Assembly: GCA_024641085.1 (NCBI GenBank)
Contig: JAHEDT010000024.1
Location: 1-42,907, forward strand
Direction: 5' to 3'
Source of the DNA: Geobacteraceae bacterium
GTDB taxonomy: Bacteria; Desulfobacterota; Desulfuromonadia; Desulfuromonadales; BM103
Length of the DNA stretch: 42,907 nt
This document shows, piece after piece, positions 1-42,907 of the stretch. The stretch's first letter is position 1; every line of letters begins with the position of its first letter. Made by a program: the position numbers and the translations under genes. The notes under the pieces were generated by a model that had not been told where the DNA came from, searched no databases, and saw only the letters and a program-made list of their open reading frames with translations.

Positions 1-16
1 TTTCACAAAAAATGCA
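1..16. repeat. Truncated copy of the GGGGTCAGGTCTACACA repeat at the window edge
   Basis: The first 16 bases, TTTCACAAAAAATGCA, are the exact reverse complement of 5139-5154, which lies in the right arm of the large palindrome at 5101-5171. The match stops at base 17. The window therefore probably begins inside a third copy of the repeat, whose diagnostic GGGGTCAGGTCTACACA part would lie just upstream. A 16-base AT-rich match could be chance, so confidence is moderate. Confidence 0.5.
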
Positions 17-150
17 ACACGAAACGCGACCAGGGACGTGCAACAGATTTTTAAAAGTTTTCTTTGACTGTGAATGCCTCGCACTTCTCCTTTGCAGCCT
101 TTCTGCTAAGATGAAGAGGCGCCTGGTATGGAGCAAGATCGTCGAGACAA

Positions 151-189
151 CCTTCACCAAGCCTGACTTGCCGCGCTGCGCGTTGCGGT
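151..189 (+). repeat. Short repeat TTCACCAAGCC...GCCGC...GCGG, copy 1
   Basis: A motif TTCACCAAGCCtGACttGCCGC followed by GCGG recurs at 9703-9735 as TTCACCAAGCCgGACcaGCCGC with GCGGC. In both copies the GCCGC/GCGG arms can pair. Both lie upstream of unrelated plus-strand genes. Both can be read in frame as a short peptide containing TFTKPD, but neither is in an ORF with other coding support. The nature of the motif is unknown. Confidence 0.35.
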
Positions 190-213
190 GGTTCGGCGGA
201 AAATGACCGCAAT

Positions 214-837
214 ATGATTAATGAGGTACCCAAGACACCGCTGCAGCGTGGCAGCATGGACCCCGACCCCATCAGGCAGTTTGTTCGTTGGTTCCAGGAC
301 GCTGAACACGCCGAGATCCCGCTGCCCAATGCGATGACCCTGGCCACTTCGAGCCGCCAGGGGAAGCCCGCGGCGCGCATGGTCCTGCTCAAGGGCGTCG
401 ATGAGCGAGGCTTCGTCTTTTACACAAACTATGAGAGCCGAAAGGCACAAGATTTAAGGGTAAATCCATTTGCCGCCCTGGTGTTTTGCTGGCTACCGTT
501 GTCGCGCCAGGTCAGGATCGAAGGCGCCGTGGAGCCAGTGGAACGCGGCGAATCCGACCTGTATTTTGCCAGTCGACCCAGGGGTCATCAAATCGAAGCC
601 CATGCCTCGTCGCAGAGCCAGGTCATCGAAGACCGATTGTTCCTGGAGCAGCAGTTTAAAGATGTGGCCGAGAAGTTCGCAGGCCAGTCCGTGCCGCGTC
701 CACCGCATTGGGGAGGCTTCCGGGTGGTACCCGAAATGCTGGAATTTTGGCAGGAAGGGGACAACCGGCTCCACGACCGGCTGCGTTATCGGCGCGACAA
801 CGCCGGTCTCTGGGTGATAGAGCGCTTGGCTCCGTAA
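214..837 (+). CDS. pdxH: Pyridoxamine 5'-phosphate oxidase PdxH
   Basis: This FMN enzyme oxidises pyridoxamine or pyridoxine 5'-phosphate to pyridoxal 5'-phosphate with oxygen, the last step of B6 cofactor synthesis and salvage in the cytoplasm. The 207 residues match the usual length. Visible family motifs are RMVLLKG (55-61, FMN phosphate contact), YTNYESRKAQD (70-80), FCWLPLSRQVRIEG (91-104), PPHWGGFRVVPEMLEFWQ (163-180), RLHDR (185-189, substrate and FMN contacts) and the classic C-terminal ERLAP. The ATG at 214 gives a normal short leader before the conserved core. No strong ribosome binding site is visible. It is a stand-alone gene; the next gene starts 160 bp downstream. The family assignment is secure. 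Confidence 0.96.
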   Translation: MINEVPKTPLQRGSMDPDPIRQFVRWFQDAEHAEIPLPNAMTLATSSRQGKPAARMVLLKGVDERGFVFYTNYESRKAQDLRVNPFAALVFCWLPLSRQVRIEGAVEPVERGESDLYFASRPRGHQIEAHASSQSQVIEDRLFLEQQFKDVAEKFAGQSVPRPPHWGGFRVVPEMLEFWQEGDNRLHDRLRYRRDNAGLWVIERLAP

Positions 838-997
838 TGCGTTGCCCTGATAGTATCTTGGCTGCCAAGGGGTGGCGCTGTCTCATGGATCTTGCGCAAA
901 AATCCCTATAGCATGGGTTCAGTAGATCTTTGATCCGATGTGGAGGCTGCACGATTCTGACGGGAGGCCTGGTTTCACAGAATGGCGGTGTGAGTTT

Positions 998-1867
998 ATG
1001 CGCAAAGGCCGGCCAAGCAGAACGGCATTAAAGGTCGCGCTGGCAATCATTTCCCTTGGGGCAAAGCCGGGAATGGAAAAGTTGCTGCCGCCCGGCATTG
1101 TCCAGGCGACGGCAGAGTTGCTCGTCGCTTCCGGTGCGGCGGGGAGAAGAACCGTACGTTGGGCCGGATCCAGGCTGGCGCTGTCTGTGTACGAGGCGTT
1201 CGACTGGATGCTGCCGGGCCAGTTTGAGGCCTTTGCCGGCAGAAAAGTCTTCTTTGAGCGTCAGGTTCGGGACGGTCTCGACGCAGGTGCCCGCCAGGTC
1301 CTCGTGCTCGGCGCCGGCTATGATACGCTTGGCTGGCGATTGGCCCCGGAATTCCCGAACGTCCGCTTCCTTGAAATTGACCATCCGGCCACAGCCCATC
1401 TTAAGGCAAAAGGCATTGCCGCAATGGGACGACCGGAGAATCTCTGCCTGATAGCGGAAGATCTCGGCAAGCGGCAACTTGTGGATTTGCTCAAGTCCAA
1501 TGCAACCTGGAATCCGCACGCCCGAACGGTCATCCTCGCCGAAGGCCTTGTCATGTACCTGTCACCCGAAGCGGTCTCCAGCTTATTTTGTCAGTGCGCC
1601 GCACTGGTTGGGAGCGGCAGCCGGTTCGCCTTTAGCTATTTTGCGCGCGGTGCCGATGGACGGCCTGATGCGGGCCGATGGACGGGGTTGATGCTGTGGC
1701 TGCAAAAAGCTGTTGGCGAGCCATGGATCTGGAGTATTCGGCCTGAAGAGCTTGGCTCGTTCCTAGAGCGCGCGGGTTGGCGAATCGCCCCGGAGCTGGT
1801 GGAATTATCCGGCCTGCGTGGCGTTGAATTCTATGCTGTGGCGACCAACAGAGCTTATGAACGGTGA
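998..1867 (+). CDS. Class I SAM-dependent methyltransferase (LCMT/TIGR00027-like)
   Basis: This is a 289-residue predicted methyltransferase of the leucine carboxyl methyltransferase-like group. The SAM-binding glycine motif VLVLGAGYDT lies near residues 101-110, followed by the acidic strand end FLEIDHP (about 124-130). The ILAEGLVMYL segment (about 178-187), typical of TIGR00027 proteins, follows. The frame is open from 938, but the ATG at 998 is preferred because the upstream 20 residues resemble no family sequence. The N-terminal 60 residues are basic and hydrophobic. The substrate cannot be read from sequence; relatives modify small molecules or polyketide-like acids. It faces msrA across an 80-bp gap containing a hairpin at 1897-1914. 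Confidence 0.85.
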   Translation: MRKGRPSRTALKVALAIISLGAKPGMEKLLPPGIVQATAELLVASGAAGRRTVRWAGSRLALSVYEAFDWMLPGQFEAFAGRKVFFERQVRDGLDAGARQVLVLGAGYDTLGWRLAPEFPNVRFLEIDHPATAHLKAKGIAAMGRPENLCLIAEDLGKRQLVDLLKSNATWNPHARTVILAEGLVMYLSPEAVSSLFCQCAALVGSGSRFAFSYFARGADGRPDAGRWTGLMLWLQKAVGEPWIWSIRPEELGSFLERAGWRIAPELVELSGLRGVEFYAVATNRAYER

Positions 1868-1896
1868 CCAGGTTCATCGTGCTTAGGGACATAGTC

Positions 1897-1914
1897 TGAG
1901 GTCTGACGACCTCA
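1897..1914. terminator. Hairpin between convergent genes, weak terminator candidate
   Basis: TGAGGTC, a four-base loop TGAC, and GACCTCA form a perfect 7-bp stem between the convergent methyltransferase and msrA genes. No T-run follows on either strand. An intrinsic terminator is therefore only possible, and an mRNA-end stabilising hairpin is equally likely. Confidence 0.35.
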
Positions 1915-1948
1915 CGGTCAACTCCGTTCTTCTCGATAACGCCCTGGG

Positions 1949-2539
1949 TCAATGGGTGGCCTTGTCACCCCAGATGGTCCTTAAACGGTTATCTCGACCG
2001 CAGTTATAACGGTAGTAGTAGTATTGTATGGGGTTGTTCTTGGCATAGTCCTGGTGGACACTCTCGTCCCCCTTGATAGGATAGAAGGTCGCGGCCTCCA
2101 GGATCGGGGTGACCACTTTTTTGCCAGGAAACTGCGCAGCAACTCGCTTTTTCGATTCCTCGGCAATTCTTCGTTCTTCTGCATTGGCAACAAAGATGGC
2201 ACTTAAATAGCTGTGCCCTCGATCGCAGAACTGCCCGCCATCGTCAAATGGATCGATATTCACCCAGTAATGGTCGAGCACCTGCTGGTAACTGACCACT
2301 TTAGGGTCATAGGTGATTTCGACCGCTTCGTAGTGCCCATCGTGGTTGCCGTAGTAGGTTGGATCTTTCAGCGTGCCGCCGGTAAAGCCGGAGACCACGT
2401 CGGTGACCCCCTCGAGTTTTCCAAAGTCCGACTCCATGCACCAGAAGCAGCCACCGGCCAGGACCGTTTTGTCGGCCAGGGCATGCCCGGAACCAAAGAT
2501 CAGCATGGAGAACAGGATCAGGATCAGTTTGCTAGTCAT
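1949..2539 (-). CDS. msrA: Exported peptide methionine-S-sulfoxide reductase MsrA
   Basis: MsrA reduces the S-epimer of methionine sulfoxide in oxidised proteins. The 196-residue protein starts with a signal peptide (hydrophobic to about residue 21, ending GHALA), so it acts in the periplasm. GCFWCME at 30-36 contains the catalytic Cys31. A further Cys sits in GQFCDRGHSYLS, and the NCGRDNR segment near the C terminus supplies a likely resolving cysteine. The ATG at 2539 is preceded by GAAGGAG. It lies 85 bp downstream of msrB on the same strand, so the two probably form an operon covering both sulfoxide epimers. Confidence 0.95.
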   Translation of the reverse strand: MTSKLILILFSMLIFGSGHALADKTVLAGGCFWCMESDFGKLEGVTDVVSGFTGGTLKDPTYYGNHDGHYEAVEITYDPKVVSYQQVLDHYWVNIDPFDDGGQFCDRGHSYLSAIFVANAEERRIAEESKKRVAAQFPGKKVVTPILEAATFYPIKGDESVHQDYAKNNPIQYYYYRYNCGRDNRLRTIWGDKATH

Positions 2540-2624
2540 ATAAACTCCTTCGAAGTCTCTGGAGACTCAGGATAGTTAAGCGTTAAATCCCTGGCGTTCA
2601 CGCCGGGAGGCCATGACGCGTCGA

Positions 2625-3272
2625 TCACTTGAACAACGTCGCGTATTCGGCGTAGCCTTCTTTAACCAGGTCGACCTTGGGAATGAAGCGCAAGGCAGCA
2701 GAATTCATGCAGTAGCGCAAACCGGTCGGCGCCGGGCCGTCCGGAAACACATGACCAAGATGCGCGTCGGCCTGCTTGCTGCGGATTTCGGTGCGTACCG
2801 AGAAAAGGCCGCGGTCTTGTTTCTCGACGATTTCGTCAGGATTCAGCGGCCTGGTGAAACTCGGCCAGCCGGTCCCCGATTCATACTTGTCGATCGAACT
2901 GAACAGCGGTGCGCCGGAGATGATGTCGACGTAGATCCCCGGCTCGTGGTTGTCCCAGTAGGGATTGTTGAACGGAGGCTCGGTGCCGTTCTTCCGGGTG
3001 ACCTTGTACTGGAGAGGAGTCAGCCGGTTGCGGAGTTCAGTATCACTCGGGATCATGGCCTGGGTCCTTTTCATGGTGTTTCCCTGCATGTTCATATCGT
3101 TTTGCTTCATCATATCATCCGTTTCCATTTTCATGCCACCGTGCTGCATCGATTGCGATGTGGCCATGTCGCCGGTCTTGGTCGTAGTGTCGTCCATCTC
3201 CATGCTCTGCGCCTGGAGGGCTCCGAGCAAGACCAGGGTTGCGCTGATCATGACGCTTGTCATGGTTTTCAT
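2625..3272 (-). CDS. msrB: Exported MsrB with methionine-rich leader segment
   Basis: MsrB reduces methionine-R-sulfoxide. Residues 1-21 are a signal peptide. Residues 24-73 are an unusual low-complexity segment with 12 methionines, many aspartates and His44. The SelR/MsrB domain follows from about residue 78: [15 protein letters not shown] (122-139), HLGHVFPDG (171-179) and [13 protein letters not shown] (187-199), with catalytic Cys188. Cys188 is the only cysteine in the protein, so both the zinc CXXC pairs and a resolving cysteine are absent. The start at 3272 is chosen over 3284 because the upstream ATG is part of the GGAGG ribosome site and adds a charged stretch before the signal peptide. 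It is the first gene of an msrB-msrA pair. Confidence 0.92.
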
Positions 3273-3277
3273 AGTGT

Positions 3278-3282
3278 CCTCC
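3278..3282 (-). promoter_or_regulatory. Ribosome binding site fixing the msrB start
   Basis: GGAGG lies five bases before the ATG at 3272 on the minus strand. It overlaps an in-frame ATG at 3284, which favours the downstream start. Confidence 0.7.
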
Positions 3283-3284
3283 AT

Positions 3285-3741
3285 CTTTTGTGTTTCAGTC
3301 GCTTCATGTCCGATTGGGTCGTTGCATGGTTGAAGCCTACCGGAACTGTTTAAAGGACGTTTAACGGAGGTGTAAAGTTTTGGTAAAGATTGGCGCCAGG
3401 GACACTATGGGTTGTTTCCCGTAGGGAGATACGTGGGGGAGCCCGAGATGATTTGTTCACCTTTTGAGACGCAACGCGCCTCGTTATCTCGGCTTTCAGG
3501 TGAAGGCATCACTAAACGATTTGACTTTTCTGTTGGACAACCAGTTGCTCAATCTGCCCATGGTCTGCCTGCCTGGATACGGTCGGTTGTGTCGCCGCCT
3601 GGATCGTCTTCCTGACATGTCATTGTACCAGAATCCGCTAAACGTTTGGTTTCTGCCCGCACAACAAGCAACCCTGCTTATTTTTTAATCAACTGCGGCC
3701 ATGCATCCCTCCTAACCTGCTATTATCTTTAAATTCATATC
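3285..3741. other. Long intergenic region without a supported gene
   Basis: This stretch separates the divergent msrB and amtB genes. Short plus-strand open frames (3412-3615 and 3464-3688) have no ribosome site or recognisable family and are not called. It presumably carries the msrB promoter and activator sites for the sigma-54 promoter at 3742. I could not pick out a convincing NtrC-type dyad by eye. Confidence 0.5.
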
Positions 3742-3757
3742 TGGCACGCTGGTTGCT
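3742..3757 (+). promoter_or_regulatory. Sigma-54 (RpoN) promoter of amtB
   Basis: TGGCACG-N4-TTGCT matches the -24/-12 consensus with the required GG (3743-3744) and GC (3755-3756) dinucleotides at the correct 10-base spacing. Transcription would begin near 3768, about 38 bp upstream of the amtB ATG. Sigma-54 and NtrC control of ammonium transporters is well established, which supports the call. Confidence 0.88.
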
Positions 3758-3805
3758 CTGTAAGAAAGTTGGCACTGAAGCCAAAGCTGTCTCGGAGGAT
3801 CAAAG

Positions 3806-5077
3806 ATGACCCGACTTCTCAAACTGCTGGCCCTGCCGTTGGCCTTTTTCCTGCTCACCTCAACCGCGCTGGCGGCCGAAGGCCTGGACACCGGGGATAC
3901 CGCCTGGATGCTGGTTTCGTCGGCCCTGGTCCTGGTCATGCTCCCCGGACTCGCGCTCTTCTACGGCGGCATGGTCCGTTCGAAGAACGTGCTGTCGACC
4001 AGCATGCACACCTTTGCGGCCATGGCGATCATCGGCGTCCAGTGGATCGCCTTCGGCTACAGCCTCGCCTTCGGCGGGTCCGGGGCCCTGATTGGCGGCC
4101 TCGACCACCTGTTCCTCAACGGGATCACCCCGGATAGCCTGACCGGGACGATCCCCACCTACGTGTTCGTGATGTTTCAGGGAATGTTCGCCATCATCAC
4201 CCCGGCCCTGATCTCCGGAGCGGTGGCCGAGCGCATGAAGTTTTCCACCTACTGTGTCTTCATCCTGCTCTGGGCGACCCTGGTCTACGATCCGCTGTGC
4301 CACTGGGTGTGGGGCCCCGGCGGTTGGCTGGCGGCCCTGGGCGCGCTCGACTTCGCCGGCGGCACGGTCGTTCATCTCTCCTCGGGGATCAGCGCCCTGA
4401 TGATCGCCTTGCTGCTCGGTAAGCGTATCGGCTATCCGATGGAACGCATGACACCGCACAACCTGCCGATGACCCTGCTCGGCGCCGGCCTGCTGTGGTT
4501 CGGCTGGTTCGGCTTCAATGCCGGTAGCGCCCTGAGCTCGGGCGGAAGCGCGGCGCTGGCGTTTGCTACCACTCAGACCGCGGCGGCCGCCGGGGCCCTG
4601 TCGTGGATGATGATTGAATGGTTCCACGCCGGCAAACCAAGTGCTCTGGGCGCAGCCTCGGGGATCATCGCCGGACTCGTGGTCATCACGCCCGCCGCCG
4701 GCTTCGTGACTCCCGGCTGGGCGCTGCTGATGGGCATTTCCGCCGGACCGGTCTGCTACTTTGGCGTGATCATGAAGCACCGTTTTGGCTACGACGACTC
4801 CCTGGACGCCTTCGGCATTCACGGCATGGGGGGCGCATGGGGCGCCGTCGCTACCGGGATCTTCGCCACCGTCGGGGCCACCGGCCTGATCAGCGGCAAC
4901 CTGCATCAACTCGGGGTCCAGCTGCTTGGCGTAGTCGCCGCCGGGGCGTATGCGGTGGTCGTCACCCTGGGGCTGCTCTTTATCCTCGGCAAGACCATGG
5001 GCCTGCGCGTCGAAAAAGACGACGAACGGAGAGGCCTCGACCAGTCGTCCCACTCGGAATCCGGCTACAACTACTGA
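3806..5077 (+). CDS. amtB: Ammonium transporter AmtB
   Basis: This Amt/Rh-family channel conducts ammonium under nitrogen limitation. It is 423 residues, with a cleavable-looking signal peptide (1-23, ending ALAA) as in E. coli AmtB, then about eleven membrane segments. The twin pore histidines are visible as His190 in GGTVVHLSSG and His339 in DAFGIHGMGGAWG. The conserved aspartate is Asp182 in ALDFAGG. The extracellular GLALFYGGMVRSKNVLS signature is at about 48-65. GGAGG stands upstream of the ATG. A sigma-54 promoter lies at 3742-3757. The usual partner gene glnK (PII) is absent on both sides: msrB is upstream and a palindromic repeat then DUF2339 is downstream. Confidence 0.97.
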   Translation: MTRLLKLLALPLAFFLLTSTALAAEGLDTGDTAWMLVSSALVLVMLPGLALFYGGMVRSKNVLSTSMHTFAAMAIIGVQWIAFGYSLAFGGSGALIGGLDHLFLNGITPDSLTGTIPTYVFVMFQGMFAIITPALISGAVAERMKFSTYCVFILLWATLVYDPLCHWVWGPGGWLAALGALDFAGGTVVHLSSGISALMIALLLGKRIGYPMERMTPHNLPMTLLGAGLLWFGWFGFNAGSALSSGGSAALAFATTQTAAAAGALSWMMIEWFHAGKPSALGAASGIIAGLVVITPAAGFVTPGWALLMGISAGPVCYFGVIMKHRFGYDDSLDAFGIHGMGGAWGAVATGIFATVGATGLISGNLHQLGVQLLGVVAAGAYAVVVTLGLLFILGKTMGLRVEKDDERRGLDQSSHSESGYNY

Positions 5078-5097
5078 TCCATCAGCGAATACATCTG

Positions 5098-5174
5098 AAG
5101 GGGGTCAGGTCTACACATTTCACATTTTTTGCATTTGATGCATTTTTTGTGAAATGTGTAGACCTGACCCCTTT
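5098..5174. repeat. Large perfect palindromic repeat, REP-like, likely also a terminator
   Basis: A 24-base arm beginning GGGGTCAGGTCTACACA (5101-5124) is matched by its exact reverse complement at 5148-5171. The 23-base centre holds a second, nested stem (TGCAT/ATGCA, 5130-5142). The right arm ends in CCCCTTTT, so RNA from amtB would fold into a very long hairpin followed by a short U-run. One arm recurs exactly at 29713-29736 and a fragment lies at 1-16. I recall similar GGGGTCAGGTCTACACATTT sequences next to REP-associated Y1 (IS200-like) transposase genes in proteobacteria. No transposase is present here. Confidence 0.85.
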
Positions 5175-5415
5175 TAACTATTCCCGGACTTCGGTTGTCT
5201 GTTTGATAATATGAAATATTGCCATGTCGCGGGGCGGTTTGCAGGATGGCGAGATTGTATTTGCTGGTTGGGTGCTGTGATGCCTGATTTTGTTGTTTGT
5301 GCAGTCGTTGCAAATGTTTGCTTGCCTCAATCCTGCACACGGTGCACTCTAGTTAACATCCACGGTTATCTTACCCGGTACGCCTTAAACAAAAACAGCC
5401 ATAACGGGATTACTG

Positions 5416-8058
5416 ATGGAATCTATTGTAGGCGTTTTAATTGGCATCCTTATTGGTATTGTGGCATTGGCAAGGGCCACTTCCGCGCATGTTAAAATCC
5501 ATCGACTGAACAGAATTATTGACGACCTGTCAAGTCAGCTGCGTGCAGAAAAAGAGGCCACAGCCAGGCAACGGCATGCCACACCCGTTTCGCAGCAGGA
5601 CGCCAGTGAACGCACGACAACTGAACAGGAGCCGGAAGAACTGAACTTCAGCTTCTCTCAACCCGGGCAAGGACGTGAAGGAGATGCTGCTGAGCACTTT
5701 GGACCCCCTCTGGCCGGTGAATTTCCAGGATTTAACCCCCTTAATTTTGTTGAACAGTTTAAAGCTCGATGGATGGTCTGGCTGGGCGGCCTCTGTATCA
5801 GCCTGGCGGGGGTTTTCCTGGTTAAATATTCAATAGATCAGGGATACCTCGGCCCACTCGCCAGGGTAACTCTGGGGCTTGTGACCGGCATCGTTCTGCA
5901 TATTGCTGCCGAATGGTGGCGAAGTAGAAACTCCGAACGCTACGGTTCGATTGCTGCCCTGGCCGGAGGCGCGAGCATCACCCTGTTCGCCGCCCTGCTT
6001 GCGGCCCTCCACCTCTATCACCTCTGGCCGCCGATAGTCGTCTTCGTTTGCCTGGCAGCGGTTTCCATCGCAACAATGTGGTTGGCACTGCTTCATGGTC
6101 CGATACTTGCCATCCTGGGGATACTAGGCGCTTACCTTGTCCCGGTTCTGGTCGACACCGGCAGCCAGAACATCAATGGTGCACTCCTCTACAGCCTGAT
6201 TATTTCAGCATCAGCTTTCTTGTTGATGCGCTGGGTTTATCGCAGCTGGCTCTGGTGGGGGACCATGGCCGGAGGCCTTTTCTGGTTTTCTATTGCGGTC
6301 TTGCAAAACCAGGCGGGGAGCTGGGTCGCGATTTACCTTACTATCTTCGGCTATCTGATGCTTGCCTTGCAGGGAGGAGATTTCCTCCTGCAAACTGCGA
6401 CAGCAAGGGCTGCAGGAGCACGGTTCTTTCGCGGTAAAGATATCAGTTTCCTGACCGATCACCGGTCCCTGAGCCTGCTGATACTGATCGCTGCTCAATG
6501 TTACGTGATGATTTCCAACCCTGACTGGCCTGAGGGAATCATGCAGTGGCTGCCGCTGGCTGTTCTGGTCCTGGTGTCCTCTCGCCACAATCAAAATCAC
6601 GAGATTCTCCCGTGGTTGGCACTGCTTGGTTATGCTGCCGCCATCATCGTCGCGGTCTCCCAGCAAAGCAATGCCTGGACTCGAGAGGCCTTCCAGGATG
6701 CCAACCAGCCTGCGTTCATGCTGCTTTTGCTGGCCATTGCCTTGACCTTTTCAGCGTTCTCTTTCTGGAATCGAAAGAAGGTCGCCAGTGCCAATCTGAA
6801 TGCCTCCCTGACATGGTTGGCCCCCGTTGTCTGCATGGCAGTTATTTACCTCTGTCAGAAGGAAATCCGCGGGGACCTTTCCTGGGGCCTCGGAGTTTTG
6901 CTGTTGGGAGCGATCTATGCGGTAGTTGCCGCGCAGGAAATGCAAAAGGGCAGGAAAGGCCAGAATACAGCCTGGCTGATCATTGCGACCCATGCCGCTT
7001 ATTCCATGGCGGCTACGATCATGTTCTCTCAGGCATCATTGACCCTTGCTCTTGCTCTCCAGGTTGTTTCTCTGGTCTGGATCAGTCAACGATTCGCGCT
7101 TTCGCATATTGATTATGTGATCAAGGCGGTTGTCGCTGTCGTTGTCATGCGCTTGACACTGAATCCCTGGTTATTCACATATCCGGATGAAGTCCACTGG
7201 TCGCTCTGGACATATGGGGGCAGCTTTGCCGCCGTTGCCACTGGAGCCTGGCTTTGCACGTCGAAAACCAACCTTCGGCCATGGCTGGAAGGTGCCGCAA
7301 TCCATTTGCTGATTCTCTTTCTGAATACCGAGTTGCGTTACTGGTTCTACGATGGACAAGTCTTTGCTTACCAATATTCCTTCAACGAGGCCGCAATCAA
7401 CACCAACCTCTGGGCGGCGATGGCGATGATTTACCTGCGTCGCAGCTACGTCGCGTTTTCGGCGCGGAAGGTCTATGAAATAGCGGCTTACGTCCTCATG
7501 TTTATGGCCGTACTAAACTTCGTGCGATTGCTTACCCTGGGCAACCCCCTGTTCGGTCATCAGGTTGTCAGCAGTCGCCCCATCTGGAACGGCCTGCTGG
7601 TCGCCTACGGCCTGCCGGTGCTGATGTGGTTGGTCTCCTCGAGGTATTTTGTCGAAAACTTCCGTAAAGGGTTTCAGCTCTTTGCCGTCTTCAGCTTCTG
7701 GTTTTTTGTTTCTGTCGAAATTCGCCATTTATGGCAGGGTGGTGAAAACCTACGTCTGACGATGCCTGTCAGTGACGGCGAGCTTTACTCTTATTCCTTA
7801 GCCTGGCTGTTAATCGGTGTTGCCGCGTTCGTTTTCGGTATTGTCCGGCAGCACAAAAATAGCTATCAGGCGGGGCTGGCTCTATTGGGATTGGTCATCG
7901 CCAAAATCTTTATCTTAGACATGGCTGACTTGCAGGGGATTCTAAGGGTCCTTTCGTTTATGGGCCTCGGCCTCTGCTTGCTGGGGCTTGCATTCCTGCA
8001 TCAGTACTTAGAAAGACATCGGGAGGCGGGCGGGGAAAAGGCAGCTGGTGAGCCATAA
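5416..8058 (+). CDS. DUF2339 multi-pass membrane protein
   Basis: This 880-residue protein has an N-terminal hydrophobic helix (about 4-20) and a charged, probably coiled-coil segment (about 28-55). A low-complexity polar linker runs to about 105. More than twenty closely packed hydrophobic segments then continue to a basic C terminus. The layout and the WMVWLGGLCISLAGVFLVKYSI opening of the membrane part are typical of DUF2339 (predicted inner-membrane proteins of unknown function). The ATG at 5416 has no strong ribosome site. The gene stands alone: the palindromic repeat is upstream and a convergent gre-like gene is downstream. No function can be assigned. Confidence 0.85.
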   Translation: MESIVGVLIGILIGIVALARATSAHVKIHRLNRIIDDLSSQLRAEKEATARQRHATPVSQQDASERTTTEQEPEELNFSFSQPGQGREGDAAEHFGPPLAGEFPGFNPLNFVEQFKARWMVWLGGLCISLAGVFLVKYSIDQGYLGPLARVTLGLVTGIVLHIAAEWWRSRNSERYGSIAALAGGASITLFAALLAALHLYHLWPPIVVFVCLAAVSIATMWLALLHGPILAILGILGAYLVPVLVDTGSQNINGALLYSLIISASAFLLMRWVYRSWLWWGTMAGGLFWFSIAVLQNQAGSWVAIYLTIFGYLMLALQGGDFLLQTATARAAGARFFRGKDISFLTDHRSLSLLILIAAQCYVMISNPDWPEGIMQWLPLAVLVLVSSRHNQNHEILPWLALLGYAAAIIVAVSQQSNAWTREAFQDANQPAFMLLLLAIALTFSAFSFWNRKKVASANLNASLTWLAPVVCMAVIYLCQKEIRGDLSWGLGVLLLGAIYAVVAAQEMQKGRKGQNTAWLIIATHAAYSMAATIMFSQASLTLALALQVVSLVWISQRFALSHIDYVIKAVVAVVVMRLTLNPWLFTYPDEVHWSLWTYGGSFAAVATGAWLCTSKTNLRPWLEGAAIHLLILFLNTELRYWFYDGQVFAYQYSFNEAAINTNLWAAMAMIYLRRSYVAFSARKVYEIAAYVLMFMAVLNFVRLLTLGNPLFGHQVVSSRPIWNGLLVAYGLPVLMWLVSSRYFVENFRKGFQLFAVFSFWFFVSVEIRHLWQGGENLRLTMPVSDGELYSYSLAWLLIGVAAFVFGIVRQHKNSYQAGLALLGLVIAKIFILDMADLQGILRVLSFMGLGLCLLGLAFLHQYLERHREAGGEKAAGEP

Positions 8059-8080
8059 CACGATACAGGAGGACATAAGT

Positions 8081-8096
8081 CGTGGACGCCTCCACG
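8081..8096. terminator. Short hairpin between convergent genes
   Basis: CGTGGA-CGCC-TCCACG forms a 6-bp stem with a four-base loop between the DUF2339 and gre-like genes. There is no T-run on either side, so terminator activity is uncertain. Confidence 0.3.
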
Positions 8097-8117
8097 GAAG
8101 GGTCTCTAACCTCACCA

Positions 8118-8600
8118 TCAGGCGGCACCAATGATGGTGAAGGTTTTCCGTGCCTTGCCGCTGCCGGTCTGAATCTCGTCCCCACAGAGCTTGCCCAGCA
8201 GAGCGCGTCCCAGGGGGGACTCCGGCGTGATGACGACGTACTCCGCACCCCCTGCGCTCAATTTCAAGCCGCCTGCATCAGGCCCCAGGAAGATCTGCCG
8301 GCAGCTGCCGTCATCGGCCTCGAGGATCACCGCCGCGGTCAAGCGGATCGGAGTGCTATCGTCGAAAGGGCGCAGGGCCAGATTCCGGTAGCTGTCCAGG
8401 GCGCGGCGGATTTCCTGGGCGCGGTTGGCCTGCCCCTGGGCGATGTAGGAGGCTTCCAGGCCGGTGGTGTCATACTTGTTGTCGGGAAGACACTCTTCGT
8501 GCGTGGCCGCGGCGTGGGCGGCCTTGGCCGCCTCGGTCAGGACAGCGAGGTCGCTGGTCAGGGTCGTGATGATTTTCTGGAGGAGCGCTTGCTTGTTCAT
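8118..8600 (-). CDS. GreA/GreB-like transcription elongation factor
   Basis: This 160-residue protein has an N-terminal helical part and a C-terminal GreA/GreB domain. The N-terminal part contains EECLPDNKYDTTGLEASYIAQGQANRAQEIRRAL (about 36-69). The C-terminal domain shows AAVILEADDGSCRQIFLGPDAGG and VVITPESPLGRALLGKLCGDEIQT. Gre factors bind the RNA polymerase secondary channel and stimulate cleavage of backtracked transcripts. Two acidic residues sit in the loop region (EECLPDNKYDT), but I cannot be sure they equal the catalytic acidic tip. The N-terminal hairpin resembles a non-canonical Gre subgroup often annotated only as GreA/GreB family. It is transcribed divergently from the flavoprotein gene across the palindrome at 8684-8702. 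Confidence 0.8.
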   Translation of the reverse strand: MNKQALLQKIITTLTSDLAVLTEAAKAAHAAATHEECLPDNKYDTTGLEASYIAQGQANRAQEIRRALDSYRNLALRPFDDSTPIRLTAAVILEADDGSCRQIFLGPDAGGLKLSAGGAEYVVITPESPLGRALLGKLCGDEIQTGSGKARKTFTIIGAA

Positions 8601-8683
8601 GGAGAAAGCTTCTCACAAGGTAGCCGCCGGAGACAAGAACGGCACACTCAAAAAGATCGGTCTTTTTTGTAAACTCCCGGGCT

Positions 8684-8702
8684 AACCGGTCGACGACCGG
8701 TT
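8684..8702. promoter_or_regulatory. Perfect 19-bp palindrome, probable operator
   Basis: AACCGGTCG-A-CGACCGGTT is a perfect 9+1+9 palindrome in the 184-bp region between the divergent gre-like and flavoprotein genes. It overlaps the candidate -35 (TCGACG, 8690-8695) of the flavoprotein promoter, a typical position for a repressor or dimeric regulator. No regulator gene is adjacent. Confidence 0.55.
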
Positions 8703-8718
8703 GCAGAATAGCTATGAT
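8690..8718 (+). promoter_or_regulatory. Candidate sigma-70 promoter of the flavoprotein gene
   Basis: TCGACG (8690-8695) and TATGAT (8713-8718) are separated by 17 bases, 67 bp before the ATG at 8785. The -10 matches 5 of 6 consensus positions and the -35 matches 4 of 6. Confidence 0.5.
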
Positions 8719-8784
8719 ACGAAGGTTGAAGGTCTGGAGAAAGATCTTGTGATTCGGCAATTCCACTGAACAGGAGAAACCAGC

Positions 8785-9420
8785 ATGAAAGTTCTGGCAT
8801 TCAACGGCAGCCCGAAGGCCGCAGGCAACACCTACCATGCCCTGACAATGGTGACTGCCGAGCTTGAAAAAGAGGGGATCGAAACGGAAATCATCCATGT
8901 GGGAAATCAAGTCGTCCGCAGCTGTGTGGCCTGCAACCAGTGCCGTACACACCGCAATGAACAGTGCGTACAGACTGGTGACGAAGTCAACGAATGGATT
9001 CAGCGAATGAAACACGCGGACGGCATCCTGCTGGGCTCCCCGGTGCATTACGCGGCCATGGGAGCCACCATGAAAGCGTTTCTGGACCGGGCCTTTTACG
9101 TCAGCGGCGCCAACGGCGGCATGCTGCGCCACAAGGTCGGCGCCGCGGTGGTCGCGGTGCGGCGTTCGGGCGGTCTGCCAGCCTTCACCCAGCTGAACAA
9201 TTTTCTCTGCTATGCCGAGATGCTGATGCCGACCTCCAACTACTGGAACGTGATCCATGGCACCGGCCCGGGCGAGGCGACCCAGGACCTGGAGGGCGTG
9301 CAGATCATGCGGATTCTCGGCAAGAACATGGCCTATTTGATGAAACTGGTCGAACATGGCAAGGGCAAGATCATTCCACCGGGACCGGAAACCAAGGCCT
9401 ACATGCCCTTTATCCACTGA
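8785..9420 (+). CDS. Iron-sulfur flavoprotein / NAD(P)H-dependent FMN oxidoreductase
   Basis: This 211-residue flavodoxin-fold oxidoreductase opens with KVLAFNGSPKAAGNTYHAL (FMN phosphate loop, 2-20) and has the second FMN segment GSPVHYAAMGATMKAFLDR further on. Cys47, Cys50, Cys53 and Cys61 form CX2CX2CX7C. That is the compact cysteine motif that binds a 4Fe-4S cluster in archaeal and bacterial iron-sulfur flavoproteins, which transfer electrons from ferredoxin to oxygen, peroxide or other acceptors. AGGAG precedes the ATG. A candidate promoter overlapped by a palindrome lies upstream. The natural electron acceptor is not evident from context. Confidence 0.87.
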   Translation: MKVLAFNGSPKAAGNTYHALTMVTAELEKEGIETEIIHVGNQVVRSCVACNQCRTHRNEQCVQTGDEVNEWIQRMKHADGILLGSPVHYAAMGATMKAFLDRAFYVSGANGGMLRHKVGAAVVAVRRSGGLPAFTQLNNFLCYAEMLMPTSNYWNVIHGTGPGEATQDLEGVQIMRILGKNMAYLMKLVEHGKGKIIPPGPETKAYMPFIH

Positions 9421-9436
9421 AGGTGCAGCGCGTGGC

Positions 9437-9674
9437 GTGAGGTGTGAAAAAACTTTTAAACGCTTTGTCTTTTTGGTCCTATAACCCAAAAGAAGGTGAT
9501 GCCTGACACGAAGACACCCAAAGGACATGTTCAGCTAAGAACGATTTATCTGCTCGATCACAGGTGTCGCTTGTTAAGCAGCACCTGTGGGTAGTGTCTT
9601 GGTGACTTAGTGGCTAACCTTTGTTTCATTTATAAGTCCGTTTCTTCTGACTGTTCTCACCTCTCACACCTCAC
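9437..9674. repeat. Composite intergenic repeat bounded by an 11-bp inverted repeat
   Basis: GTGAGGTGTGA at 9437-9447 is the exact reverse complement of TCACACCTCAC at 9664-9674. The pair brackets the 160-bp repeat at 9478-9637, giving a 238-bp element between the flavoprotein and alcohol dehydrogenase genes. The outer arms are not seen around the second inner copy at 14023, so this looks like one repeat nested in or flanked by another. Confidence 0.5.
9478..9637 (+). repeat. Dispersed intergenic repeat, copy 1 (paired with 14023-14196)
   Basis: The two copies share, in order: TATAACC(C)AAAAGAAG, GAAGACAC, ACCC(A)AAAGGACAT, a TTTATC block, GGTGTCGCTTG, CAGCA, GTGTCTTGGTGACTTAGTG, TAACCTTTG and TTATAA. 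Order and spacing are conserved, with small indels. Neither copy has coding potential. The right end, read in reverse, gives the TTAxxCACTAAGTCACCAAGACAC motif often seen in short dispersed repeats. Confidence 0.75.
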
Positions 9675-9702
9675 TTCTTACGTTAATGTCCATGAAAAGC
9701 AC

Positions 9703-9735
9703 TTTCACCAAGCCGGACCAGCCGCAATTTGCGGC
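9703..9735 (+). repeat. Short repeat TTCACCAAGCC...GCCGC...GCGGC, copy 2 with perfect hairpin
   Basis: This is the counterpart of the motif at 151-189. Here it ends in a perfect palindrome, GCCGCAA-T-TTGCGGC (9721-9735). It is followed by a stop codon in the frame that reads TFTKPD. Its function is unknown. Confidence 0.35.
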
Positions 9736-9835
9736 GTATGACTGACCCGCTTGCGAGCCCTGCCTGTACGGTATCGAGCTACACTTCTGATGGGCTCCCG
9801 GAGTTGTCAGCCCTGTTTTTAATCCGCGTGTTGAT

Positions 9836-9863
9836 TTGCACTTCGCATGAGGAGTTCTATACT
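9836..9863 (+). promoter_or_regulatory. Candidate sigma-70 promoter of the alcohol dehydrogenase
   Basis: TTGCAC (9836-9841) and TATACT (9858-9863) are separated by 16 bases, 43 bp before the ATG at 9906. The -10 matches 5 of 6 positions. Confidence 0.5.
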
Positions 9864-9905
9864 TGCTCTCAAACTCGCAACCAAGCATCACAAGGAGCAG
9901 AATCA

Positions 9906-10907
9906 ATGATCAAAGCATACGCAGCGTTTGCAGCCGGTGGAGAACTCAAACCTTTCGAATATGATCCGGGGCCCCTGCGCCCCCAGGACGTCGAGATCAA
10001 CGTCGCGGCCTGCGGCATTTGTCACAGCGACCTGAGCATGCTCGACAACGACTGGGGAATGACCACGTATCCCTTCGTCCCCGGCCACGAAGTGGTCGGG
10101 ACCATCGCCAGCGTCGGGGGACAGGTAAGTCACCTGAAAGTCGGCGACAAGGTCGGCCTGGGCTGGCACTCCGGCTACTGCATGACCTGTTCGACCTGCC
10201 TGGAGGGCGACCATAACCTGTGCGCCGGCGCCGAAGGGGTTATGCTGGGCCGTCATGGGGGCTTCGCCGACAAGGTCCGGGCGCAGGCGGCCAGCGTGAT
10301 CGCCCTGCCGGAGGGGCTGGATTTGGCGACCGCCGGTCCGTTGTTCTGCGGCGGTATCACGGTGTTCAACCCCCTGGTGCAATTCGGCATCAAGCCGACG
10401 GACAAGGTCGGTGTGATCGGCATCGGCGGTCTGGGGCACATGGCCCTGCAATTTACGCGGGCCTGGGGCTGCGAAGTGACCGCCTTCACCTCGAATGCGG
10501 CCAAAAAACAGGAGGCCCTGGAGCTCGGGGCGCATCACAGCGTCGATTCATGCAGCCAGGCGGAGATCGAGGCGATGGGCGGTCAGCTCGACCTGCTGAT
10601 TTCCACGGTCAACGTCAGTCTCGATTGGAATGCCTATCTCAACACCCTGAAGCCGAAAGGGCGCCTGCACTTCGTCGGCGCCACCCTTGAGCCGTTGGAT
10701 ATAGGTGTTTTTCCACTGATCATGGCGCAGCGCTCGGTTTCCGGTTCCCCGGTCGGCAGCCCGGCGACCATCGCCAAGATGCTGGCGTTTGCGGTTCAGC
10801 ACGCGATCAAACCGGTGGTCGAGACGTACCGGTTCTACCAGGTCAACGATGCCCTTGAGCGACTCAGGAGCGGTCAGGCACGCTACCGGGTCGTGCTGGC
10901 CCAATAG
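9906..10907 (+). CDS. Zinc-dependent alcohol dehydrogenase (YahK/CAD-like)
   Basis: This 333-residue medium-chain dehydrogenase interconverts alcohols and aldehydes with NAD(P)H. Catalytic zinc ligands are visible as Cys36 (CGICHSD), His61-Glu62 (PGHEVVG) and Cys148. The structural zinc site is Cys92, Cys95, Cys98 and Cys106 (CX2CX2CX7C). The Rossmann motif GIGGLG is at 172-177. The [11 protein letters not shown]...YPFVPGHE pattern places it with the cinnamyl-alcohol-dehydrogenase/YahK group, usually NADPH-linked aldehyde reductases. The frame is open back to 9729, but AAGGAG at 9892-9897 and the family N terminus fix the start at 9906. It is monocistronic, with a candidate promoter 43 bp upstream. 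Confidence 0.93.
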
Positions 10908-11016
10908 GGAAGGGGGCCCTGTCGTGCAAGCTGCCGGCGTCAGTGCCCCCGGGCCCCAGGTTTGATGGTGCCAGTATGACTCTGCACGCATCACGACAAC
11001 TTTCGGAGAGATCCCA

Positions 11017-11418
11017 ATGAGAGGTCTTCTGCTCAGGTGGCTGATTCTGACCATTGCCATCATGGTCGCTGCTCATCTCTTCCCCGGCATCCAGGTCAGC
11101 GGTTTCGGCACCGCACTGTTTGCCGCCCTGGTCCTGGGGATTCTCAACGCGTTTTTCCGCCCGATCCTGTTCATCCTGACCCTGCCGATCAACCTGTTGA
11201 CCCTGGGCCTGTTCACTTTTGTGATCAATGCCCTGCTGTTGATGATGACTTCGGGCCTGATTGGCGGCCTGATCGTCAACGGCTTCTGGTCCGCGCTGGT
11301 CGGTTCACTGATCATCAGCCTGGTGAGTTGGCTGCTCAGCTCGTTCATCAATGACCAGGGGCGGATTCAGTCCCTCGACATCGAACTGCGCAGTCGCGGT
11401 AAAGACCATTGGGAATAG
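11017..11418 (+). CDS. PF04020 four-helix membrane protein (phage holin superfamily IV-like)
   Basis: This 133-residue protein has four hydrophobic segments and the NAFFRPILFILTLPINLLTLGLFTFVINALLL signature of PF04020, small inner-membrane proteins of unknown role. Despite the holin superfamily name, most bacterial members are chromosomal and not in prophages, and nothing phage-like surrounds this one. GGAGAG precedes the ATG. The next gene begins two bases after its stop codon, so the two are probably co-transcribed. Confidence 0.88.
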   Translation: MRGLLLRWLILTIAIMVAAHLFPGIQVSGFGTALFAALVLGILNAFFRPILFILTLPINLLTLGLFTFVINALLLMMTSGLIGGLIVNGFWSALVGSLIISLVSWLLSSFINDQGRIQSLDIELRSRGKDHWE

Positions 11419-11420
11419 CG

Positions 11421-11771
11421 ATGGCACTCTTGGCGGACAAGTGCTGCACCGCATGCCGGGCGGGCGCCCCGCTGGCGACCCGGGGTGAGGTCGCCAAATA
11501 CCTGCCGCAGCTTCCGGGCTGGCAGATCACGGTTGTTGCCGGCGTCGAGCGTCTTGAGAAAGCCTACCTGTTCAAAAACTTCGCCCAGGCTCTCCACTTT
11601 ACCGAGCAGGTCGGGGCGATCGCCGAACAACACAACCATCACCCGGCCCTGTTGACGGAGTGGGGCCGAGTGACCGTGGCCTGGTGGACGCACAAGATCG
11701 CCGGGCTGCATGTCAACGACTTCATTATGGCGGCAAAAACTGACAGAGTTTCGGCATTAAACGCCAAATAG
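11421..11771 (+). CDS. 4a-hydroxytetrahydrobiopterin (pterin-4a-carbinolamine) dehydratase
   Basis: This is a 116-residue member of the PCD/DCoH family, which dehydrates 4a-hydroxytetrahydropterin during pterin recycling; bacterial homologues also act in molybdopterin-related metabolism. The catalytic histidine motif EQHNHHP is at 69-75. The WWTHKIAGLHVNDFIMA segment (88-104) holds the third conserved histidine and the closing Asp. The N terminus carries CCTAC (8-12), common in longer family members. The ATG at 11421 is chosen over a TTG at 11409, which would overlap the preceding gene. No phenylalanine hydroxylase gene is in the window, so the substrate here is unclear. Confidence 0.92.
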   Translation: MALLADKCCTACRAGAPLATRGEVAKYLPQLPGWQITVVAGVERLEKAYLFKNFAQALHFTEQVGAIAEQHNHHPALLTEWGRVTVAWWTHKIAGLHVNDFIMAAKTDRVSALNAK

Positions 11772-11806
11772 TTTACAAACTACTTTAATGTTAAAAAGGA
11801 GCTTCG

Positions 11807-12298
11807 ATGCGATACCTGATGATTCTGTGCCTGTCCCTGGTCCTGGCCTCCTGCAGCCCCAAAGCGCCGCCGGTGCCGACCACCGAGGAAGCGATCAACC
11901 ATGAAACCGAGCTGCTGGTCCGCGCCAGCCTCACCGACCGGCTCATGCAGGATACCGAAGCCTACTACCGCGACCAGGCCAGTTCGCTGCTGGTGGGGGC
12001 GGGGGCTACTGCGGCGGAGGCGCAAAGCGCTATTGATGCGGTACTGCCGCAACTGTTGGAGGGAGAGCAGCAGCGCCTGCTCGATGCGCTGGTGCCAATC
12101 TTCCGGCGCTATTACACCACCGTGGAGATTCATCAGCTGCTTTCCTTTTACCAGACCGAGGTGGCTCGCAAATCGATGCGGGTCAGTTCGCAGATCGCCG
12201 CCGAGAGCCAGGAGTTTGTGCGGCTCTGGAGCGAACACGTCAGTGCTGAGCTGGTGAAGCAGCTTGACGCCGGGATGAGCGGTAAACCGGCCAAGTAA
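11807..12298 (+). CDS. DUF2059 lipoprotein
   Basis: This 163-residue secreted lipoprotein has a short signal peptide with lipobox LASC (lipidated Cys16), then an all-helical domain. The [29 protein letters not shown] segment (about 105-133) is characteristic of DUF2059, a periplasmic family of unknown function. AAGGAG precedes the ATG. It follows the pterin dehydratase by 35 bp and is closed by a strong terminator at 12314-12343, so it is likely the last gene of the unit starting at 11017. Confidence 0.85.
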
Positions 12299-12313
12299 AG
12301 CCGGGACATCTGC

Positions 12314-12343
12314 AAGGGGCCCTTGATATCAAGGGCCCCTTTT
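12314..12343 (+). terminator. Strong intrinsic terminator
   Basis: AAGGGGCCCTTGAT and ATCAAGGGCCCCTT form a near-perfect palindrome of about 14 bp followed by TTTT. It lies 15 bp after the DUF2059 stop codon and before the convergent SDR gene. Confidence 0.9.
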
Positions 12344-12364
12344 CCTTTCCGACCGGCGGCTCGC

Positions 12365-13057
12365 TTACCAGGCGCGCTTCGTACCCTGGGGGTCGATCAG
12401 GCAGCCGCTGTCTCTAATGCTCAAACCAAGCAGGACCTTCTTGACGCCCTGGGCGCTGGCTTCGACCGACAGCGGCGCCTCGGCCCCCCCCATGCGGGTG
12501 CGGACCCAGCCGGGGTGGAGCGCAACGCTGATGATGCCGCGATCGGCGAGGTCGACAGACAGACCTTTGGCCACCATGTGCACGGCGGCCTTCGATGTGC
12601 GATAGGCGTAATGGCCGCCGGAACTGTTTTCGGCGATGCTGCCCATGACACTGCCCACGGCGGCGATGATGCGCAGCCTGCTGCGGGCGACCATCTCGAC
12701 GAAGGCTTCGCTGATCAGCATCGGGGCGATGCAGTTGACCTTGAAGGTTTCCAGCCAGGCGTCGGGGTCGGTTTCGCCGAAGCCCTGGTTTAGCGGGCCG
12801 CGGACACCGGCGTTGTTGACCAGGATGTCGATGGCTTCAGCCTTCAATTGTGTCGCCAGCTCGGCGATCTGCGCCCGGTCGGCGACCTCCAGCCGATGCA
12901 TGCTGAGCCTGTCATGTTGCGCCGCCAGGGCCTGCAGTTCATCGCTCAGCTCCGGGCTGCGGCAGCAGGCGAGGACTCGCCAGTCGTCCCGGACGAAGCA
13001 ACGGGCCAGTTCCAGGCCGATGCCACGGTTGGCGCCGGTGATCAATATTGTGGACAT
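12365..13057 (-). CDS. SDR family NAD(P)-dependent oxidoreductase (C-factor-like)
   Basis: This 230-residue short-chain dehydrogenase has cofactor motif TGANRGIG (7-14), NNAG at 81-84, catalytic Ser136 in AVGSVMGS, and Tyr152-Lys156 (YRTSK). The HPGWVRTRMGG segment after the active site is typical of the CsgA/C-factor-like group. These enzymes reduce or oxidise carbonyls and alcohols; the substrate is unknown. The start at 13057 is chosen over the longer frame to 13126 because AAGGGAG precedes it and the signature strand begins at once. The second SDR gene lies 89 bp upstream on the same strand, so they may be co-transcribed. Confidence 0.9.
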   Translation of the reverse strand: MSTILITGANRGIGLELARCFVRDDWRVLACCRSPELSDELQALAAQHDRLSMHRLEVADRAQIAELATQLKAEAIDILVNNAGVRGPLNQGFGETDPDAWLETFKVNCIAPMLISEAFVEMVARSRLRIIAAVGSVMGSIAENSSGGHYAYRTSKAAVHMVAKGLSVDLADRGIISVALHPGWVRTRMGGAEAPLSVEASAQGVKKVLLGLSIRDSGCLIDPQGTKRAW

Positions 13058-13146
13058 GCTGTGTTCTCCCTTTTCCCGAGAAAATGCTGGCAGCTGTCGC
13101 TGCGCCTCTGCTGCCGGCTTCTGCAAAAGTCTTAATCAGTCGCGCC

Positions 13147-13941
13147 TCACTCCACGCGGACTTTGCGCATCACCTTGCGTAGCAGGGCTGGCGAGAGCCG
13201 CTGCAGCAGCAGACCGATGCGCTCCCTGCCGCCGGGGAACACCTCGGCTCGGCCCCTGGCCATAGCGGCAATAATCTGCCCGGCACATTTGTCGGCGCTG
13301 ATCGCCGCCGCCTGGGCCGGGTCCATCTTGCCGTGGAGGGTGCCGTCGCCGCGCAGGGCGTTGCGCGAGACATCGGTGTTGACGAAGCCGGGCGAGGCGA
13401 CCAGCACCTGGATGCCGGCGGCGTGCACTTCGGCCCGCAGGGCATCCATGAAGCCTTGCAGGGCATGTTTAGCGGCGGCGTACCCGGAGCGCTGCGGCGA
13501 GGCGAACTTGCCCATCAGACTGCTCACCGCAACGATCTGACCGCCCCCCCGTACAAGCATGTCGGGCAGAACCTTTTTCGTTAAATCGACTGCCGCCAGG
13601 AAATTGACCTCCAGTAGCAGCCGGTAGACCTCCATCCGGGTTTCATTGACCCGGGCGCGCTGCGTCATTCCGGCGTTGTTGATCAGGATGTCCACCTCGC
13701 GCGGCATCTCCTGCAAACAGCCCCAGGCGGCCTCGATCGAGGCCGGGTCAGCAAGGTCCATACTCAGGCACAGGTGGGTCTCGGGTGTGCGGCAGTCCCG
13801 ACGGACCGCTTCCAGCCGTGCGGTCGAGCGCGCGGAGAGGATCAGGCGGGCGCCGCGGGCGGCCAGGGCGCGAGCCAGGGCCGCACCGATCCCCGATGAG
13901 GCACCGGTAATCCAGACGGTCTTGCCGTTAAAGTCCTGCAT
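13147..13941 (-). CDS. SDR family oxidoreductase
   Basis: This 264-residue classical short-chain dehydrogenase has TGASSGIG at 12-19, an NNAG motif, VSSLMGK with the catalytic serine, and YAAAK with the catalytic Tyr and Lys. A hydrophobic patch and basic C terminus (LLRKVMRKVRVE) suggest membrane association, as in DltE/YqjQ-like enzymes. The ATG at 13941 is preferred over a GTG at 13947 because AAAGGCG sits at a proper distance only from the ATG. It is the upstream member of a tandem pair of SDR genes that share fold but little sequence. The substrate is unknown. Confidence 0.9.
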   Translation of the reverse strand: MQDFNGKTVWITGASSGIGAALARALAARGARLILSARSTARLEAVRRDCRTPETHLCLSMDLADPASIEAAWGCLQEMPREVDILINNAGMTQRARVNETRMEVYRLLLEVNFLAAVDLTKKVLPDMLVRGGGQIVAVSSLMGKFASPQRSGYAAAKHALQGFMDALRAEVHAAGIQVLVASPGFVNTDVSRNALRGDGTLHGKMDPAQAAAISADKCAGQIIAAMARGRAEVFPGGRERIGLLLQRLSPALLRKVMRKVRVE

Positions 13942-14022
13942 GAACACTCGCCTTTCAGATATTGGGGCCGCACGCTCGGCGGTCCCGTACTCTTTACGGA
14001 TAATCTGGCAAAAGAAGTGGTT

Positions 14023-14196
14023 CTATAACCAAAAGAAGATAATCTCTGCCATGAAGACACAAAGGCACCCAAAAGGACATTGATCCAAATTACAGTCTAT
14101 TTATCAGGCCATGCATCGGTGTCGCTTGCTCAGCAATGGCAGTGATTGCTTCGTGTCTTGGTGACTTAGTGATTAACCTTTGATTTGTTTATAAAT
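14023..14196 (+). repeat. Dispersed intergenic repeat, copy 2 (paired with 9478-9637)
   Basis: This is a same-orientation counterpart of the repeat at 9478-9637, about 14 bases longer. It shares the TATAACCAAAAGAAG left end and the GTGTCTTGGTGACTTAGTG right block. It fills most of the 335-bp gap between the SDR and DUF1059 genes. Confidence 0.75.
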
Positions 14197-14200
14197 TCGA

Positions 14201-14230
14201 AAAAAGGGGCCACTGTGATTGAAGTGACCC
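14201..14230 (-). terminator. Intrinsic terminator of the DUF1059 gene
   Basis: On the minus strand GGGTCACT and AGTGGCCC pair through 8 bp (one G-T) around an eight-base loop. The stem is followed by CCTTTTTT. It lies 46 bp past the DUF1059 stop codon. Confidence 0.7.
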
Positions 14231-14276
14231 TGAAGTTAGTGGTGAACGATGAATCTCAACGTCCTCGCCGCGGAGT

Positions 14277-14462
14277 TCACTCCTTGATCAAGCCGAGTAA
14301 TTGCTCCCGCAGCGATTCGGTGTTGGCATGGCCGTGAGCATTGATCGCGTGCCGACCAGCCTCTTCGAGCAGTTCCTTTTCGCTGTCGGCGGAGAAGTAA
14401 GCGCCGCATTCCGGTCCGCCTGGAAAAGCATGCTCATGACATTCGATGTACTTGCGTCCCAT
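14277..14462 (-). CDS. DUF1059 small protein
   Basis: This 61-residue cytoplasmic protein has YIECHEHAFPGGPECGAYFSADSEKELLEEAGRHAINAHG, matching the DUF1059 pattern. That pattern is a Cys-containing start, a helix with ExELLxxAxxHAxxxHG, and an acidic end. The function of the family is unknown; His and Cys residues could bind metal. AGGAGG sits at the right distance before the ATG, and a terminator follows the gene. It is monocistronic. Confidence 0.85.
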   Translation of the reverse strand: MGRKYIECHEHAFPGGPECGAYFSADSEKELLEEAGRHAINAHGHANTESLREQLLGLIKE

Positions 14463-14740
14463 GGCTTTCCTCCTGTCTCTGAAGGGCTCTTCGATAGCCG
14501 GGAGAAGAAAGATCAGGACCGTAGAGACTTCCAGCTGTCGAGAAAGCCGGTTATTAGATAATCATAATATGTCTTTATCGAAACACAAGGCCCGGCGTCG
14601 GTCTTCGGCTCCTGGCAAAATGCGCAGTGATGATCATGAAAAGGTGAGCTGCCGACAAGCAGCATTGACTATCAGGACCGCTCCAGCTTTTAACACCGAG
14701 GACTGGAGGGAAATAAAGGTCCTATCACCGAAAAAATGGT
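14463..14740. other. Intergenic region without a supported gene
   Basis: The plus-strand frame through 14446-14772 has no ribosome site and runs into a repeat, so it is not called. An AT-rich patch around 14552-14575 probably holds the DUF1059 promoter on the minus strand, but no clear -35/-10 pair is visible. Confidence 0.4.
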
Positions 14741-14833
14741 TTAACGCAGAGGCGCTAAGGAAAAGTTCATAAATCTTGAGTAAATATAAAGACCTTGACA
14801 GTGTTCTCCGCTTCTTTACGTCTTTGCGTTGAA
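14741..14833. repeat. MITE-like element with 20-bp imperfect terminal inverted repeats
   Basis: TTAACGCAGAGGCGCTAAGG (14741-14760) is an imperfect reverse complement of CTTTACGTCTTTGCGTTGAA (14814-14833). The arms enclose 53 bp with no coding potential. The AACGC(A/G)GAGGCGC end type recurs at 36256 and, as a half copy, at 24420. Confidence 0.6.
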
Positions 14834-14938
14834 TGCTTGTTTGGGCTTTTTGCAACCAGCCGGCTATGTGGAGCGTTGTTTTTGCGCCCGTCAATGTCAA
14901 TGCTTCAGGAGGAAGCCTCGCGGTGGCCCGCAAAGGCT

Positions 14939-16558
14939 TCAGGAACTGCAGGACAGCATCGAACAGCCGGCACGGTGCCTCGCCCATTCAGGGCGCTTTT
15001 GGGCAAATTCCTCGTGGCCAGGCTGATCGGCGTAGGGTTGCCGCATGACCTCCAACAGCTGTTTGATCAGGTCAAAGTCTCCGGTTTCGGCTCGATCGAT
15101 CGCCATTTGCGCCAGGTAGTTGCGCAGTACGTATTTAGGGTTGACGGCGTTCATCCGCTGGCGGCGCTGTACGGTGTCGACTCCATCCCGGGCGACCCTT
15201 TGCAGGTAGCTGCGCAGCCAGGTGCAGATCTGGAGCTTGTGGGCCTCGGTCAGTCCCTCCGGCTGGTAGTAGGCATCGCACAGCGGGGCCAGCAAACGCT
15301 CGTCATCCTGACCCTCTAGAGGAGCCAGGTCGGCCAGCCTGCGGTAGAAAATCGTCATGTCGGTCTCCACCAGCCGCAGCACCTGGTCCAGATCGGTCGT
15401 CAACGTCAGGTCGGTGGCAGGTTCGAAGCTCTGCAGGCCGAGTTTCTGCGCCATCATTGACTGCCAGCCCTGCTTGTAACCGTCGCCATAGAGCTGCAGC
15501 GCCGCCTGCAGGGGCTCGACCTGCTCGATCAACGGGTAGATGGAATTCGCCAGCTGAGCGAGATTCCAGAGGGCAATCTGCGGCTGGTTGCCGAAGCGGT
15601 AACGCCGGCCCGCGGCATCCGTGGTGTTGGGCGTCCAGTCGGGGTTGTAATCCTCCAGCCAGCCGTAGGGGCCGTAGTCGATGGTCAAACCGAGGATCGA
15701 CATGTTGTCGGTGTTCATCACGCCGTGGACAAAGCCGACGCGCATCCAGTGGACAATCAGCGTCGCGGTGCTGCGGCAGACCTCTTCGAACCACTGCAGG
15801 TAAACGGCTGCCGAGGGTTCGCCGAGGTGTGGAAATTCGGTGCGGATGGTGTAGTCGAGCAGGCGGCGCAACGTGTCGATGTCGCTGCGCGAATTGAAGA
15901 TCTCGAAACTGCCGAAACGGGTGAAAGAGGGCGCGACCCGGCAAACTACGGCGCCGGGTTCCTGCTTCGGGTGGCCATCGTAGAACATGTCGCGAATAAC
16001 CAGCTCGCCGGTCAGCAGCAGGCTCAAAGCCCGCGTGGTCGGAACCCCGAGATGGTACATCGCCTCGCTGCAGAGAAATTCGCGTACCGAGGAGCGCAGC
16101 ACCGCCAGCCCGTCGCCGCGGCGCGAGTAGGGGGTGAGCCCCGCACCTTTGAGCTGCAGCGCCCAGCGCTGTCCGCGCCGGTTGACGATTTCACCCAGGT
16201 TGATTGCCCGTCCGTCTCCCAGTTGACCGGCCCAGTTGCCGAACTGGTGGCCGCCATAGCAGCAGGCGTAGGGGTCCATGCCGGGCAGCTGCTGGTTGCC
16301 GACGAAGACCTGGGCGAATTCTTCGCCGGTACAGGCCGCCGGCTCCAGGTCGAGCAGCGCGGCCACTTCCGGTGCGAAGCCAACCAGCTGGGGTGCGGCC
16401 ACCGGCGTCGGCAGGACGCGCGTGTAACAGGCGCCGTGCACCTGGCGCACGCGATTGTCGAGATTCGGGTCGGCGGGCAGCTCACGGACAAAGGCGTTGT
16501 CAAATTTCAGTGCGGCGAGGGACGCATCAGTCTGCTGTTTGAGGAGATCGGTTTTCAT
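14939..16558 (-). CDS. selO: SelO/YdiU family protein adenylyltransferase
   Basis: SelO pseudokinases transfer AMP from ATP to hydroxyl side chains of proteins and are linked to redox stress. The 539-residue protein carries CYTRVLPTPVAAPQLVGF (44-61), YGGHQFGNWAGQLGDGRAINLGE (101-123), LQLKGAGLTPYSRRGDGLAVLRSS (135-157, with the inverted ATP-contact Lys137 region), and GVMNTDNMSILGLTIDYGPYGWLEDY (279-304, metal-binding Asn and Asp). The C terminus GCSMLSCSS places cysteines where eukaryotic SelO has selenocysteine; the gene uses an ordinary Cys codon. It is full length and stands alone, divergent from the winged-helix gene. Confidence 0.96.
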   Translation of the reverse strand: MKTDLLKQQTDASLAALKFDNAFVRELPADPNLDNRVRQVHGACYTRVLPTPVAAPQLVGFAPEVAALLDLEPAACTGEEFAQVFVGNQQLPGMDPYACCYGGHQFGNWAGQLGDGRAINLGEIVNRRGQRWALQLKGAGLTPYSRRGDGLAVLRSSVREFLCSEAMYHLGVPTTRALSLLLTGELVIRDMFYDGHPKQEPGAVVCRVAPSFTRFGSFEIFNSRSDIDTLRRLLDYTIRTEFPHLGEPSAAVYLQWFEEVCRSTATLIVHWMRVGFVHGVMNTDNMSILGLTIDYGPYGWLEDYNPDWTPNTTDAAGRRYRFGNQPQIALWNLAQLANSIYPLIEQVEPLQAALQLYGDGYKQGWQSMMAQKLGLQSFEPATDLTLTTDLDQVLRLVETDMTIFYRRLADLAPLEGQDDERLLAPLCDAYYQPEGLTEAHKLQICTWLRSYLQRVARDGVDTVQRRQRMNAVNPKYVLRNYLAQMAIDRAETGDFDLIKQLLEVMRQPYADQPGHEEFAQKRPEWARHRAGCSMLSCSS

Positions 16559-16752
16559 TGGATGATTGTCGCACGGCTTTCATTTGCGGCGCAAGCGGAC
16601 CGGCTTTGAGCGGAGTCCGGCAACTGCACGAATGCAATGGCGCGGCGCATGGCTAACAGGCACGGGGCACGGGACGCGAACTTTTACCGCGTCTTTCTCT
16701 TCTGCCTTGACGCTTCTCATTGAGAGTGATGGAACGGAGGTGTCGCGGCCCA

Positions 16753-16780
16753 TTGACATTCTCGCCCGGTGTTCTAACGT
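16753..16780 (+). promoter_or_regulatory. Candidate sigma-70 promoter of the winged-helix gene
   Basis: A perfect TTGACA (16753-16758) is followed after 16 bases by a weak TAACGT (16775-16780). This lies 54 bp before the GTG start at 16835. The weak -10 keeps confidence low. Confidence 0.35.
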
Positions 16781-16821
16781 TTACAGACACTCAGCGTTGT
16801 CGTTGGCGGCAACATGTCGGC

Positions 16822-16829
16822 AAAGGAGG
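16822..16829 (+). promoter_or_regulatory. Strong ribosome binding site deciding a GTG start
   Basis: AAAGGAGG lies five bases before GTG at 16835. It is inside the reading frame of the upstream ATG at 16814, so the GTG is the likely start. Confidence 0.75.
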
Positions 16830-16834
16830 ATGCT

Positions 16835-17308
16835 GTGGCCCTTTCCGATCTTTCCCTGCCCGTACTGGTCATCATCTTCCTGGCAATCTTTGTCCTGATC
16901 GGAATTCACCCGGCCTTGCAGAGAACGGTGTCGAGAATCCGCGGGTTGATCCAGTCTGTCGTGCGGACCAAAGCGCCGATTTCCCCGGAGCTCGAAGACG
17001 TCCATGCGGAGATGTTCGTCGAGCAGCAAGGCTCGGAGCAGATGAATGATTTCGAAAATATCGTGCTGCGCCGGCTCGCCCAGGCCGGTGGCAAGACGCT
17101 GACCAGAAAGCAGTTGAATGCCTCCCTGCTGTTCGACCAGGCCAACCTGAACAAGACCCTCCAGTCGCTCAATCGCCGCGGACTGGTCCTTGTCAAGATC
17201 TCGAAGCTGCTCGGCCTGCGCTTTACCCTCTCCGATGACGGGCGCCGCTATGCTCTCGAACAGGGCTATCTTATGCAAATCCATGTGAACAAAGGGCCGC
17301 TGGGGTAA
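16835..17308 (+). CDS. Membrane-anchored winged-helix (MarR-like) protein
   Basis: I do not recognise a named family. The 157-residue protein begins with one hydrophobic helix (about 5-24, LSLPVLVIIFLAIFVLIGI), then a basic juxtamembrane segment. From about residue 70 there is a winged-helix-like domain: FENIVLRRLAQAGGKTLTRKQLNASLLFDQANLNKTLQSLNRRGLVLV resembles the recognition helices of MarR-type regulators, and FTLSDDGRRYALEQG resembles a wing and end helix. It may be a membrane-tethered regulator or a protein-interaction domain. The GTG start is set by AAAGGAGG at 16822-16829. It is monocistronic, between two minus-strand genes. Confidence 0.7.
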   Translation: MALSDLSLPVLVIIFLAIFVLIGIHPALQRTVSRIRGLIQSVVRTKAPISPELEDVHAEMFVEQQGSEQMNDFENIVLRRLAQAGGKTLTRKQLNASLLFDQANLNKTLQSLNRRGLVLVKISKLLGLRFTLSDDGRRYALEQGYLMQIHVNKGPLG

Positions 17309-17343
17309 CGGCCGCACCCGCCGTGGCCCACCTGGCTGTGCCG

Positions 17344-17652
17344 CTAACCACCGCCTTTCATGTATTTGAGGTTGAAATGTTTGATAAAGGCATTGATCTC
17401 CTCGACCGAACAATCGAAGAAACGCAAGGTCACTGGGGTTACCGGCATCTGCAATGACCGGCCGAGCTTGCGCGATCCTTCCTGACCGAGCTTGATTTCC
17501 GCCTTTTTGCCGTTGAGCTGGAACTTGATGGTGTCCTTTTTCTGATCGTAGGGGATGCCGTCCAGCAGGGCCGTCAGTTCACCATAGAACTCCTTGTGGG
17601 TGATCCCCATCTCTTTCCTGACGATTGCGGGCTGTTCTCTGACTGTTTGCAT
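17344..17652 (-). CDS. Conserved hypothetical protein, 102 residues
   Basis: No family is recognised. The protein is small, soluble and basic. It has an N-terminal ITHKEFYGELTALLDGIPY segment (about 17-35), a strand-rich middle (DTIKFQLNGKKAEIKLG) and a C-terminal RFFDCSVEEINAFIKHFNLKYMKGG. The start at 17652 is chosen because GGGAG precedes that ATG; the frame is open to 17694 without a better site. It begins 47 bp after the stop of the M48 protease on the same strand and is probably co-transcribed with it. Confidence 0.65.
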   Translation of the reverse strand: MQTVREQPAIVRKEMGITHKEFYGELTALLDGIPYDQKKDTIKFQLNGKKAEIKLGQEGSRKLGRSLQMPVTPVTLRFFDCSVEEINAFIKHFNLKYMKGGG

Positions 17653-17699
17653 CGGAACTCTCCCTTGCATCGAGGGCGCTGCAACAAGCGTCAATGGCT

Positions 17700-19244
17700 T
17701 CAGCGCACAATTTCCGCCCCGGCAATCACACCCTGTAGCGACTTGAGCTGCGCCTTGGACAGTTGTCCGGTCAGGCCGAGATCGAACAGCCGCTGACTTC
17801 CGGCACTGATCGTCCCTCCCAGGTTGCGCTGCACCTGCTGCACCCTGCCGGCTGCATCCCTGATCTGGACGATCAGCACGACATTACGGATATCCCGCGG
17901 AGTCGGATTGCTGACCTCGGCGAGAATCCGCCCCTGGGCGTCCAGGCCGGTTCTGATGTCGATATATTTGCCGGGGTTGGCTTCTAGGTCCAGGTCCACC
18001 AGAGAACCGTAGGCCTGTTGGCCCACTGCGCCCTGGCCGCCCGCCACCTTGGCGTAGTACTCCTTGGCGTCATTCAGGCGCCCGGCTTTCTGAGCCAGCT
18101 TGCCGAGCAGCAAGTAGGCGTCACCGGTGGGCAGCAGCGCGATGCTGCGCTCCAGGTCGGCCTGTGCCTGGGCGGTCCTGTTCAGCTGCTCTTCCGCCTT
18201 GCCGCGCTGCAGGTAGTAGTTGAAGAAGTTTGGATTCAGGCTGATCGCTTTACCGTACTGGTTGATGGCTGGTTCCAGCCGCCGGTTTTTCTGGTCGACG
18301 TCACCCGCCAGGGCGTGGAAGTGGCCCTCCCTTGGTTCCAGGTCGATGGCTTGCTGGGCCAGGCGCCCGGCGCTGGCAAGATCCCCCTTGGCGAGCGCCT
18401 TGCGGCCCTCGTCATAGGCTTTGTAGGCCGGTTTGGTCTGTACCAGGTGGGCGATTTTGGCGCGGTAACGTTCGACCCCCAGATCGCCGCCCCTGGGCAG
18501 TTTCGCCACCTCCTTGATATTATTCTGCACACGCTCCTGGGATGGCGGATGGCTGGCAAACAGGCCGCTTATCCAATCCTGCTGTTTGCCTTCGGCGAGC
18601 CTGACAAAGGTCTGCTGCAGAGTGACCGCGGCCTGCGGGTCGTAACCGGCCCGCACCATGTACTGGATGCCGTAGTAGTCCGATTCGCGTTCGGCGTCGC
18701 GGCCGTATTTCTGGGTGATCAGCTGTGCGCCGAGGCCCGTGCCCATTTGGGCAAGGCTGGCATAACTGGTGCCCTCAGTGGCTATGGCGGCGCCCATGAC
18801 GCCGGCCTGCAGCAGCATGCCGGTCGTCATGCTCTGGGCACCATGCCGGGCGGCGGCATGGACGATTTCGTGGCCAAGCACGGCGGCCAACTCGGCTTCG
18901 TTCTGGAGTTCAGTCAGCAGGCCGCGATTGATCGAGATCTTCCCGCCGGGCAGTGCCCAGGCGTTCGGAACGGAGCTGTTGAGCACCTTGAATTCGTAGG
19001 GGAGCTTGCGATCGCTGACCGCAGCCAGCTTCTGTCCCACCTGGTTCACATAGGCGGTCAGCTCGTGGTCTACCGCGTAATCCCCACCCTGGGACTGGCG
19101 TGCCGGGGCATACTGCTCGGCGCCGATGGCAAGTTCCTCTTGTTCACTGACCAGGCTTAACTCGTTTTTGCCAGTCACCGGGTTGACCGCACAGCCGGCA
19201 AGCAGGGCCAGCACCACACAAAGCAACAGTCGTCTCTGTATCAT
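17700..19244 (-). CDS. M48 metalloprotease lipoprotein with TPR repeats (BepA-like)
   Basis: This 514-residue periplasmic protease has lipobox LAGC (Cys18) and zinc motif HEIVH (125-129) followed by AARHG. A third ligand, Glu187, is in AERESDYYG. TPR-like helical repeats run from about 250 to 400 and include a clear NPNFFNYYLQRGKAEEQL unit. BepA (YfgC) degrades stalled LptD and helps outer-membrane assembly. A C-terminal segment (about 420-514, LAEVSNPTPRDIRNVVLIVQIRDAAG) looks like an FxLYD-type beta domain not present in E. coli BepA. The ATG at 19244 is preceded by AAAGGA. The small gene 17344-17652 follows closely. Confidence 0.92.
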   Translation of the reverse strand: MIQRRLLLCVVLALLAGCAVNPVTGKNELSLVSEQEELAIGAEQYAPARQSQGGDYAVDHELTAYVNQVGQKLAAVSDRKLPYEFKVLNSSVPNAWALPGGKISINRGLLTELQNEAELAAVLGHEIVHAAARHGAQSMTTGMLLQAGVMGAAIATEGTSYASLAQMGTGLGAQLITQKYGRDAERESDYYGIQYMVRAGYDPQAAVTLQQTFVRLAEGKQQDWISGLFASHPPSQERVQNNIKEVAKLPRGGDLGVERYRAKIAHLVQTKPAYKAYDEGRKALAKGDLASAGRLAQQAIDLEPREGHFHALAGDVDQKNRRLEPAINQYGKAISLNPNFFNYYLQRGKAEEQLNRTAQAQADLERSIALLPTGDAYLLLGKLAQKAGRLNDAKEYYAKVAGGQGAVGQQAYGSLVDLDLEANPGKYIDIRTGLDAQGRILAEVSNPTPRDIRNVVLIVQIRDAAGRVQQVQRNLGGTISAGSQRLFDLGLTGQLSKAQLKSLQGVIAGAEIVR

Positions 19245-19438
19245 TGAGGATCCTTTTCACTCTGTTTGATAGTTACATTATGGTTGCTGATGACCGGGTC
19301 TTCAAGTCTTCCTGCAACTTTATTGTCAATACATTTAGTGAGCACTTGAAATGCAGGACAGGCTAAAGATTTTCAGTTATCCTCAAATGCGTTGATTCGT
19401 TTTGCAATTCTTTAGCAAGCATACGTCCGGAGCAAACC

Positions 19439-20782
19439 ATGACCGCTGCAGCATCGTCCAAGTCCCTCGAGGCCTTCATCCCGTTTCGTCGCAGCGAGCT
19501 GATCGAACTATGCCTGGCCGACCGTCAGCTTGACGAACGTGCCGGTTTGCAGTTCCGGGAGTTCTGCGAGATCCTGGCAGCTTTCTACCATTTTCGAGCC
19601 CATGCCCAGCTGGAGCGCCTCAAGGAACATTATGCACCCTTCGATCCGGATGCCGAGACCCGGCCGTTGCAGTGCCCCTCCGCTGAGGAGCTGCCGCTGC
19701 TCGCGGCAAGCGTGGCCAGCGATTTTTCCCGGCTGCTGGCGATGGCGAATTACCGGCCTCTATCGCAGCAGGAGCTGGAACAGGCCTTTGAAGTGGTCTC
19801 CCTGATCCCGCTGCACACCAGGGTCGACTTCGATGATTTCGACCAGGTCCTGTTCTTCTACCGTGGGGAAGGGGAGGAAACGGTCTCCTTCCGCCGTTTC
19901 ATGAAGCACAAAACCATGCGGGTCGACAACCTGCAACGGGTCGCCGTGCTCCTCAAGTTCCGCGATCAGGCCCACTTCACTGCAAAAGAACGGCGCCTGG
20001 AGGGCTTGGGATTTGTACCGGGCAGAATCTATCTCTACCTGTACAAGAACATCCCGCGCAACGATCTGGAACTGCTCTTTCCGAACGTCGAGGTCAGTAT
20101 GAACTGGAAGGATCGCCTGATGCTCCTGGTGCCGGCACTGGGCGCGGCCATACCGCTGATCCTGAAAGTCCTGCCAAGCATGGGCCTGCTGGTGGCAGCG
20201 ATCCTGCTGGTGACCATGGGGCCGGAGATTACCACTCGCTTCGGTTACCAGTCCGCCGGTACGAGCAGCCTTTACCCGTTGCTGGTGGCCCTGCTGTCGA
20301 TCGGTGCGGCCCTGGGCGGCTTTGCGGCCCATCAGTACACCAAGTACAAGAGCAAGCGCTTGATGTTTCTGAAAAAAGTCACTGACACCCTGTTTTTCAA
20401 GAACCTGGTGAGCAACGAGGGGGTACTCTACAGCCTGACCGACGCCGCGGAAGAGGAACTCTGCAAGGAAGCAATCCTGGTCTATTATCATCTGCTGACC
20501 AGCACCGACCCGTTGGACCAGGGCCGCCTTGATCAACGGATCGAAAGCTGGATGCAGGACAGCTTCGGGGCCCGGATCGATTTCGATATCGACAAAACCG
20601 TGCAGAACCTCATGGACCTGCAGGCCGATCTCCCGTCAGAAAGAGGTCCACAGCCGCGCTCCCTGTTAACCCGGCGACCCGACGACACCCTGCAGGTCCT
20701 GCCGTTGGATGCGGCCAAGCAGCTGATCGATCATATCTGGGATCATGCCTTCGAGTATGCCAACCCCGCAGCCGCGGATTGA
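19439..20782 (+). CDS. DUF3754 (TMEM143-like) membrane protein
   Basis: This 447-residue protein has a soluble N-terminal half with VDFDDFDQVLFFYRGEGEETVSFRRFMKHKTMRVDNLQRVAVLLKFR (about 136-182) and IYLYLYKNIPRNDLELLFPNVEVSMNWKDRLMLLVPALGAAIPLILKVLP. Two membrane segments follow (about 226-258 and 276-298), then a soluble acidic tail. This order is that of DUF3754, a family shared with mitochondrial TMEM143 and cyanobacterial or plastid proteins of unknown function. The ATG at 19439 has only a weak site (GGAGCAAACC). It is monocistronic. Confidence 0.85.
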   Translation: MTAAASSKSLEAFIPFRRSELIELCLADRQLDERAGLQFREFCEILAAFYHFRAHAQLERLKEHYAPFDPDAETRPLQCPSAEELPLLAASVASDFSRLLAMANYRPLSQQELEQAFEVVSLIPLHTRVDFDDFDQVLFFYRGEGEETVSFRRFMKHKTMRVDNLQRVAVLLKFRDQAHFTAKERRLEGLGFVPGRIYLYLYKNIPRNDLELLFPNVEVSMNWKDRLMLLVPALGAAIPLILKVLPSMGLLVAAILLVTMGPEITTRFGYQSAGTSSLYPLLVALLSIGAALGGFAAHQYTKYKSKRLMFLKKVTDTLFFKNLVSNEGVLYSLTDAAEEELCKEAILVYYHLLTSTDPLDQGRLDQRIESWMQDSFGARIDFDIDKTVQNLMDLQADLPSERGPQPRSLLTRRPDDTLQVLPLDAAKQLIDHIWDHAFEYANPAAAD

Positions 20783-21250
20783 ACCCGGGGCCTCAAAAGG
20801 GCGTCGTCCCCAGAGAGTCAACCTTCTCAACACCTAGAGCAGCTTTTTTACCGACTGTTTCACATTGCCCTAATCTATAGACCACAAAAGCCCTTGGCCT
20901 GCGATCAAGGATTTGCCTGTTGATCCATCTTCTCAGTCCAAGAAAAACCCTCTAACGAACTGCTGGTAAAGGGTTTTTTTAAAAAGAACCCATCTCTGTA
21001 GGGTTGGCAGAATATAATTGAAAGATAACTTGAATGGTATTGTTTTGGTGATAAAAATATGACTGTAGATCGTGAGTCTTTCCTTTTCAGCGGGGTCGGT
21101 CGAATTTCATTCTTGCAATGAGGCAGGACAAAAGTGGAGCCGGGGTGACAACTTCCTTGGCAAGCACCTGAATTGGCAATCAGTACGACCGTGAACCAGG
21201 GGACCGGATTCATCATCAGGTAGTCTCACACGATTCAATGGAGAATCATC
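20783..21250. other. Intergenic region with alternating complementary arms, no gene supported
   Basis: Beyond the possible terminator at 20943-20980, I see no gene or repeat here. The arms AAAAACCCT, AGGGTTTTT, AAAAAGAACCC (20981-20991) and GGGTT (21001-21005) could pair in mutually exclusive ways. The rest is AT-rich around 21000-21060 and plain elsewhere. Confidence 0.4.
20943..20980 (+). terminator. Possible AT-rich terminator
   Basis: AAAAACCCT (20943-20951) pairs with AGGGTTTTT (20970-20978) around an 18-base loop, with further T after it. It lies 160 bp past the DUF3754 stop codon. The loop is long and the stem weak. Confidence 0.4.
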
Positions 21251-22051
21251 ATGTCGGACCACGGAAGATCCCGTTCGAGGCTGCTGGCCAGCCTACTCAT
21301 CACGGTATTGGTAACCCTCACCACGGGTTGCTCGATGTTTCAAAAAGAGCACAAAAAGACCGGAATTTACGAAGGGACGCCCACTCCGATGGGGCAAGGG
21401 GCCGCCCGCTCTTTTGTTGTTCTCGATGCTGACGGAAGACCCGCGACTATTGGAATCTTGCTGCCCGAAGCGGCATTGGCTGGTCTGCCCGCCGAGGATC
21501 CCGTAAACTCGCATGGCTGGGAATATATCCTTCAACTGCCGCCGGAATCTGCGGGTATGGGATATAATCACATTGGCCTGGACTGGAACCCGCATGGGCA
21601 TATTCCAGCGGGTGTCTACGACAAGCCACACATCGATTTCCACTTCTACCTCATTGATACCGAGGCTCGAAACAAAATCACTGCAGTCGGCGATGATCTG
21701 GCGCGAGCGCACAAGGCGCCACCGGTGGAGTTCATGCCTTCTGGCTATATCCTCCCCCCCGGCACCGAGGTGCCGAAGATGGGAGCACATGCCATAGATC
21801 CAACCGCCGATGAGTTTACCAAGAAGGCCTTCACGAAAACACTGATCTACGGTTTTTATGACGGTTCAATGATATTCGTGGAACCAATGATCACCAAGGC
21901 CTACCTGGAAACCAAGCCGGACGACCTCGTCCCGATTGCAGTCCCCAAACAATATCTTCGACACGGCTACTACCCAACTCAGTATGCCGTCAAGTACGAT
22001 CAGGCTCACAGTGAGTATGTGATCTCCTTGACAGGGTTGGTGTTTCGCTAA
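21251..22051 (+). CDS. DUF5602 (TTHB210-like) lipoprotein
   Basis: This 266-residue exported lipoprotein has signal peptide 1-26 and lipobox TTGC (Cys27). The core has NHIGLDWNPHGHIPAGVYDKPHIDFHFYLID (about 105-136). Its clustered histidines match the conserved pattern of the DUF5602/TTHB210-like domain and suggest a metal site. The second half (GYILPPGTEVPKMGAHAIDP, FIYGFYDGSMIFVEPMIT-like) is also typical of that family. Some members precede extracytoplasmic-function sigma factor loci, but no sigma gene is here. The start is supported by GGAG upstream of the ATG, and a strong terminator closes the gene. Function is unknown. Confidence 0.82.
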   Translation: MSDHGRSRSRLLASLLITVLVTLTTGCSMFQKEHKKTGIYEGTPTPMGQGAARSFVVLDADGRPATIGILLPEAALAGLPAEDPVNSHGWEYILQLPPESAGMGYNHIGLDWNPHGHIPAGVYDKPHIDFHFYLIDTEARNKITAVGDDLARAHKAPPVEFMPSGYILPPGTEVPKMGAHAIDPTADEFTKKAFTKTLIYGFYDGSMIFVEPMITKAYLETKPDDLVPIAVPKQYLRHGYYPTQYAVKYDQAHSEYVISLTGLVFR

Positions 22052-22086
22052 GACGCACTTCTTTTGGTCGCTGTCAACATGAGTAC

Positions 22087-22120
22087 AAAAGCCCCCGTTC
22101 CGAAGAGCGGGGGCTTTTTT
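22087..22120 (+). terminator. Strong intrinsic terminator
   Basis: AAAAGCCCCCG and CGGGGGCTTTT form an 11-bp stem with a ten-base loop, ending in TTTTTT. It lies 36 bp after the DUF5602 stop codon. Confidence 0.93.
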
Positions 22121-22215
22121 CTTAGTGCGGCCTTTCCGGGGACGGTCTCTATCAGGCTGTCACTGATATCCAGGGATCAGGAATATGGCTTGAAAAAATC
22201 AGCTCTTAGCCCATC

Positions 22216-22422
22216 CGATTCAATCGACAAGAGGGTAGATTCCCCGCAGTTTGCTGCGCCATGTATTGATTGCCGTTTGGTCCCTGCCTTACAGAGGGAA
22301 TCCCGTGCCCAGAATCGAGAATCCGGACAAAGCCCCGTCAGTCAGGTGGACCCGCGAGTTTATTCTGACTTCTGGATACTGAGTTCTGGAGACCCCGTGG
22401 CTTGCCGAGAGGCCATTCATTG
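22216..22422 (+). repeat. Dispersed ~200-bp intergenic repeat, copy A (paired with 30802-30998)
   Basis: Copy A and copy B share collinear blocks: ATTC(C/T)CCGCAG(T/C)TTGCT(G/T)CGCC, ATGT(A/G)TTGATTGCC, CCCAGAATC(G/C)AGAAT, CAGGTGG..CCGCGAGTTT, TCTGGA.ACCCC(G/A)TGG and a final (A/T)TTCATT. Both ends resemble the CCCCGCAGCTTGCTGCGGGG-type hairpin. Chance in-frame translations exist in both copies but have no ribosome sites. Copy A lies between the DUF5602 terminator and the DUF4920 promoter. Confidence 0.85.
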
Positions 22423-22469
22423 ATCAAAACGAATCAGATGACTCAGAATTTGCACACCCATCGTCTCCC

Positions 22470-22498
22470 TTGACAGAATCTGGTGATAACTCTAGGAT
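22470..22498 (+). promoter_or_regulatory. Sigma-70 promoter of the DUF4920/PepSY-TM operon
   Basis: A perfect TTGACA (22470-22475) and TAGGAT (22493-22498) are separated by 17 bases. Transcription would start near 22505, about 27 bp before the DUF4920 ATG at 22532. Confidence 0.62.
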
Positions 22499-22531
22499 GC
22501 CTCGCAAAATACAGTAAAAAAGGAGCCCATA

Positions 22532-23002
22532 ATGTCCAGTTACGTAAAAATTCTCCTCATCTCTACCGTGGTTGTCCTGGTCGCGATGTCGGCCCAGGCG
22601 AAAAATTTCGGGGAGAACTTGATTCTAGATAAAAACACATCCATCTCTGAAATTTTGAAGAATGGTGATGCCTACGTCGGCAAGCGGGTGAAGGTTGAAG
22701 GGCTGATCGTCGATGTCTGTGCCAAGCGCGGTTGCTGGATGTACCTAGCCGGTCAGGGACCTTTTGAAAAGCTGCGTTTCAAAGTGATCGACGGCGAGAT
22801 CGTCATCCCCATGGAGGCCCGGGGCAAACGCGCGGTGGCCGAAGGTGAGGTGCAAAAATTCGATTTGAGTCGTGAGCAGGTCATCGAGCAGCGCAAACAT
22901 CATGCGGAAGAGACGGGACAGCCGTTCGATCCCGCCAGCGTGACGTCGGGCGAAACCTTTTACCAGCTTCGTGGCCTAGGTGTCGAAATCCCCGGGCTAT
23001 AA
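22532..23002 (+). CDS. Exported DUF4920 protein
   Basis: This 156-residue periplasmic protein has signal peptide 1-23 (ending AQA). The DUF4920 core follows: YVGKRVKVEGLIVDVCAKRGCWMYL (about 48-72), where Cys63 and Cys68 form CX4C, then IPMEARGKRAVAEGEVQKFDLSREQVIEQRKHHAEETG. The fold is probably an OB-like barrel. The paired cysteines suggest metal or redox chemistry, but no activity is established for the family as far as I know. GGAG precedes the ATG. It is followed after 12 bp by the PepSY-TM gene, and the two form an operon from the promoter at 22470. Confidence 0.85.
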   Translation: MSSYVKILLISTVVVLVAMSAQAKNFGENLILDKNTSISEILKNGDAYVGKRVKVEGLIVDVCAKRGCWMYLAGQGPFEKLRFKVIDGEIVIPMEARGKRAVAEGEVQKFDLSREQVIEQRKHHAEETGQPFDPASVTSGETFYQLRGLGVEIPGL

Positions 23003-23014
23003 AACTATACACCC

Positions 23015-23569
23015 ATGAACTGGCGCAATTGGAATTTCCTCCTGCATCGTGACATCGGCTATGCGTGTATCGGGCTGACGCTCATTTATGCCTTGTCGGG
23101 GATCGCGGTCAATCACGTTCGAGACTGGAATCCCAACTATCGGGTCGAAAGAGTTGCCGCGCAGATCATGCCACGCCAGTTCTCCGGCGTTGTAACCGAT
23201 GCCATGGTTCGTGGTATGTTGCAGGAACTTGGCGAAGAGAAGGTTCCAGAGAGTGTTTTTCAACCAGACCCGGAAACTCTCTGGGCCTTTATCGATGGCC
23301 GTCGCATCTCGATCCACTTCCCAAGTGGAACCGTTGAGCATGAGCGTTTTGATCGGCGCCCCTTCTGGTATCCCCTCAACTTCCTGCATCTCAACCATCC
23401 TAAGCAGGCCTGGACCTGGGTTGCCGACATCTATGCGGCCGCGCTGTTGGTCCTTGCCATCACCGGGTTCCTAATGCTGCCACGTGATTTGCGCCTACGG
23501 AAAAGGGCGCTGATTTTAACCGGCTTTGGAATTTTATTACCTGTGCTGGCCTTAGCCCTGTTTTACTGA
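23015..23569 (+). CDS. PepSY-associated transmembrane protein
   Basis: This 184-residue inner-membrane protein has the N-terminal HRDIGYACIGLTLIYALSGIAVNH helix (about 11-34) typical of PepSY-associated TM proteins. A periplasmic domain of about 100 residues follows. A second helix (about 137-157, preceded by LNFLHLNHPKQAWTW) and a third (165-184) complete it. The conserved helix histidines (His11, His34, and those in HLNHP) are suggestive of haem or metal binding, as in related ferric-reductase-like PepSY-TM proteins. No ribosome site is strong; it is likely translated with the DUF4920 gene 12 bp upstream. Confidence 0.85.
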   Translation: MNWRNWNFLLHRDIGYACIGLTLIYALSGIAVNHVRDWNPNYRVERVAAQIMPRQFSGVVTDAMVRGMLQELGEEKVPESVFQPDPETLWAFIDGRRISIHFPSGTVEHERFDRRPFWYPLNFLHLNHPKQAWTWVADIYAAALLVLAITGFLMLPRDLRLRKRALILTGFGILLPVLALALFY

Positions 23570-23869
23570 ACAGCTTAAAGTTTAGGAATAATTTACACTC
23601 TATTTTCAGGCTTATCCGTTTCAGCCATAACCTGAAAGACTCTTTGAAATGTTTATTATGGGGTCTAAAAAATTTCTGAACTGTTTCCACGTAAAGAGGA
23701 GCTCGTATAGAAAAACTAACAACTCATTGACAGAAATATAAAAACTCAAACACTTTTTTAAACAGTAAAATATCAAAATAAAATGAATTTTTTATTTATC
23801 TACTTGCATTCCACAGCATATTCGTTTAAATGACACTAATTTTTATTACAATCAATAAAGGAGAAAACC
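23570..23869. other. AT-rich intergenic region upstream of the MucR gene
   Basis: This stretch is visibly AT-richer than the rest of the window, especially from 23700 to 23860 with many A and T runs. It probably contains the promoter and autoregulatory sites of the MucR-like gene. A TTGACA at 23727 has no matching -10, and no promoter is called. Confidence 0.5.
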
Positions 23870-24316
23870 ATGGCTAATCTACTTGAAATGGCAACAGACA
23901 TTGTTGCTGCACATGCATCAAATACAACAATGACCAAAGAGGAACTTGTTGCAGAAATTGTTACTGTCTATCAAGCGCTCGAGGCTTTGGAAAAAGGGGA
24001 GGCTTTAGCGGCCGGAACAATAGCCGCTGAAGAAACTGGTCCAGCTGTCTCGAAACGTAAAGCCTTCGGTAAAGACCAGATCTTTTGTATGATCTGCGGT
24101 CAAGGCTTCAAGACACTGAGCCGGCATCTCAAGACCTCTCACGATATGAAGCCTGGTGAATACCGCAAACAGTTCGGTATTCCCAGGACTCAATCACTTG
24201 CCGCAAAGAACTATTCTGAGAGCAGAAGGCAGATGGCTATTGATAAAAACCTAGCTGCCGGTCTTGCCAAGGCAAGAGCCGCGCGAGGCAAGGCCAAGGC
24301 TGCCAAAAAGAAGTAA
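23870..24316 (+). CDS. Ros/MucR family zinc-finger transcriptional regulator
   Basis: This 148-residue DNA-binding protein has an N-terminal helical oligomerisation region (1-45), a linker, and a C2H2 finger with Cys73, Cys76, His86 and His91 (C-X2-C-X9-H-X4-H). The MucR signature HDMKPGEYRKQFGIP follows, with a Lys/Ala-rich tail (about 128-148). Ros/MucR proteins bind AT-rich DNA, and those of alphaproteobacteria act as H-NS-like silencers that repress their own genes. AAAGGAG precedes the ATG. The upstream region is very AT-rich and a strong terminator follows, so it is an isolated gene. The long basic tail is unusual compared with rhizobial MucR. Confidence 0.9.
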   Translation: MANLLEMATDIVAAHASNTTMTKEELVAEIVTVYQALEALEKGEALAAGTIAAEETGPAVSKRKAFGKDQIFCMICGQGFKTLSRHLKTSHDMKPGEYRKQFGIPRTQSLAAKNYSESRRQMAIDKNLAAGLAKARAARGKAKAAKKK

Positions 24317-24340
24317 CTGTGAAATGTCCGACAAGACGAC

Positions 24341-24371
24341 AAGGGTCAGGGGAAATCCCCTGACCCTTTTT
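24341..24371 (+). terminator. Strong intrinsic terminator of the MucR gene
   Basis: AAGGGTCAGGGG and CCCCTGACCCTT form a 12-bp stem around a four-base loop (AAAT), followed by T7. An outer GTCCG/CGGAC pair (near 24326 and 24374) could extend the structure. Confidence 0.93.
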
Positions 24372-24419
24372 TTCGGACTTATACCCCGAATAAAGTCACA
24401 ACACACCCACGCCATTGCC

Positions 24420-24437
24420 TAACGCAAAGACGCCGAG
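24420..24437. repeat. Half copy of the AACGC-type repeat end
   Basis: TAACGCAAAGACGCCGAG resembles one terminal arm of the elements at 14741 and 36256. No matching right arm is visible before the AsmA gene, so this may be a decayed copy. Confidence 0.35.
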
Positions 24438-24566
24438 CAGATTGCAGATTGCGCCAGCGTGGCGTGACCTCCACTGAATGTCTGCTACAATAATCTTGCA
24501 AACTGAGGCCTCCCGACGATTGGTCAATAACGCCATGGCATCCTGCAACTCCTTTGTGAGCCTTCG

Positions 24567-27500
24567 ATGAAACCGGGCGATCGACCCGAAGCACGGCGAG
24601 CTGCGCGTGGCATAAGATCGATTCGGATCTGGCTGCTGGGTGCCGGCCTCGCGCTGCTGCTTTTGCTTACGGCGGTGCCGCTGCTTTCGCCGTATTTCAT
24701 CGACTCCGCTACCATTAAAAACAAAATCCAGGCAACGGTTGCTGAACAGACCGGCGCGAAGTTCGACTACCAGTCGATCCACTTCCTCTTTTTCCCCCGA
24801 CCTGCCATCGAGCTGCACCAGGTCACGCTGGCCATGCCGGAACGGGGACAGGGCCAGGTCGAGACCTTGCGCCTGGTTCCCAAGTTGTTTCCCCTGCTGA
24901 CCGGCGATCTGCACCTGGCCGCAGTTGATCTGAACTCACCGCGGTTCCATCTCAACCTGCCGGCTGCAACCGTCGCAGACGCTGCTCCAAGCCCAGCAGA
25001 GCTGGCTGGACCGGCCCAAGCCCTGATCGCACTCATTGAACCGCTCCGTGGGGTGTCCCCCACCCTGAAGCTGCTGATCAATGATGGCCAGATTACCCTC
25101 CAGCGGCAAGGACGAGACCTGCTCGGGATCAACGGCCTGAATGTCCAACTGGGTCTCCTGGTGGTCGATCCCGAGACCGCCCAGGCCACCCTGCACGGGT
25201 CCCTCAGCGAGCTGGTCCTGCAGCATGGGGACCTCCGGGACGCCCTCCAGAACGCCGAGCTCGAGTGCAGTGTCAAGATCGCGCAGGGCAATGTAAGCTT
25301 CCAGCTCGAGCGCTTGAGCCTGGCCGCGCCGGCCCTGGAGTTCAACGGACAACTGGACCTGGCCGCGCCGCCAGCCGGCAACACCCTGCTGTTGCAAGGT
25401 AAGGGGATCGACGTCGATGCGGTCCGCCGGGTCGCCCTGCACCTGGCCGACGACAACCGGGTGGTTGCCAACATCTTCCACTACCTGCGCGGCGGCCGGG
25501 TGCCGGAGATCATTCTCCGCTCCCGGGCCGAGTCACCCAAAGATCTCGGCGCTTTGTCGAATCTCCGCATTGAAGGCCAGCTGCGTGGCGGGCTTGTCTC
25601 GATCCCCCAGATCTCGCTCGATCTGACCGAGGTCGATGGCGAGACGGTCATTGCCAACGGAATTCTCCAGGGGACCGGGCTCTCGGCGCGCCTGGCGGGC
25701 TCCAACGGCCATGACGGCACACTCAAGCTCGCCCTTGGTCACACCAGCGACCTGTTTCAGTTGAAACTGGCCCTGAACGTCGATTTGGCCGAGACCCGGC
25801 AGATTTTACAGCGCATCGTCGCCAATCCTGCCTTCAGCGATAGACTCGCTAAAATCAACGACCTCAAGGGGCGCGGGCGCGGCACCCTGGTCCTGGGCGA
25901 CAGCCTGTCCCAGGTCAAAGCCCGGGTGGATGTTACGGACTGCCAGCTTGAAGCGACCTACCAGGGAGTTCCTCTGCCGATAACCATTACCAAGGGGCAG
26001 CTGTCTGTTACGGATCAGCAAATCGACATCAAGTCCATGAGCGGCAGCATCGGCCACTCCGATCTCTCCAACATCGCCGGCAGAATCGCTTGGAACAAGG
26101 CCCTTGAACTCGACCTGAGGGCCGGTCCGGCCGCCCTGGAACTCGATGAACTCTATCCCTGGCTGGCTTCGCAAGAGGGCCTTCAAAAGGCCCTCGAGGA
26201 GATCAGCGAATTGTCTGGCCAGCTGGAGCTCAAGACCGTGAATGTCAAGGCGGCCGCCGACCAGCCAGGGAGCTGGCAAATCACAGCCGACGGAACGGCC
26301 AGAAAGGTGCATGTCGCCACGTCACGCCTGCCGTTCCCGGTCAACCTGGGCCACGGAGACTTCAGCATCGAGCCAGGATCGCTCGCTTTTGAGAATCTCC
26401 AGGTGAATGGACTTGATGCGGAGCTGGTCGTGAACGGACGCCTGCAGGGTTCCCCGCGACAGGTTGAGCATCTCGAACTCTCTCTGGGCGGGACACTGGG
26501 TGCGGACTCGGCCGCATGGCTGCGGCATAATTTCGATCTGCCCGAGGCCTACACCTTGCGATCTCCTCTGACCTTCTCCGCAACGAGGATCCGCTGGCAG
26601 GCTGACTCGACGACGGCCTTGACGGGAAGCGTCAACGTTGCCGGGAGCCAGGACCTGACCTTCGATCTTGACGTCCGTGCCGGCCAGCTGCATATCAACC
26701 TGCTGACCATCAGAGACCAGTACTCGGATGCCAGGCTGGTTGTCAGTCTTGACGATTACGAGAGATCCCTTAGCTTCAGCGGCAACCTGCAGCACAGGAC
26801 GCTCGAGGCCCTGTTTGTCGAACCGATCGTCGGACAGGGTGGGATAACCGGAGAGGTGACCGGGGAGGTCAGCATCAGGGCTCCCCGTGAAAAAGCGGCC
26901 GAGGTCGTGGCCACTGGCCATCTGCAGGGGAAAAACCTGCTGTTCCCCCTGGCATCAGGCGAACAGGTCGCTATCGAGCAGGTCGATCTGGATGCCCGCG
27001 GAGAAAGCCTCGAGGCTAGTGCGACACGCATCAGCTGGGCCGAGCTGAGCTGGCAGCCGTTCAGGGCGACCATTTCTTTCCAGCCGGAGAAGGTTGTTGC
27101 TAACATCACTGAGGCCAAGTTGTGCGGCGTCGACACGCCGGGCCTGGTGACGATCGCCGGCAAGCAACTGGCCCTTGAGATGACCCTGGCAGGGAAGGGG
27201 CTCGATGTCGCCAGCAGCTACAGCTGCATGACCCAGGGGCGGGTCAAGATGACCGGGACGCTCGATTTTACCAGCAAGGTCAGCGCCCGTGGAGAATTGC
27301 CTGAACTTCTCGGCAGCCTGAAAGGGCCCCTCGAGATGACCTTTGCCAAAGGGGTGATCGAACAGGACAAGGCGCTGGCCAGGCTTCTGGAAGTGCTCAA
27401 CGTCACCGAGGTCGTCAAGGGGCGGTTGCCCAACCTTGACGCCGGCGGCTTCCCGTACACGTCGATCACCGTGCTCGGTGAGTTCAGGGACGGCAAGCTG

Positions 27501-27839
27501 GTCGTGGAGAAACTCGACATGGATGGCGAAACCCTGGATGTCCTCGGCCAAGGCAAAGTCAACCTGGTGAAGAAAAAAGTCGATTTCGAACTGTTGGCGG
27601 CGCCGTTCAAGACTGTTGACACGGTTATCAAAAACATCCCGGGAGTCAACTACCTGCTTGCCGGAAGCCTGGTGTCGATCCCGGTCAGCGTCAAAGGGGA
27701 CCTCCTGGATCCCAAGGTCAGCGTCATGTCAATTTCGTCGGTGGGATCGAGCCTGCTCGGCCTTGGCGAGCGCACCCTCAAGGCGCCGATCAAGTTGATC
27801 GAGACGATCTTTCCAGGGAATAAAGACCCCAAGAAATGA
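24567..27839 (+). CDS. AsmA family protein, 1090 residues
   Basis: This is an inner-membrane-anchored AsmA-like protein. Residues 18-38 form a hydrophobic helix, followed directly by the SPYFIDSATIKNKIQATVAEQTGAKFDYQSIHFLFFPRPAIELHQVTLAMPE segment diagnostic of the AsmA N-terminal domain. The remainder is a long run of alternating beta strands. Near the C terminus LLEVLNVTEVVKGRLPNL, FPYTSITVLGEFRDGKLVVEKLDMDGETLDVLGQGKVNL and AGSLVSIPVSVKGDLLDPKVS match the AsmA C-terminal domain. Such proteins form grooved bridges that carry phospholipid between membranes (TamB/YhdP/AsmA group). At 1090 residues it is nearer YhdP and TamB in length than E. coli AsmA. It is monocistronic. Confidence 0.88.
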   Translation: MKPGDRPEARRAARGIRSIRIWLLGAGLALLLLLTAVPLLSPYFIDSATIKNKIQATVAEQTGAKFDYQSIHFLFFPRPAIELHQVTLAMPERGQGQVETLRLVPKLFPLLTGDLHLAAVDLNSPRFHLNLPAATVADAAPSPAELAGPAQALIALIEPLRGVSPTLKLLINDGQITLQRQGRDLLGINGLNVQLGLLVVDPETAQATLHGSLSELVLQHGDLRDALQNAELECSVKIAQGNVSFQLERLSLAAPALEFNGQLDLAAPPAGNTLLLQGKGIDVDAVRRVALHLADDNRVVANIFHYLRGGRVPEIILRSRAESPKDLGALSNLRIEGQLRGGLVSIPQISLDLTEVDGETVIANGILQGTGLSARLAGSNGHDGTLKLALGHTSDLFQLKLALNVDLAETRQILQRIVANPAFSDRLAKINDLKGRGRGTLVLGDSLSQVKARVDVTDCQLEATYQGVPLPITITKGQLSVTDQQIDIKSMSGSIGHSDLSNIAGRIAWNKALELDLRAGPAALELDELYPWLASQEGLQKALEEISELSGQLELKTVNVKAAADQPGSWQITADGTARKVHVATSRLPFPVNLGHGDFSIEPGSLAFENLQVNGLDAELVVNGRLQGSPRQVEHLELSLGGTLGADSAAWLRHNFDLPEAYTLRSPLTFSATRIRWQADSTTALTGSVNVAGSQDLTFDLDVRAGQLHINLLTIRDQYSDARLVVSLDDYERSLSFSGNLQHRTLEALFVEPIVGQGGITGEVTGEVSIRAPREKAAEVVATGHLQGKNLLFPLASGEQVAIEQVDLDARGESLEASATRISWAELSWQPFRATISFQPEKVVANITEAKLCGVDTPGLVTIAGKQLALEMTLAGKGLDVASSYSCMTQGRVKMTGTLDFTSKVSARGELPELLGSLKGPLEMTFAKGVIEQDKALARLLEVLNVTEVVKGRLPNLDAGGFPYTSITVLGEFRDGKLVVEKLDMDGETLDVLGQGKVNLVKKKVDFELLAAPFKTVDTVIKNIPGVNYLLAGSLVSIPVSVKGDLLDPKVSVMSISSVGSSLLGLGERTLKAPIKLIETIFPGNKDPKK

Positions 27840-27992
27840 GCGGAACACCCTTGGCAACGGACTGGCAGCGCCATCGCCAAGTCGCGACCAGCGGACACCG
27901 GCAGGGCACATAAAATTCTCAATGCCGCAGGCTTGCCCCAGGTGCGTTCGCGGCTGGCCTGCAGGTTCAATCAACGCGACCGGGAGACGACA

Positions 27993-28847
27993 ATGACGAC
28001 CAGAGCGATCAAGCGCGTATCGACCAGCCAACCGGCCATGGAAGGGGCCGGCGTCCACCTGCATCGGGCCTTCGGTAACAACGACGTCCCGTTGTTCGAT
28101 CCCTTTCTGCTCCTCGATGATTTCCGCTCTGCCACCCCGGAGCATTACCGGAAAGGCTTTCCGTGGCACCCGCACCGCGGTATCGAAACCATCACCTACG
28201 TACTCAGGGGCGATGTGGCGCATGGCGACAGCCTCGGCAATTGGGGCGACATCGGCAGCGGCGATGTCCAGTGGATGACTGCCGGCAGCGGCATCATCCA
28301 CCAGGAGATGCCGAAAGGCGACAAGGAGGGGAAGATGGAGGGCTTTCAGCTCTGGGCCAACCTGCCGGCCGCCGCCAAGATGATGCCGCCGCGCTATCGT
28401 GATATCACTGCCGGGCTGATCCCGACCGTGACTCTCGACAGCGGCGCCTCGATCAAGGTGGTCTGCGGCCAGTTCGGTGACGTGCAGGGCCCGGTGCGGG
28501 ACGTGGTGATCGAGCCCCAATACCTCGACGTGATGCTGCCGCCCGCCACGACCTTTTGCCACCCGACACCGCAGGGCCACACCGTGTTCGCCTACGTGCA
28601 TGCCGGGGCCGGCCGGTTCGACCAAGCCGTCGGCGGCGAACTCGGCAACCGGTCCCTGGTGCTGTACAACCAGGGCGAAGGGGTCGTTATCAGCAGCGGT
28701 GCAGGGGGGCTGCGATTCCTTCTGGTTGTCGGAAAACCCCTCGGCGAGCCGGTCGCCTGGGGCGGGCCGATCGTCATGAATAGCCAGGAAGAGCTGCAGC
28801 TGGCATTCGACGAATTGCGCGGCGACCGTTTCATCAAGCACGGCTGA
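27993..28847 (+). CDS. Pirin family protein
   Basis: This 284-residue double-cupin protein has metal ligands of the pirin type: His59 and His61 in PWHPHRG, His103 and Glu105 in GIIHQE. Other family blocks are FDPFLLLDDF (35-44), RGIETITYVLRGDVAHGDSLGN and LWANLP. Bacterial pirins such as YhhW act as quercetin dioxygenases in vitro or as redox-linked regulators; the role here is unknown. The start at 27993 is chosen because GGGAG precedes it and the family begins near TRAIKRV; the open frame extends to 27933. A bidirectional terminator follows at 28863. Confidence 0.93.
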   Translation: MTTRAIKRVSTSQPAMEGAGVHLHRAFGNNDVPLFDPFLLLDDFRSATPEHYRKGFPWHPHRGIETITYVLRGDVAHGDSLGNWGDIGSGDVQWMTAGSGIIHQEMPKGDKEGKMEGFQLWANLPAAAKMMPPRYRDITAGLIPTVTLDSGASIKVVCGQFGDVQGPVRDVVIEPQYLDVMLPPATTFCHPTPQGHTVFAYVHAGAGRFDQAVGGELGNRSLVLYNQGEGVVISSGAGGLRFLLVVGKPLGEPVAWGGPIVMNSQEELQLAFDELRGDRFIKHG

Positions 28848-28862
28848 ATCCCGTGCCCATAC

Positions 28863-28894
28863 AAAAGGGGCCCCCGGTTGCGGGCGCCCCTTTT
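28863..28894. terminator. Bidirectional terminator between convergent genes
   Basis: AAAAGGGGC and GCCCCTTTT form a perfect outer stem with inner C/G pairing around a short loop. The T-run on each strand serves the pirin gene on plus and the metallo-hydrolase gene on minus. Confidence 0.88.
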
Positions 28895-28920
28895 AGCTGT
28901 CCTGGTTTCCCGTCAAGGCA

Positions 28921-29622
28921 TCAGTACCACTTCAGCTTGCTGACCTTGATGCCGGGGACGAGTTTCTCGAAGGCCTCGAGATCGCTCATCGCTTCTTTAC
29001 CCCGGTAATGGTAGGGGATCAACAGCCCCGGCTTGAACTCGTTGACCGCCGAGGCTGCCTGCTCGATGGTCATGGTGTAGGGGAGGTTCATGCACAGAAA
29101 AGCGATGTCGACATTGCGCAGGTTACGCATTTCCGCGATATCTTCGGTGTCGCCGGAGATGTAGAGCCGCACGCCGGCTTTGCTGAGCAGGTAGCCATTG
29201 TCACGCCCCTTGGGGTGGAAGTTGAGCCGCTCGGCGGTGGTGTTGTAGGCGGGGATTGCCCGGATTGTCATGCCGACGGCCGTGGTGATGTCACCGTTGT
29301 TCATGACCGTGCCAGAGCCGAGCTGTTCGATGACCGTTGCCGGCCCGATGACCTGGGTCTGCGCCTTTTTGAGGGACGCGACCAGCTGCGGATCGAGGTG
29401 GTCCTTGTGGATGTGGGTGATCAGGATCAGGTCCGGTGGCGGAAAGCCGGCAAAGTCCTCGGCGACGCCCACCGGATCGACATAAATCGTGGCCGGGCCG
29501 GACTGCAGAACAAAGGTGGCATGCTTGATCGGGGTGTAGGTGAACACCTCTGCGGCACCGGCACTGATGGGGATCAGCAGGGCGCACAGCAACAGGACGA
29601 CAGGGAATCGGTTCATCGACAT
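28921..29622 (-). CDS. Exported MBL-fold metallo-hydrolase (UlaG-like)
   Basis: This 233-residue protein has signal peptide 1-23 (SAGAA), which puts it in the periplasm. The metallo-beta-lactamase metal motif HIHKDHLD is at 70-77 (His70, His72, Asp74, His75). SGDTED supplies the bridging aspartate, and a late PYHYRG supplies the last histidine. The ATFVLQSGPATIYVDPVG start and the overall length are like the UlaG/YtkL L-ascorbate-6-phosphate lactonase-like group, but export argues for another substrate. It is monocistronic and converges on the pirin gene. Confidence 0.9.
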   Translation of the reverse strand: MSMNRFPVVLLLCALLIPISAGAAEVFTYTPIKHATFVLQSGPATIYVDPVGVAEDFAGFPPPDLILITHIHKDHLDPQLVASLKKAQTQVIGPATVIEQLGSGTVMNNGDITTAVGMTIRAIPAYNTTAERLNFHPKGRDNGYLLSKAGVRLYISGDTEDIAEMRNLRNVDIAFLCMNLPYTMTIEQAASAVNEFKPGLLIPYHYRGKEAMSDLEAFEKLVPGIKVSKLKWY

Positions 29623-29712
29623 TCTCCTGGCACATGTAAGGAAGTTTCGAGATAGTTTACCCGATAATTGCCAGGGAGCATATCATAACCCGGCGGCCCT
29701 GTCAGGATTGCT

Positions 29713-29736
29713 GGGGTCAGGTCTACACATTTCACA
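29713..29736 (+). repeat. Single-arm copy of the GGGGTCAGGTCTACACA repeat
   Basis: This is a 24-base exact match to the left arm of the palindrome at 5101-5124. There is no matching second arm nearby, and the sequence diverges immediately after. It lies between the metallo-hydrolase and MYG1-family genes. Confidence 0.9.
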
Positions 29737-29867
29737 AATTCAGTACCCGAAGCGGTTTTACAGCAGAATGCGTCGCGCGATGCCCATGGCCGTCACACTT
29801 CTCACCAGCCTGGAAAACTGCTATGGTTTATAGAAATAATCATTAACTCATAGGCAAAGACAACGCA

Positions 29868-30704
29868 ATGTACAAGATTGTTACCCACCCGGGCAGTTCC
29901 CATAAGGACGACTTCCTGGCGGCCAGCGTTTTGCTGGCGACCCTTGACAACGCCGAAATCTTCCGGCGTGAACCGACCCTTGACGATCTCGAAGACCCGG
30001 ACACCTACGTGGTGGACGTCGGCCTGGAATATGTTCCCGCACGGCACAATTTCGATCATCACCAGGACCGCTCGCTGCCCTGTGCTTTCCATCTGGTCAT
30101 GCAGTATCTTGGCTACCATGACGCAGCCATGGCGGTTTTTGCCTGGTACCCGCACATGAGCATGATGGATGTTCGCGGTCCATACCGCACCGCCGATCAT
30201 CTCGGTGTCGACTCCAGCGTGCTTTTTGCCACCTCGTCGCCCATCGACGGATATGTCTTGGCAACCTTCGCCGAGGTCTTTTCGCTGCACGGTCAGGAAC
30301 CGTTATACACGATGATGAAGGCCCTCGGCAGGGATATGATCGCCCTGATCGAGCGCAAGATGAAACGCCTCGAGCGACTCAAAGCCGAGGCCGTGGTGGT
30401 GCCTATCAAACATTTCAAAGCTGTGATCAGCGAGATTGACGAGTCTCCCAAGCTGGCCATGGAGCTCTTTTTGCGCTACCTGGACGACGAGCGGATCGCA
30501 GTAAGCATTACCCCCTCCAATCGCGGGCCCGGCTGGGAAATTCTGCGGCTCGGCGACAACAGCATGCTGGACTTCAGGATGCTTGACCAGAACCCGGAGA
30601 TCTACTTTATCCACTCGAGCGGATTCCTGGCCACCACCCGCGAGCGGCTGCCCGTCTCGGAGGTCGTCGGCCTGGCCTGCCAGGCCATCAATGACCCGGG
30701 TTAA
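29868..30704 (+). CDS. MYG1 family protein (DHH-type hydrolase fold)
   Basis: This 278-residue member of the MYG1 (UPF0160) family is related to DHH phosphoesterases; eukaryotic MYG1 is a 3'-5' RNA exonuclease. Metal-site motifs are THPGSSHKDDFLAA (6-19, His7, His12, Asp14/15), VVDVG (48-52) and NFDHHQD (61-67). Compared with the usual THNGxFHxDE, the first motif has SSHKDD, a conservative change. The middle has a MMDVRGPYRTAD segment. The start at 29868 has no strong ribosome site (AAAGACAACGCA precedes it). The context gives no pathway. Confidence 0.82.
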   Translation: MYKIVTHPGSSHKDDFLAASVLLATLDNAEIFRREPTLDDLEDPDTYVVDVGLEYVPARHNFDHHQDRSLPCAFHLVMQYLGYHDAAMAVFAWYPHMSMMDVRGPYRTADHLGVDSSVLFATSSPIDGYVLATFAEVFSLHGQEPLYTMMKALGRDMIALIERKMKRLERLKAEAVVVPIKHFKAVISEIDESPKLAMELFLRYLDDERIAVSITPSNRGPGWEILRLGDNSMLDFRMLDQNPEIYFIHSSGFLATTRERLPVSEVVGLACQAINDPG

Positions 30705-30801
30705 GACACCATTAGCGCATCTTTCACCTGGGGAAGATTGCTCATTACCACTGACCGCAGTGAATCGGCTGAACCACCCCCGGGAGGGCATGTGATAAAG
30801 T

Positions 30802-30998
30802 TGATTCGACGTGAGGGTTCATTCTCCGCAGCTTGCTTCGCCATGTGTTGATTGCCACTTGCTTGGCACCTTATCGCGGGAATCCAGTACCCAGAATCCA
30901 GAATAAATCCCGATCGCCAGGTGGGACCGCGAGTTTTTTCTCTCTACTGGATTCTTAATTCTGGAAACCCCATGGCATGCTGCGGGTTAGTTCATTCG
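30802..30998 (+). repeat. Dispersed ~200-bp intergenic repeat, copy B
   Basis: This is the same-orientation counterpart of 22216-22422. Its shared blocks include CGCCATGT(A/G)TTGATTGCC and the CCGCGAGTTT block. It ends only 25 bp before the ATG of the following lipoprotein gene, so it probably sits in that gene's 5' leader or promoter. Confidence 0.85.
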
Positions 30999-31022
30999 GT
31001 TTTCCCGAGTGAGGAGACTGCC

Positions 31023-31895
31023 ATGCGACCAAGATCGATCCTGATCATTGCCGGAGTGCTTCTCAGCCTCCAGGCGCTTTACGGCTGCAAGCGCGATGAA
31101 GTCATCGATCCCCAGGGCAGCGGTTTCGTTGAAGCGAATCATGCCTACGAGGAAAACTTCGGCGCGCCTCCGCAAGGCAAGGAAGGCAATGCCTTTGCCC
31201 GGGTCGCCTATCTGCCTCTTCGCAGCACCCCAGAGAAGCTACGGGCCCTGCCGCTGTTCCTTTTCAACGACCAGGACCAATTACGCCAGATCCTCGAACG
31301 GCTGATCAGCGGTGAACTGCTGATGCAGAGAGACGGCGAGCTTTACAACCCCTTTCCCGCCGACCTCACCTTGAGTATCGCCAATCCCGCAGGCCCCACC
31401 GTGACGATTTCCCTGGCCACAGGACACGCCTGGGCACCCGGTGATCAGCTCGCCGGTTGCCGTGCGCTCGCAGAAACCGCGCTGCAATTTGCCGAGCAAG
31501 AGAAAGTAATCATCCTGCTGGACGGGGCACCTGTACTGCAAATGCCTGCAGGAGGATTCGTCCATGACCAGGCGGCGCTGGTCAAGGTCGAGCCTCCGTC
31601 GCTGGTTTTGTTGGCCGGGGTCTGGGAGAAGGGCTCTGATGCCCCCCACGAACTCCTGGTTGAATTCGATCGGCCCGTCAAGGTAAAAAACTTCAAGCTC
31701 TATGACCAGGACGGCAACCCTGTTTCCGGGGAGTACTTCATATCGATCTTCCGGATGGCCATCGTGGTTCATCCCGAAGCCCCCAGCCGCTACCGGGAAG
31801 GTACAGTGTTGCGTGCCGAATGGGATGTCGTCGATGAACTGGGCCGGGACCGCAGTGGCGTCAACGTGCTACCGCTAATGCGCATTGATCACTGA
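31023..31895 (+). CDS. Predicted lipoprotein, possible GerMN-like domain
   Basis: This 290-residue protein has signal peptide 1-21 and a lipobox ending ALYGC (Cys22). The middle (RQILERLISGELL...ALAETALQFAEQEKVIILLDGAPV) loosely resembles GerMN domains of lipoproteins, with a conserved-looking VIILLDG strand. The C-terminal 110 residues look like a beta-sandwich (LLVEFDRPVKVKNFKLYDQDGNPVSGEYFISIF). The start at 31023 is set by GAGGAG and the lipobox; the open frame to 30852 is an artefact of the repeat upstream. A terminator follows at 31904. No firm family is assigned. Confidence 0.72.
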   Translation: MRPRSILIIAGVLLSLQALYGCKRDEVIDPQGSGFVEANHAYEENFGAPPQGKEGNAFARVAYLPLRSTPEKLRALPLFLFNDQDQLRQILERLISGELLMQRDGELYNPFPADLTLSIANPAGPTVTISLATGHAWAPGDQLAGCRALAETALQFAEQEKVIILLDGAPVLQMPAGGFVHDQAALVKVEPPSLVLLAGVWEKGSDAPHELLVEFDRPVKVKNFKLYDQDGNPVSGEYFISIFRMAIVVHPEAPSRYREGTVLRAEWDVVDELGRDRSGVNVLPLMRIDH

Positions 31896-31903
31896 AACAG
31901 TAC

Positions 31904-31930
31904 GGGGACACTCAACAGGGTGTCCCTTTT
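31904..31930 (+). terminator. Intrinsic terminator
   Basis: GGGACAC and GTGTCCC form a 7-bp stem followed by TTTT. It lies 10 bp after the lipoprotein stop codon. Confidence 0.8.
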
Positions 31931-32168
31931 GCGTGTCTCCCAGTACCCACCTGAGAATATTGGCCGCAATCTCCTTATCCCTTTCTCCTGTCTCGCCATA
32001 CCGCCTTGCAATCTGTTGAAAATTAAAAAAAGTTCCTTGACAACTTCTAATTGAGCGATAACTGAATAGGGTGGGAAGGAGGTGCTGCCGAGGATGTTCG
32101 CGGTAACCAGGAGAGCTGTTGCAGCAGAATGTCAACCATAACAGTCCGGAATGAAGACGGGAGGTCCT

Positions 32169-33146
32169 ATGCTTAAGAAATGGCAAAAAAAAGATCTGCT
32201 CAAAGCGTATAGAACCATGCGCGAGATCCGCGAATTTGAAGAGCGCGTGCACATCGAATTTGCTGCCGGGGGGATTCCAGGTTTCGTTCATCTGTATGCA
32301 GGCGAGGAGGCTTGCGCGACCGGCGTCTGCATGCATCTCAAGGCCAACGACAAGATCGCCAGCACCCACCGTGGCCATGGCCACTGTATTGCCAAGGGAG
32401 TCGATATCAATGGCATGATGGCCGAGATCTACGGGAAGAAAACCGGGACCTGCGGCGGCAAGGGCGGTTCGATGCACATTGCCGATCTGGACAAGGGGAT
32501 GATGGGCGCGAACGGCATCGTCGGTGCCGGTCCCCCGCTGATCTGCGGCGCGGGTCTGGCAGCCAAGACCAAGGGCTCCGGCGGGGTCGGCGTGGCCTTT
32601 TTCGGCGACGGCGGCTCGAATCAGGGCACGGTGTTCGAAGCCATGAACCTGTCCATGGCATGGCAACTGCCATGCGTTTTCGTTGTCGAAAACAACGGTT
32701 TCGCAGAGTCCACCTCACCGAAATACACGGCCCCCGGGGTGACCAACCTGTCCGATCGGGCCAAGGGGGTCGGCATGCCCGGGGTCACGGTCGACGGCTT
32801 CGACTTCTTTGCGGTCCACGAGGCCGCCGGGGAGATGATCGACCGGGCCCGCAAAGGTCAGGGCCCGTCGCTGCTCGAAGTCAAGTTCACACGTTATTTC
32901 GGACACTTCGAGGGAGATGCCATGACCTATCGACCCAAGGACGAGGTCAAGAAAATCCGCCAGACCGTCGACTGCCTGCTGCAGTTCAGGAACAAGGTGA
33001 CCTCCGCTGGGATGGTTACGGACGCCGAGCTGGACGCGGTCGATCGGGAGGTCAAGGCGCTGGTCGAGGAGTCGGTCGTGCAAGCCAAGGCAGCGCCTAA
33101 TCCGCCCCTGTCCGACCTTCTGACCGACGTTTACGTCTCGTACTGA
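32169..33146 (+). CDS. acoA: Acetoin dehydrogenase E1 component, alpha subunit
   Basis: This is the thiamine-diphosphate-dependent E1 alpha subunit of a 2-oxoacid/acetoin dehydrogenase complex. It is 325 residues, with STHRGHGHCIAKG (65-77) and GGKGGSMHIAD (96-106). The ThDP motif runs from GDGGSNQG at 146 to ENN at 174-176. The STHRGHGHCIAKG pattern is typical of acetoin dehydrogenase alpha subunits, although pyruvate dehydrogenase is not excluded. The start at 32169 follows GGGAGG; the frame opens at 32151. A TTGACA at 32037-32042 may be the -35 of the operon, but its -10 is poor. It is first of acoA-acoB-acoC. Confidence 0.93.
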   Translation: MLKKWQKKDLLKAYRTMREIREFEERVHIEFAAGGIPGFVHLYAGEEACATGVCMHLKANDKIASTHRGHGHCIAKGVDINGMMAEIYGKKTGTCGGKGGSMHIADLDKGMMGANGIVGAGPPLICGAGLAAKTKGSGGVGVAFFGDGGSNQGTVFEAMNLSMAWQLPCVFVVENNGFAESTSPKYTAPGVTNLSDRAKGVGMPGVTVDGFDFFAVHEAAGEMIDRARKGQGPSLLEVKFTRYFGHFEGDAMTYRPKDEVKKIRQTVDCLLQFRNKVTSAGMVTDAELDAVDREVKALVEESVVQAKAAPNPPLSDLLTDVYVSY

Positions 33147-33174
33147 AACCAACCTAACGAGAGGAGTCAAGCTA

Positions 33175-34182
33175 ATGATAAGAAAGCTCAGTTATTCTCA
33201 AGCGATAAATGAAGCGCTGGCTCTTGAAATGGAACGGGACAGTTCGGTTGTCGTCATGGGCGAAGACGTGTGCGGCGGGCGGGGAACCGATGAGCCGCTG
33301 GATGCCTGGGGCGGCGTGCTGGGTGTCACCAAGGGGCTGTATGCCAAGTTTGGCGACCGCGTCATGGACACCCCGATTTCCGAATCGGCCTTCATCGGCG
33401 CCGCGATTGGTGCAGCTGCGTGCGGCATGCGGCCGGTGGCGGAGTTGATGTTTATCGATTTCCTCGGCGTCTGCCTGGACCAGATCGCCAACCAGGCGGC
33501 CAAGTTCCGCTACATGTTCGGTGGCAAGGCGGAAACCCCGGTGGTGATCCGCACCATGATCGGCGGCGGGTTCCGCGCCGCCGCCCAGCACTCACAATGC
33601 TGGTACCCGATCTTCACCCATATCCCGGGGTTGAAGGTGGTCGTGCCTTCCAGCCCTCAGGATGCCAAGGGCTTGCTGATCACGGCAATTCGCGACAACG
33701 ACCCGGTCATCTTCTGCGAGCACAAGGCCCTGTATGGTATTAAAGGCGAGGTTCCTGAGGGCAGTTATACCATTCCCTTCGGCCAGGCCAACATCGTCCG
33801 TCCGGGGAAGGACGTGACAATTGTCGCCCTGGGCCTGATGGTGCACAAGGCAACCCAGGCCGCCACGGCGCTGGCCAAGGACGGCATCGAATGCGAGATC
33901 GTCGATCCGCGCACCACCTCCCCGCTGGATACAGCGAAAATCCTCGAGAGCGTCAGGAAAACCGGGCGGCTGGTGGTAGTCGACGAGGCCAGTGGCCGCT
34001 GCGGAATGGCCGCTGACATCTCGGCGATGGTCGCTCAGCAGGCCTTTGCCTCGCTGAAAGCGCAGATCGAGATGGTGACACCGCCCTTCACGCCACCGCC
34101 CTTCAGCCCGGTTCTGGAAGACGCCTACCTCCCGGATGCGGAGAAGGTGCAGGCCGCGGTCAAGGCCGTGCTCGGGACATAA
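33175..34182 (+). CDS. acoB: Acetoin dehydrogenase E1 component, beta subunit
   Basis: This 335-residue E1 beta partner of AcoA completes the ThDP active site at the subunit interface. It shows SYSQAINEALALEMERDSSVVVMGEDV (5-31), the conserved VMDTPISESAFIGAAIGAAACGMRPVAELMFIDF segment (ThDP-contact Glu in SES), and RAAAQHSQ with the active-site histidine. The C-terminal transketolase domain includes VDPRTTSPLD and VVDEASGRCGMAADIS. GAGAGGAG stands upstream of the ATG. It begins 28 bp after acoA and ends 44 bp before the E2 gene. Confidence 0.95.
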   Translation: MIRKLSYSQAINEALALEMERDSSVVVMGEDVCGGRGTDEPLDAWGGVLGVTKGLYAKFGDRVMDTPISESAFIGAAIGAAACGMRPVAELMFIDFLGVCLDQIANQAAKFRYMFGGKAETPVVIRTMIGGGFRAAAQHSQCWYPIFTHIPGLKVVVPSSPQDAKGLLITAIRDNDPVIFCEHKALYGIKGEVPEGSYTIPFGQANIVRPGKDVTIVALGLMVHKATQAATALAKDGIECEIVDPRTTSPLDTAKILESVRKTGRLVVVDEASGRCGMAADISAMVAQQAFASLKAQIEMVTPPFTPPPFSPVLEDAYLPDAEKVQAAVKAVLGT

Positions 34183-34226
34183 AACGACCGGGCTCCCACC
34201 GGGGCCCTCGGAGAAGGGACACAGAC

Positions 34227-35270
34227 ATGAGCGGAGCGTTGATTCATGGATTGACCATGCCCAAATGGGGGCTGGCCATGGACGAGGGGACGGTCGTCGA
34301 GTGGCTGGTTGAAGAGGGTGGGGAGATCACACCCGAGACCGAGGTTCTCGAAATCGAGTCGGAGAAGAGCACCCAGGCAGTGGAGGTGCCGGTGCACGGC
34401 GTTTTGCGGCGGATCCTTGTACCTGTGGGCGAGGTCGCCGCGGTAGGGACCCTGCTTGCGGTCATTGCCGACCCAGGAGTCGCCGACCAGGACGTCGACG
34501 ACTTCATAACAAAATTCACCAGTGGGGAAGAGCTGGCGGACGCCGCGACCGCCGAACCGACCGGGCAGGGGCCGTCGACTGTGACTCAACCGGAAACGGC
34601 TGTGAACAGCATGCCTCTCTCCGCAATGCGCGCGGCCATTGCCAGAACCGTGACCGCGGGGTGGACCATTCCCCAGTTCCCGGTCACCGTGGCGATCGAC
34701 ATGGAGAATGCGGAGACACTCTACCGGAGACTCAAGGATGCCGGCGGGACGCTCTCTCTGAATGACCTGATCGTCAAGGCGGCAGCCGTTGCCCTGCAAA
34801 AATTCCCCATGGCCTACGCCTCCCTGGGCGAAGACCAGTACCTACTGCACCCGGAAATCAACATCTCTGTCGCCGTGGGCCTCGAAGACGGCCTGGTGAT
34901 GCCGGTGATCAGGGGCTGCCAGAACCTGTCGCTGCAGGAGATCGCAGCCAGAAGCCGTGAACTGATCGAGCGAGCCAAAAGTGGCAGAGCGAGCGAGGCG
35001 GATCTTTCCGGGGGGAATTTCTCCATTTCCAACCTGGGAATGTTCGGGGTGGAAGCGTTCGCCGCACTGATCCCTCCCGGCCAGGCCGCGATCCTGGCCG
35101 TTGGAGCGGTTCAGGATGAAGCCGCAGTAAAGGGGGGGCAGGTGGTCATCACACGCAGGATGAGGGCCACCCTGACGGCGGACCATCGCATTGTCGACGG
35201 TGTGTACTCAGCCAGGTACATGGCTGAGCTGAAAGCCATCCTCGAGGCAGCACAGCTCCTGGAAGGCTGA
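34227..35270 (+). CDS. acoC: Acetoin dehydrogenase E2, dihydrolipoamide acetyltransferase
   Basis: This E2 subunit passes the acyl group from E1 to CoA. Residues 1-80 form a lipoyl domain with the lipoylated Lys47 in EIESEKSTQ. A flexible linker rich in Ala, Thr, Glu and Pro runs from about 85 to 128. The catalytic domain follows, ending in TADHRIVDG with catalytic His320. I cannot find the usual peripheral subunit-binding domain between them, which in normal E2 chains docks E1 or E3; the 347 residues are correspondingly short. GGAG precedes the ATG. It is last of the operon, before a strong terminator. No E3 gene is adjacent. Confidence 0.92.
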   Translation: MSGALIHGLTMPKWGLAMDEGTVVEWLVEEGGEITPETEVLEIESEKSTQAVEVPVHGVLRRILVPVGEVAAVGTLLAVIADPGVADQDVDDFITKFTSGEELADAATAEPTGQGPSTVTQPETAVNSMPLSAMRAAIARTVTAGWTIPQFPVTVAIDMENAETLYRRLKDAGGTLSLNDLIVKAAAVALQKFPMAYASLGEDQYLLHPEINISVAVGLEDGLVMPVIRGCQNLSLQEIAARSRELIERAKSGRASEADLSGGNFSISNLGMFGVEAFAALIPPGQAAILAVGAVQDEAAVKGGQVVITRRMRATLTADHRIVDGVYSARYMAELKAILEAAQLLEG

Positions 35271-35310
35271 AACGGGTCCTGGTCGGCAATTTTTCACGGG
35301 TTATCCTACC

Positions 35311-35339
35311 GGGGGCACTTGATTTCGAGTGCCCCCTTT
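35311..35339 (+). terminator. Strong terminator of the aco operon
   Basis: GGGGGCACT and AGTGCCCCC form a 9-bp stem with an eight-base loop, followed by TTT. It lies 41 bp after the acoC stop codon. Confidence 0.88.
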
Positions 35340-35490
35340 CATGTCAATGGATTATGTGTAAGAATCTGACGCGTTGCCTGCTCACCTGACACCTGCACAT
35401 CAGGCCGATTTGCGCATGGCGATGCATCGCTATTTAATCCGATGGACGGGATGGGCGATCCGGTTGCGTCCCGACCGGCAAGGAGACGTT

Positions 35491-35679
35491 ATGGAAAATC
35501 GTCAGGAAGTCGTGGTCACCAATATCAAGATGTCTTTTGTATCGATGGTCATATTCATGATCAAGTGGGCGCTCGCTTCGATCCCGGCCCTCATCATTTT
35601 GTCGCTGCTGTTCGGGCTGGTCACTCTGCTCTTCGGCGGTTTCATCGGTGGTTTCGTGGGCGGCATTCGCCACATCTGA
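35491..35679 (+). CDS. Small membrane protein, 62 residues
   Basis: This is an unrecognised small protein with a polar N terminus (MENRQEVVVTNIKMS). Two hydrophobic stretches follow (about 17-30 and 32-57), the second glycine-rich (LLFGGFIGGFVGG). AAGGAG sits seven bases before the ATG at 35491, which supports translation; the open frame to 35374 lacks such a site. It is too short for a confident family, and its role is unknown. Confidence 0.7.
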   Translation: MENRQEVVVTNIKMSFVSMVIFMIKWALASIPALIILSLLFGLVTLLFGGFIGGFVGGIRHI

Positions 35680-35862
35680 CAGCGCGCCCGGCGCCAACTC
35701 GTCAGCTTGCCGGGCTCAGAGCATCCAGGGCCCCTGCACGGGCAACTGACGACAACAATTCGTGCCACGGGTCGTGCATAAACTGTGATATGACCCGGTA
35801 TTGTGACAGTAACGGCTGCCCGCATGTGGCAGCATATCTCCAGACCAGCCAAGGAGTCGACG

Positions 35863-36207
35863 ATGAAGATCACCAATCTGCAACAGTGTCCGAGTTCCGC
35901 TGTGAACATGGACGGCGCCCTGGGGGCCAGCCGCCAGGTGCCGATCGGCAAGGCTGACGGTGCGCCCAATTTCTCGATCCGGGTCTTTACCCTGGAACCG
36001 GGCGGGCATACCCCGTTTCACCAGCACGACAGTGAACACCTCAACTACGTTCTCGAGGGGAGCGGCGTGGTCATGGAAGGTGAGACGCCGCGGCCGGTCA
36101 GGGCCGGGGATTTCGTGCTGGTCAAGCCCCAGGAGCAGCACCAGTACCGCAACACCGGCAACAGCCCGCTGGTCTTCATGTGCATGGTGCCGAGCCGCTA
36201 CGAATGA
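35863..36207 (+). CDS. Cupin domain protein
   Basis: This 114-residue single-domain cupin has the first motif PGGHTPFHQHDSEHLNYVLEG (about 46-66), which carries metal-binding histidines and a glutamate position, and PVRAGDFVLVKPQEQHQYRN (about 78-97), which has the late histidine. It is a small-molecule-binding or catalytic protein of unknown substrate. AAGGAG precedes the ATG at 35863; the frame opens at 35803 without a better site. Its stop codon lies inside a hairpin (36205-36241). The DUF364 gene starts 170 bp further on, beyond a repeat element. Confidence 0.88.
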   Translation: MKITNLQQCPSSAVNMDGALGASRQVPIGKADGAPNFSIRVFTLEPGGHTPFHQHDSEHLNYVLEGSGVVMEGETPRPVRAGDFVLVKPQEQHQYRNTGNSPLVFMCMVPSRYE

Positions 36208-36241
36208 CGGCCTGCTCCCCGGGTTGATACCCGAGCCGTCA
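36205..36241 (+). terminator. Stem-loop at the cupin stop codon
   Basis: TGACGGC (36205-36211, overlapping the stop codon) pairs with GCCGTCA (36235-36241). An inner CGGGT/ACCCG stem with a TGAT loop stacks on top. No T-run follows, so the structure may stabilise or end the cupin mRNA only weakly. Confidence 0.45.
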
Positions 36242-36255
36242 GGACAGAGTCACAT

Positions 36256-36334
36256 CAACGCGGAGGCGCGGAGAGACCTGGGGAAATTTATGCGCAATTG
36301 GGCACCTCCTCTCCGGGTTCTTTGCGCCACTGCA
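36256..36334. repeat. MITE-like element with AACGC-type ends
   Basis: CAACGCGGAGGCGCGGAGAG (36256-36275) and a degenerate reverse-complement end containing CTTTGCGCCACTGC bracket 79 bp. The end type is shared with 14741-14833. The copy is more decayed than that one. Confidence 0.45.
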
Positions 36335-36377
36335 GCAGCTATTTTCTAGAATATGCTTTATTTGTGAGAGATAACCT

Positions 36378-37205
36378 ATGAGTCTTATGACAGAAATTCG
36401 GGAGATGGCTTTGGGGTTAGCCGGGCGCTTTGAGATCCCGAAAATCACCGGAATCGTCTTCCCAACGCTGCATGCCGGCGGTCAGCCCAGGGACAGTGAG
36501 TTCATGGCCCTGGCCCTTGAGAGCGGCGCGGCAGGGATCAGCTATGTGCTGCTGCCCGACAGCAGTGCCATCGCTTACCAGGCCTTGAAAGCGCACACGT
36601 TTGTCGGCAGCCGCCCAGAACACTACGCTGAAGCATTCGGAGGCGCCGACCCCCTGGCGAATATGCTGGGGCTGGCCGCCATCAACGCTATCTGCCAGCA
36701 GGTCATGCGCATCACCGGGCGTACGCCCGGCGCCGCCACGGACTCCATCGGTCTGATGCAGATCGAGAACGGTGATCGCGTGGGTATGGTCGGCCTCTTT
36801 CCGCCACTACTGAAATATGTGCGCGACAGCGGAGCCGAACTGGTGATCGTGGAGAAGAATCCGCAACTGGTCGACAATTTCCCGAACCTGCACGTGAGCC
36901 TGGACGCCGCCGAACTGCAGCACTGCAACAAGGTCCTCTGCACCAGCACCACGCTCTTGAACGACACCCTTGACGAGGTGCTGCGCCACTGTACGGCGGC
37001 CGAGCATATCTCGGTGCTGGGACCGACGGCCGGTTATTTTCCCGACCCGCTCTTCGCGCGCGGGGTCCACGTTCTGGGGGGACGCCTGGTCAACGACGGC
37101 AAACGGCTGCTGCAGCTGATCGCACAACGGCAGCGCTGGGGCGAGGCCACGCAAAAGCTCTGCTTCCAGGCATCGGAATATACCGCCTGGAACCGTCAAA
37201 AATGA
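36378..37205 (+). CDS. DUF364 (Rossmann-like heavy-metal chelation domain) protein
   Basis: This 275-residue cytoplasmic protein has an N-terminal part like DUF4213. The DUF364 domain follows: VGMVGLFPPLLKYVRDSGAELVIVEKNPQ (about 135-163), LCTSTTLLNDTLDEVL and VLGPTAGYFPDPLFARGVHVLGGRLV. The family is proposed to chelate heavy metals or act near metal cofactor transport, but this is not proven. The ATG at 36378 lacks a strong ribosome site (GAGAGATAACCT). It lies 109 bp upstream of the RND adaptor gene in the same direction, so a link with efflux is possible but not shown. Confidence 0.85.
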   Translation: MSLMTEIREMALGLAGRFEIPKITGIVFPTLHAGGQPRDSEFMALALESGAAGISYVLLPDSSAIAYQALKAHTFVGSRPEHYAEAFGGADPLANMLGLAAINAICQQVMRITGRTPGAATDSIGLMQIENGDRVGMVGLFPPLLKYVRDSGAELVIVEKNPQLVDNFPNLHVSLDAAELQHCNKVLCTSTTLLNDTLDEVLRHCTAAEHISVLGPTAGYFPDPLFARGVHVLGGRLVNDGKRLLQLIAQRQRWGEATQKLCFQASEYTAWNRQK

Positions 37206-37313
37206 GGATTGGCAGGGAAAATTCGTTGAAAATCTCTAACGTTTGTGGTGTCCTGCCGAAAGGCATTTTCCCCTGCGTTCGCTGGCGTACCGAATAACCT
37301 TCACTATAATGGC

Positions 37314-38465
37314 ATGATCATGAAAAAACGTGTGTTTGTCGCGATCCTCGGCGTGCTGATCGTCGCCGGGGTTCTGGGCGGGGTCAAGGCCCTGCAGATC
37401 AACAAGATGATTGCCCAGTCGGCCCATTTCAAGCAACCTTCCGAGCCGGTGACAGCGACCCAGGTCGCCAGTGACTCCTGGGAAACCCGGTTGATCGCTG
37501 TCGGCTCGCTGTCGGCGGTGCAGGGGGTGACGGTGACCGCTGAGCTGCCCGGAAAAGTGGTCGAGATCGCCTTCGAGCCCGGCACGCAGATTGCCGCCGG
37601 AGCCCTGCTGCTGCGCCAGGACACTTCGTCGGAACTCGCCCTGCTGCCTGGTGCCGAGGCGGCGGTGGCTCTGGCCCAAAGCATTCACGAGCGGGCCCGC
37701 AGGCTGCTGATCGATGAAGCCGTTTCCCAGGCCGAGGTCGATGCGGCCCAGGCCAGGTATCTCCAGGCGCTCGCCGACGTCGAGAACCTGCGGGCCACTA
37801 TCGCCAAGAAGAATATCCGCACACCCTTTGCCGGTCGCCTCGGCATCCGTCAGGTCAATCTCGGCCAGATGCTCGAAACCGGCAATGAAATCGTCACGTT
37901 ACAATCCCTCGATCCGATCTACGTCGATTTCCTGGTACCGCAGCAGCAGCTGCTGCCGCTGCAGCCGGGTTTGGTGGTCCGAATCACCACGGATGCTCTG
38001 CCCGGCAAAGCTCTGGAGGGTAAGATCACCACCATCAGTCCGGTGGTCGACGAAGCGACCCGCAACATCCGCGTGCAGGGGTTGATTCGCAATCCCGAGG
38101 AGTGGCTGCGTCCCGGCATGTATGTCGACGTGGCGGTGATCCTGCCGCAGCCCAAGGCTGTGCTGATGGTCCCGATCACCGCGGTTCTGTATGCGCCCTA
38201 CAGCGACTCGGTGTTTGTTGTCGAGGACGCTCCCGGCGAGCAGCCGCCCGCCGGCGAGGGCCACCCGCCAGCCAGGCAGCTGCGCCAGCAGTTCGTGCAC
38301 CTGGGTGAAAAGCGCGGCGATTTCATCGAAGTGCTCAGCGGGCTTCAGGCCGGGGAAACCGTGGTGACCACCGGGGTCTTCAAGTTGCGCAACAAGCAGG
38401 CGGTGGTCGTCGACAACACCTTGCAGCCGGAGTTCAAACTCCGGCCCGAACCGGAAGACAGGTAA
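37314..38465 (+). CDS. RND efflux periplasmic adaptor subunit (MexH-like)
   Basis: This 383-residue membrane-fusion protein links an RND pump to an outer-membrane channel. An N-terminal hydrophobic anchor (about 3-22) is followed by a lipoyl-like half (VTVTAELPGKVVEIAFEPGTQIAAGALLLRQD), a short coiled-coil hairpin, the second lipoyl half (KKNIRTPFAGRLGIRQVNLGQML), a beta-barrel and a membrane-proximal domain. The start may be ATG 37314 or ATG 37320, and no ribosome site distinguishes them. An imperfect inverted repeat (GCAGGGAAAAT near 37212, ATTTTCCCCTGC near 37265) lies just upstream. The permease gene follows by 16 bp. Confidence 0.92.
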   Translation: MIMKKRVFVAILGVLIVAGVLGGVKALQINKMIAQSAHFKQPSEPVTATQVASDSWETRLIAVGSLSAVQGVTVTAELPGKVVEIAFEPGTQIAAGALLLRQDTSSELALLPGAEAAVALAQSIHERARRLLIDEAVSQAEVDAAQARYLQALADVENLRATIAKKNIRTPFAGRLGIRQVNLGQMLETGNEIVTLQSLDPIYVDFLVPQQQLLPLQPGLVVRITTDALPGKALEGKITTISPVVDEATRNIRVQGLIRNPEEWLRPGMYVDVAVILPQPKAVLMVPITAVLYAPYSDSVFVVEDAPGEQPPAGEGHPPARQLRQQFVHLGEKRGDFIEVLSGLQAGETVVTTGVFKLRNKQAVVVDNTLQPEFKLRPEPEDR

Positions 38466-38481
38466 GCCGCCAGGCCTCGCT

Positions 38482-41400
38482 ATGATGAAACTGACCGATC
38501 TCTTCATCCGCCGCCCCGTGCTGGCCGTCGTGGTCAACCTGATCATCGTGATCGCCGGGCTTCAGGCGATCAAGACGCTCAACGTGCGGCAGTACCCGCG
38601 CAGCGAGAACGCCTCGGTGACGGTGACGACCGTCTATGTCGGGGCCGACGCCCAACTGGTGCGCGGATTCATCACGGCACCCCTGGAGCGCGCCATCGCC
38701 GCGGCCGACGGCATCGACTACATCGAATCGCAGAGCAAGCTCGGGCTGTCGACCATCAACGTCCGTCTCAAGCTCAACTATGACTCGACCAAGGCGCTCG
38801 CCGAAATCAGTTCCAAGGTCGACCAGGTGCGCAACGACCTGCCGCCCGAGGCCGAAGTGCCGGTCATCAACATCGAATCGGCCGACAGCCAATTCGCTTC
38901 GGCGTACTTGAGCTTCACATCGACGGACCTGAAACAGAACGAGATCACCGACTACCTGGTGCGCGTGGTCCAACCGCGGCTGGCTGCCCTGGAAGGGGTC
39001 CAGCGTGCCGATATCCTCGGCGGCCGGACCTTCGCCATGCGCATCTGGCTCAAGCCCGACCGCATGGCCGCCCTCAAGGTCACGCCGCAGGAGGTCCGCC
39101 GGGCCCTGGCCGCCAACAATTTCCTGGCTGCCCTCGGCCAGACCAAGGGCGCCCTGGTGCAGGTCAACCTGACCGCCAACACCAACCTGAACAGCGTGGC
39201 CGAGTTCAAGCGCCTGGTCATCCGCCAGGAGGGTGGTGGCATCATCCGCCTGGCGGATGTCGGCGAGGTGGTGCTCGGTGCCGAGGACTACGACGCGGAA
39301 GTACGTTTCTCCGGGCAGACCGCGGTCTTCATGGGGATCTGGGTGCTGCCCAACGCCAACGCCCTGGACGTGATCAACCGCGTTGACGAAGAGATGGCGG
39401 CCGTCCAGCAGGACCTGCCGGCAGGCATGCAGGCCCGGATCGCCTATGACGCCACCAACTACATCGAAAACGCCATCCACGAAGTCGTCAAGACCCTGAG
39501 CGAGACCCTGCTGATCGTGATCCTGGTGATCTTCCTGTTCCTCGGCTCGCTGCGCTCGGCGTTGATCCCGGTGATCGCCATCCCGCTGTCGCTGATCGGC
39601 GCGGTGTTCCTGATGCAGGCCTTCGGGTTCTCCATAAACCTGCTCACCCTGCTGGCGATCGTGCTTTCGGTCGGCCTGGTGGTCGACGATGCAATCGTCG
39701 TGGTGGAGAACGTCGAACGGCATATCAGCGAAGGTGAATCACCGCTCAATGCCGCCCTGATGGGGGCCAGGGAGCTGGTCGGCCCGATCTTCGCCATGAC
39801 CATCACCCTGGCCGCGGTCTACTTGCCGATCGGCCTGCAGGGCGGCCTGACTGGTTCGCTGTTCCGTGAATTCGCCTTTACCCTGGCCGGCGCCGTGACT
39901 ATTTCGGGCCTGGTCGCATTGACCTTGTCACCACTGATGTCGGCCAAGCTGCTCAAACCGGATATCGAGGAGCATGGTCTGGCGGGGCGCATTGCCCGGG
40001 ACTTCAAGCGGCTCCGCGCATTCTACGGCCGCCTGCTCGACGGCACCCTCCGGGCCCGGCCGGCCGTCTACCTGGTCTGGATCGCGGTCAGCCTGATGAG
40101 CGTGCCGATGTTCATGATGTCCGCCAAGGAACTGGCGCCGACCGAGGATCAGGGGGTCATCTTCGGCATCATTGAGGCCTCGGCCAACTCGACCCTCGAC
40201 CAGACCAGCCGCTACGCCGCTGCCGCCAACCAGGTCTTCCTGGAGATTCCGGAAACGGATTTCACTTTTCAGATCACCTTCCCGAATTCCGGTTTCGGCG
40301 GCATGGTTGTCAAACCCTGGGACGAGCGCCAGCGGAACATTTTCCAGATCATGCCGGAAGTCCGCCAACAGCTGCACGGCATCCCGGGAATCCGCATGTT
40401 CCCGGTAACGCCTCCGGCGCTGCCCGGCGGCGGACAGTTTCCGGTGGAATTCGTCGTCGCCTCCACCGCCGAGACAGAGCAGATCCTGGAGCTGGTCCAG
40501 AAGCTGCAGCTCAAGGCCATGCAGAGCGGCATGTTCGCCTTCCCGCCGATTATCGATGTCAAGATCGACCAGCCGCAGACCGAATTCCTCATCGACCGGG
40601 ACAAGGTGGCCGATCTCGGGCTCAACCTGGAGCAGGTCGGAGCCGATATCGGCTCGATGGTCGGCGGTAATTTCGTCAACCGTTTCGACATCGCCGGGCG
40701 CAGCTACAAGGTGATCCCGCAGATCGAGAGGCTCGGTCGGCTCAACCCCAGCCAACTGCAGAACATTTACATCACCGGGCCGGGACGGAGCCTGATTCCT
40801 TTAAGTACGGTGGCCACGCTCAAGGACACGGTCGTGCCGCGCTCGCTGAACCGCTTCCAGCAGCTCAATGCGGTCAAACTCAGTGGAGTGGCGGTACGCC
40901 CCCTTGATGAAGCGCTGCGGTTCCTGGAAACCGAGGCGGCCAAGATCCTTCCCCAGGGCTACGTGATGGACTATACCGGCGAATCGAGACAGCTGCGCAG
41001 CGAAGGCAACAAGTTCCTGCCGGCATTCGCGCTCGCCGTGGTCCTGATCTTCCTGGTTCTTGCCGCCCAGTTCAACAGCTTCCGCGACCCCTTCGTCATT
41101 CTGGCCGGGTCAGTGCCGCTGGCCCTGTTCGGTGCACTGGTGTTCGCCTTCCTGAAGATGCCTGACCCGAACGTGTCCTTCTGGACCAGTGGCTGGACGA
41201 CCACCCTGAACATCTATTCCCAGGTCGGGCTGGTGACCCTGGTCGGGCTGGTCTCGAAGAACGGCATCCTGATCGTCGAATTCGCCAACAAGCTTCAGGA
41301 GCAGGGGCAGGCCAAACTCGATGCCATTCGCCAGGCAGCCCAGACCCGGCTGCGGCCGGTCCTGATGACCACGGCCGCCACGATTGCCGGGCATTTCCCG

Positions 41401-41613
41401 CTGGTGCTGGTCACCGGCGCCGGGGCCCAGGCCCGTAATTCCATCGGTTTGGTGCTGGTCGGCGGTATGGCGATCGGCACTCTGTTCACCCTGTTCGTGG
41501 TGCCGTCGATCTACATGCTGGTCGCGCGTGATCACCGACAAACAACTATTGCGGATGGCGAGACGGTCATGTCCAGCCGGGATGGCGCGCTGGACCGCAG
41601 GCAACCAAGCTAA
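38482..41613 (+). CDS. RND multidrug efflux permease (HAE1 family)
   Basis: This 1043-residue proton-driven transporter has about twelve membrane helices and two large periplasmic loops. TM4 carries the proton-relay Asp402-Asp403 in LVVDDAIVVVENVERHI. FLGSLRSALIPVIAIPLSLIGA and the C-terminal GLVSKNGILIVEFANKL plus RLRPVLMTT segments are typical of AcrB/MexF-type pumps. Substrates cannot be predicted; MexK/VexD-like pumps with such adaptors export drugs, detergents or metabolites. The gene is 16 bp after the adaptor. No outer-membrane channel gene is in the window, so a TolC-like partner must be elsewhere. A GTPase-like gene follows after 27 bp. Confidence 0.95.
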   Translation: MMKLTDLFIRRPVLAVVVNLIIVIAGLQAIKTLNVRQYPRSENASVTVTTVYVGADAQLVRGFITAPLERAIAAADGIDYIESQSKLGLSTINVRLKLNYDSTKALAEISSKVDQVRNDLPPEAEVPVINIESADSQFASAYLSFTSTDLKQNEITDYLVRVVQPRLAALEGVQRADILGGRTFAMRIWLKPDRMAALKVTPQEVRRALAANNFLAALGQTKGALVQVNLTANTNLNSVAEFKRLVIRQEGGGIIRLADVGEVVLGAEDYDAEVRFSGQTAVFMGIWVLPNANALDVINRVDEEMAAVQQDLPAGMQARIAYDATNYIENAIHEVVKTLSETLLIVILVIFLFLGSLRSALIPVIAIPLSLIGAVFLMQAFGFSINLLTLLAIVLSVGLVVDDAIVVVENVERHISEGESPLNAALMGARELVGPIFAMTITLAAVYLPIGLQGGLTGSLFREFAFTLAGAVTISGLVALTLSPLMSAKLLKPDIEEHGLAGRIARDFKRLRAFYGRLLDGTLRARPAVYLVWIAVSLMSVPMFMMSAKELAPTEDQGVIFGIIEASANSTLDQTSRYAAAANQVFLEIPETDFTFQITFPNSGFGGMVVKPWDERQRNIFQIMPEVRQQLHGIPGIRMFPVTPPALPGGGQFPVEFVVASTAETEQILELVQKLQLKAMQSGMFAFPPIIDVKIDQPQTEFLIDRDKVADLGLNLEQVGADIGSMVGGNFVNRFDIAGRSYKVIPQIERLGRLNPSQLQNIYITGPGRSLIPLSTVATLKDTVVPRSLNRFQQLNAVKLSGVAVRPLDEALRFLETEAAKILPQGYVMDYTGESRQLRSEGNKFLPAFALAVVLIFLVLAAQFNSFRDPFVILAGSVPLALFGALVFAFLKMPDPNVSFWTSGWTTTLNIYSQVGLVTLVGLVSKNGILIVEFANKLQEQGQAKLDAIRQAAQTRLRPVLMTTAATIAGHFPLVLVTGAGAQARNSIGLVLVGGMAIGTLFTLFVVPSIYMLVARDHRQTTIADGETVMSSRDGALDRRQPS

Positions 41614-41640
41614 TTCACATACCTCAGGAAGGATCACACT

Positions 41641-42672
41641 ATGAAAATCGCCATCTTGGGACTGGCCCAGTCAGGCAAGAAAACCCTGTTTACCCTGCTT
41701 ACCGGCCGAAGCGTGCCCGAGACCCGCAAACCCGGCGAGGTCATCGAGGGCGTCGCTCCCATCCAGGACAGCCGGGTCGATGCCCTGAGCGCTCTTTACA
41801 AGCCCAAAAAAACCACCTACGCCGAAAACCAGTTCGTGCTCTGCCCCGACATCACGGCCGGCGGTTCGTCGCGCCAGTGGATGGACCCGGCCCGGCGCTG
41901 CGACCTGCTTTGCCTGCTGATCCGGTCCTTCGACTCCCCGGAGGTCTTCCACCCCTCGGGTTCGGTGGATCCTGCACGCGACCGGGCGATGATCGCCACC
42001 GAACTGATCCTGGCCGATATGCAGCTGGTGGAGACCCGCCTGCAGCGCCTCGCCAAGGAGAAGAAGGGCAGCCAGACCTCGGCCCAACTCTTGGAGGAGG
42101 ATATCCTGCGGCGCTTCAACGCCGCCCTGGAGGAGGAGAAGTTCCTCTCCAGCGTGCCGCTGGAACCTGACGAGGAGAAGGTGATCAGAAGCCTCGACCT
42201 GGTGACGCGCACCCCGGTGATCTACGCCTACAATGTGTCCGAGGACGAGATCGGCAAGGATTTCGGCCCCGGGGTGTTCCCCATTTCCTGTGCCATCGAG
42301 GGCGAAATCGCCGCCATCGACGATGATGAGGAGCGCCAGGAATTCATGGCTGAGATGGGAATAACCCAGCCCAGCCTCGAAAAGATCAACGCGGCCCTGT
42401 ACGACGCTCTGGGTCTCATGAGCCTCTACACAGCGGGGGCCGACGAGTGCCGGGCCTGGACGATCCGTAAGGGTTCCAGGGCACCGGCCGCCGGCGGCAA
42501 GATCCACAGTGACATCGAACGCGGCTTCATCCGGGTCGAAGTCATGAAATACGCCGACCTCATGGCGGCCGGTTCCGAACAGGCGGTCAAGCAGGCCGGC
42601 AAGATGCAGCTGCACGGCAAGGACTACGTCATCGAGGATGGCGACATCTGCCACTTCCTGTTCAATGTCTAG
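41641..42672 (+). CDS. YchF/OBG-like GTPase paralogue with altered P-loop (DUF933)
   Basis: This 343-residue protein is aligned by eye with YchF (Ola1), an ATP-preferring Obg-class P-loop protein. The C-terminal TGS/DUF933 domain is well kept (AWTIRKGSRAPAAGGKIHSDIERGFIRVEV, then GKDYVIEDGDICHFLFNV). SGSVDPARD (106-114) and the nucleotide-base motif NVSE (198-201) are also present. The P-loop reads GLAQSGKKT (7-15), with Lys14 where YchF has the magnesium-binding Ser. The G3 region DITAGGSSRQW replaces DIAGLV. Nucleotide hydrolysis may be lost or changed. GGAAGG precedes the ATG. It lies 27 bp after the RND permease and may be co-transcribed. Confidence 0.86.
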   Translation: MKIAILGLAQSGKKTLFTLLTGRSVPETRKPGEVIEGVAPIQDSRVDALSALYKPKKTTYAENQFVLCPDITAGGSSRQWMDPARRCDLLCLLIRSFDSPEVFHPSGSVDPARDRAMIATELILADMQLVETRLQRLAKEKKGSQTSAQLLEEDILRRFNAALEEEKFLSSVPLEPDEEKVIRSLDLVTRTPVIYAYNVSEDEIGKDFGPGVFPISCAIEGEIAAIDDDEERQEFMAEMGITQPSLEKINAALYDALGLMSLYTAGADECRAWTIRKGSRAPAAGGKIHSDIERGFIRVEVMKYADLMAAGSEQAVKQAGKMQLHGKDYVIEDGDICHFLFNV

Positions 42673-42907
42673 GCGGACCGGAAGCAAAAGATCGCCGTAG
42701 GACAGGCCTCAGCCTCGGGAAGCGACGGCATAACCAGCAAGGGACACTCTAACCGCCGGACTCAGCCTCAATCCGGGCAACGTTGGTCAATAAGCCAGGG
42801 TAGCAGATGGCCAATCTGTAGCCCTTATGACTTTCCTCTTTGCTTGTTATGTTGCCTTTTCACACTTTGCGCCACCCTGCCATATGATTCAAATGACTTA
42901 AAACCGG
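42673..42907. other. Window end, no feature supported
   Basis: After the YchF-like gene the remaining 235 bases contain no ORF with a ribosome site, no clear terminator and no match that I noticed to the repeat families above. Confidence 0.4.

Follow-up and report, generated by a model that had tools for sequence, protein, structure and literature searches.

The repeat that makes up the palindrome downstream of amtB in the stretch of DNA analysed here (the window, 42,907 nucleotides) is a terminal inverted repeat (TIR) of the TIRYT type, i.e. of the TIRtron class, and hence a repeat of a known kind, which for the window itself is a mostly sobering outcome. The unusual part is the conservation pattern of the individual arms of this repeat, which is unexplained. 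The explanation that best accounts for the observations as a whole, and which we regard as likely, is that the palindrome is a dimer of TIRYT TIRs moved in trans, that copies of these ends occupy old positions at which the arms are held, and that the copy at amtB doubles as a hairpin.

The window comprises the entire contig C140 of a draft genome (G000; 3,506,176 bases in 151 contigs). As the first-pass annotation of this DNA had noticed, the palindrome contains a perfect inverted pair: two exact 24-bp arms at 5101-5124 (forward strand) and 5148-5171 (reverse strand), perfect reverse complements of each other, face each other across a 23-bp spacer in an element of 71 bp (5101-5171), which three further, partly paired bases on either side extend to 5098-5174, where the resulting 27-nt arms match at 96%. 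The second, nested stem seen in its centre is present in the predicted fold as TGCAT/ATGCA with a 3-nt loop (5130-5142, pairing 5130-5134 with 5138-5142), and the whole palindrome is predicted to fold with -56.8 kcal/mol as RNA (z -12.6) and -31.9 as DNA (z -11.9). A 17-mer of the arm has three matches in the window at up to three mismatches, all of them exact (shuffle mean 0.06; none of 100 shuffles reached three). An exact single arm had correctly been placed at 29713-29736 on the forward strand; it has no facing partner within 160 nt and is the one unpaired arm that was folded, the region around it (29700-29786) folding no better than shuffles (z 0.64). Bases 1-16, which had been read as a third copy cut by the window start, are the reverse complement of 5139-5154, and window positions 1-121 are identical to the last 121 bases of contig C18, the neighbour found, though not necessarily the only one, among the contig ends compared. 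There GGGGTCAGGTCTACACA, which supplies the GGGG half, directly precedes the overlap (C18:34593-34609). The third copy, with its inner end at 1-16 on the forward strand, is an unpaired arm rather than a palindrome, and what cuts it is a break in the assembly at the window edge. No Rfam family reached its gathering score in the window, and five repeat loci gave two matches, both under the gathering score.

A genome search recovered two Y1 transposase genes in G000, both on contig C116. One of them, encoding P0001 (311 aa, with a Y1_Tnp domain), has an exact arm 54 nt ahead of its start, and its 3' end falls within a second exact arm in inverted orientation; the two exact 24-bp matches lie at C116:44307-44330 on the forward and C116:45315-45338 on the reverse strand. 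The statement that this core sits next to Y1/IS200-like transposases is thereby borne out, as is the remark that the window has none (no Y1 transposase was found in its contig), whereas the description of the palindrome as an orphan does not hold, the same genome carrying a transposase gene with these ends. Since P0001 is bracketed by exact arms, movement of the palindrome in trans is the natural reading. The pattern of autonomous IS200/IS605 elements, with several near-identical transposase genes, was not seen among the two Y1 genes, one of which has these ends while the other encodes a different protein. P0001 matches the Y1_Tnp profile with 43 bits against a cut-off of 23 and NF047646 with 63.3 bits, under its cut-off of 80, and inspection by eye revealed the motifs NHYH, LFQGR and YIHRNP. 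By these motifs it is a member of TnpA_Y1 subclass 2.1 (RAYT group 1), for which the subclass descriptions of Quentin et al. 2018 (PMC6006769) give an HuH motif NH[YF]H, FQ, Y[IV]HLNP and a C-terminal HTH resembling Bac_DnaA_C. P0001 has the NHYH, FQ and Y-I-H-x-N-P signatures, with R in place of L in the tyrosine motif, and its candidate C-terminal HTH gives a weak match to Bac_DnaA_C (18.4 bits, below the cut-off of 31.5). In its account of this subclass, the same survey reports no REP-like sequences beside subclass 2.1 genes; in contrast, the cognate repeat is abundant here.

According to Di Nocera et al. 2013 (PMC3733652), TIRtrons or TIRYT elements consist of a Y1 transposase gene with inverted repeats on either side, whose TIRs are dispersed as singles and dimers, and a GGGGWSAS motif is common to some, but not all, TIRs of the class. 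The gene for P0001 is likewise bracketed by long inverted repeats unrelated to GTAG REPs, GGGGTCAG in the arm fits GGGGWSAS, and the arms occur both as singles (44) and as dimers (26 paired arms of 70). The motifs together with these ends therefore place the repeat in the TIRtron/TIRYT class and not among GTAG REPs. REPINs combine two inverted units in one palindrome and depend on a transposase gene acting in trans. The palindrome here is similarly built of two inverted units with its transposase gene in trans, and this common logic of short intergenic palindromes and a Y1 gene elsewhere is what speaks for a canonical GTAG REP or REPIN of the E. coli or Pseudomonas type; however, the unit lacks GTAG and, where tested, a hairpin of its own. 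In all 26 paired arms something other than GT precedes GGGG (the foot mostly reads TA or TTA), so that this alternative is refuted for the palindromes, and with the single arm tested also failing to fold we give it practically no weight. Some unpaired arms inside a long repeat read GAGT-GGGG, a context in which GTGG arises without a hairpin. The interpretation offered by the first-pass annotation is thus upheld in its Y1-type core but not in the orphan status or in 'REP-like' taken as canonical REP. Text searches of the literature, including those with GGGGTCAG and GGGGTCAGGTCT, returned no earlier mention of the repeat among the matches listed, and off-topic matches concerned a sea-cucumber circular RNA (GGGGTCAGGTCT) and DinG-like proteins.

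Based on these observations we propose that the palindrome represents two TIRs of a TIRYT element joined in a dimer that lacks a gene and is non-autonomous; the one TIRYT gene found in G000 with such ends is on contig C116. Its Y1/HUH enzyme would recognise the ends as single strands and would have copied or moved them in trans, as the behaviour of IS200-type enzymes suggests. Such single-strand recognition is also reported for E. coli TnpA_REP (PMC6006769). This movement would have given rise to palindromes as well as to unpaired arms, almost all of them intergenic, and the arms would now be held by sequence-specific selection or by a homogenising process; selection, if it operates, would act via recognition by a DNA-binding protein, either TIRYT itself or a host protein.

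Of 136 genomes of the order, 114 encode relatives of P0001 at E up to 0.001, a count that covers any Y1 protein. Inverted repeats with a score of 14 or more were detected at 24 of 39 homologue loci, a set that includes P0001 itself, counts a G010 gene twice and contains some loci truncated by contig ends; GGGTCA is found in both repeats in 18 of these 24 and in at least one in 20. The remaining 15 loci have no inverted repeat at score 14, some of them because the contig ends there. Even at about 49-52% identity some homologues have repeats that still read GTCTACACATTGACA or GATCTTCACATTTGACA, and the 68% homologue from G010 has a nearly unchanged 3' arm, with no recognisable upstream arm within the 190 bases examined. 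The presence of GGGTCA-bearing repeats at P0001 homologues implies that the core travels with the transposase.

The second Y1/RAYT gene of G000 (214 aa; L031 1447-2091, corresponding to about C116:12410-13054) scores just over the NF047646 cut-off and is bracketed by a repeat of its own, GGGGACACTC-A6-GAGTGTCCCC. As the two Y1 genes are bracketed by different repeats, each has its own GGGG-type repeat. In the G000 stretches examined GGGGACACTC occupies 25 distinct sites on both strands (a palindrome counting twice), 22 of them with a facing partner. An exact GGGGACACTC at 31904-31913 of the window has an imperfect partner after it and may be a copy of this second family, although the 10-mer alone, at up to one mismatch, is not above chance in the window.

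Across the 3.5-Mb G000 draft the exact 17-mer occurs 71 times and its reversed control not at all. The 24-mer has 77 matches at up to three mismatches (65 exact, six with one, two with two and four with three mismatches); the core thus both lies just upstream of the window and recurs throughout the genome, contrary to the two outcomes that had been named as fatal to the first-pass reading, an upstream sequence lacking the core or a 24-mer found nowhere else. Collapsing copies identical over the arm and near flanks left 70 distinct arms, 26 of them in 13 palindromes and 44 unpaired. The exact palindromes are all 70-71 bp long, with 22 arms in 71-bp and four in 70-bp ones. For 43 of the 44 unpaired arms (the 44th lies too close to a contig end for a partner test) even the closest facing partner within 160 nt differs at 6-9 of 17 positions, as in shuffled DNA. 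In the same-genus genome G004, 24 of 27 unpaired arms were tested, one having a partner with a single mismatch and the others partners with 7-9 mismatches. Since partner mismatches in unpaired arms are at the level of shuffles, copies generally come either as full pairs or as singles.

Using a home-made codon-usage gene caller and counting arms with enough flank, we found 62 of 64 arms in G000 and all 39 in G004 to be intergenic. Their neighbouring genes are tandem, convergent or divergent for 31, 18 and 6 arms in G000 and for 19, 16 and 4 in G004, the remaining G000 arms having no called neighbour on one side or lying inside a gene; these are raw counts without a genome-wide baseline, in which both arms of a palindrome count and sites recur between the genomes. 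In several cases a called gene runs into the arm by a single base, its TAG stop codon being made up of TA and the arm's first G. By hand count, of the two ends of an arm it is the GGGG end that lies closer to a gene in 19 of 21 unpaired arms in G000 and 16 of 21 in G004; this count excludes long-repeat, inside-gene, TIRtron and one-sided cases, and shared sites make the two genomes non-independent.

A family search with the exact 17-mer detected it in two of 22 genomes, namely G000 and G004 (47 arms). The 16-mer GTCTACACATTTCACA is present in 10 of 134 genomes of the order, with more than two copies only in G000 (67), G004 (40) and G017 (7), and the two palindromes read in the last of these show a variant core, GGGGTCGCGTCTACACAT. 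Alignment of flanks positioned 33 of the 47 G004 arms where a G000 arm lies, 14 of them single in both genomes and 19 paired in both, with flanks 79-92% identical between the two. A large part of the arm family is therefore old. This weighs directly on the proposal of a recently and actively spreading MITE whose copies are identical because they are young, a proposal to which the 65 exact copies among 77, the two examined arms present in one genome only and the 37 of 70 G000 arms without a counterpart found in G004 would lend support. Shared positions with drifted flanks make identity by youth unlikely for the shared copies, so that selection or homogenisation remains. Furthermore, C21 and C116 bear nine arms apart from those of the TIRtron, and for eight of these, all but C21:5959, G004 has a counterpart containing the exact 17-mer, though the G004 stretches compared were obtained via exact arms, which favours finding counterparts. 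Youth is thus largely refuted for the shared copies, and for the family at large we consider it highly improbable. The arms without a counterpart found number 14 of 47 in G004 and include in G000 the window's three and the TIRtron's two; most of them may be either absent or unassembled, the G004 assembly being 87% complete. On the orthologous contig of G004, the 5.9-kb G000 stretch that includes the TIRYT element is replaced by about 1.3 kb of different DNA. The arm found only in G000 (C21:5959) and that found only in G004 (C265:11434) both have messy junctions, and as no insertion was recovered for which both the empty and the filled site are clean, mobility is something that we infer. For the window's own copies, the relatives that carry amtB have different DNA downstream of it, and neither amtB nor the genes on either side of 29713 had a DNA match in G004, hence these copies too offer no clean empty site.

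The conservation of the arms was assessed on 15 unpaired pairs (one added by eye at a contig end) and 19 paired pairs from 10 palindromes, compared without gaps from the arm, so that indels depress the outer values. In the unpaired pairs sites 1-17 are identical at 255 of 255 positions and sites 18-24 at 104 of 105, as against 160 of 405 in the outer 27 nt (-30 to -4) and 100 of 330 at sites 39-60; the corresponding values for the paired pairs are 323 of 323, 122 of 133, 226 of 513 and 314 of 418. Over the shared pairs as a whole sites 18-24 differ at 12 of 231 positions, and the 20 nt outside the arm are identical at 301 of 660. The invariance of sites 1-17 is partly a matter of sample selection, because copies were collected by the exact 17-mer, whereas sites 18-24 were not so selected. 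Two checks suffer less from this selection, namely the comparison of the nine arms on C21 and C116 described above and a scan with the 24-mer over 129,001 bases (three whole contigs, the window, C116 and C21, all chosen because they bear arms). The scan yielded 14 matches without mismatch, none at 1-7 and three at 8; the reversed pattern gave two at 7 and two at 8, and for three shuffled patterns the number at 8 was 8-10. Against strict invariance, 12 of the 77 genome-wide matches have 1-3 mismatches. One palindrome has changed in both arms together at site 20 (G004 L154 versus G000 L013) with pairing preserved, and pairing may matter locally. Unpaired arms are nevertheless at least as conserved as paired ones (one difference in 105 versus 11 in 133 at sites 18-24), and because they are so without a hairpin, pairing cannot explain the family-wide constraint. 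That 24 bp at fixed places, paired or unpaired, hardly drift is a genuine puzzle.

This bears on the idea that the sequence is kept because the palindrome serves as a transcription terminator or stabiliser of mRNA ends. Its very stable predicted hairpin, the excess of convergent over divergent contexts (by raw counts without genome baseline) and the occurrence of some 3' hairpin at every amtB locus inspected speak for such a role; yet 44 of 70 arms are unpaired, folding of one of these (29713) gave nothing more stable than shuffles, and unpaired arms are no less conserved than paired ones, so that as the cause of the conservation we hold it to be improbable. At amtB (Ammonium_transp, PF00909; 3806-5077, forward strand) the stop codon is 23 bases from the first arm, and a gene for a DUF2339 membrane protein follows the palindrome at 5416-8058 on the same strand. 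The 24-bp perfect stem is followed by TTTTAACT, whose Ts can also pair with the bases preceding the stem. A scan for intrinsic terminators made no call at 5098-5174, a result that formally counts against termination but is uninformative given the scan's loop limit of 8 nt. A hairpin of at least 10 pairs starts within about 70 nt after amtB at seven of seven loci (the window, G005, G003, G002, G019, G020 and G021), one sequence being common to G019-G021 and the others differing; this figure stands without control genes, and 3' hairpins are a common feature of gene ends. The palindrome at amtB is probably also the 3' hairpin of the transcript, in a slot filled by unrelated hairpins in relatives, and its use as a terminator, which had been suggested for it, is plausible but unproven. 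In G005, from another genus of the same family, a different GGGG-type palindrome follows amtB, GGGGACACAT-AAGTA-ATGTGTCCCC (L096 2837-2861).

The strong conservation of unpaired arms could alternatively mean that the arm is primarily a binding site for a host protein, a regulator or a chromosome-structuring protein, and that TIRYT merely ends in it. G004 and G017 keep arms while no close TIRYT was found in either (the best P0001 match in G004 has E 1.6e-28, and the protein search of G017 gave none; both assemblies are 87% complete). Nonetheless, related GGGGTCA repeats form the ends at TIRYT homologues across the order, the core thus coming with the transposase, and among 134 genomes only G000, G004 and G017 have the inner 16-mer in more than two copies; we therefore deem this alternative unlikely, though a serious contender. 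Returning to the TIRYT-derived dimer, we raise as a tentative proposal, which may well prove wrong, that transposase-end repeats have been taken over as genus-wide sequence-specific DNA sites, the 24-bp arm being preserved by selection, even when unpaired, at dozens of constant intergenic positions; such selection would not depend on the hairpin and possibly not on the transposase either. REP singlets are described as usually decaying remnants in PMC8049555, in contrast to the unpaired arms here, which are the majority of arms found and are conserved; if the proposal is true, the rule would fail for the TIRYT class. The passages on TIRtrons in PMC3733652 do not treat the feature by which the present repeat differs, namely many copies at positions common to two species with arms that hardly vary. 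The benefit of REP-like repeats and Y1 transposases to their hosts is an open question in the field. In the present case arm sequence, hairpin and transposase are separable, as there are unpaired arms, paired arms and a genome (G004, 87% complete) with arms in which no close transposase was detected; the conservation pattern makes it directly testable whether the repeat or only the hairpin is selected.

Several minor features of the arms were also observed. A variant core, GGGGTCGCGTC, has two copies in G000 (C30:39696 and C78:42632) and is the form of both G017 palindromes read (L174 and L175), one of whose four arms has a further change; it possibly represents a sister subfamily. An outer motif, TTSTTGA-N14-TTA, lies directly upstream of GGGG in a minority of arms (G004 C145, C265, C193, C38 and others) and, with one mismatch, on the outer side of the 3' arm of the TIRYT gene. 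In G000 this pattern has 20 matches at up to two mismatches versus 22 for the reversed control, and seven at 0-1 mismatch, six of them at arms. Finally, a dispersed repeat of about 620 bp is represented in G000 by 17 matches to its 29-mer at up to three mismatches, on contigs C5, C16, C20, C29, C67, C78, C95, C98, C100, C117, C119, C127, C133, C142 and C151 (for example L057 around 1090-1106). By hand count an arm follows 73-124 nt later in 15 of its 16 testable copies (that on C117 is cut by the contig end), and in the L057 copy the halves flanking the arm are inverted over 96 bp with 80% identity.
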